Part shown: piece after piece, positions 1 through 64,000 of the stretch | Layout of the letters: each line of letters begins with the position of its first letter | Numbering within the stretch: the stretch's first letter is position 1 | Source: an uncultured Eubacteriales bacterium | GTDB taxonomy: Bacteria > Bacillota > Clostridia > Christensenellales > CAG-314 | Direction: 5' to 3' | NCBI GenBank assembly: GCA_949289125.1 | Contig: CASEME010000018.1 | Location: 1-64,000, forward strand | Length of the DNA stretch: 64,000 nt | Translations under genes and position numbers: made by a program | Notes under the pieces: generated by a model | The model's input: only the letters and a program-made list of their open reading frames with translations | The model's database searches: none | What the model was told of the DNA's origin: nothing

Positions 1-1001
1 TTGAGTATTTGATTGGGATCACAATCTTTGCGCAGTTTGATGACCGCACGCATACCCTCTTTGTCGCTCTCGTCCACAATCTCCGATATACCGCTCAAAA
101 GGTCTTTCTTCTCGTCCTTTAGTGCGGCTATTTTCATCAACAAGTCGGCTTTGTTGACCTGATAGGGCAACTCGGTAAACACTATGTTGCGTCTGTCGTT
201 GTTGGCAACTTCGATGTGAGCTTTGGCACGTATAACAATACGGCCTTTGCCTGTTTCGTATGCCTGTTGCAATCCTTCTCCGCCTATGACGTAACCGCCT
301 GTAGGAAAGTCCGGACCTTTGATTATCTTCATCATTGCGTTGAGCGTGATGTTGCGGTTTTCAATATATGCCACAACGCCGTCAATAACTTCGCCCAAGT
401 TGTGAGGGGGTATGTTGGTTGCAAGGCCTACTGCAATACCGCTTGCACCATTTACCAACAAGTTGGGATAACGACCGGGCAACATATCGGGTTCTTTGGT
501 GGTATCGTCAAAGTTGCGCGACCACTTGACAGTGTCCTTTTCGATATCTCGCAACAACTCCAATGCCACAGGCGCAAGCCTTGCTTCTGTATAACGCATA
601 GCCGCAGCACTGTCGCCGTCCACGTTACCAAAGTTACCTTGTCCTTGAATAAGGGGCACGCTCATAGAAAAACTTTGCGCCATACGCACCATTGCGTCAT
701 ATATGGACGAGTCACCGTGCGGGTGATATCTACCCATACAGTCACCGACAATACGTGCAGATTTTCTGTAGGGCTTATCGGGAGTGACGCCCTGCTCGTA
801 CATAGAATACAGTATGCGTCGTTGAACGGGTTTCAAACCGTCCTCGACACGTGGCAATGCTCTGTCCAAAATAACGTGCTCTGCATAGGGCATCATGGAG
901 TCGTGCATTACCTCTTCCATAGGACGGGTAATAAGATTGCTACCGTCCTCCAACTTTTCCACTTCTCTCTTATCGAGATCGAATATGTCCATTTGTTTCA
1001 T
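1..1001 (-). CDS. gyrA: DNA gyrase/topoisomerase IV subunit A (partial, N-terminal part)
   Basis: N-terminal 333 residues of a type IIA topoisomerase breakage-reunion subunit; the remainder lies beyond the window start. ATG at 1001 follows AGAGGA. The catalytic tyrosine sits in [11 protein letters not shown] (Y137), and the quinolone-determining segment HGDSSIYD keeps Ser98 and Asp102. It pairs with the B subunit 20 nt upstream to pass DNA duplexes through double-strand breaks. GDSAAAMRY and YHPHGDS are gyrase-like, whereas LKPVQRR is commoner in ParC. The GyrA-box in the C-terminus that would separate gyrase from topo IV is outside the window, so the symbol is provisional. Confidence 0.88.
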
Positions 1002-1021
1002 TGCTTTTTCCTCTGATGTAG

Positions 1022-2986
1022 TTATGCAAGTTCATTGAACAAAGCATCGTTGTCTTTGTTGAAATCTGCATTTTCGGTAATATACTGTTTGCGTGCTTCT
1101 ATCTGGTCGCCCATAAGCGTAGTTACCATAGTTTCGGCTTCGCTTATATTCTCGATAGTTACACGCATAAGCGTACGCGTCTCGGGGTTCATAGTTGTTT
1201 CCCACAACTGTTCGGCGTTCATCTCGCCCAAACCTTTGTAGCGTTGCAACTCGTAACCTCTGCCAAACTCCTGCACAACTTCTTGCAGTTCTTTGTCATC
1301 GTATGCGTATTTTACCTGATCTTTTTTGCTCACTTTGTACAAAGGCGGCATACCGATGTACACGTGACCTTCGGTAATAAGCTCGCGCATATAGCGGAAA
1401 AAGAATGTGAGCAATATTGCCCTTATGTGCGCACCGTCTTGGTCGGCATCGGACAAAATGATGATTTTGTCATACTTCAAGTCTTCGATGTTGAAGTCTT
1501 CCTCACCAATACCCGTATCCAAAGCCGATATAATGGAACGTATTTCGTCATTGGCAAGTACTTGGTCTATACGCTTACGCTCGGTGTTGAGCGGTTTACC
1601 TTTGAGTGGCAAAATAGCCTGAAAACGTCTGTTGCGACCTTCCTTTGCGCTACCGCCTGCCGAATCACCCTCAACAATAAACAATTCGTTGCGCTTGTAA
1701 TCTCTGCCGGTGCAACTTGCCAACTTACCTACAAGTGTGCTGTTGAATATGCTGTTTTTCTGACGGGTAACTTCCTTAGCTTTGCGAGCAGCCTCTCTTA
1801 CTTTGGCAGAAGTAATGGACTTTTTGATAATTATTTCCGCAGTTGCGGCATCTGCATTGAGTAGCTTGGTAAACGCTTCCGTTGCCAACGTTTCGCATGC
1901 TGCTTTTGCCTCTATATTGCCAAGTTTTGTTTTGGTCTGTCCCTCAAACTGTACATTGGTCATTTTGACGGACAACACTACCGTTATACCTTCGCGAAAG
2001 TCCTCGCCCAACAGGTTGTCGTCCTTTGCTTTAAGAAAACCGTGTTGACGAGCATAGTCGTTGAATACTTTGGTCATTGCACTCTTAAAACCTGTCTCGT
2101 GCGTACCGCCTTCGGGAGTGGGTATGTTGTTGACATAAGAGAGCATATTTTCCGTATAGTTGCTTGTGTACTGCATGGAAAATTCCATATCCAACACGTC
2201 ATTTTTGCCGTGCCAATACATTGGATTGAGGTGCAAAGGCGCTTTGTTTTCGTTGAGATAACGCACAAAGTCATTAAGACCGCCTTCGTACTTGTATCTG
2301 TAGCTTGCCTTTTCGCCGTCGTCATCGCTTGCGCGTTCGTCTATAAGTACAAATTCGAGCCCTTTGTTGAGAAAAGCAAGTTCCTTAATACGCTTAGCAA
2401 TAGTTTCGGTATTCATAACAATGTTGTTGAATACTCGTCTGTCTGCCAAAAAGGTAACCGTTGTGCCGTGCTTGTCCGTCTTGTCCACCTTCTCAAGGTG
2501 CGCAACGGGTATACCGCTCATTACTTTGCCTGTATCGGCATTTTCGTAACTATGAAACTTCTGTCTGTACAAATAGCCGTCCTTGGCAACTTCTACAGTA
2601 AGCCACTCGGACAGCGCATTGGTAACAGACGCACCTACGCCGTGCAAACCGCCCGAATACGCATAGTTGCTGTTGTTAAATTTGCCACCGGCGTGTAGTT
2701 GGGTAAATACTACCTCTACACCACTTACTTTTAGTTGCGGATGAATATCAACGGGGATACCTCTACCGTTGTCTTTGACAGTTACACTGTTGTCTTCGTG
2801 CAATATAATTTCTATTCTGTCGGCATAGCCATTGGTAGCCTCGTCCACAGAGTTGTCTACAATTTCCCACAAAAGGTGATGCAAACCCTTGCTACCTGTT
2901 GTACCTATATACATACCTGGGCGCATACGCACCGCATCCAAACCTTCCAAAACTTGTATGTCTTGCGCTTTATACGAACCGTTCAA
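1022..2986 (-). CDS. gyrB: DNA gyrase/topoisomerase IV subunit B
   Basis: ATPase subunit of a type IIA topoisomerase, 654 aa. GHKL motifs are present: [17 protein letters not shown] and [10 protein letters not shown]. The TOPRIM acid is in VEGDSAGG, followed by [12 protein letters not shown] place the start at TTG 2986, not at TTG 3001: GGAGGAAAGG sits 5 nt upstream of it, and the product then begins [19 protein letters not shown] as the family does. It is cotranscribed with the A subunit 20 nt downstream. ParE is the alternative identity. No dnaA, dnaN or recF lies beside it, so this is not the classical origin-proximal gyrase locus. Confidence 0.9.
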
Positions 2987-3114
2987 AGTCCTTTCCTCCA
3001 AATGTAATTGTTTCCTAATAGGTACTGAGAATACACAGTGTGCAAATATTTCTCAGATTAGTTGCCACAACAGCTATATTTTAATAAAGATAACATTACT
3101 GCTGTATTGTATAT

Positions 3115-3143
3115 ATTATAGCATATACGCACACAAATTGCAA
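3115..3143 (-). promoter_or_regulatory. Sigma-A-type promoter of gyrB
   Basis: On the minus strand TTGCAA (3143-3138), a 17-nt spacer, then TATAAT (3120-3115), preceded by TATGC. It would start transcription about 120 nt upstream of gyrB. Confidence 0.6.
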
Positions 3144-3279
3144 TAGATATTTGATTGATATTTATTCACGATTTTTGAGCCAACTGACCGAATTTGCGGT
3201 TGTGTCAAAATATTATTCATATTTATGCGTAGTTTTGCATATTTATAAGCTACATTTTGGACATAAAAAGCCCGTTTTT

Positions 3280-3313
3280 TGCACAAATAAAAGACGGCAG
3301 AACAATACTGCCG
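3280..3313 (-). terminator. Rho-independent terminator of the 3408 hydrolase gene
   Basis: Stem CGGCAG/CTGCCG (3295-3313) with a 7-nt loop, followed on the minus strand by TCTTTTATTT. The rest of the 3144-3407 gap is AT-rich and I see no gene in it. Confidence 0.65.
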
Positions 3314-3407
3314 CCTAAACTTTATTGACTGATTGGAAGTAATAACAAAAACTATATTAAACTGCTTATCGTTGACAAAATTGATTGCCTATGTACTTAG
3401 CACAAAG

Positions 3408-4316
3408 TTATTTTTGTGCAGTTACTTTGTCCAACCACTCGTTGACATATTGGTACAACGCAAGGTTGTCCGTCTCGTTGAGAATTTCGTGACGCTGTTT
3501 TTCCAACAATCGCCATTGCAAATTTTTTATACCTACTTTGTGCTCATAAAATTTGACAAGTTTTTTGACGCCTTTGCCGTACTCGCCTACAGGATCGTCC
3601 TTGCCTGAGATTATGAGCAAAGGTTTGTTGGTATCGGTATTGACATAGTGGCTGTGGTCGTACAAATGTTTGACGCCTGCCATAAAGGTAGCATAAAAGT
3701 TGGCACTGCACACAAAGCCGCACATTTTGTCGTTGTTGTAACGTTTTACGTTGTCGGGATTGGCAGAAAGCCAATTATTTTTGCCGCGAAAGCGTCTTTC
3801 GTACTGTTTGAAAGACAAATTGACAATGGTATTGGCAGGGAAGTCACCGCCTTTGCGCTTGCACATACGGCGTGCTATCATACCGCAAAGCGAATATGCC
3901 GCACCTTTGATGTAGTTGCTACCGCAAAGCACATAGGCGTCTGCTCTGTTGTTGCGTTGCATAACAGACTGTGTAACAAAACTACCGTAGCTATGTCCAA
4001 ACAGCACAACAGGCAAACCGTACTTTTCTGCAAGGTGCTCTACTATCACTATTTGGTCTTTGACGTTGTTTTCAAACATATCGCCCTCTTCGTAGCCGAG
4101 CTTGCCCTCCTGTGCAGTGTTGCCATGTCCTCTGTGGTCGTTGCACACCACAATGCAACCGTGCTCGTTGAGATAGCGGGCAAAGTGGTCATAACGCATA
4201 CCGTGTTCTGCCATACCGTGACAAATTTTTACTACTCCAACGGGATTTGTAACCTCGTCCCATACATACAAAGCAAGTTGCTTGCCATCGTGCGAAGTGA
4301 ATTTTGACTGATTCAT
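3408..4316 (-). CDS. Alpha/beta hydrolase, monoacylglycerol lipase/lysophospholipase type
   Basis: 302 aa, cytosolic serine hydrolase with no signal peptide. The oxyanion motif HGMAEH, the nucleophile elbow GHSYGS, the acid in SGKDDPVG and the histidine in QRHEILNE occur in the order of the MGL/PldB (Hydrolase_4) family. The likely substrate is a monoacylglycerol or lysophospholipid, but specificity cannot be read from sequence. ATG at 4316 has AAAGGAG about 8 nt upstream. It is monocistronic: its own promoter is at 4362-4390 and its own terminator at 3280-3313. Confidence 0.85.
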   Translation of the reverse strand: MNQSKFTSHDGKQLALYVWDEVTNPVGVVKICHGMAEHGMRYDHFARYLNEHGCIVVCNDHRGHGNTAQEGKLGYEEGDMFENNVKDQIVIVEHLAEKYGLPVVLFGHSYGSFVTQSVMQRNNRADAYVLCGSNYIKGAAYSLCGMIARRMCKRKGGDFPANTIVNLSFKQYERRFRGKNNWLSANPDNVKRYNNDKMCGFVCSANFYATFMAGVKHLYDHSHYVNTDTNKPLLIISGKDDPVGEYGKGVKKLVKFYEHKVGIKNLQWRLLEKQRHEILNETDNLALYQYVNEWLDKVTAQK

Positions 4317-4361
4317 AGCCCTGCTCCTTTGGACAACATACGTCCGTCAATATCAATAGAT

Positions 4362-4390
4362 ATTATAAGACAAACTAATTGAAAAGTCAA
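4362..4390 (-). promoter_or_regulatory. Sigma-A-type promoter of the 4316 hydrolase gene
   Basis: TTGACT (4390-4385), 17-nt spacer, TATAAT (4367-4362), all on the minus strand. It diverges from murG. Confidence 0.7.
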
Positions 4391-4476
4391 TACCGCAAAT
4401 TTTGCAAATATTAAGATTTACAATTAGACATTATGCGCTATTGGAAAAAATTTTGCCGTCTGCATACACTATAAGT

Positions 4477-5505
4477 ATGAAAATACTGTTTACGGGCGGA
4501 GGAACAGCCGGTCATGTAACCCCCAACATTGCCCTCATCGAATTGTTGAAAGACCGTGCACAATGCTACTACGCAGGCACTGACGGTATGGAATACTCGT
4601 TGATAAAGCCCCTTGTACAGCAAGGCGCAGTGAGACAATACTTTACAATCACTGCACACAAACTGCAAAGGCGATTGACACCGTCCAACCTGTTGTTGCC
4701 GGTAAGACTGATGCAATCGGTAAAACAGGCAAAGGAGTTTTTGCGTACTTTACGCCCCGATGTAGTATTCAGTAAAGGTGGCTATGTGGGCTTGCCTGTC
4801 ATTATTGCCGCACACAAACTAAAAATTGCCACTATTATACACGAAAGCGATATAACTATGGGACTTGCCAACAAACTGTCGGCAAGGTACGCAGACAGAT
4901 TGCTTGCTACATTTCCTTGCCACCCTCGTGCAGAAAAAGTGGGCGCAATACTAAGACCGTCGCTCTACAACGGCGACAAATGCAAAGGTAGGCAGATATG
5001 CGGCAACAAAGACAATCGTCCGCAACTGCTTGTTGTGGGAGGCAGCCTTGGCGCACTGCAACTCAACCAACTGATAAAGCAATGCGCACCGCAGTTATCC
5101 AAACGCTTTCATATATTTGTAATAACGGGCAAAGACAAACGTATCGACAGTCCTTACGTACAACAAGAACAATACTGCACCAACATTAACGATGTGTACA
5201 AAGCAACGGATATTTGCCTTACAAGAGGTGGCAGCAATGCGTTGGCAGAGCTTACTGCACTCAATATTCCCTTTGCCGTACTTCCGTTGCAACACTGCTC
5301 GAGAGGTGAACAAGTAGTCAACGCACAATACTTTGCAACAAAAGGCTGTGGCGCTGTGATTGAGGAAAATATCACTGTCAATCAACTTGCAGATACGCTC
5401 AACACTCTTTATGACAATGCAGAGCAGTACCGCACTGCTCAACGCAAAATGGTAATAGACGGTACCAATACTGTAGCAGATATTTTGATGGGATACGACA
5501 GATAA
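4477..5505 (+). CDS. murG: UDP-GlcNAc:lipid I GlcNAc transferase MurG
   Basis: 342 aa GT28 glycosyltransferase that converts lipid I to lipid II on the inner face of the membrane. The N-terminal lipid-acceptor loop FTGGGTAGHVTP (residues 5-16), SKGGYVGLP, HESD and the C-terminal UDP-GlcNAc loop LTRGGSNALAEL are all present. The start is ATG 4477; an upstream in-frame TTG at 4402 would add 25 non-family residues. There is no recognisable SD before 4477, unlike most genes here. It stands alone, away from murF and ddl at 8-10 kb. Confidence 0.93.
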   Translation: MKILFTGGGTAGHVTPNIALIELLKDRAQCYYAGTDGMEYSLIKPLVQQGAVRQYFTITAHKLQRRLTPSNLLLPVRLMQSVKQAKEFLRTLRPDVVFSKGGYVGLPVIIAAHKLKIATIIHESDITMGLANKLSARYADRLLATFPCHPRAEKVGAILRPSLYNGDKCKGRQICGNKDNRPQLLVVGGSLGALQLNQLIKQCAPQLSKRFHIFVITGKDKRIDSPYVQQEQYCTNINDVYKATDICLTRGGSNALAELTALNIPFAVLPLQHCSRGEQVVNAQYFATKGCGAVIEENITVNQLADTLNTLYDNAEQYRTAQRKMVIDGTNTVADILMGYDR

Positions 5506-5539
5506 AATAGTTTGATACCTACAACACTCTACACCTACA

Positions 5540-5568
5540 TTTACAAAACACTTCCGCTGTGCTACAAT
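5540..5568 (+). promoter_or_regulatory. Sigma-A-type promoter of the sirtuin gene
   Basis: TTTACA (5540-5545), 17 nt, TACAAT (5563-5568) with the upstream extension TGTGC. The -10 box is only 20 nt from the start codon, so the leader would be very short. Confidence 0.55.
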
Positions 5569-5588
5569 ATGCATATGGAGGTGTTGAT

Positions 5589-6314
5589 ATGGATATCAAC
5601 GAAGGCAGAGAAACATTGCAACAACTGCTGAAAAGTGCGCACAAAGTAGTATTTTTTGGAGGGGCAGGAGTGAGCACGGAAAGCGGCATACCCGACTTTC
5701 GTTCGCAAGACGGACTGTACAATCAGCAATACAGCTATCCGCCCGAACAGATATTGTCGCACGATTTTTTTGTACACAATACAGAAGAATTTTACAAATT
5801 TTACAAGCAAAAGATGCTTGTGCTCGACGCTCAACCCAACGGCGCACACAAAAAGTTGGCACAATGGGAAAAGAAAGGTTTGCTGTCGGCAGTTATCACA
5901 CAAAATATAGACGGTCTGCATCAAAAGGCTGGTAGCAAAAATGTGCTCGAACTGCACGGAAGTATATATCGCAACTACTGCACAAAGTGTGGCAAAAGCT
6001 ATGACGCGCAGTACATAAAATACAGCAAAGGAATACCGCTGTGCTCTGCATGTGGCGGAATAATTAAGCCCGATGTTGTGTTGTATGGTGAACAACTTGA
6101 CGAAACGGTGACCGAACGCTCGGTAATTGCTCTCAAAAATGCCGACCTGTTGATAATTGGGGGCACGTCGCTCAATGTGTATCCTGCGGCAGGACTTATT
6201 GCTTACTATGGGGGCAAAAGAATTGTTGTTATCAACAAGCAACCGCCCAATCGCATTGTGCGTTCGGTATGCTACATAGAAGCACCCATAGGACAGCTGT
6301 TGGAACAACTATAA
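5589..6314 (+). CDS. NAD-dependent protein deacetylase, Sir2 family
   Basis: 241 aa class III deacylase that removes acyl groups from lysine using NAD+. GAGVSTESGIPDFRS (residues 25-39) and TQNIDGLHQKAG bind NAD; His123 in LELHGS is the catalytic base; Cys131/134 and Cys152/155 form the zinc site. GGTSLNVYPAAG closes the Rossmann fold. ATG 5589 has GGAGGTG 5 nt upstream, whereas an in-frame start at 5559 would fall in the promoter. Single gene with its own promoter, ending at a terminator shared with the convergent WYL gene. Confidence 0.92.
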   Translation: MDINEGRETLQQLLKSAHKVVFFGGAGVSTESGIPDFRSQDGLYNQQYSYPPEQILSHDFFVHNTEEFYKFYKQKMLVLDAQPNGAHKKLAQWEKKGLLSAVITQNIDGLHQKAGSKNVLELHGSIYRNYCTKCGKSYDAQYIKYSKGIPLCSACGGIIKPDVVLYGEQLDETVTERSVIALKNADLLIIGGTSLNVYPAAGLIAYYGGKRIVVINKQPPNRIVRSVCYIEAPIGQLLEQL

Positions 6315-6324
6315 ACAAAAATAC

Positions 6325-6366
6325 AAGACGTGTTTGCATACTATGTGCAAGCACGTCTTTTGTTGT
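6325..6366. terminator. Bidirectional terminator between sirtuin and WYL genes
   Basis: A 14-bp stem (6325-6338 with 6346-6359, one G-T pair) around the loop TACTATG. T-rich tails lie on both sides (TTTGTTGTT on plus, TTTTTGTT on minus), which fits the convergent genes. Confidence 0.8.
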
Positions 6367-6414
6367 TAAATATGTTGAATACACACTTGTTGATTATTTG
6401 CGTTGCACACTGCA

Positions 6415-7332
6415 TTAGTCGCCATAGATTGACACAATGTCTTTGCAACGCTGACGCACGTCATCAATTAGTTGAGTAGGACGTTCTACACGCACACCGC
6501 TACCAAAGGACAGTATGCGTTTGATAAGCAGGTCGTCATAGGGCACTTCGGCACGTGCTGTGTATTGCTCTCCCACCTTTGCCACCTGTTCGATACCCAA
6601 CCATTCCTCAACGTCTGTCAATGCCTCAGGATAGACGGTAAGTATTATTTCACACCGTTGCTTACCACGCACCATATCGCTCTCGATAGCTGCACAATCT
6701 ACGTCAAAGGGGCGAGGTCTGAATGTGTGTTCGGACACAGTGAGGTTGGCAATGCGGGCAATTTTGAAGTATCTGAAGTCATTGCGCAACAGACAATATG
6801 CGTACAAATACCATTGGTCGTTTTTCAGAACAAGCGCATAGGGCTCTGCCGAACGCACAAGTGTTTCGCCCTTTTGCGAATGGTACTCCATAACTATAAC
6901 TTTGTTGGTGTTCAATGCCTTTTGCAATGTGTCTACACGTTCTTGCAACTTTTCGTTGATAGACGTATCCACTATCAGTTGCTTGGATTGTAGCACTATG
7001 GAGTTGTACGCACTGTTGCTCATACCGCTTAGCTTGTCCACTACCGACTTGGTAACGCCGTCCTGCAAGGCAGAACCTTTGATGACCAACAGCATGCGCG
7101 AATATTCTTCCTTAGTAAAATACATAGAGCGCAACTTGTATGTGGACAGTATGCTCCAACCGCCGTTGCGCCCCGAGTGCGAAACGATAGGTACTCCAGC
7201 TTCGCCCAACACAGTAATATAACGGTATATGGTACGCTTACTCAATTCGTATTTTTCGGATAGCATAGTTGCGTTGACAATATCATTAGAGAGCATAGTA
7301 GTCAATATTCCCACCAATACGGATACTTGCAT
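6415..7332 (-). CDS. HTH and WYL domain transcriptional regulator (YafY/DeoR-like)
   Basis: 305 aa. The N-terminal winged helix (about residues 1-60) has the recognition helix in SKRTIYRYI and the wing GRNGGW. The WYL domain follows, with W174-Y175-L176 and FRYFKIARI, then a C-terminal WCX-like extension. WYL domains sense small or nucleic-acid ligands. ATG 7332 has AGGAGG at about -10. Its promoter is overlapped by the operator TGACA-N6-TGTCA, and a second perfect operator lies upstream of the divergent 7495 gene, so autorepression plus control of that gene is likely. The ligand is unknown. Confidence 0.88.
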   Translation of the reverse strand: MQVSVLVGILTTMLSNDIVNATMLSEKYELSKRTIYRYITVLGEAGVPIVSHSGRNGGWSILSTYKLRSMYFTKEEYSRMLLVIKGSALQDGVTKSVVDKLSGMSNSAYNSIVLQSKQLIVDTSINEKLQERVDTLQKALNTNKVIVMEYHSQKGETLVRSAEPYALVLKNDQWYLYAYCLLRNDFRYFKIARIANLTVSEHTFRPRPFDVDCAAIESDMVRGKQRCEIILTVYPEALTDVEEWLGIEQVAKVGEQYTARAEVPYDDLLIKRILSFGSGVRVERPTQLIDDVRQRCKDIVSIYGD

Positions 7333-7358
7333 ACTTTTATCCTCCTGTTAATAGACTA

Positions 7359-7387
7359 ATTATATATCGCTGACAGATATTTGTCAA
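7359..7387 (-). promoter_or_regulatory. Consensus sigma-A promoter of the WYL regulator gene
   Basis: TTGACA (7387-7382), exactly 17 nt, TATAAT (7364-7359): both hexamers match consensus. The -35 and the spacer are covered by operator site 1. Confidence 0.8.
7371..7386. promoter_or_regulatory. Operator site 1 (TGACAGATATTTGTCA)
   Basis: Inverted repeat TGACA-N6-TGTCA, near-palindromic, overlapping the -35 and spacer of the WYL regulator promoter. It matches site 2, whose centre is 54 bp away. Confidence 0.7.
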
Positions 7388-7424
7388 CTTTATTAAAAAT
7401 TAACTAATAATATTTTGTAAATAC

Positions 7425-7440
7425 TGACAATATATTGTCA
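7425..7440. promoter_or_regulatory. Operator site 2 (perfect palindrome TGACAATATATTGTCA)
   Basis: A perfect 16-bp palindrome with the same half-sites as site 1, ending 8 bp before the extended -10 of the divergent 7495 gene, so it occupies that promoter's -35 position. Confidence 0.7.
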
Positions 7441-7448
7441 CAGTAGCG

Positions 7449-7457
7449 TGCTACAAT
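7449..7457 (+). promoter_or_regulatory. Extended -10 promoter of the 7495 gene
   Basis: TGCTACAAT (TGn plus -10 hexamer at 7452-7457). No -35 is recognisable because the operator palindrome sits there. Confidence 0.5.
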
Positions 7458-7494
7458 TTAGTTACAAAATACATAAAAGGAGAGGATACTTGCA

Positions 7495-7719
7495 ATGAAA
7501 CAAGATTGGTGCCAATATGATATAAAGGAGATAGAGCGCAAACTTACCACTACGCACTACGGCAAACTTATACCTGCCAACCAATTTTTCAAAAAGCACG
7601 TGGATAGCAACAAGCACGATTTGTTGTCTGTGATGCAACGCAACGCAGAGCGCATAATCTCGGCAATGTATCTGCCCTTAACCGCTCAGACGGAATGTAT
7701 TTACGGTCGGTTCAACTAA
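7495..7719 (+). CDS. Small protein of unknown function, probable WYL-regulator target
   Basis: 74 aa with an AAAGGAGAGG ribosome-binding site, so translation is likely. I do not recognise a domain. It is soluble and charged, with no membrane segment or signal peptide, and looks helical (KEIERKL, NAERIISAMYL). It is divergent from the WYL regulator, shares the operator region, and ends at a terminator, so it is the regulator's only obvious neighbour target. Confidence 0.6.
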   Translation: MKQDWCQYDIKEIERKLTTTHYGKLIPANQFFKKHVDSNKHDLLSVMQRNAERIISAMYLPLTAQTECIYGRFN

Positions 7720-7790
7720 CAAACATTACCATTCCCCCACCTTAACGTAAACAGATACAGTTGACCGACCAATATTTTCTTTTTTGCAAC

Positions 7791-7836
7791 TGCCCCGATA
7801 CGAGTTGACTACTCTATCGGGGCAATTTACATTTGA
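7791..7836 (+). terminator. Terminator after the 7495 gene
   Basis: Stem TGCCCCGATA/TATCGGGGCA (7791-7800, 7815-7824), extended inside by GAGT/ACTC, followed by a moderately T-rich stretch. Confidence 0.6.
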
Positions 7837-7876
7837 TATTTTATTAAACCTATACAAATTTTATGTACTGAGGACA

Positions 7877-8968
7877 CTACTTTTTTGCAACAATGTTTTG
7901 CTTGAGCACATTGGACAAATAGCGATATTTCAGTTTGTTTCTGCTGCTTGCCACGGCGTTAGCGCCTTGCAACAAAGTTGAGCCAAACTGCGTCTGCGTC
8001 ATAACGTCGGAGAACAGCCCGTAGGCAAGCGAACCGGGCACAGTGTTGATTTCGTTGACGTACAACTTGCCGTCCGCCACAAGATAGTCCACTCGCACAA
8101 CTCCTCGCATACCCAACGCACTGTAAATTGTACGTGTATATTCTTGCGCGCGTTGAGCCAACTCGCCTGTTACTGTACGACTGACATCGGGTGACTTGAT
8201 GGCACCGCCCTCCTCTATATACTTGTCGTCAAAGGTAAGCAGTTCGTGAGCAGTGACCGGACGTTCTACACGGCTTGTTATTATTTGGTCGCCGTCAAAC
8301 AAAGCTGCACAGTTGAGCTCATAAAAATTTTGCAAAGCCTGCTCTACAAGTACTTTGGTATCAAACTGAAAGGCAAGCTCCAACGCGTTGGCAAGCTGAT
8401 TGCCGTCGTGTGCAACGGTAATACCTATACTTGAGCCCAAAGTAACAGGTTTGACAATGACAGGATAACCAAGAGATTGTATTTGTTGTTGCCAATTTCC
8501 ACTACGGTATTGAGACAATGTGACATCCACGCCCTGCACCACAGGCAAGCCCATACCGCTAAGACAATATTTGGTAAGCACTTTGTCCATAGCTACACCG
8601 CTTGGGATAACCCCGCTTTCCACTTCGGTAATGCCGCTTAGCATAAGCAATGCCGATACAGAGCCGTCCTCGCCGTTTACGCCGTGACAACAGTTGACGC
8701 CGTAGTCGATGGCTATTTTTTTCAACCTACCCCAAAAGTTTTTGACATAAATACCGCCTGAACCTGTTTTGAAATAAACCTCGGGCAGTTTGCCACAGTT
8801 GATATGGTCAAATGGCGTCCAAAACTGTGGCGCAAGGTATGCCTTGTTGTCCTTATCAATATACACGCAGTACAGCTTGCCGTCAAAGTATCCTTTGGCA
8901 AGACAGGCGGTAATTATGCTAATATCGTGCTCACAGCTTTTGCCGCCATATACAAGCAAAATGTTCAT
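7877..8968 (-). CDS. ddl: D-alanine--D-alanine ligase
   Basis: 363 aa ATP-grasp ligase that makes D-Ala-D-Ala for the peptidoglycan stem. VYGGKSCEHDIS at the N-terminus corresponds to the family GGxSxEHxVS; GVNGEDG, VKPVTLGSSIGI, the metal site NEINTVPGSLA and the catalytic SxG region are present. The last 40 residues are less conserved. ATG 8968 has AGGAGGGG upstream. It is the last gene of the tsaE-tsaB-rimI-hydrolase-murF-ddl cluster, 28 nt after murF, and supplies the dipeptide that MurF adds. Confidence 0.9.
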   Translation of the reverse strand: MNILLVYGGKSCEHDISIITACLAKGYFDGKLYCVYIDKDNKAYLAPQFWTPFDHINCGKLPEVYFKTGSGGIYVKNFWGRLKKIAIDYGVNCCHGVNGEDGSVSALLMLSGITEVESGVIPSGVAMDKVLTKYCLSGMGLPVVQGVDVTLSQYRSGNWQQQIQSLGYPVIVKPVTLGSSIGITVAHDGNQLANALELAFQFDTKVLVEQALQNFYELNCAALFDGDQIITSRVERPVTAHELLTFDDKYIEEGGAIKSPDVSRTVTGELAQRAQEYTRTIYSALGMRGVVRVDYLVADGKLYVNEINTVPGSLAYGLFSDVMTQTQFGSTLLQGANAVASSRNKLKYRYLSNVLKQNIVAKK

Positions 8969-8996
8969 AAAACCCCTCCTATATGTACGCAGTCTT

Positions 8997-10475
8997 TTAC
9001 TGCGGAATATCGTTTTGAAACAGCACTACAGTATTGGACTTGTAATACTGTGAAGCCATTTTTACTGCATGATTGAGCGAATTGGCAGTAAGTACTGTTT
9101 TGCAGCCTGCACGCTCTGCGCCCGATACTATGTTGTTGCTGTTGACGCCTGTTGCTATCACCACATCACAACTTTTGCCCAACAATTCGCCCGCCTTTGT
9201 ATTGAGAAAGGCAGTCTGTTTGCCACACTCTACAATGCCCTGTGCCACCACAATTTTGAAGTCGGATAAATAATCGAGTGTTGCACAACAACGCGCTATG
9301 CCCTCAATATTGGCGTTGTAGCCGTCGTCAATGACAGTAAGCGTGCCGTTGCGAATGACAGACATGCGATGCGGTATCTGCTGTAGGTGTTGACAGCGTT
9401 GTGTCAAATCGTCCAAACTGTTGCCCAGAGCTACGCACATTGCAATAGCTACCGCCACATTGTCGGCATTGGCAACACCCAACAGCGGTATAGTAAAGTT
9501 GTAGGTTACGTGGTATGCGGTAAGTTGCATTTCCGTACCGTCTGCGGTTATGTTTTGCACTGTATGGCAAAAGTCGTCGCTTTGTGTGATAACAATATTA
9601 CACTTGCAGATATTTGCCAATTTGCGCACTTCGTGGTCGGCACCGTTGAGTACAGCGCAACCGTCCGATCCAATACAGCTTAGCAATTTGCTTTTTTCTT
9701 TTACAATATTGTCAAAATTTCTGAACGTACTGAGATGCTGAGGGGCAAGCCCTGTAAGTATTGCATGATTGGGACACACCAACTTGCACAGCCGGGCGAT
9801 ATCTCCCTTACGGCGTGCGCCCATCTCGGCAATAAAGTATTGGATATGGTCGCTATCCAGACCACCGCCATTGACAAAGCGAGCAATACCCATAGGCGTG
9901 TTGCAACTGTCGGGAGTTGCTATACTATTGTCCAAAAGTTGCGACAAGATAAGTTTGACAGATGTCTTGCCATAACTGCCTGTAATACCTATTATTTGCA
10001 TACCTTCAGCTTGCTTTTTGGCAATTTTTTTGCGTGCTTTGTTGAAGTAATATTGATACACTGCCAATTCGTAAGGCAATGTGATTAGCCACGCTACCAA
10101 TACGGCAAAAGGTAGCAACAGACACACTGCAAAATAGGGCATACACCACGTCATACCGTAGCAAGCAAAGCAACTGAACACCACAAGGCGGATTGCTCTA
10201 TTAGTAAACACCAAACGCGGTTTGGTAAAATGCAATATGTACACAAAGGACAGCGTAAGTGCCAACGCACATGCCAACAACGGCGTCCACTGCCATTTGC
10301 TCCATTGTACAAAATACAATATAGCACCAAGTATAACTATACTTGCATAATAGGGAGAGTACAGCAGTTTGTAATATCCTCTTTGCGGCATATAGCCTAT
10401 TGTCTGCAACAAGCGAATGCAAGGCATAGCGGCAGCAGTAAAGCACACTGCTACAACAATATCTACATATTGCAT
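8997..10475 (-). CDS. murF: MurF-like UDP-MurNAc-tripeptide--D-Ala-D-Ala ligase with membrane N-terminus
   Basis: 492 aa. Residues from about 160 on form a Mur ligase: P-loop GITGSYGKTSVK, AEMGARRKGDI, HLSTF, and the C-terminal domain with VIDDGYNAN. The first about 140 residues carry roughly five hydrophobic segments (for example near 5-23, 42-58, 64-82, 91-108 and 113-135) in place of the usual substrate-binding domain, so the enzyme is predicted to be membrane-anchored. ATG 10475 follows AGGAGGTGTAGT, 1 nt after the hydrolase stop. The ddl gene downstream makes its co-substrate. A MurT-like ligase is less likely because the DDGYNAN motif is MurF-like. Confidence 0.85.
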   Translation of the reverse strand: MQYVDIVVAVCFTAAAMPCIRLLQTIGYMPQRGYYKLLYSPYYASIVILGAILYFVQWSKWQWTPLLACALALTLSFVYILHFTKPRLVFTNRAIRLVVFSCFACYGMTWCMPYFAVCLLLPFAVLVAWLITLPYELAVYQYYFNKARKKIAKKQAEGMQIIGITGSYGKTSVKLILSQLLDNSIATPDSCNTPMGIARFVNGGGLDSDHIQYFIAEMGARRKGDIARLCKLVCPNHAILTGLAPQHLSTFRNFDNIVKEKSKLLSCIGSDGCAVLNGADHEVRKLANICKCNIVITQSDDFCHTVQNITADGTEMQLTAYHVTYNFTIPLLGVANADNVAVAIAMCVALGNSLDDLTQRCQHLQQIPHRMSVIRNGTLTVIDDGYNANIEGIARCCATLDYLSDFKIVVAQGIVECGKQTAFLNTKAGELLGKSCDVVIATGVNSNNIVSGAERAGCKTVLTANSLNHAVKMASQYYKSNTVVLFQNDIPQ

Positions 10476-10476
10476 A

Positions 10477-11208
10477 CTACACCTCCTTGCGGTATGCCGT
10501 CATAGCGTTGATAATACCGCCAAACTGCTTAGCGTGTTGCAAAAATGCAAAATGGTCGCCATTAAGAATTATCAGTTTGCTGTTTTTTATCAGCCTGTTG
10601 TATCGGCGAGCCATCCACAGTGGCGTTTCTTTGTCCGTTTTGCCCCACACAAGCAATACAGGGCACTGTATGCGTTTGGCATAGTAGGACAAATCTTGCT
10701 TGATTACTTTTACAAAGGTGTTGCGCATATTGACAGTTGTCAGATTGTTGTAATCTGTACTGCCGTCATTTTGCAACTTGTTGCAAGACATAAGTTTGAG
10801 TTTGACCAACAACTTTTTGCACTTGTGGATACACTGTTTTGCACTGCGCTTAAATGAAAAACGTCTAAGCCCTGCACCGCCTGTAATGGTAATACTTTTG
10901 ACAATGTGCGGATATGTGCCTGCCAAAAATACCGCTATACGTGCGCCAAAGCTGTGTGCAACTATATGTACGCCATTATCCCACCCACGGCTTACTATAA
11001 AGCGAGCAAGTTGATGACCGTAGTCGGCAACGCAAAAACCTTGTTCGGGCGGGCTTTGACTTTTGCCAAACCCCCACAAGTCTATTGCTACAGTGTGCCC
11101 AACAACGTACTTGCGCACTGCGTCAAATATACTGTTGTCGCACCCCCAACCGTGCAAAAAGAGAAGGACATCTCCGTCCTTCTCTTCTTCGGTAAAGTAA
11201 GTATACAT
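10477..11208 (-). CDS. Alpha/beta hydrolase
   Basis: 243 aa, small hydrolase of the BioH/MhpC-like fold. Motifs are the oxyanion LFLHGWG, nucleophile AHSFGA, acid VWGKTDKETP and histidine GDHFAF. The cap has a basic stretch (KQCIHKCKKLLVKLK). It lies between rimI and murF in a cell-wall/tRNA operon and its stop nearly abuts the murF start, but the substrate cannot be deduced. SD AAGGAT precedes ATG 11208. Confidence 0.8.
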   Translation of the reverse strand: MYTYFTEEEKDGDVLLFLHGWGCDNSIFDAVRKYVVGHTVAIDLWGFGKSQSPPEQGFCVADYGHQLARFIVSRGWDNGVHIVAHSFGARIAVFLAGTYPHIVKSITITGGAGLRRFSFKRSAKQCIHKCKKLLVKLKLMSCNKLQNDGSTDYNNLTTVNMRNTFVKVIKQDLSYYAKRIQCPVLLVWGKTDKETPLWMARRYNRLIKNSKLIILNGDHFAFLQHAKQFGGIINAMTAYRKEV

Positions 11209-11224
11209 TGTACTATCCTTATTA

Positions 11225-11701
11225 CTAAACTAACTTATACAGCATAGTAATGGCATCTCTATTGCCACCTCTGCCGTCATCGGGATAAAAGTTGCGCCTT
11301 GTGCCTGCGGCAACAAAGCCGTACTTGGTGTACAGATTGATTGCGGCAACATTGTCTACAGCAACTTCCAACTCAATTACCGTATTGCCCAAAGTGCGCG
11401 CACTTTCTTTCATCATATCCAACAAAGCCCAAGCAATGCCATGCTTGCGATACTGCGGAAATACTGCTATGTTGGATATTTGCAATTCGTCGGCTACACT
11501 TCTTGCACTTATGTAGCCTGCAAGTTCTGTCCCTAAATTATATGCAAATACTATTGCAAACGTGTTAGCAATTTCTTGGCGCAGTTGACTTTGCGTCCAT
11601 GCACGCCTTCCAAAACATAGCTGCTCAAGCTGAGCTATAGAGCTCAAATAACCCTCACAATTATCCGTGCTAAGTTTTACAATATTGGTAGTTTGCTTCA
11701 T
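11225..11701 (-). CDS. rimI: Ribosomal protein S18 alanine N-acetyltransferase RimI-like (GNAT)
   Basis: 158 aa GNAT acetyltransferase. The acetyl-CoA loop is QYRKHGIA followed by LLDMM, and the C-terminal part has LEVAVDNVAAINLYTKYGF and TRRNFYP, characteristic of RimI, which acetylates the N-terminal Ala of S18 in E. coli. It overlaps tsaB by 4 nt (ATGA), the usual tsaB-rimI pairing in Bacillota. SD is weak, consistent with translational coupling. Confidence 0.88.
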   Translation of the reverse strand: MKQTTNIVKLSTDNCEGYLSSIAQLEQLCFGRRAWTQSQLRQEIANTFAIVFAYNLGTELAGYISARSVADELQISNIAVFPQYRKHGIAWALLDMMKESARTLGNTVIELEVAVDNVAAINLYTKYGFVAAGTRRNFYPDDGRGGNRDAITMLYKLV

Positions 11702-12273
11702 TTTTTCTCGTTATCCTCTGCCTGACTTTTGCGTATATAAAGCGGTACAAGCTGATTGACAAAGTTGCCACTTTGAGCCATCTGCTTTACATAATTTACA
11801 TACACGCTTTGAGGTAATTGAGAGTTGTCACCTTTTGTTGCAGTAGTAGCTTTCGGATCATCATAGGGTATAAGGCAAGGTTGCTCGATACACTTCAGTC
11901 CATTGTATTTGCCATAGTACCAACCGTTGCCGGCGTCGATAATTGCCGCATGTTCCCCCTCTCCCTGTGCAAAAGCAAGCAAATGCAAATTGTCTATTGC
12001 AATAAGTTGTTTGGGACAAGCTCTGTTGTAGCCTTTTGTTGTTGATACGCCTATACGTATGCCGGTAAAACTACCCGGACCTATTGCACAGGCATATAAG
12101 TCGAGTTGGTCAAAAGTAAGCTCTGCCATCTTCAAAGCGTTGCTTACTGTTGTGCACAACAGCTCGCTGTGCGCTGTTTTTGCACCCTTTATAGAGCCGT
12201 CAAATATTTGGTAGCCCTTTACCACTATTACTGTAAGGTCAACTGTGGTAGTATCGATAATCAATGCGTTCAT
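11698..12273 (-). CDS. tsaB: tRNA t6A biosynthesis protein TsaB
   Basis: 191 aa ASKHA-fold pseudo-enzyme that dimerises with TsaD and recruits TsaE for threonylcarbamoyladenosine formation at tRNA position 37. It begins ALIIDTTT and contains AIGPGSFTGIRIGVSTTKG, the family signature. It is somewhat short because the C-terminal half is reduced. SD AGAGGT precedes ATG 12273. Its partner tsaD is not in the window. Confidence 0.9.
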   Translation of the reverse strand: MNALIIDTTTVDLTVIVVKGYQIFDGSIKGAKTAHSELLCTTVSNALKMAELTFDQLDLYACAIGPGSFTGIRIGVSTTKGYNRACPKQLIAIDNLHLLAFAQGEGEHAAIIDAGNGWYYGKYNGLKCIEQPCLIPYDDPKATTATKGDNSQLPQSVYVNYVKQMAQSGNFVNQLVPLYIRKSQAEDNEKK

Positions 12274-12328
12274 ACGCTATACCTCTTACAGGATAATTGT
12301 TATAAATACACTTGTTTTGCACCCAAAG

Positions 12329-12757
12329 CTATGCCTTGTGGTCTATAATTTCTATAATGCGAGTGTCATCGTTGTCGCCTTTTGTAATACGCACTTCTGT
12401 ACAACATTGAGGCAACAGAGCACGCACGTTTTGCCACCACTCAATAAGGGCTACAGCGTTGGGCTCACTGAAGTACTCGTTAATACCCAATGCTTCCGCC
12501 TCATACCAATCTGTAAGACGGTAACAGTCAAAGTGATTGAGCACTATCCTACCGTCTTCGTAACGGTTGTGCAAAGTAAACGTGGGACTTGTAATGACGT
12601 CGTCAATATTAAGTGCCAAAGCAACGCCCTTGACAAAATGTGTTTTACCAGCGCCCAAATCGCCGCTTAACAATATAGTTGCACCGCCTTTTAGAGACTG
12701 TGCCCACTCTTTGGCAAAGCATATTGTATCCTCTACACTGTGGCTAATGTATCTCAT
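12329..12757 (-). CDS. tsaE: tRNA t6A biosynthesis ATPase TsaE
   Basis: 142 aa P-loop ATPase needed for turnover of the TsaBDE complex. Walker A is LSGDLGAGKTHF; ITSPTFTL and HFDCYRL follow, then ALIEWWQNV. I choose ATG 12757 because GGGGG lies 5 nt upstream; starts further 5' add a hydrophobic run outside the family. First gene of the six-gene operon. A hairpin that terminates ribU lies inside its 5'UTR. Confidence 0.9.
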   Translation of the reverse strand: MRYISHSVEDTICFAKEWAQSLKGGATILLSGDLGAGKTHFVKGVALALNIDDVITSPTFTLHNRYEDGRIVLNHFDCYRLTDWYEAEALGINEYFSEPNAVALIEWWQNVRALLPQCCTEVRITKGDNDDTRIIEIIDHKA

Positions 12758-12770
12758 TGTTACCCCCATA

Positions 12771-12810
12771 CAAAACAAAAGGCAAACGAACAAACGTTGT
12801 CCGTTTACCT
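12771..12810 (-). terminator. Terminator of ribU within the tsaE leader
   Basis: Minus strand AGGTAAACG/CGTTTGCCT stem (12780-12810) followed by TTTTGTTTTG. The tsaE promoter (12815-12843) is upstream of it, so the same hairpin lies at the 5' end of the tsaE transcript. Confidence 0.7.
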
Positions 12811-12814
12811 TGAT

Positions 12815-12843
12815 ATTTTACATCAATATTGTTTTTTTTGCAA
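12815..12843 (-). promoter_or_regulatory. Sigma-A-type promoter of the tsaE operon
   Basis: TTGCAA (12843-12838), 17 nt, TAAAAT (12820-12815). Predicted start is near 12808, right at the base of the ribU terminator hairpin. Confidence 0.55.
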
Positions 12844-12871
12844 CAGCTTTGCAAAAAGCCACTGTTCAACA

Positions 12872-13687
12872 TTATTTGTTGTCGCTGTGTGTGTTGGTGT
12901 CTGTTGCCACTTCTACACTGACTGCCACGTCTTGTTTGTCCTTGCCTTCCCAATGCAGTGCTTTGGACAATGGTTTGTACACAAAAAAGGTAATGAGACC
13001 GCAAATAAGACAGCGCAAAATATTGAAAGGAACAACTGCCAAAGGAAGATAGTAGTTGTAAAAATTTGCTTCGGAAGCGTTGGGGTACAAGGAGCTGACC
13101 ATTTTTATTATTGCGTCCATGCCAAACGCTTCTGCATAGAAGGGTATGAGCAAAAATCTGTTGGCTATTACCGCAACTAAAGTTGCACTTACACCGCCTA
13201 CAATAAGACCTACCCAAGCCGAACGTTTGGACTTGTATATTTTGTAAATGGTAGATGAAGGCAGCACAAATGCAATGCCCACCAAAATATCGCCCAACTC
13301 ACCTACGCAAGCAGTAGTAGACCAAAACATCTTGAGACAACACTTTATCACAACAATTAAGCTACCAGCTACAGGTCCCAACGCAAAACCACCCAAGAGA
13401 GCAGGCAGATCGGAAAACTGTATATCGAGAAATGACGGAAAAAGAAACGGTAGCGGAAATTTGACAAACATATACAGTATAAAAGATACTGCTGTAAGCA
13501 CTGCCATAACCGTTATGTTGCCCACATTGAAAAACTTTAGCTTTTTACGTGCACCGTTGACGGTAACATTGACGTTGTTGCTGACATCGGTATTGACGTT
13601 GACATTGTTGACCACAGCAGGCGTTGCCGCAGTTTGGTTGTCGGTTGTGTTGACAGAATTTTCTGTCAGGTTGTCGTTTTGTTGCAT
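12872..13687 (-). CDS. ribU: Riboflavin ECF transporter S component RibU
   Basis: 271 aa substrate-binding membrane subunit of an energy-coupling-factor transporter. A polar N-terminal tail (about 65 residues, Asn/Thr/Val rich) precedes about five or six membrane segments. FPLPFLFPSFLDIQFSDLPA and GFALGPVAG, then IKCCLKM, match RibU. The start is ATG 13687 with AAAGGAGG; a longer frame to 13816 runs into the terminator of the leader. Expression is controlled by the FMN riboswitch at 13843-13964. The shared EcfAAT energising subunits are not in the window. Confidence 0.9.
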   Translation of the reverse strand: MQQNDNLTENSVNTTDNQTAATPAVVNNVNVNTDVSNNVNVTVNGARKKLKFFNVGNITVMAVLTAVSFILYMFVKFPLPFLFPSFLDIQFSDLPALLGGFALGPVAGSLIVVIKCCLKMFWSTTACVGELGDILVGIAFVLPSSTIYKIYKSKRSAWVGLIVGGVSATLVAVIANRFLLIPFYAEAFGMDAIIKMVSSLYPNASEANFYNYYLPLAVVPFNILRCLICGLITFFVYKPLSKALHWEGKDKQDVAVSVEVATDTNTHSDNK

Positions 13688-13718
13688 ATTTTCCTCCTTT
13701 TTTCCTTGTAGGAAACAG

Positions 13719-13756
13719 TGAGAAAAAGAAAAAGCCTTGCGAGTATTCCGCAAGGC
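13719..13756 (-). terminator. Riboswitch-controlled terminator in the ribU leader
   Basis: Stem GCCTTGCG/CGCAAGGC (13756-13734) followed by TTTTTCTTTTT on the minus strand, between the FMN aptamer and the ribU SD: an expression platform for transcription termination. Confidence 0.85.
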
Positions 13757-13842
13757 GTAATCGGCGTAATAAGTTGGCTGTCGGCTAAACGTCTTATGTA
13801 AAAATAGACATTGCACCGTATAGCACTTACAACTGATCCGAC

Positions 13843-13964
13843 AATTCTTTTCCCATCCAGACTATACTGTCGGTGTAGGAATTGCACCTACTCGGCGGCA
13901 AAGGTAATTTTGCCGTTCACGGACTATACCGTCGGTGTGGAATTGCACCACGCCCCAAAGAATG
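13843..13964 (-). ncRNA. FMN riboswitch (RFN element)
   Basis: On the minus strand all the conserved RFN blocks appear in order: GGGGCGTGGTG, AATTCCACACCGACGG, AGTCCGTGA, GTAGGTGCAATTCCTACACC, GACAGTATAGTCTGGATGGG. P1 forms from ATTCTTT and AAAGAAT at the ends. FMN binding is expected to favour the terminator at 13719-13756 and so shut off ribU. Confidence 0.97.
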
Positions 13965-14003
13965 TCAAAGTATTGTAATTGTTGCAGATCGCTCTGCAAT
14001 GCT

Positions 14004-14032
14004 ATTGTAGCACAACTATATGTACTTTGCAA
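14004..14032 (-). promoter_or_regulatory. Promoter of the ribU riboswitch leader
   Basis: TTGCAA (14032-14027), 17 nt, TACAAT (14009-14004) with an upstream TGTGC extension. Leader length would be about 310 nt. Confidence 0.6.
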
Positions 14033-14048
14033 CTGTTTTATGCAACAA

Positions 14049-14524
14049 TTATGCGACGTACAAATCGTCCTCATGCAACATAAGTTTGACAAAAACATAT
14101 AGGCACAATATCAACCAATCGGGAAGTTCTGCTTCTATTTGCACCACATCGGTATGGGCAAGCCTGCCTGCGTCTATACGTCCGCAAAGTTGGTCGTTGA
14201 CAAACAACTGATATTTATTTTGGCAATGGACAATACTTATATTGCTGTTGTCTACCTGACAAGTTGCACTTACCGCGCTTGAAGGACGTATGCCATAGTT
14301 GATATCAAAAGCTACGTTGGCAACAAGTATTTGATTGCCGTTGTGTTCTACAACATAAGTAAGCGGAGCTACCCCTTTCGCTTTACCAAGTACACATTGC
14401 CGTCGGTGTCTTCAATTTGATAATGCCCGTGGGTTAGCAGTTTCTTTTTTACCACCCCTACTACAGTTTTTGTTTGATTGTTACATTGCACAACTTTCCC
14501 GTTAGATATTTTCCACTTTTTCAT
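14049..14524 (-). pseudogene. LURP-one-related/tubby-like protein gene with -1 frameshift
   Basis: ATG 14524 (SD GAGGGG) opens 51 codons that end at TAG 14371-14369. A -1 shift at A-AAG-GGG lets reading continue without a stop to TAA at 14051-14049, giving 158 aa. The second frame has no start codon before its conserved region. The joined protein looks like the small bacterial LURP-one/scramblase fold: HYQIEDTDGNVYLVKRKG, later FVNDQLCGRID, and the family-like C-terminus DWLILCLYVFVKLMLHEDD. It is 12 nt after the chromate transporter pair. It is either a pseudogene or assembly indel in the G4 run, or a programmed frameshift. Confidence 0.7.
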
Positions 14525-14536
14525 AATTTTACCCCT

Positions 14537-15103
14537 CTACAACAAGTATTGAATGACCAAATTAAATGCGCCTGCGCCAAGCATAACGATGACCGGACTG
14601 CACTTTTTGCATTTGCGCAAAACTACAAAGGCTGTTACAAATATTATCAGTGCGCCCAAATCTATGCGTGTTGCGTCTGTGGAAAAACCTTGCTCGCCCC
14701 ACACTGCGTTGATAAAAATAGACAGAGCCGCCGAAGCAATGAGGGCAACAATAGCAGGTTTTAGCCAATGCAACACTATCTGCACAGACTTAAGATTGCC
14801 AAATTTGTTGTACAGCACTGCAAGCGCAGATACAATGATAAGCGCAGGCAATATTGCCCCCAAAGTTGCCACAAGTGCACCCGCTACACCGCCTATGCGC
14901 ATACCTACAAAGGTTGCCGCATTTATAGTGATTGGTCCCGGCGTCATCTCGGCTATAGTTACAAGGTCGGTAAAGTCGGACAACGTAAGCCATTGATACC
15001 CTTCCACAACGTGACTTTGAATAACAGGTATGGCAGCATAACCACCACCTATACTAAACAGTCCCACCTGAACAAACGTCCACAACAGTTGAAAATAAAT
15101 CAT
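14537..15103 (-). CDS. chrA: Chromate transporter, half-size subunit
   Basis: 188 aa CHR-family membrane protein with about six hydrophobic segments. FSIGGGYAAIPVIQ near the N-terminus and the TPGPITINAATFVG motif are typical; the family exports or exchanges oxyanions such as chromate. Half-size CHR proteins work as a pair, and the partner gene immediately upstream overlaps by 4 nt (ATGA). SD AGGAGG precedes ATG 15103. The real physiological anion is unknown. Confidence 0.85.
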   Translation of the reverse strand: MIYFQLLWTFVQVGLFSIGGGYAAIPVIQSHVVEGYQWLTLSDFTDLVTIAEMTPGPITINAATFVGMRIGGVAGALVATLGAILPALIIVSALAVLYNKFGNLKSVQIVLHWLKPAIVALIASAALSIFINAVWGEQGFSTDATRIDLGALIIFVTAFVVLRKCKKCSPVIVMLGAGAFNLVIQYLL

Positions 15104-15891
15104 TGTTTGTCCTCCTCGTTAGTGGTATTGTCTGTCAAGCTGTTGGCAGCTTGTCTTTGGGCGTTGGCATCGCCGTGTGCCTCTGCAAGGTCGTGCACGT
15201 CTTGCTGATTGACAACAAAGTTGTCTGTCTTGGGTGCATTGGTTGTTTGACTGTCGGTGATTGCATCGTTTGTAAGCTGCTGACTATCGGACAAACTTGC
15301 TATGCACTTTGCTTTGCGTGCAGTTAGCGGTATTGCAATAAGACCTATTACAAGACATCCGCCAATTATGTACATTACGTTGAGTTTGACAAAATAGTTG
15401 AGTGCAAAGGCTACCACCATAACAGCTATAGCAAGCGGCTGTTTGTATCTGCCAACATCGGCAATCATTTGCACTACAACGTCAAGTATCACTGCGGCAA
15501 CGCCTGCCTGCATACCTTGCAATACTACGGCTACTATTTCGTTGGTGCGAAAAGCGTCATACGCCAAAGATACAAGCATAATTATGCCCATAGGTGGCAA
15601 TATTGTGCCAAGCACTGCACATACAACGCACAAAACACCGGCTATTTTGTAGCCAAGTAAGATTGATGCATTGACTGCAATAGCCCCCGATGACGACTGC
15701 GCTATGGCAGTAATATCCAACATTTCTTCTTCTTTTATCCATTGCAATTTTGTTACGTACTTTTTGCGCATTAGCGGTACAATTACAAAACCGCCGCCAA
15801 AGGTAAACGCACTTATTACAAAACTACTTATAAACAGCGTCCAGCAACGTTTTGCTTTGCCTTGTGTGTTGTTTTTGCCGTTCTTTCGCAT
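15100..15891 (-). CDS. chrA: Chromate transporter, half-size subunit with polar C-terminal tail
   Basis: 263 aa. The CHR domain occupies about residues 15-195 (FTFGGGFVIVPLM, AQSSSGAIAVNASILLGYK), with about six membrane segments. An unusual hydrophilic tail of about 65 residues rich in Gln, Asn, Asp and Thr follows. SSSGAIAVN replaces the TPGP motif of the partner, the normal asymmetry between paired CHR halves. SD GGGAGAG precedes ATG 15891. It diverges from a LysR regulator that may control the pair. Confidence 0.83.
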   Translation of the reverse strand: MRKNGKNNTQGKAKRCWTLFISSFVISAFTFGGGFVIVPLMRKKYVTKLQWIKEEEMLDITAIAQSSSGAIAVNASILLGYKIAGVLCVVCAVLGTILPPMGIIMLVSLAYDAFRTNEIVAVVLQGMQAGVAAVILDVVVQMIADVGRYKQPLAIAVMVVAFALNYFVKLNVMYIIGGCLVIGLIAIPLTARKAKCIASLSDSQQLTNDAITDSQTTNAPKTDNFVVNQQDVHDLAEAHGDANAQRQAANSLTDNTTNEEDKQ

Positions 15892-15940
15892 AATCTCTCC
15901 CTTAGTTCAACCTTATTTTGCTTTCACCCTATTATACGAC

Positions 15941-15969
15941 TTGCAAATATATTTGTATAATGCTATACT
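15941..15969 (+). promoter_or_regulatory. Promoter of the LysR gene with internal palindrome
   Basis: TTGCAA (15941-15946), 17 nt, TATACT (15964-15969). A 12-bp perfect palindrome CAAATATATTTG (15944-15955) lies in it, and a minus-strand TATAAT (15936-15931) faces the chromate genes, so one site could control both directions. Confidence 0.5.
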
Positions 15970-16013
15970 TTTATAATATATATAGCCTATTAGCTATGAT
16001 AAAGGGGAAAGGT

Positions 16014-16898
16014 ATGACATTGCGCTTATTGAAAATTTTGACTACAGTTTACGAATGCAACAGCATAACAAAAGCGGCAGAAAAGTTGTTTGTTGCCCAA
16101 CCGTCGGTAAGCATTGCTATACAGCAGTTGGAAAACTACTATGAAGTACAGTTGTTTGTACGCAACAACAAACGGCTGGTGCCTACAGAACAATGCAAAT
16201 TGCTATACAACTATGCTAAGCAGACGCTCAAAAGTTTTGAGCTGTTTGAACAAACTGCCACCGAGCACAGAGAAACAGAAAACATAAATATAGGCGCATC
16301 GGTAACTACGGGCAAATACATTGTACCTGCGCTGTTGAGGTATGCAGACGATTTTTTGCCTCTTGTGCGCCTTACCGTCACCATCAACCAACGGCACACC
16401 ATTACCGATATGCTAAAAAAAGGTGAATTGGACATTGCGCTTATTTCCGGTAGTTCGCCCGAAGGCAATTTTGAGGTGCAAACGCTAACACCGGACAGAA
16501 TAGTGATGGTAAAAGGCGTCAACTATCCTCTGCCCGACAAACCAGACTTGCCACTGCTTGCACGACAACGCTGGATTTTGCGCGAACAGGGTAGCGCATC
16601 GCGAGACTTTTGGGAAAAGTATACCAAAGCACACGGCTTTGACATTCAACCATATATAAGCTCGTCAAGTACGCAGATGATAGTACAGTGTATATGCGAC
16701 AATTTGGGGATAGGCGTACTGCCCTACTCTTTGATAAAAAGCAAAATACAACAATGCGAGTTGCAAGAAATAAAACTGTCTGACGAGGTATACCAAAGAC
16801 AGCACCACATCCTTATATCCAAACAGGCCAAAAACAAAAAATATGTTGCGGACTTGGTAGCACAATGTCATAGACTTGCACAAACAATCAACTCGTGA
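16014..16898 (+). CDS. LysR-family transcriptional regulator
   Basis: 294 aa. The N-terminal winged HTH (LRLLKILTTVYECNSITKAA, AQPSVSIAIQQLE) is followed by a periplasmic-binding-like effector domain (ITDMLKKGELDIALISG, REQGSASRDFWEK, GIGVLPYSLI). The last motifs resemble the CysB/YwfK-type subgroup, but the effector is unknown. ATG 16014 has AGGGG 7 nt upstream; the longer frame to 15918 covers the promoter. Divergent from the chromate transporter pair and upstream of the sulfatase operon, which has its own promoter. Confidence 0.9.
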   Translation: MTLRLLKILTTVYECNSITKAAEKLFVAQPSVSIAIQQLENYYEVQLFVRNNKRLVPTEQCKLLYNYAKQTLKSFELFEQTATEHRETENINIGASVTTGKYIVPALLRYADDFLPLVRLTVTINQRHTITDMLKKGELDIALISGSSPEGNFEVQTLTPDRIVMVKGVNYPLPDKPDLPLLARQRWILREQGSASRDFWEKYTKAHGFDIQPYISSSSTQMIVQCICDNLGIGVLPYSLIKSKIQQCELQEIKLSDEVYQRQHHILISKQAKNKKYVADLVAQCHRLAQTINS

Positions 16899-16960
16899 CA
16901 AAAATGAGATATGCGTTGAGATAGACAACAAACGTTTGCATATACAATCAAATTATGATA

Positions 16961-16989
16961 TTGACTAAATATTGCAATCAAACTATAAT
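16961..16989 (+). promoter_or_regulatory. Sigma-A promoter of the sulfatase operon
   Basis: TTGACT (16961-16966), 17 nt, TATAAT (16984-16989), 27 nt before the start codon. Confidence 0.75.
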
Positions 16990-17016
16990 GAATTTATTAA
17001 ATAGAGAGGTAGCAAA

Positions 17017-18387
17017 ATGAACGGAAGAAATGTAATTTATATTCATACACATGATTCTGGACGCCAAACAGGTCCGTACGGCTCAAACAACGCAACACCA
17101 AATCTCAACAAATTTGCAAAAAAAGCTACCGTATTTAGACAAGCATATTGTGTAGCTCCCACTTGCTCGCCCTCTCGTGCTTCTATGCTTACAGGTTGCG
17201 CACCACACAACAATGGTATGTTGGGATTAGCACACCGAGGTTTTGTAATTGATAGCTCCAAACACATAGTAAAGTATTTGGACAAGTTTAACTATCAAAC
17301 CGTGCTTTGCGGTGTACAACACGAGCACGGACAATATCTACAACATCAAACTGCGGCACAGTTTTTGGGATATGAAAGCGACATAACTGCTTATGATCCG
17401 CACGGTTCTGCCGAAGATATGATGCAATGGGATATGGACAATGCACGCGCAGTCGCCCAATTTTTGGACAAACGCAAAGACGACAGACCATTGTTTTTGT
17501 CGTTTGGGATGAACTGCACTCACAGAGCTTACCCCACCACGCCGGACAGTGACATTGACGTCAATTTTGTAACTCCACCATATCCTGTACCCGATACAGC
17601 ACAAACACGTCTGGACTATGCCCAATACCTTACTTCACTCAAAAATGCAGACAACTGCATAGGCATTGTTATGGACGCAATTCATCGCAACAGTATTGCC
17701 GAAAATTCGGTAATAATTTTTACTACCGACCACGGTGTGGCTAATCCTTTTGCAAAATGCACACTGTTTGACAGCGGCATAGGTGTTTCGTTGGTAATAC
17801 GTGCCCCCAAATCCAAAACAAACGGACAGGTAGTAGACAACCTCGTATCGCACATAGACGTGTTTCCCACGCTATGTGACCTGCTCGACATTCCCAAACC
17901 GCAATGGTTAGAAGGCAAATCGTTTGCCAAAAGTTTTGAAGATGTCAATGCTGCTACAGATGAGGAGGTTTACGGTTATATCAATTTTCACACTTCATAC
18001 GAACCTGCACGTAGCATAAGAACTAAGCGCTACAAATACATACGCTACTACGACAAAGACTATCTCAATATCAATTTTTCAAACATTGACGACAGTGTTG
18101 CAAAAACATTGTTTATGGATAACGGGCTAAAACAATACAAAAAATATTCAGAAGCGTTGTACGACCTGATGTACGATCAAGGCGAACGCAACAACGTAAT
18201 AAATAATGTTCAATACAAAAAAATTGCTCAAGAGATGAGCGCAAAGTTGGACAAACATATGAAGGACAACAATGATCCGCTATTGCACGGGAAAATACCA
18301 TTTCAAAAACAATGGCGCATCAACAAACCGCAATGTATCATACCCAATAGTCCCAATCTTGAGGACTACGAGGATGCAGACTGCTGA
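17017..18387 (+). CDS. Cys-type sulfatase, SGSH/arylsulfatase-like
   Basis: 456 aa formylglycine-dependent sulfatase. Cys50 in CSPSRASMLTG is the residue oxidised to formylglycine; the metal site includes the atypical THDSG near the N-terminus and TTDHG. No signal peptide, so cytosolic, which suits sulfated oligosaccharides taken up whole. HNNGMLGL and the general layout resemble N-sulfoglucosamine sulfohydrolases, but the substrate is inferred only. SD GAGAGG. The maturase follows 2 nt after the stop. Confidence 0.9.
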   Translation: MNGRNVIYIHTHDSGRQTGPYGSNNATPNLNKFAKKATVFRQAYCVAPTCSPSRASMLTGCAPHNNGMLGLAHRGFVIDSSKHIVKYLDKFNYQTVLCGVQHEHGQYLQHQTAAQFLGYESDITAYDPHGSAEDMMQWDMDNARAVAQFLDKRKDDRPLFLSFGMNCTHRAYPTTPDSDIDVNFVTPPYPVPDTAQTRLDYAQYLTSLKNADNCIGIVMDAIHRNSIAENSVIIFTTDHGVANPFAKCTLFDSGIGVSLVIRAPKSKTNGQVVDNLVSHIDVFPTLCDLLDIPKPQWLEGKSFAKSFEDVNAATDEEVYGYINFHTSYEPARSIRTKRYKYIRYYDKDYLNINFSNIDDSVAKTLFMDNGLKQYKKYSEALYDLMYDQGERNNVINNVQYKKIAQEMSAKLDKHMKDNNDPLLHGKIPFQKQWRINKPQCIIPNSPNLEDYEDADC

Positions 18388-18389
18388 CT

Positions 18390-19466
18390 ATGCCCGATAT
18401 TTCTTTACTTATCAAACCAGCTTCTGGGCAATGCAATATGCACTGCGAGTATTGTTTTTACAAAGACCTTACTAATTTGCAACACCCAACACTCAAAGAC
18501 GTAATGCCCGATAATATTGCACATGCCATCGTAGATAAGGCACTTCAATACGCAGAAGGTGGCAATGTATATTTTGTTTTTCAGGGCGGAGAGCCGTTGC
18601 TGAGAGAAGCGAAGTTTTTTGAACAATTTGTTGACTACGTCAATAGCAAAAACAATGCTCGCGCTGTTGTACACTATTCATTGCAAACAAACGGCACCAT
18701 TATCTCGCCCGAACTCTGCAAGGTGATGAAGGACAACAACTTTTTGATAGGCGTATCGTTAGATGGCAACAGTAATACCAACAATGCGTGCAGACATTAT
18801 CAAAACAATCATTATTTGTCGTGTGCTAACACAATAGACACTCTTACAAAAGCCAACATTGACTACAATGTACTGTGTGTAGTTACAGACATAGTAGCAA
18901 CACATGCTGATGACGTGTATGATAGCTGGATAAACAACAATTTGCGCAAAATACAACTGATACCCTGCCTTGCTCGTAGCAAAGACAGCTCGCACTGTCC
19001 TACGCCATTGCAATCAGCACAATTTTTTGTCAATACTGCAATGCGTTGGACGCAAGAAGTAAGTATGGGCAATTATCGATATATTGATGTTATTGACAAT
19101 GTTGTAATGAGGCTGTGCGGGTACCCATCATCTCAATGCGGTGTTGGTACAGGATGTTGTCCGCAACTGACTATAGAAGCACAAGGCAACGTATATCCAT
19201 GCGACTTTTTTGCAACTAACGAGTGGATATGCGGCAACATCACATCTCACACCATTTCTCAATTACTCAATAGCTCAGCTTACAAAAAGTTTGCTGCACA
19301 AGACAAATTACCCGACATATGTACTCGTTGTGCTCATTTCAATTTTTGCAGAGGGCACTGCAAAAAACAGCGCAATACTATTATCAAGGACGACTGCTGT
19401 GCATACCAATTATTTTTGGACTTCTTTTTGCCTCAAGCTGAGCAAATTGCAAAGTTACTTGTATAG
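18390..19466 (+). CDS. Anaerobic sulfatase-maturating radical SAM enzyme (anSME)
   Basis: 358 aa radical SAM/SPASM protein. Cys15-x3-Cys19-x2-Cys22 binds the SAM cluster; FQGGEPLL and SLQTNGT follow; the C-terminal SPASM cysteines lie in SSQCGVGTGCCPQLTIEA, YPCDFF, CTRCAHFNFCRGHC and CC. It oxidises the sulfatase Cys to formylglycine without oxygen. The 2-nt spacing to the Cys-type sulfatase makes the pairing clear. The start has no strong SD, implying translational coupling. It is followed only by the convergent deoC. Confidence 0.93.
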   Translation: MPDISLLIKPASGQCNMHCEYCFYKDLTNLQHPTLKDVMPDNIAHAIVDKALQYAEGGNVYFVFQGGEPLLREAKFFEQFVDYVNSKNNARAVVHYSLQTNGTIISPELCKVMKDNNFLIGVSLDGNSNTNNACRHYQNNHYLSCANTIDTLTKANIDYNVLCVVTDIVATHADDVYDSWINNNLRKIQLIPCLARSKDSSHCPTPLQSAQFFVNTAMRWTQEVSMGNYRYIDVIDNVVMRLCGYPSSQCGVGTGCCPQLTIEAQGNVYPCDFFATNEWICGNITSHTISQLLNSSAYKKFAAQDKLPDICTRCAHFNFCRGHCKKQRNTIIKDDCCAYQLFLDFFLPQAEQIAKLLV

Positions 19467-19517
19467 TAATTTTTTTGTATAAGTATTGCAAAATAATATA
19501 CTCTCAAATCTATTGAA

Positions 19518-19555
19518 CAAAAAAAGGCTTGTTTGCAACTTAGTGCAACAAGCCT
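19518..19555 (-). terminator. Terminator of deoC, shared with the maturase gene
   Basis: Stem AGGCTTGT/ACAAGCCT (19525-19532, 19548-19555) extended by TGCA pairing, with seven T residues after it on the minus strand; the plus-strand tail is weaker. Confidence 0.7.
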
Positions 19556-19574
19556 ATTTGTATAATATCAACTA

Positions 19575-20231
19575 TTATTTGCAACCTTCTACAATAGCCA
19601 CACCGTTACTTGTACCAATACGTGTTGCGCCTGCTTCTATCATAGCAACTGCATCTTCGTATGTGCGCACACCGCCGCTTGCTTTTACTTGCAAGCCATG
19701 CTCTTTGACAGTATCAGCCATCAGTTTTACAGCCTCTACCGTTGCGCCGCCTTTGCCAAAACCTGTAGATGTTTTTACAAAATTAGCACCTGCATTGACG
19801 CTTGCAACACAAGCTTTTACAATTTGTTTATCGTTGAGATTGCATGTCTCAAGTATCACTTTGACTGTGACGCCTTTTGCTGCTTTTACTACAGCGGCAA
19901 TTTCCTTTTCTACCTTTTTCCACTCGTTGCCAAGTACCCAAGATTGGTTGATTACCATGTCAACTTCACTTGCGCCGTTTTTGATAGCATTTTTGGTTTC
20001 GTACACTTTGGTCTGAGTTGTATTGTCTCCCAATGGGAAACCTATTACTGTACACACTTTTACATCGCTATCCTGCAAGAGGGAAGCACACAGTTTGACG
20101 TATGCGGGGTTGATGCAAACAGATGCAAAACCGTGTTCGCGTGCTTCAGCACAAAGTTGCTGAATATGAGCTTTCTTTGCAGGTTTGAGCAAAGTGTGGT
20201 CAATCATTTTTGCAAGTTGTTTTTTATCCAT
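19575..20231 (-). CDS. deoC: Deoxyribose-phosphate aldolase
   Basis: 218 aa class I aldolase that splits 2-deoxyribose-5-phosphate into glyceraldehyde-3-phosphate and acetaldehyde. MIDHTLLKP at the N-terminus, the Schiff-base lysine in VKTSTGFG and the proton-relay lysine in VKASGGVRT are intact. SD AGGAGG precedes ATG 20231. Single gene with its own promoter (20266-20294) and terminator; no other deoxynucleoside genes nearby. Confidence 0.96.
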
Positions 20232-20265
20232 TGTATAAGCCTCCTAAGCTTTTTAATACTTTTTT

Positions 20266-20294
20266 AGTATAACACATACTACAAAACAAGTCAA
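20266..20294 (-). promoter_or_regulatory. Sigma-A promoter of deoC
   Basis: TTGACT (20294-20289), 17 nt, TATACT (20271-20266) on the minus strand. Confidence 0.7.
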
Positions 20295-20393
20295 TATCAA
20301 TGCCTAATTGTAAATAACTACACTAAGATGTTCACGTTTGTGTATTTTGCCACCAACTTGCTATCAGCTATCAAATAATAAGCAATTTCAGTT

Positions 20394-20597
20394 TCAGCTA
20401 TCACTGTCGTTATTGAGCGGAACAACAAGCTGAGATTGGTCTTGCGTAAGGTCGTACACTTCCACTTTACCGCCTCTTGTGCTTTTTTTGCGTTTGCGCT
20501 CAAACAGCAACAAACATACTATATATGTCAAACACACAACAATACCCACTGCGCAGCCGATAATTATCGGCAGTACTTCTTGCAAACCTTGCCACAT
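20394..20597 (-). CDS. Small single-span membrane protein, unknown function
   Basis: 67 aa. One hydrophobic segment (about residues 9-31, LPIIIGCAVGIVVCLTYIVC), a basic cytosolic stop (ERKRKKSTRGGK), then an acidic/polar tail. SD GGAGG supports ATG 20597. An overlapping frame at 20318-20503 lacks such a site and is rejected. Divergent from the YhcN-like gene. I see no terminator or known domain. Confidence 0.6.
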   Translation of the reverse strand: MWQGLQEVLPIIIGCAVGIVVCLTYIVCLLLFERKRKKSTRGGKVEVYDLTQDQSQLVVPLNNDSDS

Positions 20598-20717
20598 AAT
20601 ATTACCTCCGTATATTTACACTACCACAAAGCTTGTACAATAAAATGCCGACAAAACGCATAATTGTAGGAAAGTTGCAAAAAATAACACAAGACAACAT
20701 TACAAACGGAGGCTAAT

Positions 20718-21152
20718 ATGAAAAAAATATTGATATTTTTGGCACTTATTATGACAGTAACTTTGCTGTTGCCTGTCAACGCACTTGCGGCAACAAATAC
20801 AGAAAGTGATATAACAAAGATGGTCAAATCGGAAAAAAACGTAAAAGACGCTGTTACTATAGTAAAAGACAACATTGCTGTTGTTGCAATCAAAACAGAC
20901 GTAGTTACCCGCACACAGTATTGGGAACTGAAAGCCAAACTTGCTGATTCTATCAGTGCAAAGTACAAGGACATCACCAACGTATATGTTACTAACAATC
21001 CCAAAATATTTTTCGCTTTGGAAAAATTGTCCGACATGGACAGCACTCAGCGTGAGACAGAACTGAAAAAATTGATGGATAGATTGTCCAAAATACCTAT
21101 GCCTTTGCAGGACGGCAGTGACAAAGTGCCTACTCCTTACAAAATAGGCTAA
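20718..21152 (+). CDS. Secreted YhcN/YlaJ-like protein
   Basis: 144 aa. A signal peptide (residues 1-24, cleavage around NALA-A) precedes a small domain in which KDNIAVVAIKTDVVTRTQYW, ADSISAKYKDITNVYVTNNP and IFFALEKLSD match the alpha-beta layout of the YhcN/YlaJ sporulation-lipoprotein family. There is no lipobox Cys, so it would be released or wall-associated rather than lipidated. SD GGAGG. No clear sigma-A promoter was found upstream, so a sporulation sigma factor is possible but unproven. Confidence 0.65.
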   Translation: MKKILIFLALIMTVTLLLPVNALAATNTESDITKMVKSEKNVKDAVTIVKDNIAVVAIKTDVVTRTQYWELKAKLADSISAKYKDITNVYVTNNPKIFFALEKLSDMDSTQRETELKKLMDRLSKIPMPLQDGSDKVPTPYKIG

Positions 21153-21183
21153 TAGCAACAATATACTTTTCTCCCTAAATATA

Positions 21184-21218
21184 CAAAACAGTCGAATGCA
21201 TTATGCGTTCGGCTGTTT
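21184..21218. terminator. Bidirectional terminator between YhcN-like and oligopeptidase genes
   Basis: 12-bp stem AAAACAGTCGAA/TTCGGCTGTTTT (one G-T pair) with an inner GCAT/ATGC pairing; T-runs are built into both ends of the stem. Confidence 0.7.
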
Positions 21219-21288
21219 TGCGTTAATCAGATAAAAATTTATTTTGTTGCTTGTTGAACTCAAAGCACTGCAATTACTACTGTAACAA

Positions 21289-22971
21289 TTACAACTCAAG
21301 CAGTTTGCGCAACACAGAAGTAATATTGACAAATGTAGATTCTTCAAAAGGACTTTGTAGTCCGCACTTTTGTATTATCTGCAAAAATGTATAATTACCA
21401 CCACAGTTGATAAACTGTCTATAAGTATCCATCGCTTTGGAGTGGTCTTGCATCGACATTGCCAAAAATTGCAATGCAGTTACCTGCGCTAAGCAATAAT
21501 CGATGTAATAAAAAGGCTCTTCATAAATATGACTTTGCTTTTGCCACCATCTGCCCTCGGAAAACGCTGTAACGCCCTCCGTATCTATCCACGGACGGAA
21601 ACGATGCTCCAACTCGAGATACAACTTGTTGCGCTCCTCCGGCGTCATATCGGGGTTGTCATAGCACAGTTGCTGAAAGTAATCGACAATAGTACCGTAC
21701 GGCAAAAACACAATACCCGACGACAAGTGGTACTTGATATAGTCTTGTGTCGCATCTCCAAAGAACAACTGCATCCAAGGGTATGTTAGATATTCCATAC
21801 TTGTAGAGTGCACTTCTGCCGTTTCCATCGAATAAGAAGTAAGCAAAGCAATTTCGTTGTCAAATTCCTTGGACGCTTCGTATGCGTGACCAAACTCGTG
21901 AGTCAATACTTCTATATCGCCAGCCGAACCGTTGAAGTTGCTTAGTATAAAGGGCAACTTATATTTGGATATACCCGTGCAGTAGCCACCGCCCCACTTA
22001 CCCTCACGGCTGATGTAGTCAAACGCTTCGCACTTTACCATACGGTCAAACAGTGCGCCCGTTTCCTTGCTCATCTCGTGATACATTTTGCTACCGTTGG
22101 CAAATATCTGCTCCGCACTGCCTACAGGTTTTGGCTCTTTATCTGTAAAAATATTTTCGTCGTACAGCTTTCTATCCGTTATACCCAACATTTTGTCGGC
22201 ACGCTTGTAGATATCGCAACACAGCGGAACAATGTATTTCAACACGTTTTGGCGGAACTTAGCAACGTCCTCCTTGCCGTAACTATTGCGTTGCATACTA
22301 AGATATCCCAAAGGCGAATAGCTCTCATAGCCCAAATTACGCCCCATAGCAGTGCGCAGTTGCACCATTTTGTCGTATATGCTGTCAAGCGTAGCTTTGT
22401 TAGCTTCTATAGCCTCTCCATACACCTGCATTGCACTGCAACGCACATTTCTGTCAGCATCGGTCAAATATTTTCTCAATGTAGACAACGGCATTGTCTG
22501 CCCGTCAAAGTCAACAGTCAGGTTGGACACAAGACGCGAGTACTCTGTTACTAACTTGTTAACCTGCTTTTTGTGCTCGATGTTAATGGGATCGTTGGCT
22601 TTTATTGCCATTTCGAGGTTGGCAAACAACACTTCGGGAAAATACTTCAGCAGCTCACTGCGAAAAGGTGCATTGACATAGCATTTGTTGGTGTCTGCAA
22701 GTTTTGCCGATATCTCCGGCATCACTTCGTCCCAATACTCCTGCTCTTTGGAATAAAATTCGTCCTTGCTGTTAAGCGAATTGCGAATAAAACACAGTGT
22801 GTAGTTGGTTTCTACATCAGAGATAAACGCTTTGTATTGCTTGTGCACTTCATAAAACTGTTGCGCCGTTGTGCACTGTTCAAACTGTTGTCTAAAGTTA
22901 TTAAGCTGTGCAATCACTTGGTCCTTGTCGGGACGTGTGTATTGCATTTGACTGAGTTTGATATTTTTCAC
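21289..22971 (-). CDS. pepF: M3-family oligoendopeptidase (PepF-like)
   Basis: 560 aa zinc metallopeptidase of family M3B. The active site HEFGHAYEASKE (HExxH plus downstream Glu in SMETAEVHS) is present. The enzyme is cytosolic and cleaves oligopeptides. The start is GTG 22971, preceded by GGAGG; its G overlaps the last base of the upstream hydrolase stop (TAGTG), indicating translational coupling. Third gene of the SDR-hydrolase-pepF operon. Confidence 0.9.
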   Translation of the reverse strand: MKNIKLSQMQYTRPDKDQVIAQLNNFRQQFEQCTTAQQFYEVHKQYKAFISDVETNYTLCFIRNSLNSKDEFYSKEQEYWDEVMPEISAKLADTNKCYVNAPFRSELLKYFPEVLFANLEMAIKANDPINIEHKKQVNKLVTEYSRLVSNLTVDFDGQTMPLSTLRKYLTDADRNVRCSAMQVYGEAIEANKATLDSIYDKMVQLRTAMGRNLGYESYSPLGYLSMQRNSYGKEDVAKFRQNVLKYIVPLCCDIYKRADKMLGITDRKLYDENIFTDKEPKPVGSAEQIFANGSKMYHEMSKETGALFDRMVKCEAFDYISREGKWGGGYCTGISKYKLPFILSNFNGSAGDIEVLTHEFGHAYEASKEFDNEIALLTSYSMETAEVHSTSMEYLTYPWMQLFFGDATQDYIKYHLSSGIVFLPYGTIVDYFQQLCYDNPDMTPEERNKLYLELEHRFRPWIDTEGVTAFSEGRWWQKQSHIYEEPFYYIDYCLAQVTALQFLAMSMQDHSKAMDTYRQFINCGGNYTFLQIIQKCGLQSPFEESTFVNITSVLRKLLEL

Positions 22972-23960
22972 TACTTAACCTCCGTAACTGTTGTAGCTTG
23001 GTCAACATATTTTTGCTCTATGCTGTCCACAAATTGACCTACCACTGTGCGATATTTTTGTTTGTCCTGCATATGACTGCGTGCATGCACTGCGCCTTCA
23101 AACAAGTGCAACTGACTGTCCTTGTTTTTTGTACGGTTGTACAAGTCTATGCTGTGATGCGGATATATCAATCGGTCTGCCGTGCCGTGTATGTAACATA
23201 TAGGGGTATTGACATTGCCCACTACCTTTATTGGGCGCACTGCAGAAAAGTCGTACTCGTACTTGTGTTTGGCAAGGAAAGCCGCCATATCCACAAGCGG
23301 AAAAGATGGGAAATGCGCTTTTTCATGTGCATTTTCTCTAAACAACTTCCAAGTATCCATAAAGGGGCAATCGGCTATTACCAACGCTACATCCTGCTCA
23401 CGCAATGACAACACATTGAGTACCGTTGCGCCCGCCATAGATTCACCGTGCAATGCGATAAAACAATCATTACCGTACAGCTCTTTGGCTTTGTCTATTA
23501 CCATAGCAAGGTCTTTGGTTTCGTTTTGTCCCAAAGTACAATAGTCGCCTTCGGAGTGACCGAAGTAACGATTGTCGTATATGATGACATTGTAGCCCTT
23601 ATCGTAAAATATATCTGCGTATTTTACCGACTGCATAAGATTGCTTACATGTCCGTGACACACTATTGCCACTTTGTTTTTGTCCTCTATCAATTTGGCA
23701 TTGGGATTGGGTATATTGATACAGTATAGCTTAAGTCCGTCAAAAGTAGTAAGCTCAAAAGGCTGTTTGTCCCATTCGTTGTCAAAGCGATTGAAGTCCC
23801 ATTTGTCCTGCTCTTCCATAAGCTGACGTGATATTTCCCACGTTCTGCCTTTAGCTCTACACACCATATCCAAAAACTTGGGGGCTGCTATTGCGCATAC
23901 AATGAGATACACTCCCAACAATACTGATACTACAATAATAGCTATTACGTACCATTCCAT
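22971..23960 (-). CDS. Alpha/beta hydrolase with N-terminal membrane anchor
   Basis: 329 aa. One membrane segment (residues 4-27) anchors a hydrolase domain with oxyanion CHGHVSN, the nucleophile in LHGESMAGA, acid in HGTADRLIYP and His in AVHARSH, in the order of the YqkD/FrsA-like esterases. Active site predicted on one membrane face, orientation uncertain. It starts 3 nt after the SDR stop with GGAGAG, and its stop overlaps the pepF start. The substrate is unknown. Confidence 0.82.
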   Translation of the reverse strand: MEWYVIAIIVVSVLLGVYLIVCAIAAPKFLDMVCRAKGRTWEISRQLMEEQDKWDFNRFDNEWDKQPFELTTFDGLKLYCINIPNPNAKLIEDKNKVAIVCHGHVSNLMQSVKYADIFYDKGYNVIIYDNRYFGHSEGDYCTLGQNETKDLAMVIDKAKELYGNDCFIALHGESMAGATVLNVLSLREQDVALVIADCPFMDTWKLFRENAHEKAHFPSFPLVDMAAFLAKHKYEYDFSAVRPIKVVGNVNTPICYIHGTADRLIYPHHSIDLYNRTKNKDSQLHLFEGAVHARSHMQDKQKYRTVVGQFVDSIEQKYVDQATTVTEVK

Positions 23961-23963
23961 AAT

Positions 23964-24695
23964 TTACTCTCCTTTACCCAAAATAGCACACTGTTGTGCA
24001 CTGATTACTAAGCCGCTTTGGTTGCTTTGCACCGTATCAAACACTACTTTGGCAACTTGCTCTGCAGTAAGCACTTGTGTGTTGTATGTGTTGCAAAATT
24101 CATCTTTGTCGTCTTGGCTAAGTTCTTGCGCCATATCGGTAAGCACAATAGGCGGACACACACAGTTGACGCGTATGCCCATATATTGCCACTCTTTTGC
24201 AAGCGACAAGCTAAGCCCTTTGACTGCGTGCTTACTCATAGCGTACACACTTTCGCAACTTGCACCTTCCACGCCCCATATAGAGGACATATTGATAACG
24301 CAAGCGTCCTCTGCCTTTTGCAACAATGGCAACATATATTTGCAAGTCAAAAATGTGCCTTTGCAGTTGACGTTCATAACACGGCTGTACTGCCGTACCG
24401 ATGTGTCGGACAATGTAGCTTTCAAAGATACGCCTGCATTGTTGATAAGCACATTGAGCTTTTTGAAGTACCTGCCTATATACTGCGCCATATCTTGTAC
24501 GGCACTTGGCATAGACACGTCCGCCTTGTACAGATGAACATCACAGCCTTGACTTAACAACAACTGTTGCAACTGTTTTGCTATGTCTTCACTGCGGTTG
24601 TAATTGAGTATTACCGTGTACCCATTGTGGGCAAACAATTTCACGGTGGCAGCTCCTATACCTCTCGAACCGCCTGTTATCAACACTGTTTTCAT
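23964..24695 (-). CDS. Short-chain dehydrogenase/reductase
   Basis: 243 aa classical SDR resembling FabG. TGGSRGIGAA binds NAD(P)H; NNAG, catalytic Ser in INMSSIWG, and YAMSK (Tyr-x3-Lys) are intact. The start is ATG 24695: upstream residues in the longer frame are not family-like. There is no SD, and a -10 box ends only 7 nt before the ATG, so the mRNA appears leaderless. It heads an operon with a hydrolase and PepF. FabG itself is possible, but no fab genes are near. Confidence 0.88.
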   Translation of the reverse strand: MKTVLITGGSRGIGAATVKLFAHNGYTVILNYNRSEDIAKQLQQLLLSQGCDVHLYKADVSMPSAVQDMAQYIGRYFKKLNVLINNAGVSLKATLSDTSVRQYSRVMNVNCKGTFLTCKYMLPLLQKAEDACVINMSSIWGVEGASCESVYAMSKHAVKGLSLSLAKEWQYMGIRVNCVCPPIVLTDMAQELSQDDKDEFCNTYNTQVLTAEQVAKVVFDTVQSNQSGLVISAQQCAILGKGE

Positions 24696-24702
24696 ATCAA
24701 CT

Positions 24703-24730
24703 ATTGTAGCATACTTTTGCCTATTTGCAA
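24703..24730 (-). promoter_or_regulatory. Promoter giving a leaderless SDR transcript
   Basis: TTGCAA (24730-24725), 16 nt, TGC-TACAAT with the -10 at 24708-24703. The ATG begins 7 nt after the -10, where transcription itself should begin. Confidence 0.6.
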
Positions 24731-24800
24731 ATAGCAAACGCATTTTATTTGTGCCAAAGGTGTACAAAATTTATTGTTGATAAAGTGCACACAACAAACA

Positions 24801-26723
24801 TTATTGTTGCAAACCTTCCCACTCCTCATACAACGTATCGCTCTCCTGCTTCAGCTCCTCAAGTTGCTTGCACAAACTATTTACAAGTACATAGTTGTTT
24901 ACAACGTCCTTTTGGGTAAGTTGCTCGTTGATAGCCTGCTCTTGTGCCTCAATCTCCACAATGCGTTTTTCTATCTGTTTGATGCGGTTGGCAATATTGA
25001 CACTTTGCGCACGCTGTTTTGCCGAACGGTAACTGCTGTTGCAGCTTTTGTTTTTATCCGCACTGCTGTTGTTTTTGCCTTGCCCTGCAGTACCATTTGT
25101 ACTGTCGTTGGTAGCTGTTTGCATCATACTTTTTTTTGTTGTCACAAAGTTGTCGTAGTTACCGTTGTATACAGTTATTGTGCCGTTTTCCAATTCTGCA
25201 ACTGCCGTTGCAATACTGTTGACAAAATATCTGTCGTGTGACACAAACAATATTGTGCCATCGTACTTTTGCAACGCACTTTCCAACGCGCCTCGTGACA
25301 TTAAGTCAAGGTGGTTGGTAGGTTCGTCCAATATGAGGAAATTATTATCCAACGCGGTCAGTATGCACAGTCCCAATCGTGCACGCTCACCGCCCGACAA
25401 AACTCCCACCTGTTTGAAAGCGTCCTCTCCTACAAAACCTACCGTTGCAAGACGTGAACGCACCTCTGTCTGCGACAAACGCAAATTGTGTTGCCACAAC
25501 TCGTCCATAACATTGAGCTCGCTGAGCAAATTGTTGTTTTCCTGATCGTAGTAGCCTGTACGCACGTTTTTGCCGTACACTATTGCTCCCATCTCCTGCG
25601 GCAACGGATTGAGAATATGTTTGAGCAAAGTAGATTTTCCTGTGCCGTTGAGCCCCATCAACGCTATTTTGTTGCCACGATTAACTTCGAGGTTGCACTT
25701 ATCTAACACAGTGCGCTCGCCGTATTTTACGCTCAAATTGCTAACTTCAAGCACTTTTTCTGATGGCGCAGATGAGTATTGAAACACAAAACGTGGGGGA
25801 ATTGCGTACTGTTGAGGCTTGTCCACCAACTGCATACGTTCAAGTTGTTTTTCTCGTGACTTTGCCATATTGGCTGTAGACGCCCTTACCTTGTTGCGTG
25901 CAATATAGTCGGTAAGTTTGTCTATCTGCTTTTGCTGTTGTTCGTACAGTTTTGTTTGCCTTTCTATATACTGTTGGCGCAAAAGCGTATATTGCGTATA
26001 ATTGCCGTTGTATGGGTACAATGTACCATTTTCCATACTCCATATTTTGTTGCAAAGTTTGTCCAAAAAATATCTGTCGTGAGATACAATCAGCAATGCC
26101 GAACGCGTGCCCGCAAGATAGCTTTCCAACCAATCGAGCGTTTTGTAGTCCAAGTGATTGGTAGGCTCGTCCAAAATCAGCAAGTTGGGCTGTTCGAGCA
26201 ACAACTTGCACAGTGCTACTTTTGTTTTTTCACCGCCCGACAGCGTATTGACGCAACTATCGTGAAAGACACGCAAGCCCATACCGTTGATTACTGTATT
26301 AACCTTTATCTCTACATTGTAAGCGTCTGTACGGTTAATCTCTGCCATCAATCTGTCATAACGTTGTGACAGACGTTGATAATCGTCTTGCTTGGCATTG
26401 CTCATTTGTTGCGCAACACTGTTGAGCTCGTGCAACAACTTTTTGTGATAGTCAAACACTCTCAACAACTCTTCAAACACTGTAGCGTTACTTTCAAATT
26501 GGTGATTTTGCCTCAAATATCCTATACTTGTTGCACTACCTTTATTTATTGAGCCTTCAAACAACGTCAGTTCTCCCACAATGCAGTTGAGCAAAGTGGA
26601 TTTGCCTGCGCCGTTGACGCCCACTATTCCTATGCGGTCACCTTCGTTTATCTCTGCGCTGACATTGCTAAATACCGTTGTTGCGCCGTATCTGAAGTGT
26701 GCACCGTTGATATTGAGTACCAT
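24801..26723 (-). CDS. ABC-F family ATPase with C-terminal coiled coil
   Basis: 640 aa, two ABC domains with no membrane segments. Walker A motifs GVNGAGKST and GLNGTGKST, signatures LSGGEKTK and LSGGERAR, and DEPTNHLD twice. The linker between them is a basic helical arm, and a C-terminal coiled coil (about residues 575-640) is present, as in YdiF/Uup-type proteins. ABC-F factors act on ribosomes; whether this one protects against antibiotics cannot be told. ATG 26723 has GGAGAAAG upstream. Confidence 0.9.
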   Translation of the reverse strand: MVLNINGAHFRYGATTVFSNVSAEINEGDRIGIVGVNGAGKSTLLNCIVGELTLFEGSINKGSATSIGYLRQNHQFESNATVFEELLRVFDYHKKLLHELNSVAQQMSNAKQDDYQRLSQRYDRLMAEINRTDAYNVEIKVNTVINGMGLRVFHDSCVNTLSGGEKTKVALCKLLLEQPNLLILDEPTNHLDYKTLDWLESYLAGTRSALLIVSHDRYFLDKLCNKIWSMENGTLYPYNGNYTQYTLLRQQYIERQTKLYEQQQKQIDKLTDYIARNKVRASTANMAKSREKQLERMQLVDKPQQYAIPPRFVFQYSSAPSEKVLEVSNLSVKYGERTVLDKCNLEVNRGNKIALMGLNGTGKSTLLKHILNPLPQEMGAIVYGKNVRTGYYDQENNNLLSELNVMDELWQHNLRLSQTEVRSRLATVGFVGEDAFKQVGVLSGGERARLGLCILTALDNNFLILDEPTNHLDLMSRGALESALQKYDGTILFVSHDRYFVNSIATAVAELENGTITVYNGNYDNFVTTKKSMMQTATNDSTNGTAGQGKNNSSADKNKSCNSSYRSAKQRAQSVNIANRIKQIEKRIVEIEAQEQAINEQLTQKDVVNNYVLVNSLCKQLEELKQESDTLYEEWEGLQQ

Positions 26724-26774
26724 AATAACTTTCTCCAACAAAAGCCATTAGACTAATTAAAAAAGTCAATAGCA

Positions 26775-26855
26775 AAAATAACAAAAGAGTCGCTTATCGC
26801 AACAGCAATCAACGCAACGTTGTTTTTGCGGATTGTCACATTGACGATAGCGACC
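26775..26855 (-). terminator. Large terminator after the P-type ATPase gene
   Basis: Outer stem GTCGCTATCG/CGATAAGCGAC (26854-26845 with 26799-26789) enclosing a 45-nt structured loop, followed by TCTTTTGTTATTTTT on the minus strand. Confidence 0.5.
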
Positions 26856-26866
26856 TTATCAAAATA

Positions 26867-29455
26867 TTACTTGGTTGTTTTACTGTCTTTGTTTTGCTTG
26901 TTTTTGTTTCTGTCCACAATAAAGGGGAACTTTTTGACAAACTTCGGTTTGAAGCGTGATGTAAGTTCAAACAACTTCATACAAGCCATCAGTAGGTATG
27001 GCAAAGCCAATATTTCTACAAGCAGCATCAGCAACTGTTCTCTACTAAGGGGCGCATACGACCAAAACTCCGGGAAGAGTATAATTGCCAAAGTAGACAC
27101 CACTGCAATAGATATATACATTGCCGTTTTCCAAACGTTGAACGGTCGGCACGCATAGAATAGCGCAAACAATCCGCCATAGGTGTATGTTATTGCAATA
27201 AGCGTGGACAACTCGTCTGCCGTCATCTCGGGCATAAAGGAATAACGCACCACGTATATGGACACTGTTGATATAATGAACACAATACTTGCCGGCAAGC
27301 ACCTGCGCAATACATTGGGCATAAACTTGCCTTTGATTATGCTCCTGTTGGGTTGCAAAGCAAGCAATGTTGTGGGCAAACCTACAATTACCGTTTCAAG
27401 CAACATTATCTGTATGCTTTCGTAAGGAGTAGGTGACGAAATGTGCCATATATAATGCAACATAATCAACAACACGTTGATAAAGATAATGTACAATGTC
27501 TTCATAAAGTACATTGATGTTGCCGATTGTATGTTGTTGACCACTCGTCTGCCCTCTGCCACAACTTGCGGCAGCATAGCAAAGTTGTCTTCCAACAGCA
27601 CAAGGTGCGATACCTTGCGCGCCGCGTCACTACCACCTGCCAAAGCTATGGAACAATCACTTTCTTTGAGGGCAAGTATGTCGTTGACACCGTCACCTGT
27701 CATAGCAACTGTATTGCCCGAGGCGCGCAATGTTTTTACCAACAATGCTTTTTGGTCGGGGGATACTCTGCCAAATACAGAATATTCTGTAGCCGCTTTT
27801 ATCACTTCGTCATCAGTCATACCCTCAAGTGATACAAACTTGTCTGCATTTTTGATGCCTACTCGTAGCGCAATGTTGCTTACAGTCATAGCGTTGTCGC
27901 CCGATATAACTTTGACATCTACGTTGTTTTCCACAAACCATTTGATGGTGTCCGCTGCCTCAGAACGAATATGGTCTTCTATCACTATTACCGCAACAGG
28001 ACGGCGGAAAGTGGGTAGTTTGTCGGTATTGTACATTATGGTAGGGCTGTGCGCCATCAACAGCACTCTCAAGCCTTGTTTGGCGTACTTTTCCACTATT
28101 TCGTTGACAATAGGATTTTCTGCTCGCAACACAAATTCGGGCGCACCCAAAATATATGTGCCTTCGTTTTCAAAAGATACTGCGGACAACTTGCGTTGAG
28201 AGCTGAAAGGCAATACGGCAAGTGGCTTCAATGCGCTTGTGTCGGGCGAACCAAAGTACTTTTTGAGTGCCTTGCCTGTAAGATTGTTGTCCTTTACCGC
28301 TTTGTTGAACGCGCTCATAAGCTCGCGCACAGTGTAACGTGACTTGCCCACGCGCATATCCACGCAGTCCACCACGCTCATTGTACCGTCTGTAATTGTG
28401 CCTGTTTTGTCCAAACATAAGCAGTTGACACGTGCAAGCATCTCTATACAGTACAGCTCCTGTACCATAGTTTTGCGCTTGGCAAGACGTATAAGAGAAA
28501 CAGCCAAAGCCATAGTAGTAAGCAAAAACGGTCCTGCAGGTATCATAGATATTATGCTACCGCTTGTCTTGTTGAGTACAGTTATAAACACGTTGCGTTG
28601 GTCGGGCAACACACCGCCCCAATACTGTGGATTGGAATACACTGCAGTATTTACTTCCCACAGTCCAAACGCCATAGGCAACACTATTACTGCAACAAAA
28701 ATAAGTATAGCTTTGAGACTTCTCAGCATCTGACTGCGCGGCTTTTTGTACTGCCTTGCACGGCCAGTAAGCCCCGATATATAGTTGTACTTGCCTACTT
28801 TGTCCACACGTGCCACACATTTGCCTGACACAATAAAACTGCCTGCATACAACGTGTCACCCGCCTTTTTGGTAACGGCTTCACTTTCACCTGTCAGTAT
28901 GGATTCGTTAACTTCAATACTGCCTTCCAATACAATGGCGTCACAACTAATCTGATTGCCTGTCTCCAATTTGATAATGTCGTCCAACACAATGCCTGTT
29001 GTGGCTATATCATACTCCTTGCCATTGCGCACAGCTTTGACGTGAGGCACAGTGACAATATTGAGTTTGTCCAACATCTTTTTGGACTTAATTTCCTGAA
29101 TAATTGCAACTGCAGTATTGGCAACGATAATTAACAAAAACAAAACGTTTTTGAACTGTCCGTATATCAGCAACACAGTAGCTATTGCCAAATACAGCAT
29201 ATTGAAAAAGGTAAAAATGTTGCCCAAAATGATGCGTGCATAGCTTTTGCCGTTTTTGCTCGTGTCAAGGTTGATAAGCCCCTCAGTAAGACGCTTGTTG
29301 AGCTGATAGTCATTAAGACCATGCGCTGCGTCCGGGACGTACCTTTCCACACTTTCTATGTCAGCAATCTTTTTGGGATGCTTTTTGATTGATTTGGCAA
29401 CATCATCAATGCTTAGTGCAGGTGTCTGTTGCAAAATTTCTGTATTATCTGTCAT
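26867..29455 (-). CDS. Cation-translocating P-type ATPase, CtpE-like
   Basis: 862 aa. TGES actuator motif, phosphorylation site DKTGTITDG, MTGDGVND hinge, and membrane segments on both sides of the cytosolic loops with six in the C-terminal part. The M4 motif reads SMIPAGPFLLTTMALA, where the CtpE Ca2+-ATPase group usually has PEG; the change of Glu to Ala in an ion-binding segment may alter specificity. No N-terminal metal-binding domain, so not a heavy-metal pump. It follows hisS by 50 nt, in a probable pgi-hisS-ATPase transcript. Confidence 0.85.
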   Translation of the reverse strand: MTDNTEILQQTPALSIDDVAKSIKKHPKKIADIESVERYVPDAAHGLNDYQLNKRLTEGLINLDTSKNGKSYARIILGNIFTFFNMLYLAIATVLLIYGQFKNVLFLLIIVANTAVAIIQEIKSKKMLDKLNIVTVPHVKAVRNGKEYDIATTGIVLDDIIKLETGNQISCDAIVLEGSIEVNESILTGESEAVTKKAGDTLYAGSFIVSGKCVARVDKVGKYNYISGLTGRARQYKKPRSQMLRSLKAILIFVAVIVLPMAFGLWEVNTAVYSNPQYWGGVLPDQRNVFITVLNKTSGSIISMIPAGPFLLTTMALAVSLIRLAKRKTMVQELYCIEMLARVNCLCLDKTGTITDGTMSVVDCVDMRVGKSRYTVRELMSAFNKAVKDNNLTGKALKKYFGSPDTSALKPLAVLPFSSQRKLSAVSFENEGTYILGAPEFVLRAENPIVNEIVEKYAKQGLRVLLMAHSPTIMYNTDKLPTFRRPVAVIVIEDHIRSEAADTIKWFVENNVDVKVISGDNAMTVSNIALRVGIKNADKFVSLEGMTDDEVIKAATEYSVFGRVSPDQKALLVKTLRASGNTVAMTGDGVNDILALKESDCSIALAGGSDAARKVSHLVLLEDNFAMLPQVVAEGRRVVNNIQSATSMYFMKTLYIIFINVLLIMLHYIWHISSPTPYESIQIMLLETVIVGLPTTLLALQPNRSIIKGKFMPNVLRRCLPASIVFIISTVSIYVVRYSFMPEMTADELSTLIAITYTYGGLFALFYACRPFNVWKTAMYISIAVVSTLAIILFPEFWSYAPLSREQLLMLLVEILALPYLLMACMKLFELTSRFKPKFVKKFPFIVDRNKNKQNKDSKTTK

Positions 29456-29505
29456 TATTTACCTTTAGTTCGCCATAGCACGACCATACATATATCTTAT
29501 GTAGA

Positions 29506-30750
29506 TCAGTCTATTTTTACAAGTCCGTCTTTGTATTCGTATATCTCCACACATCCTTGCTCTTTTAGCTGTCTATGCTGAAAAGCAAAGTTTTTTATCT
29601 TTCTTACTACTGTTACAGGGCAACGCTTACGCAGATGACGTACTGCGTCCATAGCGTGTTTGATACCCTGCACAGTGATATCTTTGGGCAATATTACCGC
29701 CACCATATTGGTGTGTCCAAGCTGACCGTTCATACGTTCGGCAAGCAACATAACTATACGCTCAAAGCCGATAGAAAAACCACACGCAGGCACGTCTGTA
29801 CCCGTTATTTTACCAATCAGCTTATCATATCTGCCACCACCGCCAGCAGCTATGCCCAATCCGTCCAGATTGATTTCGTAAATAGTGCCTGTATAATATC
29901 CCATACCACGCACAAGCGTTACGTCAAACACTACTTTGCCGTTTTTTACTGTATCGTTGGTAACTGCAATAATACTTCTCAAATTGTCGGCAACTTCGGT
30001 AGGCAAATAATCGCCCAAAGCAGTAACGCAACTTTCCAAAGCGTTGTCACTACCGTTGATACGGTTGATAAGGTTGACAAATTCGAGTGCTTTGCCGGGA
30101 GCAATGTTTTCCACTTCTTCAAGTACGCCTGTTACCCCTATTTTGTCCAACTTGTCAAGCGCAATAAACACTGCGTCATGCTGTTCGGGTGCAAAGCCGC
30201 ATTTGTTGACAAGTGCAGATAGCAGTCTGCGGTCGCTTATGCGTATGGTAACATCTCCGAAGCCAAGATTGTTGAGCGCATCGCACGTAGCCGCGATAAG
30301 TTCCATCTCCGCAAGGTTGGTAGGTTCGCCGATAATATCTATATCGCACTGCACAAACTGTCTGAATCTGCCACGTTGAGGACGGTCTGCACGCCACACA
30401 TTGTCCATCTGCATGGACTTGAACACTTGTGGCAACTGTCCGCAGTTGTTGGCATAAAACCTTGCAAGGGGCACAGTCAGGTCGTAGCGCAAACCGAGGT
30501 CGCACAATTCGCCCTCTTTGGCATTTTCCAACTTTTCGCCACGCTTAAGTATTTTGTAAAGCAACTTTTCGTTGTCGCCGCCTTGCTTACTGCACAACAG
30601 TTGGAGGTTTTCCACTGCAGGCGTCTCTATGCGCATAAAGCCATATTTTTGATAAGTATCTTGAATTGTCAACATCACCTTTTGACGCAGTTGATATTCC
30701 TGTGGCAAAAAGTCTCTCATGCCTTTAGTTGGCGTTTTAGAAAACGGCAT
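29506..30750 (-). CDS. hisS: Histidyl-tRNA synthetase
   Basis: 414 aa class II aminoacyl-tRNA synthetase. Motif 1 around KGMRDFLP and the next helix, motif 2 FRQFVQCD, the histidine-binding YYTGTIYEI, and motif 3 region AGGGRYDKL and GFSIGFERI are present. The C-terminal anticodon domain is short. GGGAGA precedes ATG 30750. No T-box fits in the 51-nt gap to pgi. Confidence 0.95.
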   Translation of the reverse strand: MPFSKTPTKGMRDFLPQEYQLRQKVMLTIQDTYQKYGFMRIETPAVENLQLLCSKQGGDNEKLLYKILKRGEKLENAKEGELCDLGLRYDLTVPLARFYANNCGQLPQVFKSMQMDNVWRADRPQRGRFRQFVQCDIDIIGEPTNLAEMELIAATCDALNNLGFGDVTIRISDRRLLSALVNKCGFAPEQHDAVFIALDKLDKIGVTGVLEEVENIAPGKALEFVNLINRINGSDNALESCVTALGDYLPTEVADNLRSIIAVTNDTVKNGKVVFDVTLVRGMGYYTGTIYEINLDGLGIAAGGGGRYDKLIGKITGTDVPACGFSIGFERIVMLLAERMNGQLGHTNMVAVILPKDITVQGIKHAMDAVRHLRKRCPVTVVRKIKNFAFQHRQLKEQGCVEIYEYKDGLVKID

Positions 30751-30801
30751 TGTTGTCTCCCTTGTGCCTTTGCCCTATTGACACAATACAGCAAAGCACC
30801 A

Positions 30802-32199
30802 TTACTTAACTATGTATTTGCTTTCTTCCTTTTTTGCGTTTTTAAGTTCTTGCGCTTTTGCTTCGTAGCCTTTGCGACCAAACAAAGCGTATGTAGCGTT
30901 TTTGCCTTCCTCAACACCAGGTTGATTGTAGGTATTGATATTGAGCATTGCGCCAATATATGCTGTCTGCATCTGGAACAGATACAGCAATGCGCCCAAA
31001 TGGTATTCGTCCACTTTGTCAAGCACTATTGTATAGTTGCTACGTTGCTGTTTGGTAAGTGCATAACGTGTAGCATACAACTCTGTGGATATAAGCTCAT
31101 TGAGGCTATGTCCGCAAAGGAAGTTGACATCGGGGAACTGTTGACAACCCTCGGGTATGACAACTTCGTTGCGATAGTTTTTGACCTCAATAAAAGTAAT
31201 TATCTTGTCAAAAGGACCTTCGGTGTACAACTGTACCTGACTGTGTTGGTCGGTGACGCCCAAACTTTTTACAGGAGTCTGACCTACATTGACGGTCTTA
31301 CCTTGCAAGTCCACTGCTTTGCCAAGCGACTCTGCACTAAGCTGACAATACCAATCGGCAATATACTTGAGGCTATCGGCATAAGGCATCATAACAGTTA
31401 TGTTTTTGCCCTGTCCGATAGATATATAATGAAGTGCCGCCGTTATAAGTGCAGGGTTGCGCGACATATCAGCTGTGCGACATATTGCGTCCATTTCACG
31501 TGCACCGCGCAACAGCTCTTTGATATCTATATCAAGCATTGCTGCAGGGAAAAGTCCTACAGGTGAAAGCTCAGAAAATCTGCCGCCCACACCTTCGGGT
31601 ATGTAAAAGGTTTCAAAGCCTTCCTTTTGAGCAAGTTTTATCAAATTGCCTTTATGTTGGCTTGTTGTTGCCACAATGTGTTTGTTGGCGTCCTTACCGT
31701 AACGTTTGGTAAGCATATACATCACAATGAGGTATTGACTCATTGTCTCGCTTGTTGCGCCCGACTTGGTAATAACGTTGAACACAGTGTGTTCAAGTTC
31801 AATTACATCAAACAACGCCTGCATACGTTCAGGATCTACGTTGTCTATTACGTAAAACTTAGGTCCGTTGCGTTTGCTGTCGGACAACTCGTTGTAGTAC
31901 AAGTGTTTCATAGCAGTAAATACGGCAATAGGTCCCAATGCCGAACCGCCTATACCCAACACAACAAAATACTTGCATGTCTTCCGCAACTTTGTTGCAA
32001 GCTCCACTATACGCTCTGCTACTTCGTCCTGATCGTAGGGGCTTGACATCCACCCGTGCATATCTTTGCCTCTGTTGCTTTCCACAGTGTCATACGCTTT
32101 CTTCGCACACGATTGCACATCTTTCAACTGTTTGTCAGTTATGCCTTTGTCGCCAATAAAGGACTGCATCATATTGTTGTAATTGATAGTTATACTCAT
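30802..32199 (-). CDS. pgi: Glucose-6-phosphate isomerase
   Basis: 465 aa glycolytic enzyme. GIGGSALGP, the family signature in VITKSGATSETMSQ, GVGGRFSELSPVGLFPAA, and a C-terminal lysine in QPGVEEGK are intact. ATG 32199 follows GAGAGGGAAAG; the longer frame from 32223 is not needed. First gene of the pgi-hisS-ATPase run, divergent from the GH13 glucosidase, whose product glucose feeds glycolysis. Confidence 0.95.
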   Translation of the reverse strand: MSITINYNNMMQSFIGDKGITDKQLKDVQSCAKKAYDTVESNRGKDMHGWMSSPYDQDEVAERIVELATKLRKTCKYFVVLGIGGSALGPIAVFTAMKHLYYNELSDSKRNGPKFYVIDNVDPERMQALFDVIELEHTVFNVITKSGATSETMSQYLIVMYMLTKRYGKDANKHIVATTSQHKGNLIKLAQKEGFETFYIPEGVGGRFSELSPVGLFPAAMLDIDIKELLRGAREMDAICRTADMSRNPALITAALHYISIGQGKNITVMMPYADSLKYIADWYCQLSAESLGKAVDLQGKTVNVGQTPVKSLGVTDQHSQVQLYTEGPFDKIITFIEVKNYRNEVVIPEGCQQFPDVNFLCGHSLNELISTELYATRYALTKQQRSNYTIVLDKVDEYHLGALLYLFQMQTAYIGAMLNINTYNQPGVEEGKNATYALFGRKGYEAKAQELKNAKKEESKYIVK

Positions 32200-32318
32200 A
32201 CTTTCCCTCTCACATAAAAACAATTTGTTGAGCTTGTTAACACTCAGTCACATTGATTATTTTATCATATTTTGGTGTAATTGCATACCAAAAAAAAGAA
32301 CTTTTTCAAAATAACTTA

Positions 32319-32347
32319 TTGAAAAGCATATTGTGTTGTGCTACTAT
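32319..32347 (+). promoter_or_regulatory. Promoter of the GH13 glucosidase gene
   Basis: TTGAAA (32319-32324), 17 nt, TACTAT (32342-32347) with upstream TGTGC, the same extension seen at several promoters here. Confidence 0.6.
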
Positions 32348-32384
32348 GTACTTGTAATAATACGCAACAAAAGGAGCGCGACCA

Positions 32385-34076
32385 ATGAAAAACGCTTGGT
32401 ACAAAAACGCAGTTTTTTATCAGATATATCCCCGCAGTTTTGCAGACAGCAATGGCGACGGAATAGGCGACCTCAACGGAATACTTAGCAAAGTAGACTA
32501 TCTCAAAGAATTGGGCATAGACGCCGTATGGTTTAGCCCGTTGTATGCTTCTCCAAACTCCGACTTTGGCTACGACATATCCGATTACAAAGCAATCAAC
32601 CCCGAATACGGCACAATGCAACAATTTGAAGCCGTAGTTGAGGCATTGCATACGCGCAACATCAAAGTTATTATGGACCTTGTAGTCAATCATACAAGCG
32701 ACCAACACAGTTGGTTTGTGCAGTCTAAAAGCAGTACGGACAACGAGTATCGCGACTACTACTATTGGCGCACAGGCAAACACGGCAACAAACGACCGCC
32801 CAATAATTGGACAAGTTTTTTTACAGGTAGCGCATGGCAGTATGACGAGCATACCAAACAATGGTATCTGCACCTGTTTGACAAAAACCAGCCCGACCTT
32901 AATTACCACAACCCCAAAGTGATTGCTGAGATAAAAGACATTTTGCGCTTTTGGCTTGATAAAGGCGTAGACGGTTTTCGCTGCGACGTAATTACGTTAC
33001 TTGCAAAGACGCAAGGTTTGCCCGACGGCAAACGCAGAATTGCTTTGACAGGTAGCGAATACTACCTCGATGGCAAGCAGTTGGACGATATACTTGGACA
33101 ATTTCAAACAGACGTACTGCAAAAGTATGATGCATTTACAGTAGGTGAAAGCGTATTTATTGACGTACCAAAGGCTTTGCGGTACACCGCGGGCGAACAC
33201 CCGTTGCTCGATACAGTATTTGCCTTTGACCACGTGTCTGCAGACAATTATTTTGGCATCAAACAGCTTGTAAAACGCTTTAGCCTCAAGCATCTCAAAA
33301 AGTGTATTGAGCGTTGGCAACACGGACTGTACAACAAAAGTTGGAATACACTGTTTTGGGAAAATCACGACCAAGCACGCATAGTGGGCAGATATTGTAG
33401 CGACAAAGTACACCGCGAAGAAGGTGCAAAAATGCTTGCTACACTGCTACTCACTCTCACCGGTACACCTTTTATCTATCAAGGGCAAGAGATAGGCAGC
33501 ACGTCTATACGTATGCAGGCTATATCGCAATATCAGGACGTAGACAGCATACGTAGCTACAAACTGCTCAAAAAACTGTTTGGCAAAAAGGGTGCAATAC
33601 GTCGTATTGCCTATTGCTCGAGAGATAACGCACGCACACCTATGCAGTGGTCGGACGACAAAAATGCAGGTTTTTCCACTGCCGACAAAACTTGGTTGCC
33701 TGTCAACCCCAATTACAAACAAATCAACGTATGCAACGATATAAACAATGCAGATAGCGTGTACCACTATTACCGCAAGCTTATTGCACTGCGCAAAACG
33801 CATACCGTATTGAATTATGGTGACTATTGCCCGTTGTTGCCCAACAACAAGCACTTGCTATGTTTTGAAAAACATTTCAACAATAGCCGCTTATTGGTTG
33901 TGCTCAATTTCAGTCTACAAACAGTGCGCTTTGCACCGCCCAAAAAGCTCGACACCAACGGATACAAACTACTTACGTCAAATTACAAAGACAGTGCAGA
34001 TACGCCCTGTAAGTGCAAATTGCGCCCTTACGAAGCGTTGGTATATATTGACGAGCAACAAAACCCGTCCAACTGA
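32385..34076 (+). CDS. GH13 alpha-glucosidase / oligo-1,6-glucosidase
   Basis: 563 aa cytosolic glycoside hydrolase. DLVVNHTSDQH, nucleophile Asp in GFRCDVI, acid/base Glu in VGESVF and ENHDQARI define the catalytic site. GDGIGDLNGI and the C-terminal beta domain match subfamily GH13_31 (oligo-1,6-glucosidase, alpha-glucosidase, trehalose-6-phosphate hydrolase). The exact substrate is not decidable because no transporter or PTS gene is adjacent. SD AAAGGAG. Confidence 0.9.
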   Translation: MKNAWYKNAVFYQIYPRSFADSNGDGIGDLNGILSKVDYLKELGIDAVWFSPLYASPNSDFGYDISDYKAINPEYGTMQQFEAVVEALHTRNIKVIMDLVVNHTSDQHSWFVQSKSSTDNEYRDYYYWRTGKHGNKRPPNNWTSFFTGSAWQYDEHTKQWYLHLFDKNQPDLNYHNPKVIAEIKDILRFWLDKGVDGFRCDVITLLAKTQGLPDGKRRIALTGSEYYLDGKQLDDILGQFQTDVLQKYDAFTVGESVFIDVPKALRYTAGEHPLLDTVFAFDHVSADNYFGIKQLVKRFSLKHLKKCIERWQHGLYNKSWNTLFWENHDQARIVGRYCSDKVHREEGAKMLATLLLTLTGTPFIYQGQEIGSTSIRMQAISQYQDVDSIRSYKLLKKLFGKKGAIRRIAYCSRDNARTPMQWSDDKNAGFSTADKTWLPVNPNYKQINVCNDINNADSVYHYYRKLIALRKTHTVLNYGDYCPLLPNNKHLLCFEKHFNNSRLLVVLNFSLQTVRFAPPKKLDTNGYKLLTSNYKDSADTPCKCKLRPYEALVYIDEQQNPSN

Positions 34077-34184
34077 GCTTACTAATAACAACAAAACAGT
34101 TGTTTGTACAATCTAACAACATCAAATTGAAAGCCAACTTAAATTTGTTGCATTGTAATACATATAATAATCGAAAAAAAAGAC

Positions 34185-34220
34185 AAATCGCCCGAACATA
34201 TACGTTCGAGCGGTTTTGTA
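34185..34220. terminator. Bidirectional terminator between GH13 and 34237 genes
   Basis: Stem AAATCGC-CGAAC/GTTCG-GCGGTTT (34185-34216) around ATATAC; TTTTGT on plus and TCTTTTTTTT on minus follow. Confidence 0.7.
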
Positions 34221-34236
34221 TTGCTACTAAAGTGTA

Positions 34237-34695
34237 TCAGTCAAAAAGTCCGTTGATATAATCTTCGGGAGGACACTCCACATAGCACACATAAGGCAAA
34301 GTGCCGTCATCATCATACATACGCACTTTGAGTGTGCGAGTGCGTCCATAATACACCACACAGTTGATTACTGCCGTGTTGACGTAGCCCGAACGGCTGA
34401 CTGTTACTGTCAGTCCGCACCAATCGAGGTTAGTTTGTGGCATATTGGATAGCGTCAACTCTGTCTGTCCGCTATCATCTGTTTTTGCAGTTGTATTGCA
34501 TTCCACAACTTTTATGAGGGCATTTTGCACTGCATTGCCCGAGAGGTCAAGCACCTCTACTCTTAACACGGCAGACTGCGAAGTAACATCATCAATAGCG
34601 GCGTTTGTTTGTGACAGCAACACACAGTTGACTACAGACAAACAAAATACAGCCGCAAACAACACAGTCAATATTGTTGCAAAAAGTTTGTTCAT
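34237..34695 (-). CDS. Secreted protein with carboxypeptidase-regulatory-like (Ig-fold) domain
   Basis: 152 aa. An N-terminal signal or anchor segment (residues 3-25) precedes a beta-sandwich: LRVEVLDLSGNAVQNALIKV, TDDSGQTELTL and LTVTVSRSGY follow the CarboxypepD_reg/transthyretin-like pattern. Cys at several positions could pair outside the cell. ATG 34695 lacks an SD and lies 5 nt after a TACAAT box, suggesting a leaderless message or cotranscription from MATE. Function unknown. Confidence 0.6.
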   Translation of the reverse strand: MNKLFATILTVLFAAVFCLSVVNCVLLSQTNAAIDDVTSQSAVLRVEVLDLSGNAVQNALIKVVECNTTAKTDDSGQTELTLSNMPQTNLDWCGLTVTVSRSGYVNTAVINCVVYYGRTRTLKVRMYDDDGTLPYVCYVECPPEDYINGLFD

Positions 34696-34700
34696 ACTGC

Positions 34701-34723
34701 ATTGTATGCACAATCAATGTGCA
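34701..34723 (-). promoter_or_regulatory. -10 box and abutting inverted repeat upstream of 34695
   Basis: TACAAT (34706-34701) directly preceded by the inverted repeat TGCACA-N5-TGTGCA (34723-34707). The -35 is poor. The repeat may be an operator. Confidence 0.35.
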
Positions 34724-34732
34724 ACTGAACGA

Positions 34733-36202
34733 CTAATTTTGCTCTTGTTGCTGTTGTTCGCTTTGCTGAGCCAAATACTGCTCATCAGAAATGATATTGT
34801 GTTGCGCTACATATTTTTCGCGCTTACGCATAATTTTGCTAAACATACACACAAACACGGTAAGAGTGGTAATACCTGCCACCAAGTCGGCTATTGCCTC
34901 GCTCCAAAATACTCCGTCCACACCCATGCCGAGCGGTAGCAAAAAGCACAACGGTATTAACAGTATCACTTTGCGCAAGCACGCCAAAAACAACGATATC
35001 CACGTCTGATTGAGCGCAACAAAGCAATTTTGCAAAGGCATCTGCGCAAAAAACATTATTGTACCCATGATAAACACAGGCGTGTATTTGACTATAAGTG
35101 CCATAACACTGTCGGAAGCGTTGAAGATGTAGCCGTACAGTTGTGGGAAAATCATAGACACTGTGTACACTATGACGGTAAACACCGCAGAAATTTTGAC
35201 TGCAAAAGACACTGTTTGCTTTACACGTGCCGAATTGCCCTGTCCGTAGTTGTAGCTGACAATAGGCTGTATGCCCTGCCCAAGCCCCGACAAAGGCAAA
35301 GAAATGATGCTCAACACCGACAACAATATGGTCATTGCCGCAGTATATGTTTTGTCGCCCCCTGTATACATACGCAAATTTACGTTAAACACCACTTGTA
35401 TCGCACTTTCTGTTGCCATCATAATAAAGGGTGACAGGCCAAGCGACAATGTTTTGCCAATGATGGCGCCGTTGGGACGCATTTTGGCAAAAGAAGGACG
35501 GAACACCGACTTTTTGGAAAAGAAAAACAACAGCACCCAAACAAAAGACACAAATTGAGAAATGACCGTTGCAAGCGCAGCACCTTTGATACCCATACCA
35601 AACACAAAGATAAACAAAGGATCGAGCGCAATGTTGAGTACTGCACCGATAAGTACTGTAAGCATTGCAGTGAGACTTCTGCCCTGCGTAGTTATGTACG
35701 GATTGAGCCCCAACGAAAACAGCACGAATATCGAACCGCACGAGTAAATCATCAGATAGTCGTAGCCACACTCAAAACTTGCTTGGTCGGGACAACCGAA
35801 CAGCCACAACAGAGGCTCTGCAAATATCAACATAAGTGCAGTAAGCACCACACCCAAAATAATTAGCAACAACAGCGCATTGTTGAATACTCTGTTGGCT
35901 TTGTCCTTGTCGCCTTCGCCCTGATAGATACCTGCCAAAGGCGCACCACCCGAACCTACAAGCGAGCTGAACGCCGATACCACCAACACTATTGGATAGG
36001 CAACGCCCAATCCTGCAAGTGCTTCCGTGCCTATATCGGGTATTGCACCCACAAACATTCTGTCCACCATATTGTACAGCATATTGATAATCTGCGCCAA
36101 TACGGCAGGCAGGCCTATCTTTATTACCAAAGACTTAACCGGTGCAGTGCCCAATACAAGGTTGCGACCGTTTTGTGTTGCAAGTAGCAATTTGTGCGAC
36201 AT
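34733..36202 (-). CDS. MATE family efflux transporter
   Basis: 489 aa with about 12 membrane segments in two homologous halves. GLPAVLAQIINMLYNMVDRMFVG is the usual first helix, and PLSGLGQGIQPIVSYNYGQG the second-half motif. It exports organic cations or other drugs with Na+ or H+. The C-terminus is Gln-rich (SEQQQQEQN). Its leader contains a strong inverted repeat just after the start site, so the pump may be repressor-controlled. No adjacent MarR/TetR gene was seen. Confidence 0.9.
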   Translation of the reverse strand: MSHKLLLATQNGRNLVLGTAPVKSLVIKIGLPAVLAQIINMLYNMVDRMFVGAIPDIGTEALAGLGVAYPIVLVVSAFSSLVGSGGAPLAGIYQGEGDKDKANRVFNNALLLLIILGVVLTALMLIFAEPLLWLFGCPDQASFECGYDYLMIYSCGSIFVLFSLGLNPYITTQGRSLTAMLTVLIGAVLNIALDPLFIFVFGMGIKGAALATVISQFVSFVWVLLFFFSKKSVFRPSFAKMRPNGAIIGKTLSLGLSPFIMMATESAIQVVFNVNLRMYTGGDKTYTAAMTILLSVLSIISLPLSGLGQGIQPIVSYNYGQGNSARVKQTVSFAVKISAVFTVIVYTVSMIFPQLYGYIFNASDSVMALIVKYTPVFIMGTIMFFAQMPLQNCFVALNQTWISLFLACLRKVILLIPLCFLLPLGMGVDGVFWSEAIADLVAGITTLTVFVCMFSKIMRKREKYVAQHNIISDEQYLAQQSEQQQQEQN

Positions 36203-36221
36203 AATTTACTCTTTCCCCAAT

Positions 36222-36247
36222 AGGGTAGATATATTACCGTCTACCCT
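36222..36247. promoter_or_regulatory. Inverted repeat in the MATE leader
   Basis: AGGGTAGA-N10-TCTACCCT, perfect 8-bp arms, between the predicted start of transcription (about 36254) and the SD. No T-run follows, so it is an operator or RNA hairpin rather than a terminator. Confidence 0.5.
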
Positions 36248-36260
36248 CATATTTGCAGAC

Positions 36261-36289
36261 ATTGTACACCACACTATCTGTTTTGTCAA
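36261..36289 (-). promoter_or_regulatory. Sigma-A promoter of the MATE gene
   Basis: TTGACA (36289-36284), 17 nt, TACAAT (36266-36261) on the minus strand. Confidence 0.75.
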
Positions 36290-36423
36290 ACACGCAGAAT
36301 TTGACACTAAGGCATTGCTAACACAAATTTGTCGTTGCACACATCTCCCTGCTTTATGGCGCATAGTGATTACGTATTAACTAACATCAAAGCCACTGTT
36401 GTAGCTCGCAACTGATAGTAATA

Positions 36424-36463
36424 AAACAAAAAAAGTTGCAATGCTTATTGCATTGCAACTTTT
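36424..36463 (-). terminator. Terminator of the NYN-domain gene
   Basis: Perfect 14-bp stem AAAAGTTGCAATGC (36431-36444) with 36450-36463 and a 5-nt loop, followed on minus by more T residues. Confidence 0.85.
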
Positions 36464-36481
36464 ACTCATACACAAATAATG

Positions 36482-37441
36482 TTATTCGTCTTTCAAAATT
36501 TTGTTGAGTTTTTCAAGGAAAGCTGTAGCATCGCTTTCATCGTCATCCACACTGTCGTATGTCTTTTCAAGGTCTTTTACAAAGTCGGAGTCGTGAGCTA
36601 TCTCTTGGTCAACACCAACAACAGGCTCTGCCACAACTACTTCGGGTTGTTCTTCAACAACTTTTACAGGTTGTTTTGCATGTTGCTGTGCAACGGGCTC
36701 TTCAACAACTTCTTCTTCCTCTTCTTCTACATATTGTACAACAGGAGTACGTGTAGCCTGTGAAGCCACTGCTTCTTCTACGGGTTTAGTTTCAACAGCC
36801 TTTTCTTCACGTATCTCATGTACTTTGTGGAGCAACTCATTAGCTTGTTCTGCCAAAGTTGCAGGTTGTTCCTCAACAACTTTGGGTTGCTCTACAACTT
36901 TAGGTTGTTCTGCAACTACTGTAGCCTTAGGTTGTGCAGCAACAGTTGCTTTGGGCTGTTCTGCTTTAGCGCGAGGTTTTGCAGTTTTTTTGGGAGGGGG
37001 CAAAAGCTCCACAATACCCAAATCCAACTTCTCGTCGATAAGGTTGCTTGTAAATTCGTCGCCATTGTCATAAGCAATAACAGCAATGTCATACTTGTGC
37101 AACATACGATACAAATATACCGTGTCGGAGGGAGCAGCAACTATTGCCACTGCGTCAATGTTGGGCATTGTAAACACAGCCTCCAAAACATCGGCGGTAA
37201 TACGGCCGTCAAATACTTTTGCGCCACGTTTTTTCACACGCATACCAAGCAATGTGTCATAACCATGATTAGTAGCATGTTCAACAATTTCTTTGTGTTT
37301 TCTTTCGTTGACGCCGTACAACTTAACGCAAACAATTTCACCCATTTTGCTCAATTCGTTAAGCGCATTTTCATAATTGATAAATTGCAAAGGACAATTA
37401 TCTACGTCAATAAATACTGCAATTTTTCTGTCTCTAAGCAT
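36482..37441 (-). CDS. NYN (PIN-like) domain protein with low-complexity tail
   Basis: 319 aa. Residues 1-150 form a NYN/LabA-type domain: FIDVDNCPLQF with acidic residues, VCVKLYGV, DGRITADVLEA, AIVAAPSD and VIAYDNGD; such domains are usually RNases. A Lys/Pro/Val/Glu/Gln-rich tail with short repeats (EQPKATVAAQPKATVV, EQPKVVEQPKVVEE), a short helical segment and an acidic C-terminus follow. SD GGAGGG. Monocistronic with a strong terminator. Partner and RNA target unknown. Confidence 0.8.
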   Translation of the reverse strand: MLRDRKIAVFIDVDNCPLQFINYENALNELSKMGEIVCVKLYGVNERKHKEIVEHATNHGYDTLLGMRVKKRGAKVFDGRITADVLEAVFTMPNIDAVAIVAAPSDTVYLYRMLHKYDIAVIAYDNGDEFTSNLIDEKLDLGIVELLPPPKKTAKPRAKAEQPKATVAAQPKATVVAEQPKVVEQPKVVEEQPATLAEQANELLHKVHEIREEKAVETKPVEEAVASQATRTPVVQYVEEEEEEVVEEPVAQQHAKQPVKVVEEQPEVVVAEPVVGVDQEIAHDSDFVKDLEKTYDSVDDDESDATAFLEKLNKILKDE

Positions 37442-37487
37442 TATAAAAACCCTCCGTTAATTTAACGTACCTATATTGTACAATATT

Positions 37488-38327
37488 TCAGTCGTTTTGT
37501 CTATACTTTCGCTCAAAATAAAATAAAAATTGTTGACAAATACCGCTATCTTGCCCAAATAGATTGACGAAATAATCGGCAATACGGTTGTCTTTGAGCC
37601 CTGTTTCAAAATGATTGTGATAAACTTTCTTTATCCAAGTGTCTACAGGACACACATCGTTGCGGTGCATACCAAACAAAAGTATGCAATCGGCAACTTT
37701 GGGCCCGATACCTTTTAGCGACAACAACAGCTTGCGTGCATCTTGCGTACTGCAGTTAGGCAACTGCGCCACTATTGTGCCGTCCACGAGACGTTGTGCC
37801 GTTTCATACAGGTAGGATGCTCTGTACCCTGCGCCCAACTTGGCAAACAGCTCTACACTACCCTGTGCCATTTGCTGTGCGGTAGGAAAGGCGTATCCGT
37901 ATTTAGTCTTTGTACCCAACGCCTCCGATATACGCTCCACTATACCTTTGATGCGCTTTATGTTGTTGTTAGCCGAGATAATGAATGAGAATATCATCTC
38001 GGACAAATCTTGGTTGAGAATACGTATACCGTAGCCGTAGTCGCACACCTCTTTCAAAAATGGGCTTTTTTGAGAAAGTCTGTTTTTTACTGCCAGATAG
38101 TCGGTATCAAGGTCAAAATATCTATAAAAGTAATCGGTATCTTCTGTAGATATGTCTATGACGTTGCCGTATATAGTAATATCAGCGTGTTTGTCCGCAG
38201 AAAACACTTCAAACTTGTTGTCGGACAGCTTGTTGAAACGAAACATTTGTCCGCAGTCCAACGTGGACTCCACATTGAAACCTTCAAAATCTGTAAGTAC
38301 AATGTGTCCTTCTGTACAATTTATCAT
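37488..38327 (-). CDS. ogg: 8-oxoguanine DNA glycosylase, OGG1-like
   Basis: 279 aa. The N-terminal OGG_N domain (residues 1-110) includes TLDCGQMFRF, and the HhH-GPD domain has LKGIGPKVADCILLFGMHRNDVCPVDTW, where the lysine in GPKVADC aligns with the catalytic Lys and the Asp of PVDTW is retained. It is a bifunctional glycosylase/AP lyase that removes oxidised guanine. SD GGAG precedes ATG 38327. Single gene; the rpmA terminator overlaps its upstream region. Confidence 0.88.
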   Translation of the reverse strand: MINCTEGHIVLTDFEGFNVESTLDCGQMFRFNKLSDNKFEVFSADKHADITIYGNVIDISTEDTDYFYRYFDLDTDYLAVKNRLSQKSPFLKEVCDYGYGIRILNQDLSEMIFSFIISANNNIKRIKGIVERISEALGTKTKYGYAFPTAQQMAQGSVELFAKLGAGYRASYLYETAQRLVDGTIVAQLPNCSTQDARKLLLSLKGIGPKVADCILLFGMHRNDVCPVDTWIKKVYHNHFETGLKDNRIADYFVNLFGQDSGICQQFLFYFERKYRQND

Positions 38328-38340
38328 AAGTACTCCTTAC

Positions 38341-38368
38341 AAAAACAGGGACGGCTCTAAGCCGCCCC
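38341..38368 (-). terminator. Terminator of the rplU-prp-rpmA operon
   Basis: Minus strand GGGGCGGCT-TAG-AGCCGTCCC (38368-38348) with one G-T pair, then TGTTTTT. Confidence 0.75.
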
Positions 38369-38389
38369 CTAATTTGTATTTGTATTGTA

Positions 38390-38671
38390 TTATTGAGCAA
38401 CGGGATAAACAGATACTTGTCTTCTCGTCTTGTCCTTGCGCTCAAACTTAACAACACCGTCAATCAACGCAAACAATGTATCGTCTTTGCCGATACCAAC
38501 GTTGTTGCCGGGGTGGAAGTGAGTTCCGCGTTGTCTTACGAGAATATTGCCTGCACGCACTTCCTGTCCGTCAGCACGTTTAGCTCCAAGACGTTTACTT
38601 TCGCTGTCTCTGCCGTTTTTGGTACTGCCCACACCTTTTTTGTGAGCAAACAGTTGCAACTTAATAAACAT
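38390..38671 (-). CDS. rpmA: 50S ribosomal protein L27
   Basis: 93 aa. [21 protein letters not shown] is the classical body. The N-terminal extension MFIKLQLFA is the Bacillota type that Prp removes after Ala9 so that L27 can reach the peptidyl-transferase centre. The SD GGAGGT lies inside the end of prp and the ATG follows its stop directly. Confidence 0.97.
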
Positions 38672-39001
38672 TTATCTTACCTCCAAATTCATGTAATCGG
38701 AATACTGTTCAAAAAAGTCATTGAGCCCTGCAAGCATAGTGTTGAGCACTATGTCGGCATCGTGTCTTTCTTGCGCCGTCATATCCTGCGGCAAAGTAAA
38801 CCGTAACGCTCCTTGCTGTTCGTCCACAGTGTAACGCACTTTGATTGCGCACACCTGCAACAAACCAAGCAATGCTGTCTGCACAAGCGTGGATATGCCA
38901 GCACAAACGATGTCTTCGCCTGCCTCGCCGTATCCTGTGTGACCAGAACATTGCACCTCTACTACGGAGCCATTGTGTCTTGTTATTACTATGTCGGTCA
39001 T
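38672..39001 (-). CDS. prp: Ribosomal-processing cysteine protease Prp
   Basis: 109 aa. HTGYGEAGEDIVCAGIS holds the catalytic His21 and Cys33. Prp cleaves the N-terminal peptide of L27, encoded by the next gene. It lies between rplU and rpmA as usual in Bacillota; its start overlaps the rplU stop (TAATG). Confidence 0.95.
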   Translation of the reverse strand: MTDIVITRHNGSVVEVQCSGHTGYGEAGEDIVCAGISTLVQTALLGLLQVCAIKVRYTVDEQQGALRFTLPQDMTAQERHDADIVLNTMLAGLNDFFEQYSDYMNLEVR

Positions 39002-39309
39002 TAGCCTACCTTAATAGCGGTTACTTTCAACTTTGTAAAAGGCTGTCTGTGACCTTGACGCTTACGAACATTCTTTTTTGCTTTGTAGGTGAAAATGTTG
39101 AGCTTTTTGCCTTTGCCGTGTTGAAGCACTGTAGCTACAACCTTGCATTTGTCGCAAGCCTTACCTACAATCACTTTGTCATCGGTAGCTACCAATACAG
39201 CGGGCAATTCTACAGTTGATTCGGGCTGAGCGTCCAACAACTCTGTCTCAAAAATCAAACCTTCTGTTACCTTGTACTGCTTACCACCTGTTTTGACGAT
39301 TGCGTACAT
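39001..39309 (-). CDS. rplU: 50S ribosomal protein L21
   Basis: 102 aa. MYAIVKTGGKQYKVTEG at the N-terminus and the C-terminal RQGHRQPFTKLKVTAI are characteristic. The central loop has the extra GKACDKCKVVA. SD GGGAGG at the end of a structured leader. First gene of the rplU-prp-rpmA operon. Confidence 0.97.
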   Translation of the reverse strand: MYAIVKTGGKQYKVTEGLIFETELLDAQPESTVELPAVLVATDDKVIVGKACDKCKVVATVLQHGKGKKLNIFTYKAKKNVRKRQGHRQPFTKLKVTAIKVG

Positions 39310-39392
39310 TGTATTACCTCCCGATATTCAGAGTCTCGCTGACTGGGGCGGGGCATAACACGCCCTACTTATTTGCCATAGTCATGCGGCTA
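39310..39392 (-). ncRNA. Structured rplU leader (probable L21 leader)
   Basis: The leader can form an outer stem ATATTC/GAATAT that ends next to the SD and encloses three hairpins: GCC/GGC, GGGC-N7-GCCC and AGTC-N5-GACT. This placement fits the L21 autoregulatory leader known upstream of rplU in Bacillota. Identity is inferred. Confidence 0.5.
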
Positions 39393-39398
39393 CCGAAT

Positions 39399-39427
39399 AT
39401 ATTACAGCAATACACTGTTTTTGTCAA
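39399..39427 (-). promoter_or_regulatory. Promoter of the rplU operon
   Basis: TTGACA (39427-39422), 17 nt, TAATAT (39404-39399) on the minus strand. Confidence 0.65.
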
Positions 39428-39568
39428 TCGTTTTTGTGCAATATACAAGCCAAACAGCTACCGCAAAACAAAAAATTTCGTGCAAGTATATAAAAGGCTT
39501 TGTTCACACACAATATACCTGTAAATACAGTGCACATGACACTATATTTGTGAAAGGAGAATACCGTT

Positions 39569-39697
39569 ATGAAAAAGTATCGCAAAGAGAATGCCGAATA
39601 TTACTGCAATTACGAAACCTGTCGCAACTATCCGCCTTTGGTGGAAAACGACATTACAGAAGAAAACTTTGAGGAGGAATACGAAGAAGATGTCTAA
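39569..39697 (+). CDS. Small acidic protein, unknown function
   Basis: 42 aa, with a basic N-terminus (MKKYRKENAEYY), two cysteines and a very acidic C-terminus (EENFEEEYEEDV). AAAGGAG precedes ATG 39569. Its last eight bases overlap the start of the 39690 gene, whose SD lies in its coding sequence, so the two are translationally coupled. I recognise no family. Confidence 0.55.
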   Translation: MKKYRKENAEYYCNYETCRNYPPLVENDITEENFEEEYEEDV

Positions 39698-40169
39698 TAT
39701 GACCAAAAGCGCAAAAACACGCGCTATTGCCGCATACGACAAACAAGCTACACGCAAAGCATTGTCTGCTATGTACAAAAACGTGACTATGGCAAAGCAC
39801 AGTATCAAAGTGCTCAACGAGTACGTGGATGACCAGCAAATGCGAAAGTGCCTTGCCAAACAAACAAAGCAATACGACCAATTTATACAACAGTTGGAAG
39901 AGGCAGCAAGTAATCTCAATCATACTTTGCGCAGAGAACGCAAGTCATACCTTGTCATGGCTAAGATGGGCATACGTATGCAAATGATGTTTGACGACAG
40001 CAAACAACACGCAGCCAAGATAATGCTGAAAGGTACGCTTATGGGTATTATTGATATGAATGCTATGGTCAACGAAACACCACGTCTTGAAACTAATACT
40101 GCCACCATTGCTCAACAGTTGACAGAGTTTGAAGAACAACGTATGGACGAATTGAAAAAATATCTGTAA
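39690..40169 (+). CDS. Helical-bundle (ferritin-like) protein of clostridial type
   Basis: 159 aa, almost entirely helical. The end (MGIRMQMMFDDSKQHAAKIM, LKGTLMGIIDMNAMVNE, LTEFEEQRMDELKKYL) resembles a widespread uncharacterised clostridial family with a ferritin-like four-helix bundle. Ferritin iron ligands (ExxH) are not evident. ATG 39690 with GAGGAGG 12 nt upstream; a second ATG at 39699 is possible. Paired with the 42-aa gene. Confidence 0.6.
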   Translation: MSNMTKSAKTRAIAAYDKQATRKALSAMYKNVTMAKHSIKVLNEYVDDQQMRKCLAKQTKQYDQFIQQLEEAASNLNHTLRRERKSYLVMAKMGIRMQMMFDDSKQHAAKIMLKGTLMGIIDMNAMVNETPRLETNTATIAQQLTEFEEQRMDELKKYL

Positions 40170-40258
40170 ATTGTATTAACAGTTATAAAACGTAAACAAC
40201 ATACAACTTAGACTACCCTATTGATACTATTACACAAAATTTAATATTGTCAAAACAA

Positions 40259-40291
40259 TGTGCGGCGCAAGTAACATACTTGTGCCGCACA
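40259..40291 (-). terminator. Terminator-like hairpin downstream of the RsgI-like lipoprotein gene
   Basis: 15-bp stem TGTGCGGC... (40259-40273 with 40277-40291) around a 3-nt loop, followed on the minus strand by TTGTTTTG. It would end the lipoprotein transcript and any 3'UTR RNA. Confidence 0.6.
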
Positions 40292-40298
40292 TAAACAA

Positions 40299-40374
40299 TC
40301 GGGCAAAGTGCTCAACTGTCGGTCAGGTAATAAAGGAAGGAGAAGGCGACCTGATAGTTAAACTCTTTGCCCGA
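40299..40374 (-). ncRNA. Candidate 3'UTR RNA: long hairpin with C/U-rich loop
   Basis: Outer 10-bp stem TCGGGCAAAG/CTTTGCCCGA (40299-40308, 40365-40374), inner AACT/AGTT and TCAGGT/ACCTGA stems, and a 20-nt loop that reads CTTCTCCTTCC on the minus strand, complementary to SD sequences. It begins 17 nt after the lipoprotein stop and is followed by a terminator hairpin. Confidence 0.4.
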
Positions 40375-40391
40375 ATAGGAGGGGGCTATAT

Positions 40392-41765
40392 TCATTGTAT
40401 AGTCAACGTAAGACGATATTGCTGTTCTTGCAACAGTCTTTCTTGTGCCAACTCACGCGCCGTGTTGATTGCCTTGTACATCACTGCTTCAGCATTTTCC
40501 AACAACGATTGTATTGTCTTTTTGTACTGCTCTATCTCTTGTTTTTTGTTGTTGGGCAACTCATCAAAGTATTGTTGCAACTCGTTTAGTTTACTTTCCG
40601 TCTTGGCTATCAGCGTGTCGAGGTCTTTGATGTCCTCTATGCCACCTTCAATAGTAAGTCCTGCTTCGGACAGTTTGTCAATGATACTGTTGATAGTTTG
40701 CTTCACTTCTTCAGTAAGTGCCGAATTAGCCTCTTTGATGCCTTGTATCAGCTCGAATGCACCACCCCACACTTTGTCAAACTGTGCTTTCTGCTCGTCA
40801 GTAAGCCCTCTGTACAGTGTGTTGAAGTATGCTTCAACGCCTTCAAGCGTTATCTCGCCGTCCTCATTTTTGACCGCTGTCAGAAATTGATTGAGCTGTT
40901 CTTCGGTCATTTCCAATGATTGTGCAATCTGTTGTGCTTGCTCGTCAGTCAATACAATGAGTTGTTGCAAACCGCTTTGTACCTTTTGTATATACTCGAG
41001 GCTGTAGTATGCCGTTTTGAGTGCTACGTACTGAGCACCACGCACAGCGTCTACACCAACGTAAGCAAGTTGCATCAGTCCGTCCACTGCCGCATTGTAC
41101 ACTTCTTCGGCTTTTAATACAGCCATTTCAAATTGGTCGTCCAACTTGTCTTTATAATACTCGTGCGTCTCTTTGAGCTCTTCGATCAATGCGTCAAAGT
41201 CAAAGTTTGTAAAGCCCTCGAAGTCAAAACTACCGTCTATACTTACCGAACATATCAAACGGTACTCACTGTCTGTAAGTTGTTGCACCGCTTGGTTGTC
41301 GGGATATTGCTCTTTGAGTGCGGCAAGTTGACTACTGTAAGACAATGCTCCGTCTGTAGTTATTGCAACATCCAAACTATGCTCGTCAAAACTTCCGCTC
41401 AAACCTGCGCTGACTTCTGCCTGTATTTGTGCCGCTAATTGGTCATTTTCACCCAATACAGTAAGCCCTATTGTGCCTTGTGCATTGGCAATGTAATTGT
41501 ACTTATACGCAAGTTCGGCAATTTGCTTACTTGCTTGCTCAACTGATTTACCCACAATGTCAGTTGTTCCATACAACATAACCTGCTCATCATGGTTTTT
41601 TGCTCTCAGCGTTACCACCTTGTCATTTTCAACTACCATCTCAACAGACGGGTTGATATCTATTGCCACATACGTGCTGTCGGGATTGGGGTTGCACGCC
41701 GCAAGCACAATGCCAAACGATGATATCAGCATAATCAGAGCTGTCAACAATGCCGCCTTTTTCAT
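40392..41765 (-). CDS. RsgI-like lipoprotein (lacks cytosolic domain)
   Basis: 457 aa. Lipobox LAAC with Cys24 as the lipidated residue, then STYVAIDINPSVEMVVEND, the N-terminal motif of the RsgI extracytoplasmic domain, with the N38-P39 bond at which RsgI proteins are reported to self-cleave. The rest is largely helical with Glu/Gln-rich coils. It lacks the cytosolic sigma-binding domain and membrane helix of its paralogue at 41905. SD AAAGGAGAG. Its leader (41851-41889) carries the same split block as the sigma gene. It may be a decoy, co-sensor or output of the module. Confidence 0.8.
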   Translation of the reverse strand: MKKAALLTALIMLISSFGIVLAACNPNPDSTYVAIDINPSVEMVVENDKVVTLRAKNHDEQVMLYGTTDIVGKSVEQASKQIAELAYKYNYIANAQGTIGLTVLGENDQLAAQIQAEVSAGLSGSFDEHSLDVAITTDGALSYSSQLAALKEQYPDNQAVQQLTDSEYRLICSVSIDGSFDFEGFTNFDFDALIEELKETHEYYKDKLDDQFEMAVLKAEEVYNAAVDGLMQLAYVGVDAVRGAQYVALKTAYYSLEYIQKVQSGLQQLIVLTDEQAQQIAQSLEMTEEQLNQFLTAVKNEDGEITLEGVEAYFNTLYRGLTDEQKAQFDKVWGGAFELIQGIKEANSALTEEVKQTINSIIDKLSEAGLTIEGGIEDIKDLDTLIAKTESKLNELQQYFDELPNNKKQEIEQYKKTIQSLLENAEAVMYKAINTARELAQERLLQEQQYRLTLTIQ

Positions 41766-41850
41766 AATCTCACTCTCCTTTAATAAGTGCACGCAACGTA
41801 TACTGCCATTGCGTTGTTGATATTCAACAAAACTTATCTCGTTTTGTCTT

Positions 41851-41889
41851 TCATACATTAAACAACGCTACTGCCATTTTTATTGGCAA
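41851..41889 (-). promoter_or_regulatory. Copy 2 of the putative ECF-sigma promoter
   Basis: TTGCCAATAAAAA, 11 nt, TTGTTTA-A-TGTATGA. Both blocks and the spacing equal copy 1 upstream of the sigma gene. It is 86 nt before the lipoprotein ATG. Confidence 0.7.
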
Positions 41890-41904
41890 ATTGGAAAATT
41901 ATTT

Positions 41905-43314
41905 TTATACAGTATGATTATTTGTTAGTCTGTCGTATTCCTGTTGCATACCGTCAACAATACTATTGATATATTGTTCAATATCGTTAACTCCCTGCGC
42001 GCTTTGCAACACGGTATTACATTCTTCGGCAAGCAGTCCAAGACTATCCACTATTGCCGATGTAAGACTATCTATTACGCTTACAGCCATTTGGGAAATG
42101 TCCGCTATTGCATCTTTGAGTTGGTCAACACAATCACGTATCAACTGAACGTCTATGGTGCTGTACATAATGTCGTATGCCTGCCAAGTGACTGTACCCA
42201 CATTGGGCACTTTGCTGTCCACAAGATACATAAAACCGTATATTTGCGCACGGTCAACCAAACTTTCAAAACGATTGAGCAAAGGTTGGGCACTTTGTGG
42301 CATAAGCCCTCTGTCATTCAATGCCCTTAGCCACCAACCGTTAGTCTCAGTGTACAGCAACGAGTGTTGTTCGTATAGCTGTTGAAGCGTAGCGTCCGCC
42401 TGTATATCTTCTGTCAGTTGTTGCATTTGTACAATGATATTTTGCCTTTCTTCTACATCAATGAGAAATTTTTCCAACAACTGCATACGGTACAGACTGT
42501 TAATTTTTTGTTCCACCTCTTCGTCGAGCAACTGTATTGCAGTTTGTCTCAACTGCTCGAGGTAGTCCACTTTGCCACACAAAATTTTTATATATTGTTC
42601 GGTAGTATTTGCAGATTGTACTTCACTGCCTGTCTGGTGCGCTTTGTCTGCAAGCTGCTCCTCGCTAATCACACTGTCGTTAACAGTTACTGCAACCTGT
42701 CTCTGCTCGGTGACGTTACTGATGGTTTGGCTAATGTCTGCAAGCAAGTCTTGTGTTGCTTGTTGTCCTCGACTGCTAATTGCGGACACTTCTACCAAAC
42801 CGCCCTGATACAAATATCCGGCATCTATCATCTGTTGCGTCACTATATCTGTTGCCTCGCTTATACTTTTGCCTTTGCAACTCTCATAGATGTTGCCACC
42901 CTGTGCAAGCGTCTGCGCCTGGTAGTTGTTGGCAATTACTTTTTGCACTTTGCCACGACTATCAGCAACTATATCAAAGGACGGATTGACAGATAAGTTG
43001 ATATAGGTATCGTATTGATTGTAGCTATTGCTTGTTACAATTACTGCAGTGACGCATATACATACCACTGCCATTACACAAAACGCCGCTGTCCAACGAC
43101 GCAATTTTGTAAAGCCAAATATACCTGTTTTGCGTTGGCGTGTATTGCGTTTACGGTCGTTGTCGGTCGTGTCCGATGCGTTGTGTTTGTCGGAGTTTAC
43201 GCGCGAAGCCTTAGTCTCAGTTACAATTTGTTGTTTGCGTAACTTGCGGGACATATCGGGCGTCATCTCCTCTATTTGGGCGTTGAGCCTGTTCAATATG
43301 TCTTTTTTCTTCAC
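41905..43314 (-). CDS. Membrane RsgI-like anti-sigma factor
   Basis: 469 aa. A basic cytosolic N-terminus (residues 1-73, KKKDILNRLNAQIEEMTPDM) is the likely sigma-binding part; one membrane segment spans 74-95; the extracellular start TYINLSVNPSFDIVADSRGK has the RsgI motif with N110-P111. A long helical sensor region with no known carbohydrate-binding domain follows. GTG 43314 overlaps the sigma stop by 4 nt, SD GAGGAGG. Presumably it holds the ECF sigma until an envelope signal releases it. RsgI proteins normally pair with SigI, not with an ECF sigma. Confidence 0.82.
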   Translation of the reverse strand: MKKKDILNRLNAQIEEMTPDMSRKLRKQQIVTETKASRVNSDKHNASDTTDNDRKRNTRQRKTGIFGFTKLRRWTAAFCVMAVVCICVTAVIVTSNSYNQYDTYINLSVNPSFDIVADSRGKVQKVIANNYQAQTLAQGGNIYESCKGKSISEATDIVTQQMIDAGYLYQGGLVEVSAISSRGQQATQDLLADISQTISNVTEQRQVAVTVNDSVISEEQLADKAHQTGSEVQSANTTEQYIKILCGKVDYLEQLRQTAIQLLDEEVEQKINSLYRMQLLEKFLIDVEERQNIIVQMQQLTEDIQADATLQQLYEQHSLLYTETNGWWLRALNDRGLMPQSAQPLLNRFESLVDRAQIYGFMYLVDSKVPNVGTVTWQAYDIMYSTIDVQLIRDCVDQLKDAIADISQMAVSVIDSLTSAIVDSLGLLAEECNTVLQSAQGVNDIEQYINSIVDGMQQEYDRLTNNHTV

Positions 43315-43847
43315 CGTTGTTCCTCCTCAATAGCTTTTTGGACTGTTTTCAATGCGTTTTTGTACTTCCAAGTAACTGTGCCCAAGGGCAAATCCAAAAT
43401 TTTTGCAATCTCGCGATGTTTGTATCCGCCAACCGCATGCATAAGAAGTATGGTTTTGTCCTCTTTGGCAAGCACTCTGTTGACCACCTGCAATACGTCT
43501 GTGTATTCGGCACTGCTACAAGCGTCTGGGTGCGCTTTGGCACTAAGCGTGTCATTGTCACACACCACCTCTCGCTTGCTTTTTTTGACGCTGTTGTAAG
43601 CAATATTTTTGGCAATTTGCAACAGCCAAGCCGAAAAGTTGGTGTTTGGCGCGTAGCTACAAATATTTAGTTTTACCTTTATGTACGTTTCCTGCAACAC
43701 GTCTTCCGCCGTAGCCCTGTCGCCCACAATGGAATAGGCGAAGGCAAACACCCCTTTTTTGGTAAGTGCATAGAGCTCGGCAAACGCCTGTTCGTCTCCT
43801 TGTTGCACCGCACGCACATATTGTTCGATAACTGCCCTGTTGCTCAC
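43311..43847 (-). CDS. ECF-type RNA polymerase sigma factor
   Basis: 178 aa. Sigma region 2 (AFAELYALTKKGVFAFAYSI, AEDVLQETYIKVKL, FSAWLLQIAKNIAYN) and region 4 (HREIAKILDLPLGTVTWKYKNALKTVQ); no regions 1 or 3, so ECF type. The start is GTG 43847 with GGAAGGGG. It overlaps the anti-sigma gene and carries a 39-bp element upstream that recurs before the downstream lipoprotein gene, suggesting autoregulation. Confidence 0.92.
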   Translation of the reverse strand: MSNRAVIEQYVRAVQQGDEQAFAELYALTKKGVFAFAYSIVGDRATAEDVLQETYIKVKLNICSYAPNTNFSAWLLQIAKNIAYNSVKKSKREVVCDNDTLSAKAHPDACSSAEYTDVLQVVNRVLAKEDKTILLMHAVGGYKHREIAKILDLPLGTVTWKYKNALKTVQKAIEEEQR

Positions 43848-43887
43848 AGTTGTCCCCTTCCTTTAACAAATGTTGTGCTTTTTGATG

Positions 43888-43926
43888 TCATACAATAAAC
43901 AATTAAGCATGGCTTTTTATTGGCAA
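43888..43926 (-). promoter_or_regulatory. Copy 1 of the putative ECF-sigma promoter
   Basis: TTGCCAATAAAAA (43926-43914), 11-nt spacer, TTGTTTA-T-TGTATGA (43902-43888), 41 nt before the sigma GTG and just after the cysE terminator. Matches copy 2 at 27 of 28 non-spacer positions. Confidence 0.7.
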
Positions 43927-43934
43927 CAACATTA

Positions 43935-43975
43935 AAAATTATAAAATAAAACGCATCGAGCTTCTGCCCGATGCG
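43935..43975 (-). terminator. Terminator of the peptidase E-cysE operon
   Basis: 10-bp stem CGCATCGGGC/GCTCGATGCG with AGAA loop, followed by TTTTATTTT on the minus strand. It insulates the sigma promoter. The 43976-44111 stretch holds no gene that I can see. Confidence 0.8.
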
Positions 43976-44111
43976 GAAATGTCTACAATAGTAGCAAACT
44001 TTACATAAGTTTGCAAAATAATATTGCCTAACACAAGTTTATTGTGGGTGTTGTGCACCTATTGACCGCACAGGCAAGCCTTACTGCCTTTCAACAATTA
44101 TAACACAACAA

Positions 44112-44759
44112 CTATTCTTTTTCAACCTTGTTGTCGTTGTCAGGCTGACTGTCCTCAACACCAAACACGGGCGCACGCAGTTCTACACGTTCGACAGGGA
44201 AGTCTGCCGCATCGGACACAACACTATGCTGAGTAATGATACGTCCAACGCCCACAACAGTGCAATTATCGGGCACAGACTTAAGCACAACGGAGTTTGC
44301 GCCTATTTTGCAGTTGTTGCCTACAACAATGTTGCCAAGTACTTTTGCGCCTGCGCCTACAATGACGTTGTTGCCAAGCGTTGGGTGACGTTTGTGATGT
44401 TCCTTGCCTGTACCGCCCAACGTGACGTTTTGGTACACTGTGCAGTTGTCACCTATAATGGTAGTTTCTCCGATAACCACACCATGTCCGTGGTCGATAA
44501 ACAAGTTGCGCCCTATAGTTGCGCCTGCGTGTATTTCGATACCCGTGCAAAATCGTGCCCACGTGGATATAAGACGGGAGATAAACCTTAGATGCATTTT
44601 GTAAAATATGTGCGCTATTCTGTACCAAATAAGTGCATGAACACCGGGGTACAAAAGCAATATTTCCAAAGCGTTGCGTGCAGACGGATCACGCTGTTTG
44701 ATAGAGCGGAAAAATCCAACACGCTTTTGTCGCTTTGTCTTTTTGTTTTCTTTTTTCAT
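44112..44759 (-). CDS. cysE: Serine O-acetyltransferase
   Basis: 215 aa left-handed beta-helix acetyltransferase, first step of cysteine synthesis. [21 protein letters not shown], the hexapeptide repeats with [31 protein letters not shown] and GAGAKVLGN are typical of the short CysE class. An acidic C-terminal tail follows. The start is ATG 44759 with a weak SD. It is 49 nt after the peptidase E gene, in the same direction. No T-box or S-box is visible; no cysK nearby. Confidence 0.93.
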
Positions 44760-44808
44760 AAACACCTACCAAAAATTGCCGACAGTACAATATATGCGAA
44801 TAGACCTG

Positions 44809-45486
44809 TCAGCGTTGACAGCAAAACTTTTGCGTTTTGCCAAAAGTAGTAAATACATTGTTATTGTTATCAACTACAATACCGCCCTCGTGCCACATTG
44901 CTATTATGTCCTTGCCGTTGTCTGCCAAAGCACGCTTGATACACTGTTGCTGAATGTCCGACTGCGTGTAATGCACTTCGACGTCAAAGTTATTAAGCAT
45001 TGCAAGCCCTTTGTTGGTAGCAATATAGTTGGGGTAATCGTCATCGGGAGTTATGTGGTAATTGTCAAGTTGCACCATAGCGCCTGCCGATACACCAATA
45101 AGCACGCCTTTGTAATTGATAATATCGTCGGTAATATTGAGCTTTGCAAGCCGCTCCAATATTTTTTCTGGCAAACCGCCGCACAATAGCACAATGTCGG
45201 ACTGAGCTATTTTTTGCTTAGCGCTATTGGTATCGTCCGCAAAATAATTGAGCCACTTGATAGACTGCGCATTGATGCCGTACTGCTCAAAGGGGCGCAC
45301 TATATTGGCGTATTTTTCGCCATGTGTGCCATACAGCGACATCCACGATTGCAAATCCCAAGCCTGACTGTCACGAAACGCCAACGGCACTATTGTTACC
45401 CTTGACTGTGCGTTGATATATTTTGACAGCGTGCCATACGCCCACTGTTCGCCAAAATTGTAGTAATTGAGTAATACGTTGACCAT
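44809..45486 (-). CDS. Peptidase E-like serine peptidase (family S51)
   Basis: 225 aa. The nucleophile elbow GVSAGAM, LLCGGLPEKIL and the central fold match peptidase E/cyanophycinase-like S51 enzymes, which are cytosolic and cleave Asp-X dipeptides in characterised cases. SD GGCGGAG precedes ATG 45486, next to a hairpin in the leader (45498-45520). First gene of an operon with cysE. Confidence 0.83.
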   Translation of the reverse strand: MVNVLLNYYNFGEQWAYGTLSKYINAQSRVTIVPLAFRDSQAWDLQSWMSLYGTHGEKYANIVRPFEQYGINAQSIKWLNYFADDTNSAKQKIAQSDIVLLCGGLPEKILERLAKLNITDDIINYKGVLIGVSAGAMVQLDNYHITPDDDYPNYIATNKGLAMLNNFDVEVHYTQSDIQQQCIKRALADNGKDIIAMWHEGGIVVDNNNNVFTTFGKTQKFCCQR

Positions 45487-45497
45487 ACTTTTCTCCG

Positions 45498-45552
45498 CCT
45501 TGCAACTTACAGATGCAAGGTAATATTATATACTTTTGTTGAAAAAAATCAA
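45498..45552 (-). promoter_or_regulatory. Promoter and leader hairpin of the peptidase E gene
   Basis: TTGATT (45552-45547), 16 nt, TATAAT (45530-45525). The leader hairpin CCTTGCA-N9-TGCAAGG (45520-45498) touches the SD and could affect initiation. Confidence 0.55.
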
Positions 45553-45609
45553 TAGTATTAGCAAAAAAACTTCTGACACAATATACCAAAAAAGTATGCG
45601 GTTGTCAAT

Positions 45610-45638
45610 TTGACTTTATCGGTTAGTTTTGGTACAAT
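45610..45638 (+). promoter_or_regulatory. Promoter of tex
   Basis: TTGACT (45610-45615), 17 nt, TACAAT (45633-45638), 35 nt before the start codon. Confidence 0.75.
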
Positions 45639-45673
45639 AAAATAACCTAAAAATTTGTCGAGAGGTACAACAA

Positions 45674-47983
45674 ATGAATATAGCACAAAGATTGGCGCAG
45701 GAATTTGACTTAAAACAACAATACGCCGACAATATAATAGAGTTGCTCAACGAGGGCAACACAATCCCGTTTATTGCACGCTACCGCAAAGAGATGCACG
45801 GCGCATGCGATGACCAAAAAATTAGAGAATTTGCGGACAGATTGACCTATCTTAACAACCTCGAAACACGCAAAGACGAAGTACAAAAATCTATTGAGGC
45901 GCAAGGCAAATGGACGGAAGAGCTACAAGCGGCACTTGCGGCAGCAGAAACAATGACCGAAGTAGAAGACATATATCGTCCGTACAAGCAAAAGAAAAAG
46001 ACGCGTGCAAGTGTGGCAATAGAGCGTGGCTTGGAGCCTTTGGCAGACATCATATGGGCGCAAGAGCTACAACAATGTGACATCAACGAGCTTGCCTCGC
46101 AATACATAGACGCAGAAAAGGGGGTAAATACCGCCGAAGAAGCGTTGGCAGGAGCCTGCGATATTATTGCCGAACGCATATCAGACGATGCGGACATCAG
46201 AAAAGCGTTGCGTCAGTTGCTTAATGATAAAAGTACACTGTCATCCAAACTTATTGAGGACGCGGACAAAGAAAAGTCCAAAGTTTACGAAACATACAAA
46301 GAGTTCTCTCAACCTGTAAGTGCGCTGCCCTCTCACCGCATACTTGCACTTAACCGCGGCGAAAAGGAAGAGTGCTTGAAAGTTACGCTTGATCCGTTGA
46401 CAGAAGAAGCTCAAGCTATGATTGCTAACCACGTGTTGCGCCACTCTGCATTTGACCAAATAATAACACAGTGCATAACAGATAGTTATCAACGACTGAT
46501 ATTCCCCTCTATCGAACGTGAAGTGCGCAACGAGCTTACAGAAAAAGCAGACGAACAAGCCATCAAAATGTTTGAAAGCAATCTGCGTCCTCTGCTGTTG
46601 CAACCACCGCTCAAAGGCAAACGCATAATGGGACTTGACCCCGGATACCGCACGGGTTGCAAAGTGGCTGTAATTGACGCCAACGGCAATGTGCTTGCGC
46701 ATGACGTAATTTACCCCACTTTTGAAAGCAAAATAAAAGACAGCGAACAGCTTGTTGCTACACTTATTGCAAAGTACAAAGTAGACGTTATTTCTATAGG
46801 CAACGGCACAGCAAGCAAGGAAACCGAGATATTTGTTGCTAATCTACTAAAGCAGATACCGCGAAAAGTGCAATATATCATCACCAATGAGGCAGGCGCA
46901 AGCGTATATAGCGCAAGCAAACTTGGTGCGCAGGAATTTCCGCAGTACGATCTTACAATACGTTCGGCAATTTCTATTGCACGCAGATTGCAAGATCCGT
47001 TGGCAGAGCTTATCAAAATTGACGTCAAATCCATAGGCGTAGGACAGTATCAGCACGATATGCCGCAAAAACGTCTTACCGAAGTATTGGAAGGCGTGGT
47101 AGAAGACTGTGTTAACAGCGTAGGTGTAGACCTCAACACTGCTTCCACTGAGCTTTTGAGCTATGTATCGGGACTTAACCGCAGTACGGCAGAAAATATC
47201 GTTGAATACCGCAAGTCTCAACCTTTTGTAGACAGACAACAGTTGCTTGAAGTAAAGAAGTTGGGCGCAAAAGCATTTCAACAATGTGCAGGCTTTTTGC
47301 GCATAACCGAAGGTGACAACGTATTGGACAACACCGCTGTTCACCCCGAAAGTTATGAGTGTTGCAAACAGTTGCTCAACAAATACGGTTACTCCGATGA
47401 GGACGTAAAACAAGGCAAATTGCACCTCAATCAGGACGTAGAAAAAGACGGCTGGGACAAAGTTGCCAAAGAGTTGGGCGTAGGCGAATTGACGCTTAAA
47501 GACATTGTATCCGAAGTATCCAAACCTGGCAGAGATATAAGAGATAGTTTGCCACAACCTGTATTGCGTGCCGAACTAATGGAACTAAAAGACCTCAAAG
47601 TAGGTATGGAGTTGACAGGCGTTGTACGCAATGTTATTGACTTTGGCGCCTTTGTAGATATTGGCGTGCATCAGGACGGATTGGTACACCTCTCCGAGAT
47701 GTCCGACAACTACATTAAACACCCCTCTGAAGTGCTGAAAGTAGGCGATACGGTGACAGTAAGAGTAATAGGCGTTGACCTCGACAAAAACCGCATTGCA
47801 CTGTCTATGAAAGATCCCAACGCACCAAAGCACGAAAAACAAATTAGAAAAACTGACGAGGCAAAAAACAATAAGCACCAGCGCAAAGACTTTAAGCAAC
47901 AACGTCAACAGCGCAAACAAAATGAGCAAGACAACTACAACAAGAAGTTGGAACTGCTTATGAAAAAATACAACAAACACTAA
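45674..47983 (+). CDS. tex: Tex-family RNA-binding transcription accessory protein
   Basis: 769 aa. The N-terminal Tex helical domain (FIARYRKEMHGACDD), the YqgF-like domain (MGLDPGYRTGCKVAVID), helix-hairpin-helix repeats (VGVDLNTASTELLSYVSGLN) and the C-terminal S1 domain (GMELTGVVRNVIDFGAFVDIGVHQDGLVHLSEMSD) come in the expected order. A basic Lys/Gln/Asn-rich tail of about 55 residues follows. The protein binds nucleic acid and affects transcription or RNA stability. SD GAGAGGT. Confidence 0.96.
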   Translation: MNIAQRLAQEFDLKQQYADNIIELLNEGNTIPFIARYRKEMHGACDDQKIREFADRLTYLNNLETRKDEVQKSIEAQGKWTEELQAALAAAETMTEVEDIYRPYKQKKKTRASVAIERGLEPLADIIWAQELQQCDINELASQYIDAEKGVNTAEEALAGACDIIAERISDDADIRKALRQLLNDKSTLSSKLIEDADKEKSKVYETYKEFSQPVSALPSHRILALNRGEKEECLKVTLDPLTEEAQAMIANHVLRHSAFDQIITQCITDSYQRLIFPSIEREVRNELTEKADEQAIKMFESNLRPLLLQPPLKGKRIMGLDPGYRTGCKVAVIDANGNVLAHDVIYPTFESKIKDSEQLVATLIAKYKVDVISIGNGTASKETEIFVANLLKQIPRKVQYIITNEAGASVYSASKLGAQEFPQYDLTIRSAISIARRLQDPLAELIKIDVKSIGVGQYQHDMPQKRLTEVLEGVVEDCVNSVGVDLNTASTELLSYVSGLNRSTAENIVEYRKSQPFVDRQQLLEVKKLGAKAFQQCAGFLRITEGDNVLDNTAVHPESYECCKQLLNKYGYSDEDVKQGKLHLNQDVEKDGWDKVAKELGVGELTLKDIVSEVSKPGRDIRDSLPQPVLRAELMELKDLKVGMELTGVVRNVIDFGAFVDIGVHQDGLVHLSEMSDNYIKHPSEVLKVGDTVTVRVIGVDLDKNRIALSMKDPNAPKHEKQIRKTDEAKNNKHQRKDFKQQRQQRKQNEQDNYNKKLELLMKKYNKH

Positions 47984-48020
47984 TTAGTTGTATATACAAA
48001 AAAAGCAATTTTGACATACA

Positions 48021-48066
48021 AAACAAACAAGGGCAGATAATTAACAATCTGCCCTTGTTTGTTTTA
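48021..48066 (+). terminator. Terminator of tex
   Basis: 18-bp perfect stem (48021-48038 with 48047-48064), 8-nt loop, T-rich 3' arm. The 48067-48265 stretch after it contains nothing that I recognise. Confidence 0.85.
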
Positions 48067-48265
48067 CTGTATTATTTGTTATCAATATGTATGCGTACCA
48101 ATACTGCTGTTTGCGTTGTTACCTTGAATATAACTACGCTAAGCAGTTTGTTGAGCCATGGTATTTACATACGTCAATGCAATTGACAACGGTGTTTGCA
48201 ACACAAAAAATATAGCCCTGTGCAAGTTAAACTCAATCTATACTCATTGCCTTGTACACAGACAC

Positions 48266-48763
48266 TCAGCCTTTTTGCTCGTCATCCTCATTATCGTCGT
48301 TAGATTGATTGATATTTTCCTTAATTTTGTCTATAGCGCGCTGAGCAAAATCGTCAATAGCCTTTTCTGTTTTGCTTAGTTGCTCTCCAACTTTTTTGAC
48401 TGTTTCGGACTGAGCAATTTTTTTGCCGGCATCAATAATTTTTGTACCTGCTGTTTCTATTGCCTCGCCTGCCTTGTCCACAAGCTGTTCACCTGTCTGC
48501 ACTACCTTGCTTTCTGCAAGTTTGGTCAAACCGTCTTTCAAACTATTTCCAAAACTTTCTGCAACACCTTCCACCTTGTCGAAAAACGAACTACGTTGCT
48601 GCTTGCTTTCAGTTTGCTGGGCACTTGCTGTTTTCTGTTCACTTTGTTGTTGCGCAGCTTGAGCATCAACAGTCACTTCAATATCTTCTTGCTGTGGCGC
48701 AGTTGAGGTTTGCTGCTGTTCGGTTTGCTTATTTTGCGATTTTTTCTTAAACAAATTAAACAT
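48266..48763 (-). CDS. Gln-rich helical protein, unknown function
   Basis: 165 aa, soluble. A basic amphipathic start (FNLFKKK), a Gln/Thr/Glu-rich disordered part (residues 10-55), then repeats of amphipathic helix (GEQLVDKAGEAIETAGTKII, KKIAQSETVKKVGEQL) as in LEA- or apolipoprotein-like proteins, and an acidic end. SD AGAGGAG. The 14-bp inverted repeat 48787-48800 lies just upstream. It is 89 nt downstream of the TM2 gene in the same direction. Binding to membranes is only a guess. Confidence 0.6.
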   Translation of the reverse strand: MFNLFKKKSQNKQTEQQQTSTAPQQEDIEVTVDAQAAQQQSEQKTASAQQTESKQQRSSFFDKVEGVAESFGNSLKDGLTKLAESKVVQTGEQLVDKAGEAIETAGTKIIDAGKKIAQSETVKKVGEQLSKTEKAIDDFAQRAIDKIKENINQSNDDNEDDEQKG

Positions 48764-48786
48764 ATAATATTTCTCCTCTAATTGGT

Positions 48787-48800
48787 GTTAATCCATTCGT
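48787..48800. repeat. Inverted repeat, left arm (GTTAATCCATTCGT)
   Basis: Perfect 14-bp match, inverted, to 49105-49118; the two arms flank the TM2 gene. Confidence 0.75.
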
Positions 48801-48852
48801 TTATAATCCTAAATGTATATTATACGTTTGTGATATATAGACAAACTACGCT

Positions 48853-49053
48853 TTAAGCAAGCGCATTGCCACTTTTGTCTTTGAATGAACCTACAAGTAT
48901 CATGATGAAGTCAACAAGTGCACCGATACCAAAAAGACCGCCAGTAAACAACCACAGAATACCTGTGCCTACTTTACCAACATAAAATCTGTGCACTCCC
49001 AAACATCCAAAAAAGAAACACAACAAAGCTGCTGCTACTTTTGATTTTGTCAT
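48853..49053 (-). CDS. TM2 domain membrane protein
   Basis: 66 aa consisting of one TM2 domain: AALLCFFFGCLGVHRFYVGK forms the first helix and turn, and GILWLFTGGLFGIGALVDFIMIL the second, with the DRF-like HRFYVG motif. It is a two-span inner membrane protein of unknown role. SD GGGAGGAG. It lies inside a 332-bp segment bounded by a 14-bp inverted repeat. Confidence 0.85.
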   Translation of the reverse strand: MTKSKVAAALLCFFFGCLGVHRFYVGKVGTGILWLFTGGLFGIGALVDFIMILVGSFKDKSGNALA

Positions 49054-49104
49054 AATTCTCCTCCCTATTTAGATCAATCGTTGTTAATAATGTGGTATTA
49101 CAAT

Positions 49105-49118
49105 ACGAATGGATTAAC
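49105..49118. repeat. Inverted repeat, right arm (ACGAATGGATTAAC)
   Basis: Partner of 48787-48800. It lies 52-65 nt upstream of the TM2 start. The following 49119-49354 is AT-rich without a gene that I can see. Confidence 0.75.
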
Positions 49119-49354
49119 CCTTCAAAAAGCCATAATTGCGCTCAAATTTTGCGCAAAGCCTAATACACAAATGCAATCTTACTACCCCAATGACTGCACT
49201 TTTAATTTTTATTATATTTTAACATAAAGTGATATTCAAGTCAATAACAAACTAATATTTTTGCAATAATAATCATTGTTCGCACAACTTATTTTACATA
49301 TTGTATCACAATTACAAAATTGCAATCAAATACTGTATTCACCTTGCACTCTCA

Positions 49355-49397
49355 CCAAAAAAAACAACGGGCTACCGCTTATAATACGGTAGCCCGT
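49355..49397 (-). terminator. Terminator of ppdK
   Basis: Perfect 11-bp stem ACGGGCTACCG/CGGTAGCCCGT (49367-49397), followed on minus by TTGTTTTTTTT. Confidence 0.9.
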
Positions 49398-49442
49398 GCT
49401 ATCAGTCAATAAGACTTATTATTGTAGTTGTACTTGGTACAA

Positions 49443-52088
49443 TTACTTGCTCTTTTTCTCAGATTTCAAAGCAGCCTGAGCAGCAGCAAGTCTTGCAATG
49501 GGTACACGGTAAGGCGAGCAGCTTACGTAAGTAAGTCCTACATTATGGCAGAACTCGATTGTGCTGGGATCACCACCATGCTCACCGCAGATACCAAGTT
49601 TGATATCGGGACGAGTCTTTCTACCCAATTCGCAAGCCATCTTAACAAGTTTGCCTACGCCAACTTGGTCGAGTTTTGCAAACGGATCGCTTTCGTAAAT
49701 CTTCTTCTCGTAGTAAGCGTTGAGGAACTTACCAGCGTCGTCACGGCTGAAGCCGAATGTCATCTGTGTAAGGTCGTTAGTACCGAAGGAGAAGAACTCT
49801 GCTTCCTTAGCAATCTCGTCAGCTGTCAAAGCAGCACGAGGAATCTCAATCATGGTACCTACTTTGTAGTGCATCTTGCTCTTAGCTTTTGCAATGCACT
49901 CGTCAGCAACACGTGTAACTACACCTTTTACGTATTGCAACTCTTTCAATTCGCCAATCAACGGAATCATAATTTCGGGTACAATTTCCCAATCTTTATG
50001 TTTCTTCTGTACAGCAAGAGCAGCTTGGATAACGGCTCTGGTCTGCATAGCGGCAATTTCGGGGTAGGTAACTGCCAAACGGCAACCACGGTGACCCATC
50101 ATGGGGTTGAACTCGTGCAAACCTGTAATAACATTTTTCAAATGCTCTACAGTGATGTTCATTTCTTTAGCGATATTTTGAATATCTTCTTCGGAAGTAG
50201 GAACAAATTCATGAAGCGGCGGATCCAAGAAACGAATTGTTACAGGATTGCCTTCCATAGCCTCGTACAACTTCTCGAAGTCGCCCTGTTGCATAGGCAA
50301 CAACTTAGCAAGAGCAGCTTCACGTTGTTCAACTGTCTCAGCAACAATCATTTCACGCATAGCCTTGATACGCTCGCCATCAAAGAACATATGCTCTGTA
50401 CGGCAAAGACCAATACCTTGTGCGCCAAATGCACGAGCCTGCTGAGCATCCTTAGGAGTATCAGCGTTGGTACGAACTTGCAACTTGCGATACTTATCTG
50501 CCCAAGCCATAATACGACCAAAGTCACCGGAAACAGATGCCGCAACTGTGGGGATAGCTTCGCCATAGATATTACCTGTAGAACCGTCCAAAGATATCCA
50601 ATCGCCTTCGTGGAAGGTACGGCCTGCAAGAGTAAACTCTTTCTTTTCTTCGTCGATAACAATAGCACCGCAACCAGATACACAGCAAGTACCCATACCA
50701 CGAGCAACAACTGCTGCGTGAGATGTCATACCACCACGAACGGTCAAGATACCTTGAGAGTAATGCATACCCTCGATGTCTTCGGGGCTTGTTTCAAGTC
50801 TTACAAGGATAACTTTCTTTTCGCCCTTGTTTACTACCCAATCGGTAGCGTCTTCTGCTGTAAATACAACTTTACCGCAAGCAGCACCGGGGCTTGCAGG
50901 AAGAGCTGTAGCAAGAGGTTTAGCAGCTTTCAATGCTTTTGCGTCAAATTGGGGGTGAAGCAATGCGTCCAATTGTTTGGGATCTATCATAAGCACTGCT
51001 TCCTTGTCGGTAATCATACCTTCGTCAACAAGGTCGCAAGCAATCTTGATTGCAGCAGCAGCGGTACGCTTACCGTTACGAGTCTGCAACATAAACAATT
51101 TACCGTTTTCGATAGTAAATTCCATATCCTGCATATCACGATAGTGATTTTCAAGAGTAGTAACAATCTTTTGGAACTGCTCATATACTGCAGGGTTGTC
51201 CTTTTTGAGGTGGTCGATAGATTGAGGTGTACGAACGCCGGCAACAACGTCTTCGCCTTGTGCGTTCATAAGATATTCGCCGTACAATCCCTTTTCACCT
51301 GTAGCAGGGTTACGGGAGAAAGCAACACCTGTACCGGATGTATCGCCCATGTTACCAAACACCATTTCTTGTACGTTGACAGCAGTACCCCAGTCACCAG
51401 GGATATCGTTCATACGACGGTAGTAGATAGCACGGGGGTTGTCCCACGAACGGAACACAGCTTTTACAGCGCCCATCAACTGCTCTTTGGGTTCTTGAGG
51501 GAAGTCCTTACCTATCTTTGCTTTGTACTCTGCCTTAAATTGTTCAGCAAGAGTCTTGAGGTCGTCAGCATCCAACTCTGTATCGAGTTTTACGCCTTTT
51601 TTTGCTTTCATCTGGTCGATGAGCTCTTCAAAATACTTTTTGCCCACTTCCATAACAACGTCCGAATACATCTGTATAAAACGACGATAGCTATCGTAAG
51701 CAAAACGGCGGTTGCCTGTTTTTTCGGCAAATTTCTCAACAACAACGTCGTTAAGACCAAGGTTCAAAATTGTGTCCATCATGCCGGGCATGGATGCACG
51801 AGCACCACTACGAACAGATACAAGCAGAGGATTTTCAAGGTCGCCGAACTTTTTGCCGGTAATTTTTTCCATCTTAGCGATGTATTCCATTATCTGCTTT
51901 TGGATCTCAGCGTTGATTTGTTCGCCGTCCTTATAGTATTGCGTGCAAGCCTCTGTAGTAATAGTAAAACCACGGGGAACAGGCATTCCCAAATTGGTCA
52001 TTTCTGCAAGGTTTGCACCTTTGCCGCCCAACAATTCTCTCATTGAGCCGTTGCCTTCACTAAACAAGTAAATATACTTCTTAGCCAC
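49443..52088 (-). CDS. ppdK: Pyruvate, phosphate dikinase
   Basis: 881 aa, full length. It interconverts pyruvate + ATP + Pi with PEP + AMP + PPi. ATP-grasp domain GGKGANLAEM; phospho-His domain GGMTSHAAVVARGMG; PEP/pyruvate barrel with RTEHMFF, GTMIEIPRAA, FSFGTNDLTQ and the catalytic Cys in GICGEHGGDP. The start is GTG 52088 with AGGAGG. In anaerobes it can serve glycolysis with PPi. Single gene with its own promoter and terminator. A long open frame on the opposite strand is rejected below. Confidence 0.98.
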   Translation of the reverse strand: MAKKYIYLFSEGNGSMRELLGGKGANLAEMTNLGMPVPRGFTITTEACTQYYKDGEQINAEIQKQIMEYIAKMEKITGKKFGDLENPLLVSVRSGARASMPGMMDTILNLGLNDVVVEKFAEKTGNRRFAYDSYRRFIQMYSDVVMEVGKKYFEELIDQMKAKKGVKLDTELDADDLKTLAEQFKAEYKAKIGKDFPQEPKEQLMGAVKAVFRSWDNPRAIYYRRMNDIPGDWGTAVNVQEMVFGNMGDTSGTGVAFSRNPATGEKGLYGEYLMNAQGEDVVAGVRTPQSIDHLKKDNPAVYEQFQKIVTTLENHYRDMQDMEFTIENGKLFMLQTRNGKRTAAAAIKIACDLVDEGMITDKEAVLMIDPKQLDALLHPQFDAKALKAAKPLATALPASPGAACGKVVFTAEDATDWVVNKGEKKVILVRLETSPEDIEGMHYSQGILTVRGGMTSHAAVVARGMGTCCVSGCGAIVIDEEKKEFTLAGRTFHEGDWISLDGSTGNIYGEAIPTVAASVSGDFGRIMAWADKYRKLQVRTNADTPKDAQQARAFGAQGIGLCRTEHMFFDGERIKAMREMIVAETVEQREAALAKLLPMQQGDFEKLYEAMEGNPVTIRFLDPPLHEFVPTSEEDIQNIAKEMNITVEHLKNVITGLHEFNPMMGHRGCRLAVTYPEIAAMQTRAVIQAALAVQKKHKDWEIVPEIMIPLIGELKELQYVKGVVTRVADECIAKAKSKMHYKVGTMIEIPRAALTADEIAKEAEFFSFGTNDLTQMTFGFSRDDAGKFLNAYYEKKIYESDPFAKLDQVGVGKLVKMACELGRKTRPDIKLGICGEHGGDPSTIEFCHNVGLTYVSCSPYRVPIARLAAAQAALKSEKKSK

Positions 52089-52153
52089 AGTTTATTTTCC
52101 TCCTGAAAAATGTTGTTTGACGCACCTCTTTATTGCGCGCCACTACATTTTAT

Positions 52154-52182
52154 ATTTTACACTATATTGTAAAATAAGACAA
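52154..52182 (-). promoter_or_regulatory. Promoter of ppdK
   Basis: TTGTCT (52182-52177), 17 nt, TAAAAT (52159-52154) on the minus strand. Confidence 0.6.
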
Positions 52183-52275
52183 GTGTTTTTTGAAAAATTA
52201 CGTGCAGTACCACTTTGTAAGGGCAGCATCAGCAGTATTCTGCCCGTCTGCATATAAGAAATTGCAACAAGCAAT

Positions 52276-52339
52276 ATCAAAAAATAAAAACTGCAATGTT
52301 GCACGTCAATTTTTGATGGGTACATACAACAATGCAGTT
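52276..52339 (-). terminator. Terminator of recO
   Basis: 13-bp stem with one mismatch (52289-52301 with 52327-52339), 25-nt loop, followed by TTTTATTTTTT on the minus strand. Confidence 0.6.
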
Positions 52340-52353
52340 GAAATTAACAAAAC

Positions 52354-53079
52354 TTACAGTTTTACAAGCTGAGATAAAGAATTGAGATTGCCAAGTGTAT
52401 GAGATATGTATTTGTTGAGCACACCCAAACACTCCTTAAGTTGACTTTGCGGTATGTTGACGTTTTTGAGCTTGTCCACAGTAATACCTCCCAACAGTTG
52501 CATAACATTGAGGCTGACACGGGAAAGCAAGATACTTTCGGGCTGACGGCATTGTTCGCACAACACACCGCCCGCCTGCAAATCGAGATACATACGTTTT
52601 GTATGCTGTTTGCACACACGGCACTCAGCAAAGTTTGCCTCGTAGCCTGCACGCCTCAGATAATCTATCAAAAAGTACACCGTTGCAACGTATGCAGACA
52701 TGTTGGCATCGCACAACACGGCAAGACACTTTGCCACATCTACAAACAACTGTTGGTCGGGCTGACCTTCGGGCTCAAACTTAGCCACGCACTCGCATAC
52801 GCAACAGCCTGCAACGTATCGCACAATGTCCTCACGCAAATCAAAAAAGCCTGCCTGCTGAGTGCATGTTTTGAGCACATATCTGCCCTGTCTTTCTGCC
52901 AACTCAAAATTGCCAAAGAAAAACGGCTCCTGCGCATAACGCAGTTTTGCCGTAGATTTTCTTATGCCACGCGCCGTAACAGCAATTTTGCCATAATCGG
53001 GCGAGTAGAGCAACAATATTTTGTCATTTTCGCGATAGTCTGTCGCCATCAGAGTGATGGCGGTTGTGCTTATGTCCAT
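52354..53079 (-). CDS. recO: DNA repair protein RecO
   Basis: 241 aa. N-terminal OB fold (LMATDYRENDKILLLYSPDYG, TARGIRKSTAKLR) and a C-terminal zinc site CRVCKQH and CEQC. It loads RecA with RecR in recombination repair. ATG 53079 has GGAGAAGAAG and lies inside yqzL, with 56 nt overlap. Last gene of the yqf-era operon. Confidence 0.92.
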   Translation of the reverse strand: MDISTTAITLMATDYRENDKILLLYSPDYGKIAVTARGIRKSTAKLRYAQEPFFFGNFELAERQGRYVLKTCTQQAGFFDLREDIVRYVAGCCVCECVAKFEPEGQPDQQLFVDVAKCLAVLCDANMSAYVATVYFLIDYLRRAGYEANFAECRVCKQHTKRMYLDLQAGGVLCEQCRQPESILLSRVSLNVMQLLGGITVDKLKNVNIPQSQLKECLGVLNKYISHTLGNLNSLSQLVKL

Positions 53080-53164
53080 CTTCTTCTCCTAACGCACGAT
53101 ACAACATATAGTAAGAGGGATTGCCCGTTGCGCAGAACAGCTCCCAAGCAGTATCTTTCATCAT
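53024..53164 (-). CDS. yqzL: YqzL family small protein
   Basis: 46 aa. The first part, DTAWELFCATGNPSYYMLYRAL, has the YqzL pattern (W-x2-F-x3-G-x3-Y-x2-Y), a protein of unknown role encoded just before recO in Bacillota. GGAGG precedes tandem ATG codons at 53164 and 53161. The His/Arg/Asp-rich tail overlaps recO and may simply be read-through of the recO start region. Confidence 0.75.
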   Translation of the reverse strand: MMKDTAWELFCATGNPSYYMLYRALGEEDGHKHNRHHSDGDRLSRK

Positions 53165-53278
53165 ATTAGCCTCCACACTACACCGCCGACTTGTTGTCGG
53201 TTGTTGTTATCTTTAGCGTGTGTAAATACAAGTATGTTATACTGCATTAGTTGTAAAAGTAATTTACAAATTGCTCAA

Positions 53279-54181
53279 TCAGTCTTTGCGCTTTGCCGAG
53301 CTGTAACCGAGCTCGTCCAACATACGCACGTTGTTGCGCCAATCTTCGCGCACACGTACCCACAAAGTCAAAAACACCTTTGACTGCAACAAATTTTCTA
53401 TGCTTTGACGTGCCTTTGTGCCTATTTCTTTTATCATTGCGCCGTGCTTGCCAAGCACAATAGGCTTGTGCGAGGCTTTTTCTACCACAACGTCTGCGTC
53501 GATGTCCCATTTGTTCTGATCATCGAGGTATTCCATTTTGTTGATATATACGCCTATACCGTGCGGTATCTCCTCGTTGCACAGCAAAAGCACCTTTTCA
53601 CGTATCAGCTCTTGCACTAGATAGCGACTGCTCTTGTCGGTAACGTCGTCCTCTTCAAAATACATTTCTGTGCCTTTGAGATAGCCTTTCAACGCCTCTC
53701 TAAGCTCGTTGATGTTGCGGTTTTTGTGTGCAGACACGCAATACACGCTGTCAACACCTTCCAAACCATTGAGCTTACTGAGTTCGGGCATCAGTTTTTC
53801 CGCCTGAGTGATGTCCGTCTTGGTGACTACCACCACAACAGGTATTTTTTTGCCTGTATATCTGCTTATCTGCGACAACTCGCGCTGGTCTATGCCGTCG
53901 TGTCCGTCCACAACTACCATAATGCAGTCCACGTCTGTCACCGCACTGTCTATGGCTTTCAGCATATAGTCGCCCAACGCATTTTTGCTTTTCAAAAAGC
54001 CCGGTGTGTCCACAAACACTATCTGACTGTCGTCATCTGTCCATATACCCAAAATGCTGTCCCTTGTTGTCTGAGGTTTGGGGGAAACTATTGCTATTTT
54101 TTGTTTGATAAGCGCATTAAGTAAGGTGGACTTACCTGCATTTGCAAGTCCCACGATTGCTACAAAGCCTGTCTTTCTCAT
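53279..54181 (-). CDS. era: GTPase Era
   Basis: 300 aa. G1 GLANAGKST (the usual Pro-Asn-Val is replaced), G2 with QTTRD, G3 DTPG, G4 TKTD in place of the usual NKxD, then a KH domain with KHGAMIKEIGTKAR. It binds 16S rRNA 3' ends during 30S maturation. ATG 54181 with GAGGAG; it overlaps ybeY by 4 nt, and both act on 16S maturation. Confidence 0.95.
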   Translation of the reverse strand: MRKTGFVAIVGLANAGKSTLLNALIKQKIAIVSPKPQTTRDSILGIWTDDDSQIVFVDTPGFLKSKNALGDYMLKAIDSAVTDVDCIMVVVDGHDGIDQRELSQISRYTGKKIPVVVVVTKTDITQAEKLMPELSKLNGLEGVDSVYCVSAHKNRNINELREALKGYLKGTEMYFEEDDVTDKSSRYLVQELIREKVLLLCNEEIPHGIGVYINKMEYLDDQNKWDIDADVVVEKASHKPIVLGKHGAMIKEIGTKARQSIENLLQSKVFLTLWVRVREDWRNNVRMLDELGYSSAKRKD

Positions 54182-54657
54182 TTGCTCCTCGTAATTTTTA
54201 GGTTGTCCAATATTTTGCATTGCAGTTGTGTCATCTGCTGTTCGTCCTCTTGCGTCATGTGGTCGTATCCCAACAGATGCAACAAGCCGTGCAAAGTCAA
54301 AAATGCCAATTCGCGCTTAACGCTGTGACCGTATTCTTCCGCCTGCTGTTGCGCACGCACACGGCAAATAATAATATCTCCTAACATAAGGTTGCCCGTT
54401 GACGGATTGACGTCGGCAGGATACTTGGCAACGTCAATGGGCTTGCGCTCGGCGTCTATTGTAGGAAAGCTCAACACGTCTGTAACAGAGTCCACGTTGC
54501 GTTGTTTGCTGTTGAGCTGTTGTATTTCTTCGGGGGTGACTATTGTCACGTTGATTTCCACATTGTTGGGTTGATTGAGATACTGCGCCGCATACACGGC
54601 AACTTTTCTTATCAGTCGTTCTTCCGACCACTTGGCGTTGTCGATAAATACTTTCAC
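54178..54657 (-). CDS. ybeY: Endoribonuclease YbeY
   Basis: 159 aa metal-dependent RNase. The zinc motif HGLLHLLGYDH (H-x3-H-x5-H) and DVLSFP are intact. It processes the 3' end of 16S rRNA. GTG 54657 with GGAGGATGACAA overlaps the pgpH stop by 4 nt (GTGA). In operon order with era. Confidence 0.95.
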   Translation of the reverse strand: MKVFIDNAKWSEERLIRKVAVYAAQYLNQPNNVEINVTIVTPEEIQQLNSKQRNVDSVTDVLSFPTIDAERKPIDVAKYPADVNPSTGNLMLGDIIICRVRAQQQAEEYGHSVKRELAFLTLHGLLHLLGYDHMTQEDEQQMTQLQCKILDNLKITRSK

Positions 54658-56099
54658 TTGTCATCCTCCAATTTTACTTCGGGATACTTTACTCTTTGGT
54701 GTTTGATACCCAAGTATGTGGTAATAATAGTACTTTTGATAATGTCAATTTCTTTCATAGTAATATCGCATTCGGAAAATTGGTCAAATTCCATACGCTC
54801 TTCCACAATGCCGTCCACTATTTTTTCTGCCTGAGCCTTGTCCCCCGACGAGCGCAAAGCTGCCTCGCAAGCGTCGCATATCATAAGTATGGCAGACATT
54901 TTGCACGAGGGTTTTGGTCCGTCATAGCAATAGTCGTCGTAGGGAAGGTGTCCGTCCGTGTATTTTTGCGCTTTGAGATAAAAGTATTTTAACGGCATTG
55001 TGCCGTGATGTTCTACAATAGCTCTCTGCACTTCTATGGGCAGATGGTATTCCTTTGCCAACGCCAAACCTGCCACAGTATGATTTTTTATCATATTTAC
55101 GCTGGATTCGGGTGGCATTTGGTCGTGAGGGTTAACTCCGTCCGTTTGGTTTTCGGTAAAGAACTGCGGGTTTTTCATTTTGCCTATGTCGTGATAGTAT
55201 GCTGCGGCACGTGCAAGAAAGGTGTTTTCGCCTATTGCTGACGCACACGCCTCTACGTAGTTAGCAACTGTCAAACTATGGTTGTATGTGCCGGGGGCGC
55301 GCTCAAACAACATACGCATAAGCTGATTGTTGCTTGTGGCAATCTCGGAAAAACGGAAAGGCGACACCACGTTGAACACATATTCCATAATGGGCAACAA
55401 CAAAAACATAAGCATAATGTCTATAAAGCCGCTTGCAAAAGACAATGCTATTTTGGTAAAAAACACATCGGCAATAAAGAAGTCGTTGAACATTATGTGG
55501 CTAATCGCACGGGATACGGCGGCAATCAGTCCCAACACTGCGCCCATACCTATGTAGGCAAGTCTTCTGTAGTGTCTGCCCAATACGTACACAGTAAATA
55601 CCGATGTCATAACGCCTGCAAACAGCAGGTAAAAGCCTTCTGCCATGTTGCTGTCGAGGTAACCGCCTTCAAAGCAAATTGATTGCAGGTAGTATATCAT
55701 TATTACAATAAAGTTGGCAAAAAAGCCGCATTTGTTGGACACCAACAAAGACAGTATAAGTGCGCACAACGCAAAGGGTGCTAAGTCCAAACTGCCCATC
55801 AAAGCGTCAAATGCCCAAATTACGCAATAGCTGATAAGCATAGACGCGCACAGCGTAAGCACTTTGCGGATATTAGACACCACTTCGCTGTCTGCGTACA
55901 CCAAGTACACTGCAAGGCTGCCCATAAGCATCAGCATACCGCCCAACTCTATTATCACGTTTTTGGTGGTTAATACTTTCATATTGTCAAGCAAAATAAT
56001 TGCCGCAAATATGACGTAGGTCACTGCCAACGCAATAGAGGTGTACAATATGCCCTTGCGTTTATCTTTTTTTCTTCGTGTAATTATTTGTGATCTCAT
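54654..56099 (-). CDS. pgpH: HD-domain membrane phosphodiesterase, PgpH-like (short)
   Basis: 481 aa. About seven membrane segments (residues 20-260) followed by an HD hydrolase domain: ERAPGTYNHSLTVANYVEA, YYHDIGKMKNP, EHHGTM and ICDACEAALRSS. Family members hydrolyse c-di-AMP. It lacks the large extracytoplasmic domain of PgpH (about 700 aa or more), keeping only membrane and HD parts. I choose ATG 56099 (GAGGAAAAGA); a TTG at 56132 is further inside phoH. Confidence 0.88.
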   Translation of the reverse strand: MRSQIITRRKKDKRKGILYTSIALAVTYVIFAAIILLDNMKVLTTKNVIIELGGMLMLMGSLAVYLVYADSEVVSNIRKVLTLCASMLISYCVIWAFDALMGSLDLAPFALCALILSLLVSNKCGFFANFIVIMIYYLQSICFEGGYLDSNMAEGFYLLFAGVMTSVFTVYVLGRHYRRLAYIGMGAVLGLIAAVSRAISHIMFNDFFIADVFFTKIALSFASGFIDIMLMFLLLPIMEYVFNVVSPFRFSEIATSNNQLMRMLFERAPGTYNHSLTVANYVEACASAIGENTFLARAAAYYHDIGKMKNPQFFTENQTDGVNPHDQMPPESSVNMIKNHTVAGLALAKEYHLPIEVQRAIVEHHGTMPLKYFYLKAQKYTDGHLPYDDYCYDGPKPSCKMSAILMICDACEAALRSSGDKAQAEKIVDGIVEERMEFDQFSECDITMKEIDIIKSTIITTYLGIKHQRVKYPEVKLEDDK

Positions 56100-57051
56100 T
56101 CTTTTCCTCGTATTCTTCGTATGCTTTGACAATAAGTTGCACCAACGGATGGCGCACTACGTCTTTTTCGGACAAGTGCATAACGGCAATACCGTCTACG
56201 TCTTTTAGTATGCGTGACGCTGTTTTGAGTCCGCTTGTCTTGCCGTCGGGCAAGTCTATCTGCGTAAGGTCGCCCGTTATTACCATCTTGCTGTTTTCGC
56301 CAAGACGCGTCAAAAACATTTTTATTTGTTCCTTAGTTGTGTTTTGCGCCTCGTCCAATATGATAAAGGCATTGTTGAGCGTTCGGCCTCTCATATAGGC
56401 AAGGGGAGCTATCTCGATGATACCTCTTTCCATCAGCTTGCTATAGCTGTCCACGCCCAACATTTCCTGCAGAGCGTCATACAACGGTCTTAAGTAGGGA
56501 TTGACTTTTTCCTGCAAATCTCCGGGGAGAAAACCCAACTTCTCACCTGCTTCTACTGCCGGACGGGTGAGAATAATACGCTCCACCTGTTTGGCTTTGT
56601 AATGATTGACTGCCAAAGCTACGGCAAGATACGTTTTGCCCGTACCTGCAGGACCTATACCAAAAGTAATGGTATTGCGATTGACTGCGTCCACATACTT
56701 TTTTTGCCCTACTGTCTTAGCTTTGATAGGTTTACCACGATATGTTACTGCAACGGTGCCTGTCATAAGTTGGTCTACCTCGTCCAACTTGTCCTCTTTG
56801 GCACAATCGCATATATATTTGATACGACCTACGTCAATAACTTCGTTGGCCTCTATCATACGTGACAGCTTGTCCAACACGGACAGCGCAAGGTCTACGT
56901 TGCGCTCGTCCCCTATAAGACAGTTTTGTCCGTTTTTCTGAGTGACATTGACATCAAACGAATCGCACACTACACGTATGTTTTCGTCAAATGTGCCAAA
57001 AAGACGTATCAGTATATCCACGTTGTCCACATGTATAGCTTTGGTTACTAT
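56062..57051 (-). CDS. phoH: PhoH-family P-loop ATPase, apparent AUA start
   Basis: 329 aa. Walker A GIGPAGTGKTYLA and Walker B FIILDEAQN with TRPAVEAGEKLGFLPGD and SKMVITGDLTQ. No ATG, GTG or TTG fits: in frame, AGGAGG stands 9 nt before ATA 57051, which overlaps the yqfD stop (ATAG), and this gives the usual length and 16 residues before LFGTFDENIR. GTG at 57030 is the fallback. The protein is a cytosolic ATPase, perhaps RNA-related. Confidence 0.88.
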   Translation of the reverse strand: MVTKAIHVDNVDILIRLFGTFDENIRVVCDSFDVNVTQKNGQNCLIGDERNVDLALSVLDKLSRMIEANEVIDVGRIKYICDCAKEDKLDEVDQLMTGTVAVTYRGKPIKAKTVGQKKYVDAVNRNTITFGIGPAGTGKTYLAVALAVNHYKAKQVERIILTRPAVEAGEKLGFLPGDLQEKVNPYLRPLYDALQEMLGVDSYSKLMERGIIEIAPLAYMRGRTLNNAFIILDEAQNTTKEQIKMFLTRLGENSKMVITGDLTQIDLPDGKTSGLKTASRILKDVDGIAVMHLSEKDVVRHPLVQLIVKAYEEYEEKNEITNNYTKKKR

Positions 57052-58178
57052 TGTTCTGTACCTCCTGTACTCAAATTGTCCGAAGTGATGGATATTGTGC
57101 CACAAAGAGTAACTTTTACCCCTTTGCCTTCCAACACTTCCACCTTTTCTGAAGTAGTCGTCCAACTTGCTTTGTCTTGTGCCTTTTGGCGTGCAAGCTC
57201 TGTAAGACGTTGTTTGTCCTGTTCAAAACTAACAGGTGTTACGCTGTTTACCTGTTCGTACACTGTATAGTATATCAACTTTACTGCCAACGGATACAAC
57301 ACTACAGTGCGTTGTTCGGTGCGCCAATGTTCAAACGGTATATCGGGCGCACTGCTTGTTGCTTGCGACATATTGACTGTTACATAACTAAATGTTTTGC
57401 CACTGTCTACAAGCTGAGTAACTGTGCCTGTGTATTGGCAATACCCCTCTGCACTGACCTCGGCATACACCTCTCCTATTGCCCTTACGTCCTCGGTAGT
57501 ACCGTCTGCAAAGGTGCGTTTGCCCTGTATAAGCACCTGACCTTTTTTGACTGTATCGCCCTTTTTGACAAGCGCTGTGCCCTGTACTACAGTTATGCGG
57601 GATACGACACCGTCCATAGTTGCTACAATGTCATATCGTTTGGTGTAGTCCACCTGCGGAAGCCCAGTATCTCTTGCAAGCAGTTGCACATACACGGCAC
57701 TGCCTCTGCGATTGACTATTGCATACACACTGTCAAAGTGCGCCGCCAACACGTTTTCCACCTTGTCAAAATTGATATTGGCAAGCCAGCCACCCACATA
57801 CACGCCCTGTTCTCGCAAGACCTGTGCCACTTCTTCCGTATTGTTGTCGGCAACTATATCCACCTTCCAACAAAAATTGGACAACAACAGCAATGCAGGA
57901 AAGAGCAACACCACAATAAGCGCTAACGCTATGTGACGTTGGCAAGTATTCATTGCTCCGTCTATACCGCACAATTTTACTTGTATGTTATTATAGCACT
58001 TTTGCTGCAATAAGGCAACAACCTGTCCACTTATTGCTGCGGGCACGGCAATCATACACCGTCTGTTGGGCAGACGATGTACACAATACACCTCTATGTT
58101 TTGTTTGACAAGCATATTGACGGCTTTTTCCACATTTAGCCCGTCAAAAGTAATTTCGGCTCGTCTTAACTGCTTCAT
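57048..58178 (-). CDS. yqfD: Sporulation protein YqfD
   Basis: 376 aa. An N-terminal cytosolic domain, one membrane segment (about residues 80-100), then an extracytoplasmic part with RDTGLPQVD, RYDIVATMDGVVSRITVVQGTALVKKGD and VKKGQVLI, a biotinyl-lipoyl-like hairpin typical of YqfD. The gene is in the mother-cell sporulation regulon of B. subtilis. ATG 58178 with GGAGGTG overlaps yqfC by 4 nt. Confidence 0.93.
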   Translation of the reverse strand: MKQLRRAEITFDGLNVEKAVNMLVKQNIEVYCVHRLPNRRCMIAVPAAISGQVVALLQQKCYNNIQVKLCGIDGAMNTCQRHIALALIVVLLFPALLLLSNFCWKVDIVADNNTEEVAQVLREQGVYVGGWLANINFDKVENVLAAHFDSVYAIVNRRGSAVYVQLLARDTGLPQVDYTKRYDIVATMDGVVSRITVVQGTALVKKGDTVKKGQVLIQGKRTFADGTTEDVRAIGEVYAEVSAEGYCQYTGTVTQLVDSGKTFSYVTVNMSQATSSAPDIPFEHWRTEQRTVVLYPLAVKLIYYTVYEQVNSVTPVSFEQDKQRLTELARQKAQDKASWTTTSEKVEVLEGKGVKVTLCGTISITSDNLSTGGTEQ

Positions 58179-58447
58179 CGGGACACCTCCACACTCACTT
58201 TATCACCGCTTATTATCACTGTGCGTTTGGATAAGTTGCGCAGACAAAGATTGTTTCCGTTGACTGTCAATTTGCCGTCCGCAAGCAAAAAGACAACACA
58301 ATCTTTGGAATAGCGCAAAAGTCCTTTGTGCCCTTCGAGTGCAACTGTATGTCCGCCATACACTGTGTATTTGTACGACCGTAGCAAAGACGCCAGCTCT
58401 ATATCGCATATATCGGCTATTACTTTGTCAAATGAATGAGTAATCAT
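58175..58447 (-). CDS. yqfC: Sporulation protein YqfC (YabP family)
   Basis: 90 aa. VYGGHTVALEGHKGLLRYSKDCVV and GKLTVNGNNLCLRNLSKRTVIISGDK match the YabP/YqfC domain. ATG 58447 has no SD; a sigma-E-like promoter ends 6 nt before it, so the transcript may be leaderless. First gene of the yqf-era-recO operon. Confidence 0.88.
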   Translation of the reverse strand: MITHSFDKVIADICDIELASLLRSYKYTVYGGHTVALEGHKGLLRYSKDCVVFLLADGKLTVNGNNLCLRNLSKRTVIISGDKVSVEVSR

Positions 58448-58453
58448 ATAGCT

Positions 58454-58483
58454 AATTTATGCAAAAATCTCCCCGTTATTGAC
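58454..58483 (-). promoter_or_regulatory. Sigma-E-like promoter of yqfC
   Basis: GTCAATAA (58483-58476), 14 nt, CATAAATT (58461-58454), similar to the mother-cell sigma-E pattern. It overlaps the csoR terminator. Confidence 0.35.
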
Positions 58484-58493
58484 TACGGAGAGA
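58463..58493. terminator. Terminator of the copA-csoR operon
   Basis: Minus strand TCTCTCCGT/ACGGGGAGA with G-T pairs around 8 nt, then TTTTTG; the plus direction also has CTTTTTG. Confidence 0.65.
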
Positions 58494-58521
58494 CTTTTTG
58501 ACCAAACAGTATTTACTTTTG

Positions 58522-58785
58522 TTATTTGAGCATCTTGTCAAGCAATTTGGCAATTTCGTCCATTTTGACTTCTGCGTCCTCATTGCCTACAGAATTGAGC
58601 ACGCAGTTGTGCAAATGTGCGTTGAGTATGTCTTTGTTTACCCTGTTGAGTATTGCCTGACAAGCCATAATTTGTGTAGATATATCTATGCAGTATCTGC
58701 CCTGCTCCAACATACGTATTATGCCGTCTATCTGACCTTGCGCCGTTTTGAGCAGTTGTTTGAGTTTGTCATCGTCACGCAACAT
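58522..58785 (-). CDS. csoR: Copper-sensing repressor CsoR
   Basis: 87 aa all-helical metal repressor. Ligands Cys32, His57 and Cys61 have exactly the CsoR spacing. Cu(I) binding releases DNA. It follows copA by 4 nt with GAGGAG inside the end of copA. The probable operator CACCC-N5-GGGTG lies before copA at 61461-61475, so the operon is autoregulated. An FrmR or RcnR role is less likely because of the ligand set and the neighbour. Confidence 0.92.
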   Translation of the reverse strand: MLRDDDKLKQLLKTAQGQIDGIIRMLEQGRYCIDISTQIMACQAILNRVNKDILNAHLHNCVLNSVGNEDAEVKMDEIAKLLDKMLK

Positions 58786-58789
58786 ATCA

Positions 58790-59005
58790 TTACTCCTCTG
58801 TACCTGTTACCTGATAACCCGCAGCAACTACGCTGTCTGCAAGGCTTTGTGAGGTGACGCTGTTGTCGCATACAACTTGCGCTTGTGCCTTTTCCAAAGA
58901 AACTTCCACCGATTGCACACCTTTCACTTCGTTCAATGCCTTTTGCACTCTGCCTGTGCAATGTGCACACATCATACCTTGTACTTTGACTGTTACTGTT
59001 TTCAT
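58790..59005 (-). CDS. Possible internally initiated CopZ-like copper chaperone
   Basis: 71 aa in frame with the end of copA: MKTVTVKVQGMMCAHCTGR... is a complete HMA domain starting exactly at an ATG. AAGGAG lies 9 nt upstream (59020-59015), which is unlikely by chance inside a linker. It would produce free CopZ in addition to the fused form. Not experimentally known. Confidence 0.5.
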   Translation of the reverse strand: MKTVTVKVQGMMCAHCTGRVQKALNEVKGVQSVEVSLEKAQAQVVCDNSVTSQSLADSVVAAGYQVTGTEE

Positions 59006-61417
59006 ATTAGTTGTCTCCTTATTGATATTGTCATTTTGTATTGATTGTTGAGCTACACTGCACTGTTGACTGTTGCATTGAGTTATCTCGTTTGTTGCCT
59101 CTACGGGGCATACACCCGAAGCGCACGCAGTGCCGTTGTTATTCAATGCCTTTTGTTGCTTTTTGGCATGGCGCAAACCAAACAGTTTGAGGCGCAAAGC
59201 ATTGCCCACTACAAACAAGCTGGATATACTCATTGCCGCAGCGCCTATCATAGGATTGAGTTTGAGCGCAAGCGGCGTCATATACAACACGCCTGCCGCC
59301 AAAGGTATGCCCAATGTATTGTAGAAAAACGCCCAAAACAGGTTTTGCTTGACGTTGCGGATTGTAGCCCTACTAAGTTGTATTGCGTACGAAACGTCGG
59401 CAAGACTGTTTTTTACCAATATTACGTCTGCACTATCCAAAGCAATGTCACTGCCACAACCCACAGCAATACCCACGTCTGCCGTTGTAAGTGCGGGCGC
59501 ATCGTTGATACCGTCCCCCACCATTGCCACTTTGTACTGCTTTTGAATATCGGCAACTACCTGTTGCTTATCCTGTGGCAAAACTTCGGCATACACTTCG
59601 TCTATGTCCACTTTGTCGGCTATTGCCTGAGCCGTGCGTTGATTGTCGCCCGTAAGCATTACCACCCTTATGCCCGATTGTTTGAGGTTAGCTATTGCCT
59701 CTTTGCAGTCGGGTTTAATAGTATCGGCAACGGCAATAGTGCCAAGATACTTGTTGCCACAGCTAACAATAAGAGGCGTTTTACCCTCGTTGCTCATACG
59801 TAGAACAGTATGGTTGTATGCGTTGCTGTCCACGCCACACTGCGCCATAAGTTTTGCATTGCCTACATAGTATTGCTTATTGTCTACCACTGCACTGACA
59901 CCCATACCAACAAGCGTTTTGTAGCTGTCAGCAACGGTCAATGGCAAATTGTTGTTCTGAGCATATTCCACAACGGCTTGTCCCAAAGGGTGCTCGCTTA
60001 GTTTTTCGATACCTGCAACTATGGAAAGTAGCTGATTGGCGTCACCCACCGCAACTACTTCGGTCACTTCGGGACGACCTTGCGTTATTGTGCCTGTTTT
60101 GTCGAGCACAACACATTTTATCGAGTGCAAAGTTTCCAACGCCTCACCACTTTTGAACAACACGCCCTTTTCTGCGCCTTTGCCTGTACCTACCATGATA
60201 GTAAGGGGAGTTGCAAGCCCCAAAGCACACGGGCAGGATATGACAAGTACGGATATTGCACAAGACAACGCAAATTCAAAGGTCTGCCCTGCTATCAACC
60301 ACGCAATGAGTGTAACTGCTGCTATAGACATTACTACAGGCACAAATATGCCTGCAATTTTGTCGGCAAGTTTGGCAATAGGCGGTTTTACTGCGTTGGC
60401 GTCCTCTACAAGTCTGACAATCTTGGCAAGCATACTTTGTTCGCCCACGCCCTCTACTACTGCCACAACATAGCCCGAAGTAAGCACAGTGCCACCAATT
60501 ATGCTGTCGCCCTCTGTCTTTTCCACAGGCACGCTTTCGCCGCTTACTGCGCTTTCGTCCACAAAGCCGTGGCCTTGAATAACTTTGGCATCGGCAGGTA
60601 TGGACATACCGGCTTTGACAATCACCTTGTCACCCACTTTAAGTGAAGTGCCGTCCACTACCGTTTCGCCTTGTTCCGACCACAACAGCGCTGTTTTTGG
60701 GGCAAGATTTTTGAGTTTTTGCAGAGCGTCACCTGTGCGCTTTTTGCTCTTGCCTTCCAAAAACTTGCCCAACGTTACAAGCGTAAGTATCATAGCGGCG
60801 GACTCAAAGTACAAGTCGTGATAATAGGTATGCACAAGTTGACTGTCCCCTGCGCCCAAGCCGTAACTCATACGAAAGAGCGCAATGATACCGTATATTA
60901 TGGACGCAGACGCACCTACTGCAATAAGCGTGTCCATATTTGCGCCCCCTCGAAACAATTTCTTGAAGCCGCTTATAAAAAATATTCTGTTGACATACAA
61001 CACGGGCACACACAACAACAGTTGCATAAGTGCAAAAGATACTGCATTGTTGGTACCTACCAAAAACGATGGCAAGGGCAAACCTATCATACTGCCCATA
61101 GATACATACATCAGCAACACCATAAATACGATGGACACTGTGAGGCGCACCACCATAGTGTTGTCTTTTTTTGCGCGCGGCAGGTTGGTAGCTTGCTGTG
61201 CGCTTTGTCCGCTTACCTTAGCGCCATAGCCCGACTTGACCACACAATCTATTATGTCCTGCTCGGTAAGCTGTTGGTCGTTGTACTTTACCGTCATACT
61301 TTCTGTTACAAGATTGACAGATACTTTTTGCACACCATCGAGCTTGCTTACAGATTTTTCCACGTGTGACGAACATGCCGAACAAGTCATACCGCTTATA
61401 TCAAATTTTTGTTGCAA
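58790..61417 (-). CDS. copA: Cu(I)-exporting P1B-type ATPase with C-terminal CopZ-like domain
   Basis: 875 aa. N-terminal HMA domain (GMTCSACSSHV, Cys12 and Cys15), eight membrane segments, CPCALGLATPL (the Cu(I) CPC motif), DKTGTITQG, HP in EHPLGQA, and GDGINDAP. After the last helix there is a Cys-rich linker (CASGVC, CNSQQC), then a second HMA domain (GMMCAHC). The start is TTG 61417, with AAGGAGG 7 nt upstream; a TTG at 61441 precedes that SD. The C-terminal HMA has its own SD and ATG at 59005. Confidence 0.95.
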   Translation of the reverse strand: MQQKFDISGMTCSACSSHVEKSVSKLDGVQKVSVNLVTESMTVKYNDQQLTEQDIIDCVVKSGYGAKVSGQSAQQATNLPRAKKDNTMVVRLTVSIVFMVLLMYVSMGSMIGLPLPSFLVGTNNAVSFALMQLLLCVPVLYVNRIFFISGFKKLFRGGANMDTLIAVGASASIIYGIIALFRMSYGLGAGDSQLVHTYYHDLYFESAAMILTLVTLGKFLEGKSKKRTGDALQKLKNLAPKTALLWSEQGETVVDGTSLKVGDKVIVKAGMSIPADAKVIQGHGFVDESAVSGESVPVEKTEGDSIIGGTVLTSGYVVAVVEGVGEQSMLAKIVRLVEDANAVKPPIAKLADKIAGIFVPVVMSIAAVTLIAWLIAGQTFEFALSCAISVLVISCPCALGLATPLTIMVGTGKGAEKGVLFKSGEALETLHSIKCVVLDKTGTITQGRPEVTEVVAVGDANQLLSIVAGIEKLSEHPLGQAVVEYAQNNNLPLTVADSYKTLVGMGVSAVVDNKQYYVGNAKLMAQCGVDSNAYNHTVLRMSNEGKTPLIVSCGNKYLGTIAVADTIKPDCKEAIANLKQSGIRVVMLTGDNQRTAQAIADKVDIDEVYAEVLPQDKQQVVADIQKQYKVAMVGDGINDAPALTTADVGIAVGCGSDIALDSADVILVKNSLADVSYAIQLSRATIRNVKQNLFWAFFYNTLGIPLAAGVLYMTPLALKLNPMIGAAAMSISSLFVVGNALRLKLFGLRHAKKQQKALNNNGTACASGVCPVEATNEITQCNSQQCSVAQQSIQNDNINKETTNMKTVTVKVQGMMCAHCTGRVQKALNEVKGVQSVEVSLEKAQAQVVCDNSVTSQSLADSVVAAGYQVTGTEE

Positions 61418-61460
61418 AGGCTGACCTCCTTGAAATTTCAAATTGTTACACTACCCCCCC

Positions 61461-61475
61461 CACCCTGTAGGGGTG
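61461..61475. promoter_or_regulatory. Probable CsoR operator
   Basis: CACCC-TGTAG-GGGTG inverted repeat between the copA promoter and its SD, similar to CsoR sites that carry ACCC/GGGT arms. A run of eight C residues (61453-61460) borders it. Confidence 0.6.
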
Positions 61476-61490
61476 TATATGTATAGTAGT

Positions 61491-61519
61491 ATATTAACAC
61501 CCAACAATATCTGTGTCAA
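61491..61519 (-). promoter_or_regulatory. Promoter of copA-csoR
   Basis: TTGACA (61519-61514), 17 nt, TAATAT (61496-61491). The region 61520-61744, up to the end of uvrA, has no gene that I can support. Confidence 0.6.
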
Positions 61520-61744
61520 GTGTTATCATAGGCTAACTGCAAGAAAATTTACAAAGAAATGCGAGCCGCTTGCATAATATGTACACACGAAAATTTGACA
61601 GATACTCAGAAGTAACACAATACAGAACACTTACTATTGACAATACACTGCCACAACAAAAAAACTGCAAACACAACAGATGCTATGGTGTATTGCTACA
61701 TTGCTCAGTAGTATTTGCAGTTGTTACTAACAATATATTTTTAT

Positions 61745-64000
61745 TTAGTTGTTACTTTTGTCGCTATCTTGGTACATCATTGCGTCGCCGTCCGACTTCA
61801 GTTTGTCTATCTCCACATATTTGCCATTGTGCAAAACATCTTTCAAAAATTGCCCTGTATAGCTTTGCTCAACTTGGGCAATCTGTTCGGGCGTACCGCT
61901 TGCAACTATTGTGCCACCTCTGTCACCGCCTTCGGGACCAAGGTCTATGATATGGTCAGCCACTTTGATGACGTCAAGGTTGTGTTCTATCACTATTACG
62001 CTGTTGCCTGCCGCTACCAATCGTTGCAAAATGTAGATAAGTTTTTCCACGTCGGCAGTATGCAGACCTGTGGTTGGCTCGTCCAAAATATAGATTGTGC
62101 GCCCCGTACTGCGTTTGGATAGTTCGGTAGCAAGTTTGACGCGCTGCGCCTCACCGCCCGACAATGTGGTTGCCGATTGCCCCAACTTGATATAGCCAAG
62201 CCCTACGTCGTACAATGTCTTTATTTTGTTGCTGATAGAAGTGATATTGGCAAAAAAGCCCACTGCTTCTTCCACCGTCATATCGAGTATATCGGCTATT
62301 GACTTTCCTTTATACTTAACTTCCAATGTCTCTCTGTTGTATCTCTTGCCGTGACACACTTCGCAAGGCACATACACATCGGGAAGAAAGTTCATCTCTA
62401 TGCGCAAAATACCGTCACCACTACAGTTTTCACATCTGCCGCCTTTGACATTGAAAGAAAACCTGCCTGCTTTGTATCCGTGTTCTTTGGCGTCGGGTGT
62501 TGCCGCAAACAACTCACGTATTGCCGTAAATACACCCGTATATGTGGCAGGATTGCTACGAGGCGTGCGACCTATTGCGCTTTGATCTATGTTAATTACC
62601 TTATCAAGGTGCTCGCAACCCAATATTTCGTCACAACACACCTTTTGGTAGCGTGCCTTGTTGAGATTGTGCGAGAGGTAGGGCAACAATACTTCGTTGA
62701 TAAGGCTGGACTTACCGCTACCCGATACGCCTGTCACTACCACAAATTCGCCAAGAGGTATGGTGACGTCGAGATGTTTGAGATTGTTTTTGTACGCGTT
62801 TTTTATTACAAGGCTGTATCCGTTGCCCGTGCGACGTTGAGCAGGTATGCCTATATACCGTTTGCCCGACAAAAATTGTCCTGTTATTGACTGCGGACAA
62901 TCCATAATATCCTGCACAGTGCCTTGCGCCACCACTTCACCGCCATGCACGCCTGCGCCTACGCCTATATCCACAATGTGGTCTGCCGCACGCATAGTGT
63001 CCTCGTCGTGCTCTACCACAATGAGAGTATTGCCCAAGTCGCGCAGTTTGGTAAGCGTAGCAATCAGCTTGTTGTTGTCACGTTGGTGAAGTCCTATGCT
63101 GGGCTCGTCCAAGATATACAACACACCTGTAAGTCCGCTACCAATCTGAGTTGCAAGACGTATGCGCTGAGCTTCACCGCCCGACAGAGTGCCTGACGCA
63201 CGGTTGAGCGTAAGATAGTCCAACCCTACATCTATCAAAAATTGCAGACGAGCCTTTATTTCTTTTAGCACCATATCGGCAATTTTTTGTTTGGTGTCGT
63301 CCAACTGCAAGTTGTTGAAAAACTGCAATGTCTTGCCGATGGACAACTCGCACAAGTCATAAATATTAAGTCCGCCCACTTTGACAGACAACACTTCGGG
63401 CTTGAGACGTTTGCCGTGACACACGTTGCAGGGCGTTTCTACCATATACTTTTCGTATTCGGTACGCGTCCAATCGCTTGTAGACTCACGGTGTCTGCGC
63501 GTCATCATTGGGATAATGCCTTCCCAAGCGGTACGGTAGACATGACCGTTTTTGCTTACTATGTCTATCATCTCACCGCCGTTGCCGTACATAATGATGT
63601 CGTATTGTGCTTTGGATAACTGTTCAACAGGCGTATCGCACGAAAAGCCATAACGCTTGGCAAGTGCCTGAAAGTAGCTGTTCATCCAACTTTCTGCACC
63701 GATGTTAAAGCCCAACAGACGTATGGCGTCATTGTTGAGTGACTTGGATTTGTCGGGGATAATAAGACTTTCGTCAAACTCTTGCTTAAAGCCCAAACCT
63801 GTACACTCGGGGCATGCGCCAAAGGGTGAGTTGAAACTGAACGCACGAGGTTCCAACTCTTCTATTACAAAACCGCACTCGGGGCACGCATATTTGTCCG
63901 AATACAATGTTTCTTGGTCGTTGTGCAATATTACTACAAGGCCGTCTGCCAATTTGAGCGCAGTTTCTATACTATCAGACAGACGTTGATGCATCTCGGG
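61745..64000 (-). CDS. uvrA: Excinuclease ABC subunit A (partial, C-terminal part)
   Basis: About 750 residues are inside the window; the N-terminus lies beyond 64000. Zinc module CPECGF...CPEC; first ABC signature [19 protein letters not shown] with [11 protein letters not shown]; second Walker [10 protein letters not shown]; the second zinc module CENCSGDG...CEVCHGKR; second signature [15 protein letters not shown] and DEPTTGLH. It recognises bulky DNA lesions and loads UvrB. uvrB is probably outside. The tail after the last conserved helix is short and acidic. Confidence 0.97.

Follow-up and report, generated by a model that had tools for sequence, protein, structure and literature searches.

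A possible self-contained ECF sigma factor cassette with a SEAL-domain anti-sigma factor and a SEAL-domain lipoprotein in a Christensenellales genome

The window analysed here, a 64-kb stretch (64,000 nucleotides) from the genome of an uncultured bacterium of the order Christensenellales, carries on its minus strand an ECF sigma factor gene, an overlapping gene for a transmembrane anti-sigma factor and a lipoprotein gene, in this order. All three open reading frames lie where a first-pass annotation, made from the sequence alone, had placed them (Table 1). A terminator-like hairpin sits between this cassette and an upstream hexapeptide-transferase (cysE-like) gene, and the long hairpin that directly follows the lipoprotein stop codon is the probable transcript end.

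Table 1. Features of the cassette, in window coordinates
Feature	Position	Strand	Details
Terminator-like hairpin, intrinsic type	43952..43975	-	10 pairs, 7 GC, T-rich tail, TTTTATTTTA; pattern match only
Promoter element P1, before sigma gene	43888..43926	-	-35 CAATAAA 43916-43922, -10 TGTTTAT 43895-43901; footprinted in relatives
ECF sigma factor	43311..43847	-	178 aa, regions 2 and 4, GTG start
Anti-sigma factor	41905..43314	-	469 aa; 4-nt GTGA overlap with sigma stop
Anti-sigma parts			Residues 3-17 short cytosolic helix; 71-93 TM; 103-215 SEAL/RsgI_M; 218-468 helical ectodomain
Asn110-Pro111 codons, anti-sigma predicted autocleavage site	42982..42987	-	Between strands 1 and 2 of model
Promoter element P2, before lipoprotein gene	41851..41889	-	-35 CAATAAA 41879-41885, -10 TGTTTAA 41858-41864
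SEAL lipoprotein	40392..41765	-	457 aa; ATG after AAAGGAG
Lipobox Cys24 codon	41694..41696	-	Invariant in 39/39 aligned sequences
Asn38-Pro39 codons, lipoprotein predicted autocleavage site	41649..41654	-	Invariant in 39/39 aligned sequences and 56/56 cassette lipoproteins
Lipoprotein C-terminal helical region, residues 215-457	40395..41123	-	Final helix about 50 residues
Long stable hairpin directly 3' of lipoprotein stop	40299..40374	-	-33.2 kcal/mol, z -4.3; clear T tract absent

The sigma factor is of the ECF type and is not a SigI protein. It matches PF04542 and PF08281 in an HMM search, and the match to Sigma70_r4_2 (3.4e-8) means that it has a sigma-4 domain, which is missing from SigI-type factors with their SigI-C domain; having regions 2 and 4 only and an adjoining transmembrane anti-sigma factor, it has the make-up of an ECF sigma/anti-sigma pair. 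Placement within SigI would have spoken against the first-pass reading, but in the tree the SigI-like proteins of the same order are separated from the cassette sigma factor by a 100/100 branch. The closest curated ECF families by score are SigY (107 bits) and SigW (98 bits), all of them far below the curated cut-offs. The proposed pairing of an ECF factor with an RsgI-like anti-sigma factor is borne out by HMM matches in both proteins.

In RsgI anti-sigma factors, the SEAL domain is a known switch that is released by force or by a ligand. PF23750 (RsgI_M) is matched by both membrane proteins of the cassette (E-values 1.6e-13 and 3.5e-14; 54.0 and 51.8 bits against a cut-off of 25.3) and by all 39 aligned members of each of the two protein families. 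Profile searches of the PDB retrieved RsgI1/2/6/9 and the RsgI of B. subtilis, whose cleaved chains start exactly at the Pro of the aligned Asn-Pro (NP) motif; a profile was needed for these matches, as the anti-sigma SEAL stretch compared with PDB sequences as a single sequence retrieved nothing. Both predicted models have the periplasmic fold of RsgI and place NP between the first strand and the second (strand 103-108, N110-P111, strand 112-117 in the anti-sigma factor; first helix 2-24, strand 30-36, N38-P39, strand 40-46 in the lipoprotein), and in a structure search the predicted lipoprotein fold reached a Z-score of 11.0 with 8t9n, 9.4 with RsgI1 and 9.0 with RsgI9. Judged from these profiles and models, the central autoproteolysis domain of RsgI (SEAL), complete with the Asn-Pro motif at which RsgI is cleaved, is present in the anti-sigma factor and the lipoprotein alike, and by analogy with RsgI both are predicted to undergo autocleavage there. 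The lipoprotein had previously been described as an RsgI core that has no cytosolic domain; the PF23750 match narrows this core specifically to the SEAL autocleavage domain.

In having a SEAL/RsgI_M domain and an NP motif next to the membrane, the anti-sigma factor resembles those of RsgI systems. An HMM search with RsgI_N (PF12791), however, gave no match in this protein or elsewhere in the genome, and among 61 genomes it matched in five, two of them above the cut-off. NP is present in 53 of the 56 cassette anti-sigma factors and was lost in three close relatives (loci L143, L145 and L212), where the lipoprotein retains it; autocleavage of the anti-sigma factor thus seems not to be essential everywhere. 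The lipoprotein consists of a signal peptide with lipobox Cys24, a SEAL domain at about residues 30-206 and a helical C-terminal part. It has no transmembrane or cytosolic part, and therefore its SEAL domain cannot feed intramembrane proteolysis. The relatives' lipoproteins likewise have a single hydrophobic segment, located in the signal peptide, and so have the make-up of bacterial lipoproteins (a lipobox Cys and no further transmembrane segment). We did not accept any known domain for the C-terminal part, where the matches were only of the apolipoprotein or coiled-coil type, together with helical-bundle structure matches of middling Z.

The first-pass annotation had also noticed a split element, identical upstream of the sigma and lipoprotein genes, and had taken it for the promoter of this sigma factor. 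The pattern TTGCCAATAAAAA-N11-TTGTTTANTGTATGA is indeed found exactly twice in the window, with 0 expected in shuffles, and a scan of the whole 1.33-Mb genome with this 39-bp pattern returned the same number, with no copies at random sites and 0 in the reversed-pattern control. What is conserved in relatives is a shorter core, CAAYAAA-N14-YGTTTAW, which in many Christensenella-like Clostridia stands ahead of the two transcription units with a nearly invariant N14 spacing; the TGTATGA downstream of it is not kept. This core stands before both units in 37 of 56 cassettes and before at least one of them in 53 of 56, and in 0.79 Mb of loci it matched 105 times on the cassette strand versus 5 times on the opposite one. 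The first -10 base is the same in both promoters at 36 of 37 loci, which are related to one another, a kinship that is not factored into this count. Such phylogenetic footprinting supports the view that the element is this sigma factor's promoter, with CAAYAAA as -35 and YGTTTAW as -10, the promoter being this core and not the entire 39 bp. With its conserved boxes and fixed spacing before the sigma gene, the comparative footprint points to autoregulation, and the sigma-type promoter footprinted before the lipoprotein gene supports the earlier proposal that the lipoprotein is an output.

With the strict pattern, 20 genomes gave 38 matches at cassettes and 21 elsewhere, as compared with 27 in the reversed-pattern control. 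The off-cassette matches were rejected as further regulon members, as they do not exceed the control and have no gene in common. Weaker targets would be missed by a pattern of this strictness, and under the strict consensus the detectable regulon appears to comprise the sigma/anti-sigma operon and the lipoprotein gene.

In comparison to the SigI/RsgI systems of Bacillus subtilis and Clostridium thermocellum (SigI1-8/RsgI1-9), the cassette has the same membrane anti-sigma factor with a juxtamembrane SEAL/RsgI_M domain and NP motif, encoded after the sigma gene, and it would probably follow the same course of autocleavage and then RseP and Clp, which for RsgI runs from autocleavage to RseP to ClpXP (PMC12203970). 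It differs in having an ECF sigma factor with sigma-4 instead of a SigI factor with SigI-C, in the absence of RsgI_N, in a helical ectodomain in place of CBM/GH-type sensors, in a predicted regulon of two transcription units and in the additional SEAL lipoprotein. ECF/SEAL pairs elsewhere in Clostridia likewise have the ECF sigma gene directly before the SEAL anti-sigma gene; their loci, covered for about 1.5 kb on each side, contain no SEAL lipoprotein of this family, and no CAAYA-type/YGTTTA site lies within 300 bp upstream of their SEAL genes. The SigW/SigY/SigM-type ECF factors of Bacillus, to which the nearest curated families by score belong, have autoregulatory AAC/CGT-type promoters, as the cassette is predicted to have. 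What differs is the run that follows the -35 AAY, which here is A-rich and not T-rich; the T-tract of ECF promoters and the A-tract of SigI promoters have been discussed previously (PMC6056542).

The gene order is kept in relatives: among 81 sigma loci, the one in the window and 80 from relatives, 73 have an adjoining SEAL anti-sigma gene, and a second SEAL gene is found in 56. Of 297 genomes sampled from the order, 38, belonging to 7 families, encode the full-length lipoprotein; a class-wide sample contained it in no other order. The circuit of sigma factor, anti-sigma factor and lipoprotein is old. One change fits the tree for a single origin of the lipoprotein SEAL domain, with weak support (43/72), and the cassette sigma factors are not recovered as one clade in the sigma tree, so that a single origin is not established for the cassette. 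Because ECF sigma genes directly precede SEAL anti-sigma genes in many other families of Clostridia, the pairing itself is not novel, and the novelty lies in the third gene. A literature search returned nothing on Christensenellales with anti-sigma factors and, judged by titles, no apparent work on SEAL lipoproteins.

We give an even chance to the reading that this is a self-contained ECF cassette, with a SEAL anti-sigma factor and its own promoters, in which the lipoprotein serves as the circuit's own envelope effector, held by a SEAL anchor that can break away. The short cytosolic helix of the anti-sigma factor would bind and hold the sigma factor, and its SEAL domain would cut itself at Asn-Pro, the two pieces remaining joined non-covalently, as in RsgI. 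Once the ectodomain has been pulled away or has become unstable, a site-2 protease of the RseP/RasP type, such as is encoded in the genome, might together with cytosolic proteases degrade the remainder. The freed sigma factor would then transcribe from CAAYAAA-N14-YGTTTAW promoters its own operon, in positive autoregulation, and the SEAL lipoprotein gene. Autocleavage, force sensing and RIP are carried over to this scheme from RsgI, and the effector role and the shedding of the lipoprotein would be without precedent.

The lipoprotein is predicted to be cut 14 residues past its lipidated Cys, and as a consequence a beta-sheet would be the only link between the membrane and its ectodomain of 419 residues. 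The anchor may thus act as a mechanical fuse, so that the protein stays in place at rest and comes free under strain of the sort that also sets off the anti-sigma factor. Eukaryotic SEA domains (in mucins and other mechanosensitive receptors) are reportedly, according to Brogan et al. in 2023, self-cleaving, with halves joined until they are pulled apart; the domain considered here, compared with them via the RsgI SEAL structures only, is likewise a self-cleaving one by prediction, but in a lipid-anchored bacterial version. We suggest tentatively, and at somewhat less than an even chance, that SEAL has moved here from signalling to a break-away lipid anchor, yielding a force-shed lipoprotein, made by an ECF circuit that otherwise targets just itself, and one type of fuse for both sensing and effector release. 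A SEAL lipoprotein that has no route into intramembrane proteolysis would offer a clean test of the role of SEAL autocleavage outside RIP, and with a regulon of apparently one operon and one gene, retained in several families of gut-type and mostly uncultured Clostridia, the question of what the system does comes down to the lipoprotein.

Other roles of the lipoprotein have to be weighed against that of an effector; the first-pass annotation had named a decoy, a co-sensor or feedback, but no plain effector. It might be a shortened counterpart of the anti-sigma ectodomain that, once induced, competes for the same ligand, strain or partner and thereby lowers signalling. This would suit the location of SEAL, immediately outside the membrane in both proteins, as well as a neighbouring gene that is transcribed from the promoter of the sigma factor itself and is apparently its sole non-autoregulatory target. 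However, SEAL is the only region common to both ectodomains, and homology of their C-terminal parts was not detected (hhalign probability 8.8), so a common ligand-binding part is not supported and a simple ligand-decoy role is weakened; moreover, the clade that has no anti-sigma NP still has the lipoprotein NP. We consider such feedback rather unlikely. It is also unlikely, in our estimate, that the lipoprotein is a co-sensor, complexing with the anti-sigma factor through the helical ectodomains or a shared SEAL beta-sheet and needed for, or tuning, detection. Both proteins are mostly helical beyond SEAL and have long co-occurred in one cassette, the lipoprotein family being as widespread in the order as described above, but the lipoprotein has a separate promoter, the gap between its gene and that of the anti-sigma factor reaches about 3 kb in some loci, and sigma/anti-sigma pairs that have no lipoprotein exist within the order and are common elsewhere.

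The shared element itself might, instead of being this sigma factor's promoter, be an operator or RNA element of another regulator, as the genome encodes other sigma factors and recognition is argued from comparison. Against this stand the two-block form with its fixed 14-nt spacing, the ECF-like AAC/AAT -35 and CGT/TGT-type -10, the location upstream of each unit's start, the strand bias and the concordance of both sites per locus, and we regard another regulator as very improbable.

Two minor observations concern the lipoprotein gene. An EF-hand-like KNxDGxIT loop lies near residues 299-306, as a hint only, the EF-hand Pfam family being absent among the 25 matches listed for it. An alternative, longer reading frame is in frame from 41858, and its start would fall within the promoter element.

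The three genes and the paired split element described in the first-pass annotation were confirmed: the open reading frames are present at their coordinates, and the element (TTGCCAATAAAAA, 11 nt, TTGTTTANTGTATGA) occurs exactly twice in the window, against 0 copies expected by chance. The genome comprises 1.33 Mb in 29 contigs, with the window spanning bases 1-64000 of contig C18, and a scan of all of it for the 39-bp pattern revealed no third copy.

Features of the sigma/anti-sigma/lipoprotein cassette
Feature	Position	Strand	Remark
ECF sigma factor	43311-43847	minus	
Anti-sigma factor	41905-43314	minus	4-nt overlap with sigma gene
Lipoprotein	40392-41765	minus	
Split element	43888-43926		before sigma gene
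Split element	41851-41889		before lipoprotein gene
Terminator-like hairpin	43952-43975		between cassette and upstream gene

Among 81 sigma loci (80 from relatives in named contigs, and the window), a gene for an anti-sigma factor with a SEAL domain, the central domain of RsgI, adjoins the sigma gene in 73, and 56 of these have a second SEAL gene at most 3.5 kb away (median gap 82 nt). The full-length lipoprotein family is present in 38 of 297 genomes sampled from the order, across seven families (f1, f3, f6, f15, f24, f29 and f32), while a 391-genome sample of the class gave a full-length match in the window's own genome only, the others covering the SEAL part. The relatives are recorded mainly as "uncultured Clostridia" and Christensenellaceae, and Candidatus Ornithoclostridium belongs to Christensenellales according to NCBI; a few records carry titles that point to different groups (Corallococcus, Anaeroplasmataceae), and these assemblies may be mislabelled.

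In the relatives, a core of the element (CAAYAAA, 14 nt, YGTTTAW) recurs 5' of both genes. With a slightly looser pattern, it precedes both units in 37 of the 56 three-gene loci and at least one unit in 53 of them; this pattern matched 105 times on the cassette strand and 5 times on the other in a total of 0.79 Mb of locus sequence. When the two promoters of a locus are compared (37 loci), base 1 of the -10 is identical in 36 and base 4 of the -35 in 27, both counts being uncorrected for relatedness. A strict pattern applied to 20 genomes gave 38 cassette matches (two in 18 genomes, one in 2). Its 21 matches outside cassettes were rejected as regulon members, as the reversed control gave 27 and the sites examined had no gene in common, most lying inside genes or lacking a convincing downstream gene. 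For the same reasons, the regulon at this sensitivity consists of the sigma/anti-sigma operon and the lipoprotein gene. The footprint in relatives and the strand bias lend good support to the earlier proposal that the element is probably the promoter of this sigma factor. An A run directly follows the AAY of the -35 in all cassettes (43914-43922 in the window, for example), which recalls the A-tract of SigI promoters, unlike the T-tract of ECF promoters (PMC6056542).

The sigma factor contains both Sigma70 regions 2 and 4. Among curated families, SigY and SigW score highest, and all scores fall far under the cut-offs. Placement within SigI was not found: in the tree, a long, fully supported branch lies between it and a pair of SigI-like proteins from its own order, recognised by their adjoining RsgI_N-bearing anti-sigma factors, and on this phylogenetic evidence it is not SigI. 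Its pairing with a SEAL anti-sigma factor is in itself not new, because other families of the class commonly have an ECF sigma gene directly 5' of a SEAL anti-sigma gene. The cassette is a new variant of SEAL/RsgI signalling, and its third component is unusual. Gene pairs of this kind are frequent in loci of other orders of the class (L242-L270), and a second, very divergent ECF type lies beside SEAL anti-sigma genes in L242, L243, L251 and L253. Another ECF-like sigma factor of the window's genome (G000:C23:33424-33936; L077 2404-2949) shares 39% identity with that of the cassette and has no SEAL gene in the surrounding 8 kb.

The RsgI central domain (PF23750) is present in both the anti-sigma factor and the lipoprotein, and profiles of both families match solved structures of RsgI periplasmic domains from C. 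thermocellum and B. subtilis. In the PDB, the chains of the cleaved C. thermocellum proteins have as their first residue the Pro of the conserved Asn-Pro motif (NP), which lies between the first two strands in predicted models of both proteins; RsgI structures were the first matches of these models. Within complete cassettes, NP is kept in 56/56 lipoproteins and 53/56 anti-sigma factors. The three exceptions (L143 5827-7107, L145 6025-7386 and L212 5998-7368) come from close relatives, cluster in the tree with the window's own anti-sigma factor and have a longer loop at the NP position, and their adjoining lipoproteins retain NP; the L144 anti-sigma factor resembles them, on a contig that stops before any lipoprotein gene. 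Lipoprotein and anti-sigma copies are split by one change in the SEAL tree, with weak support, and no homology between the two was detected outside SEAL. The anti-sigma factor lacks RsgI_N, its cytosolic part being a short conserved helix (ELDxxxPxMSxxV). The lipobox cysteine of the lipoprotein is invariant and stands 14 residues ahead of the NP Asn; its C-terminal part is predicted to be helical, with a final helix of about 50 residues, and has a conserved, EF-hand-loop-like KNxDGxIT loop, a region that matched no listed EF-hand family.

RsgI signalling proceeds from autocleavage of the periplasmic domain, through stimulus-driven parting of the first strand, to RseP cutting and ClpP-dependent degradation that frees the sigma factor (PMC12203970). 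From domain homology we infer that the anti-sigma factor takes this route; the window's genome encodes a site-2 protease that belongs to the appropriate family. The annotation's view of the lipoprotein as a likely output of the sigma factor is supported. The circuit has no other detectable output, which argues for the lipoprotein as the effector; it may instead act in feedback or as a co-sensor. After the predicted cut, about 15 residues would stay on the lipid anchor and hold the 419-residue ectodomain via one beta-strand. Having no membrane helix, the lipoprotein cannot enter RIP, and thus NP in every lipoprotein would be most simply explained if the ectodomain itself were released in a controlled way or relieved of strain.

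Past the lipoprotein stop lies a very stable hairpin (40299-40374, CGGGCAAAG...CTTTGCCCG, z -4.3) without a clear T tract and with no Rfam match. An ORF of 192 aa on the plus strand (39591-40169), with no Pfam match at 0.001, is convergent with the cassette. The sole Rfam match in the window is an FMN riboswitch (RF00050, 111 bits) at 13841-13966 on the minus strand.
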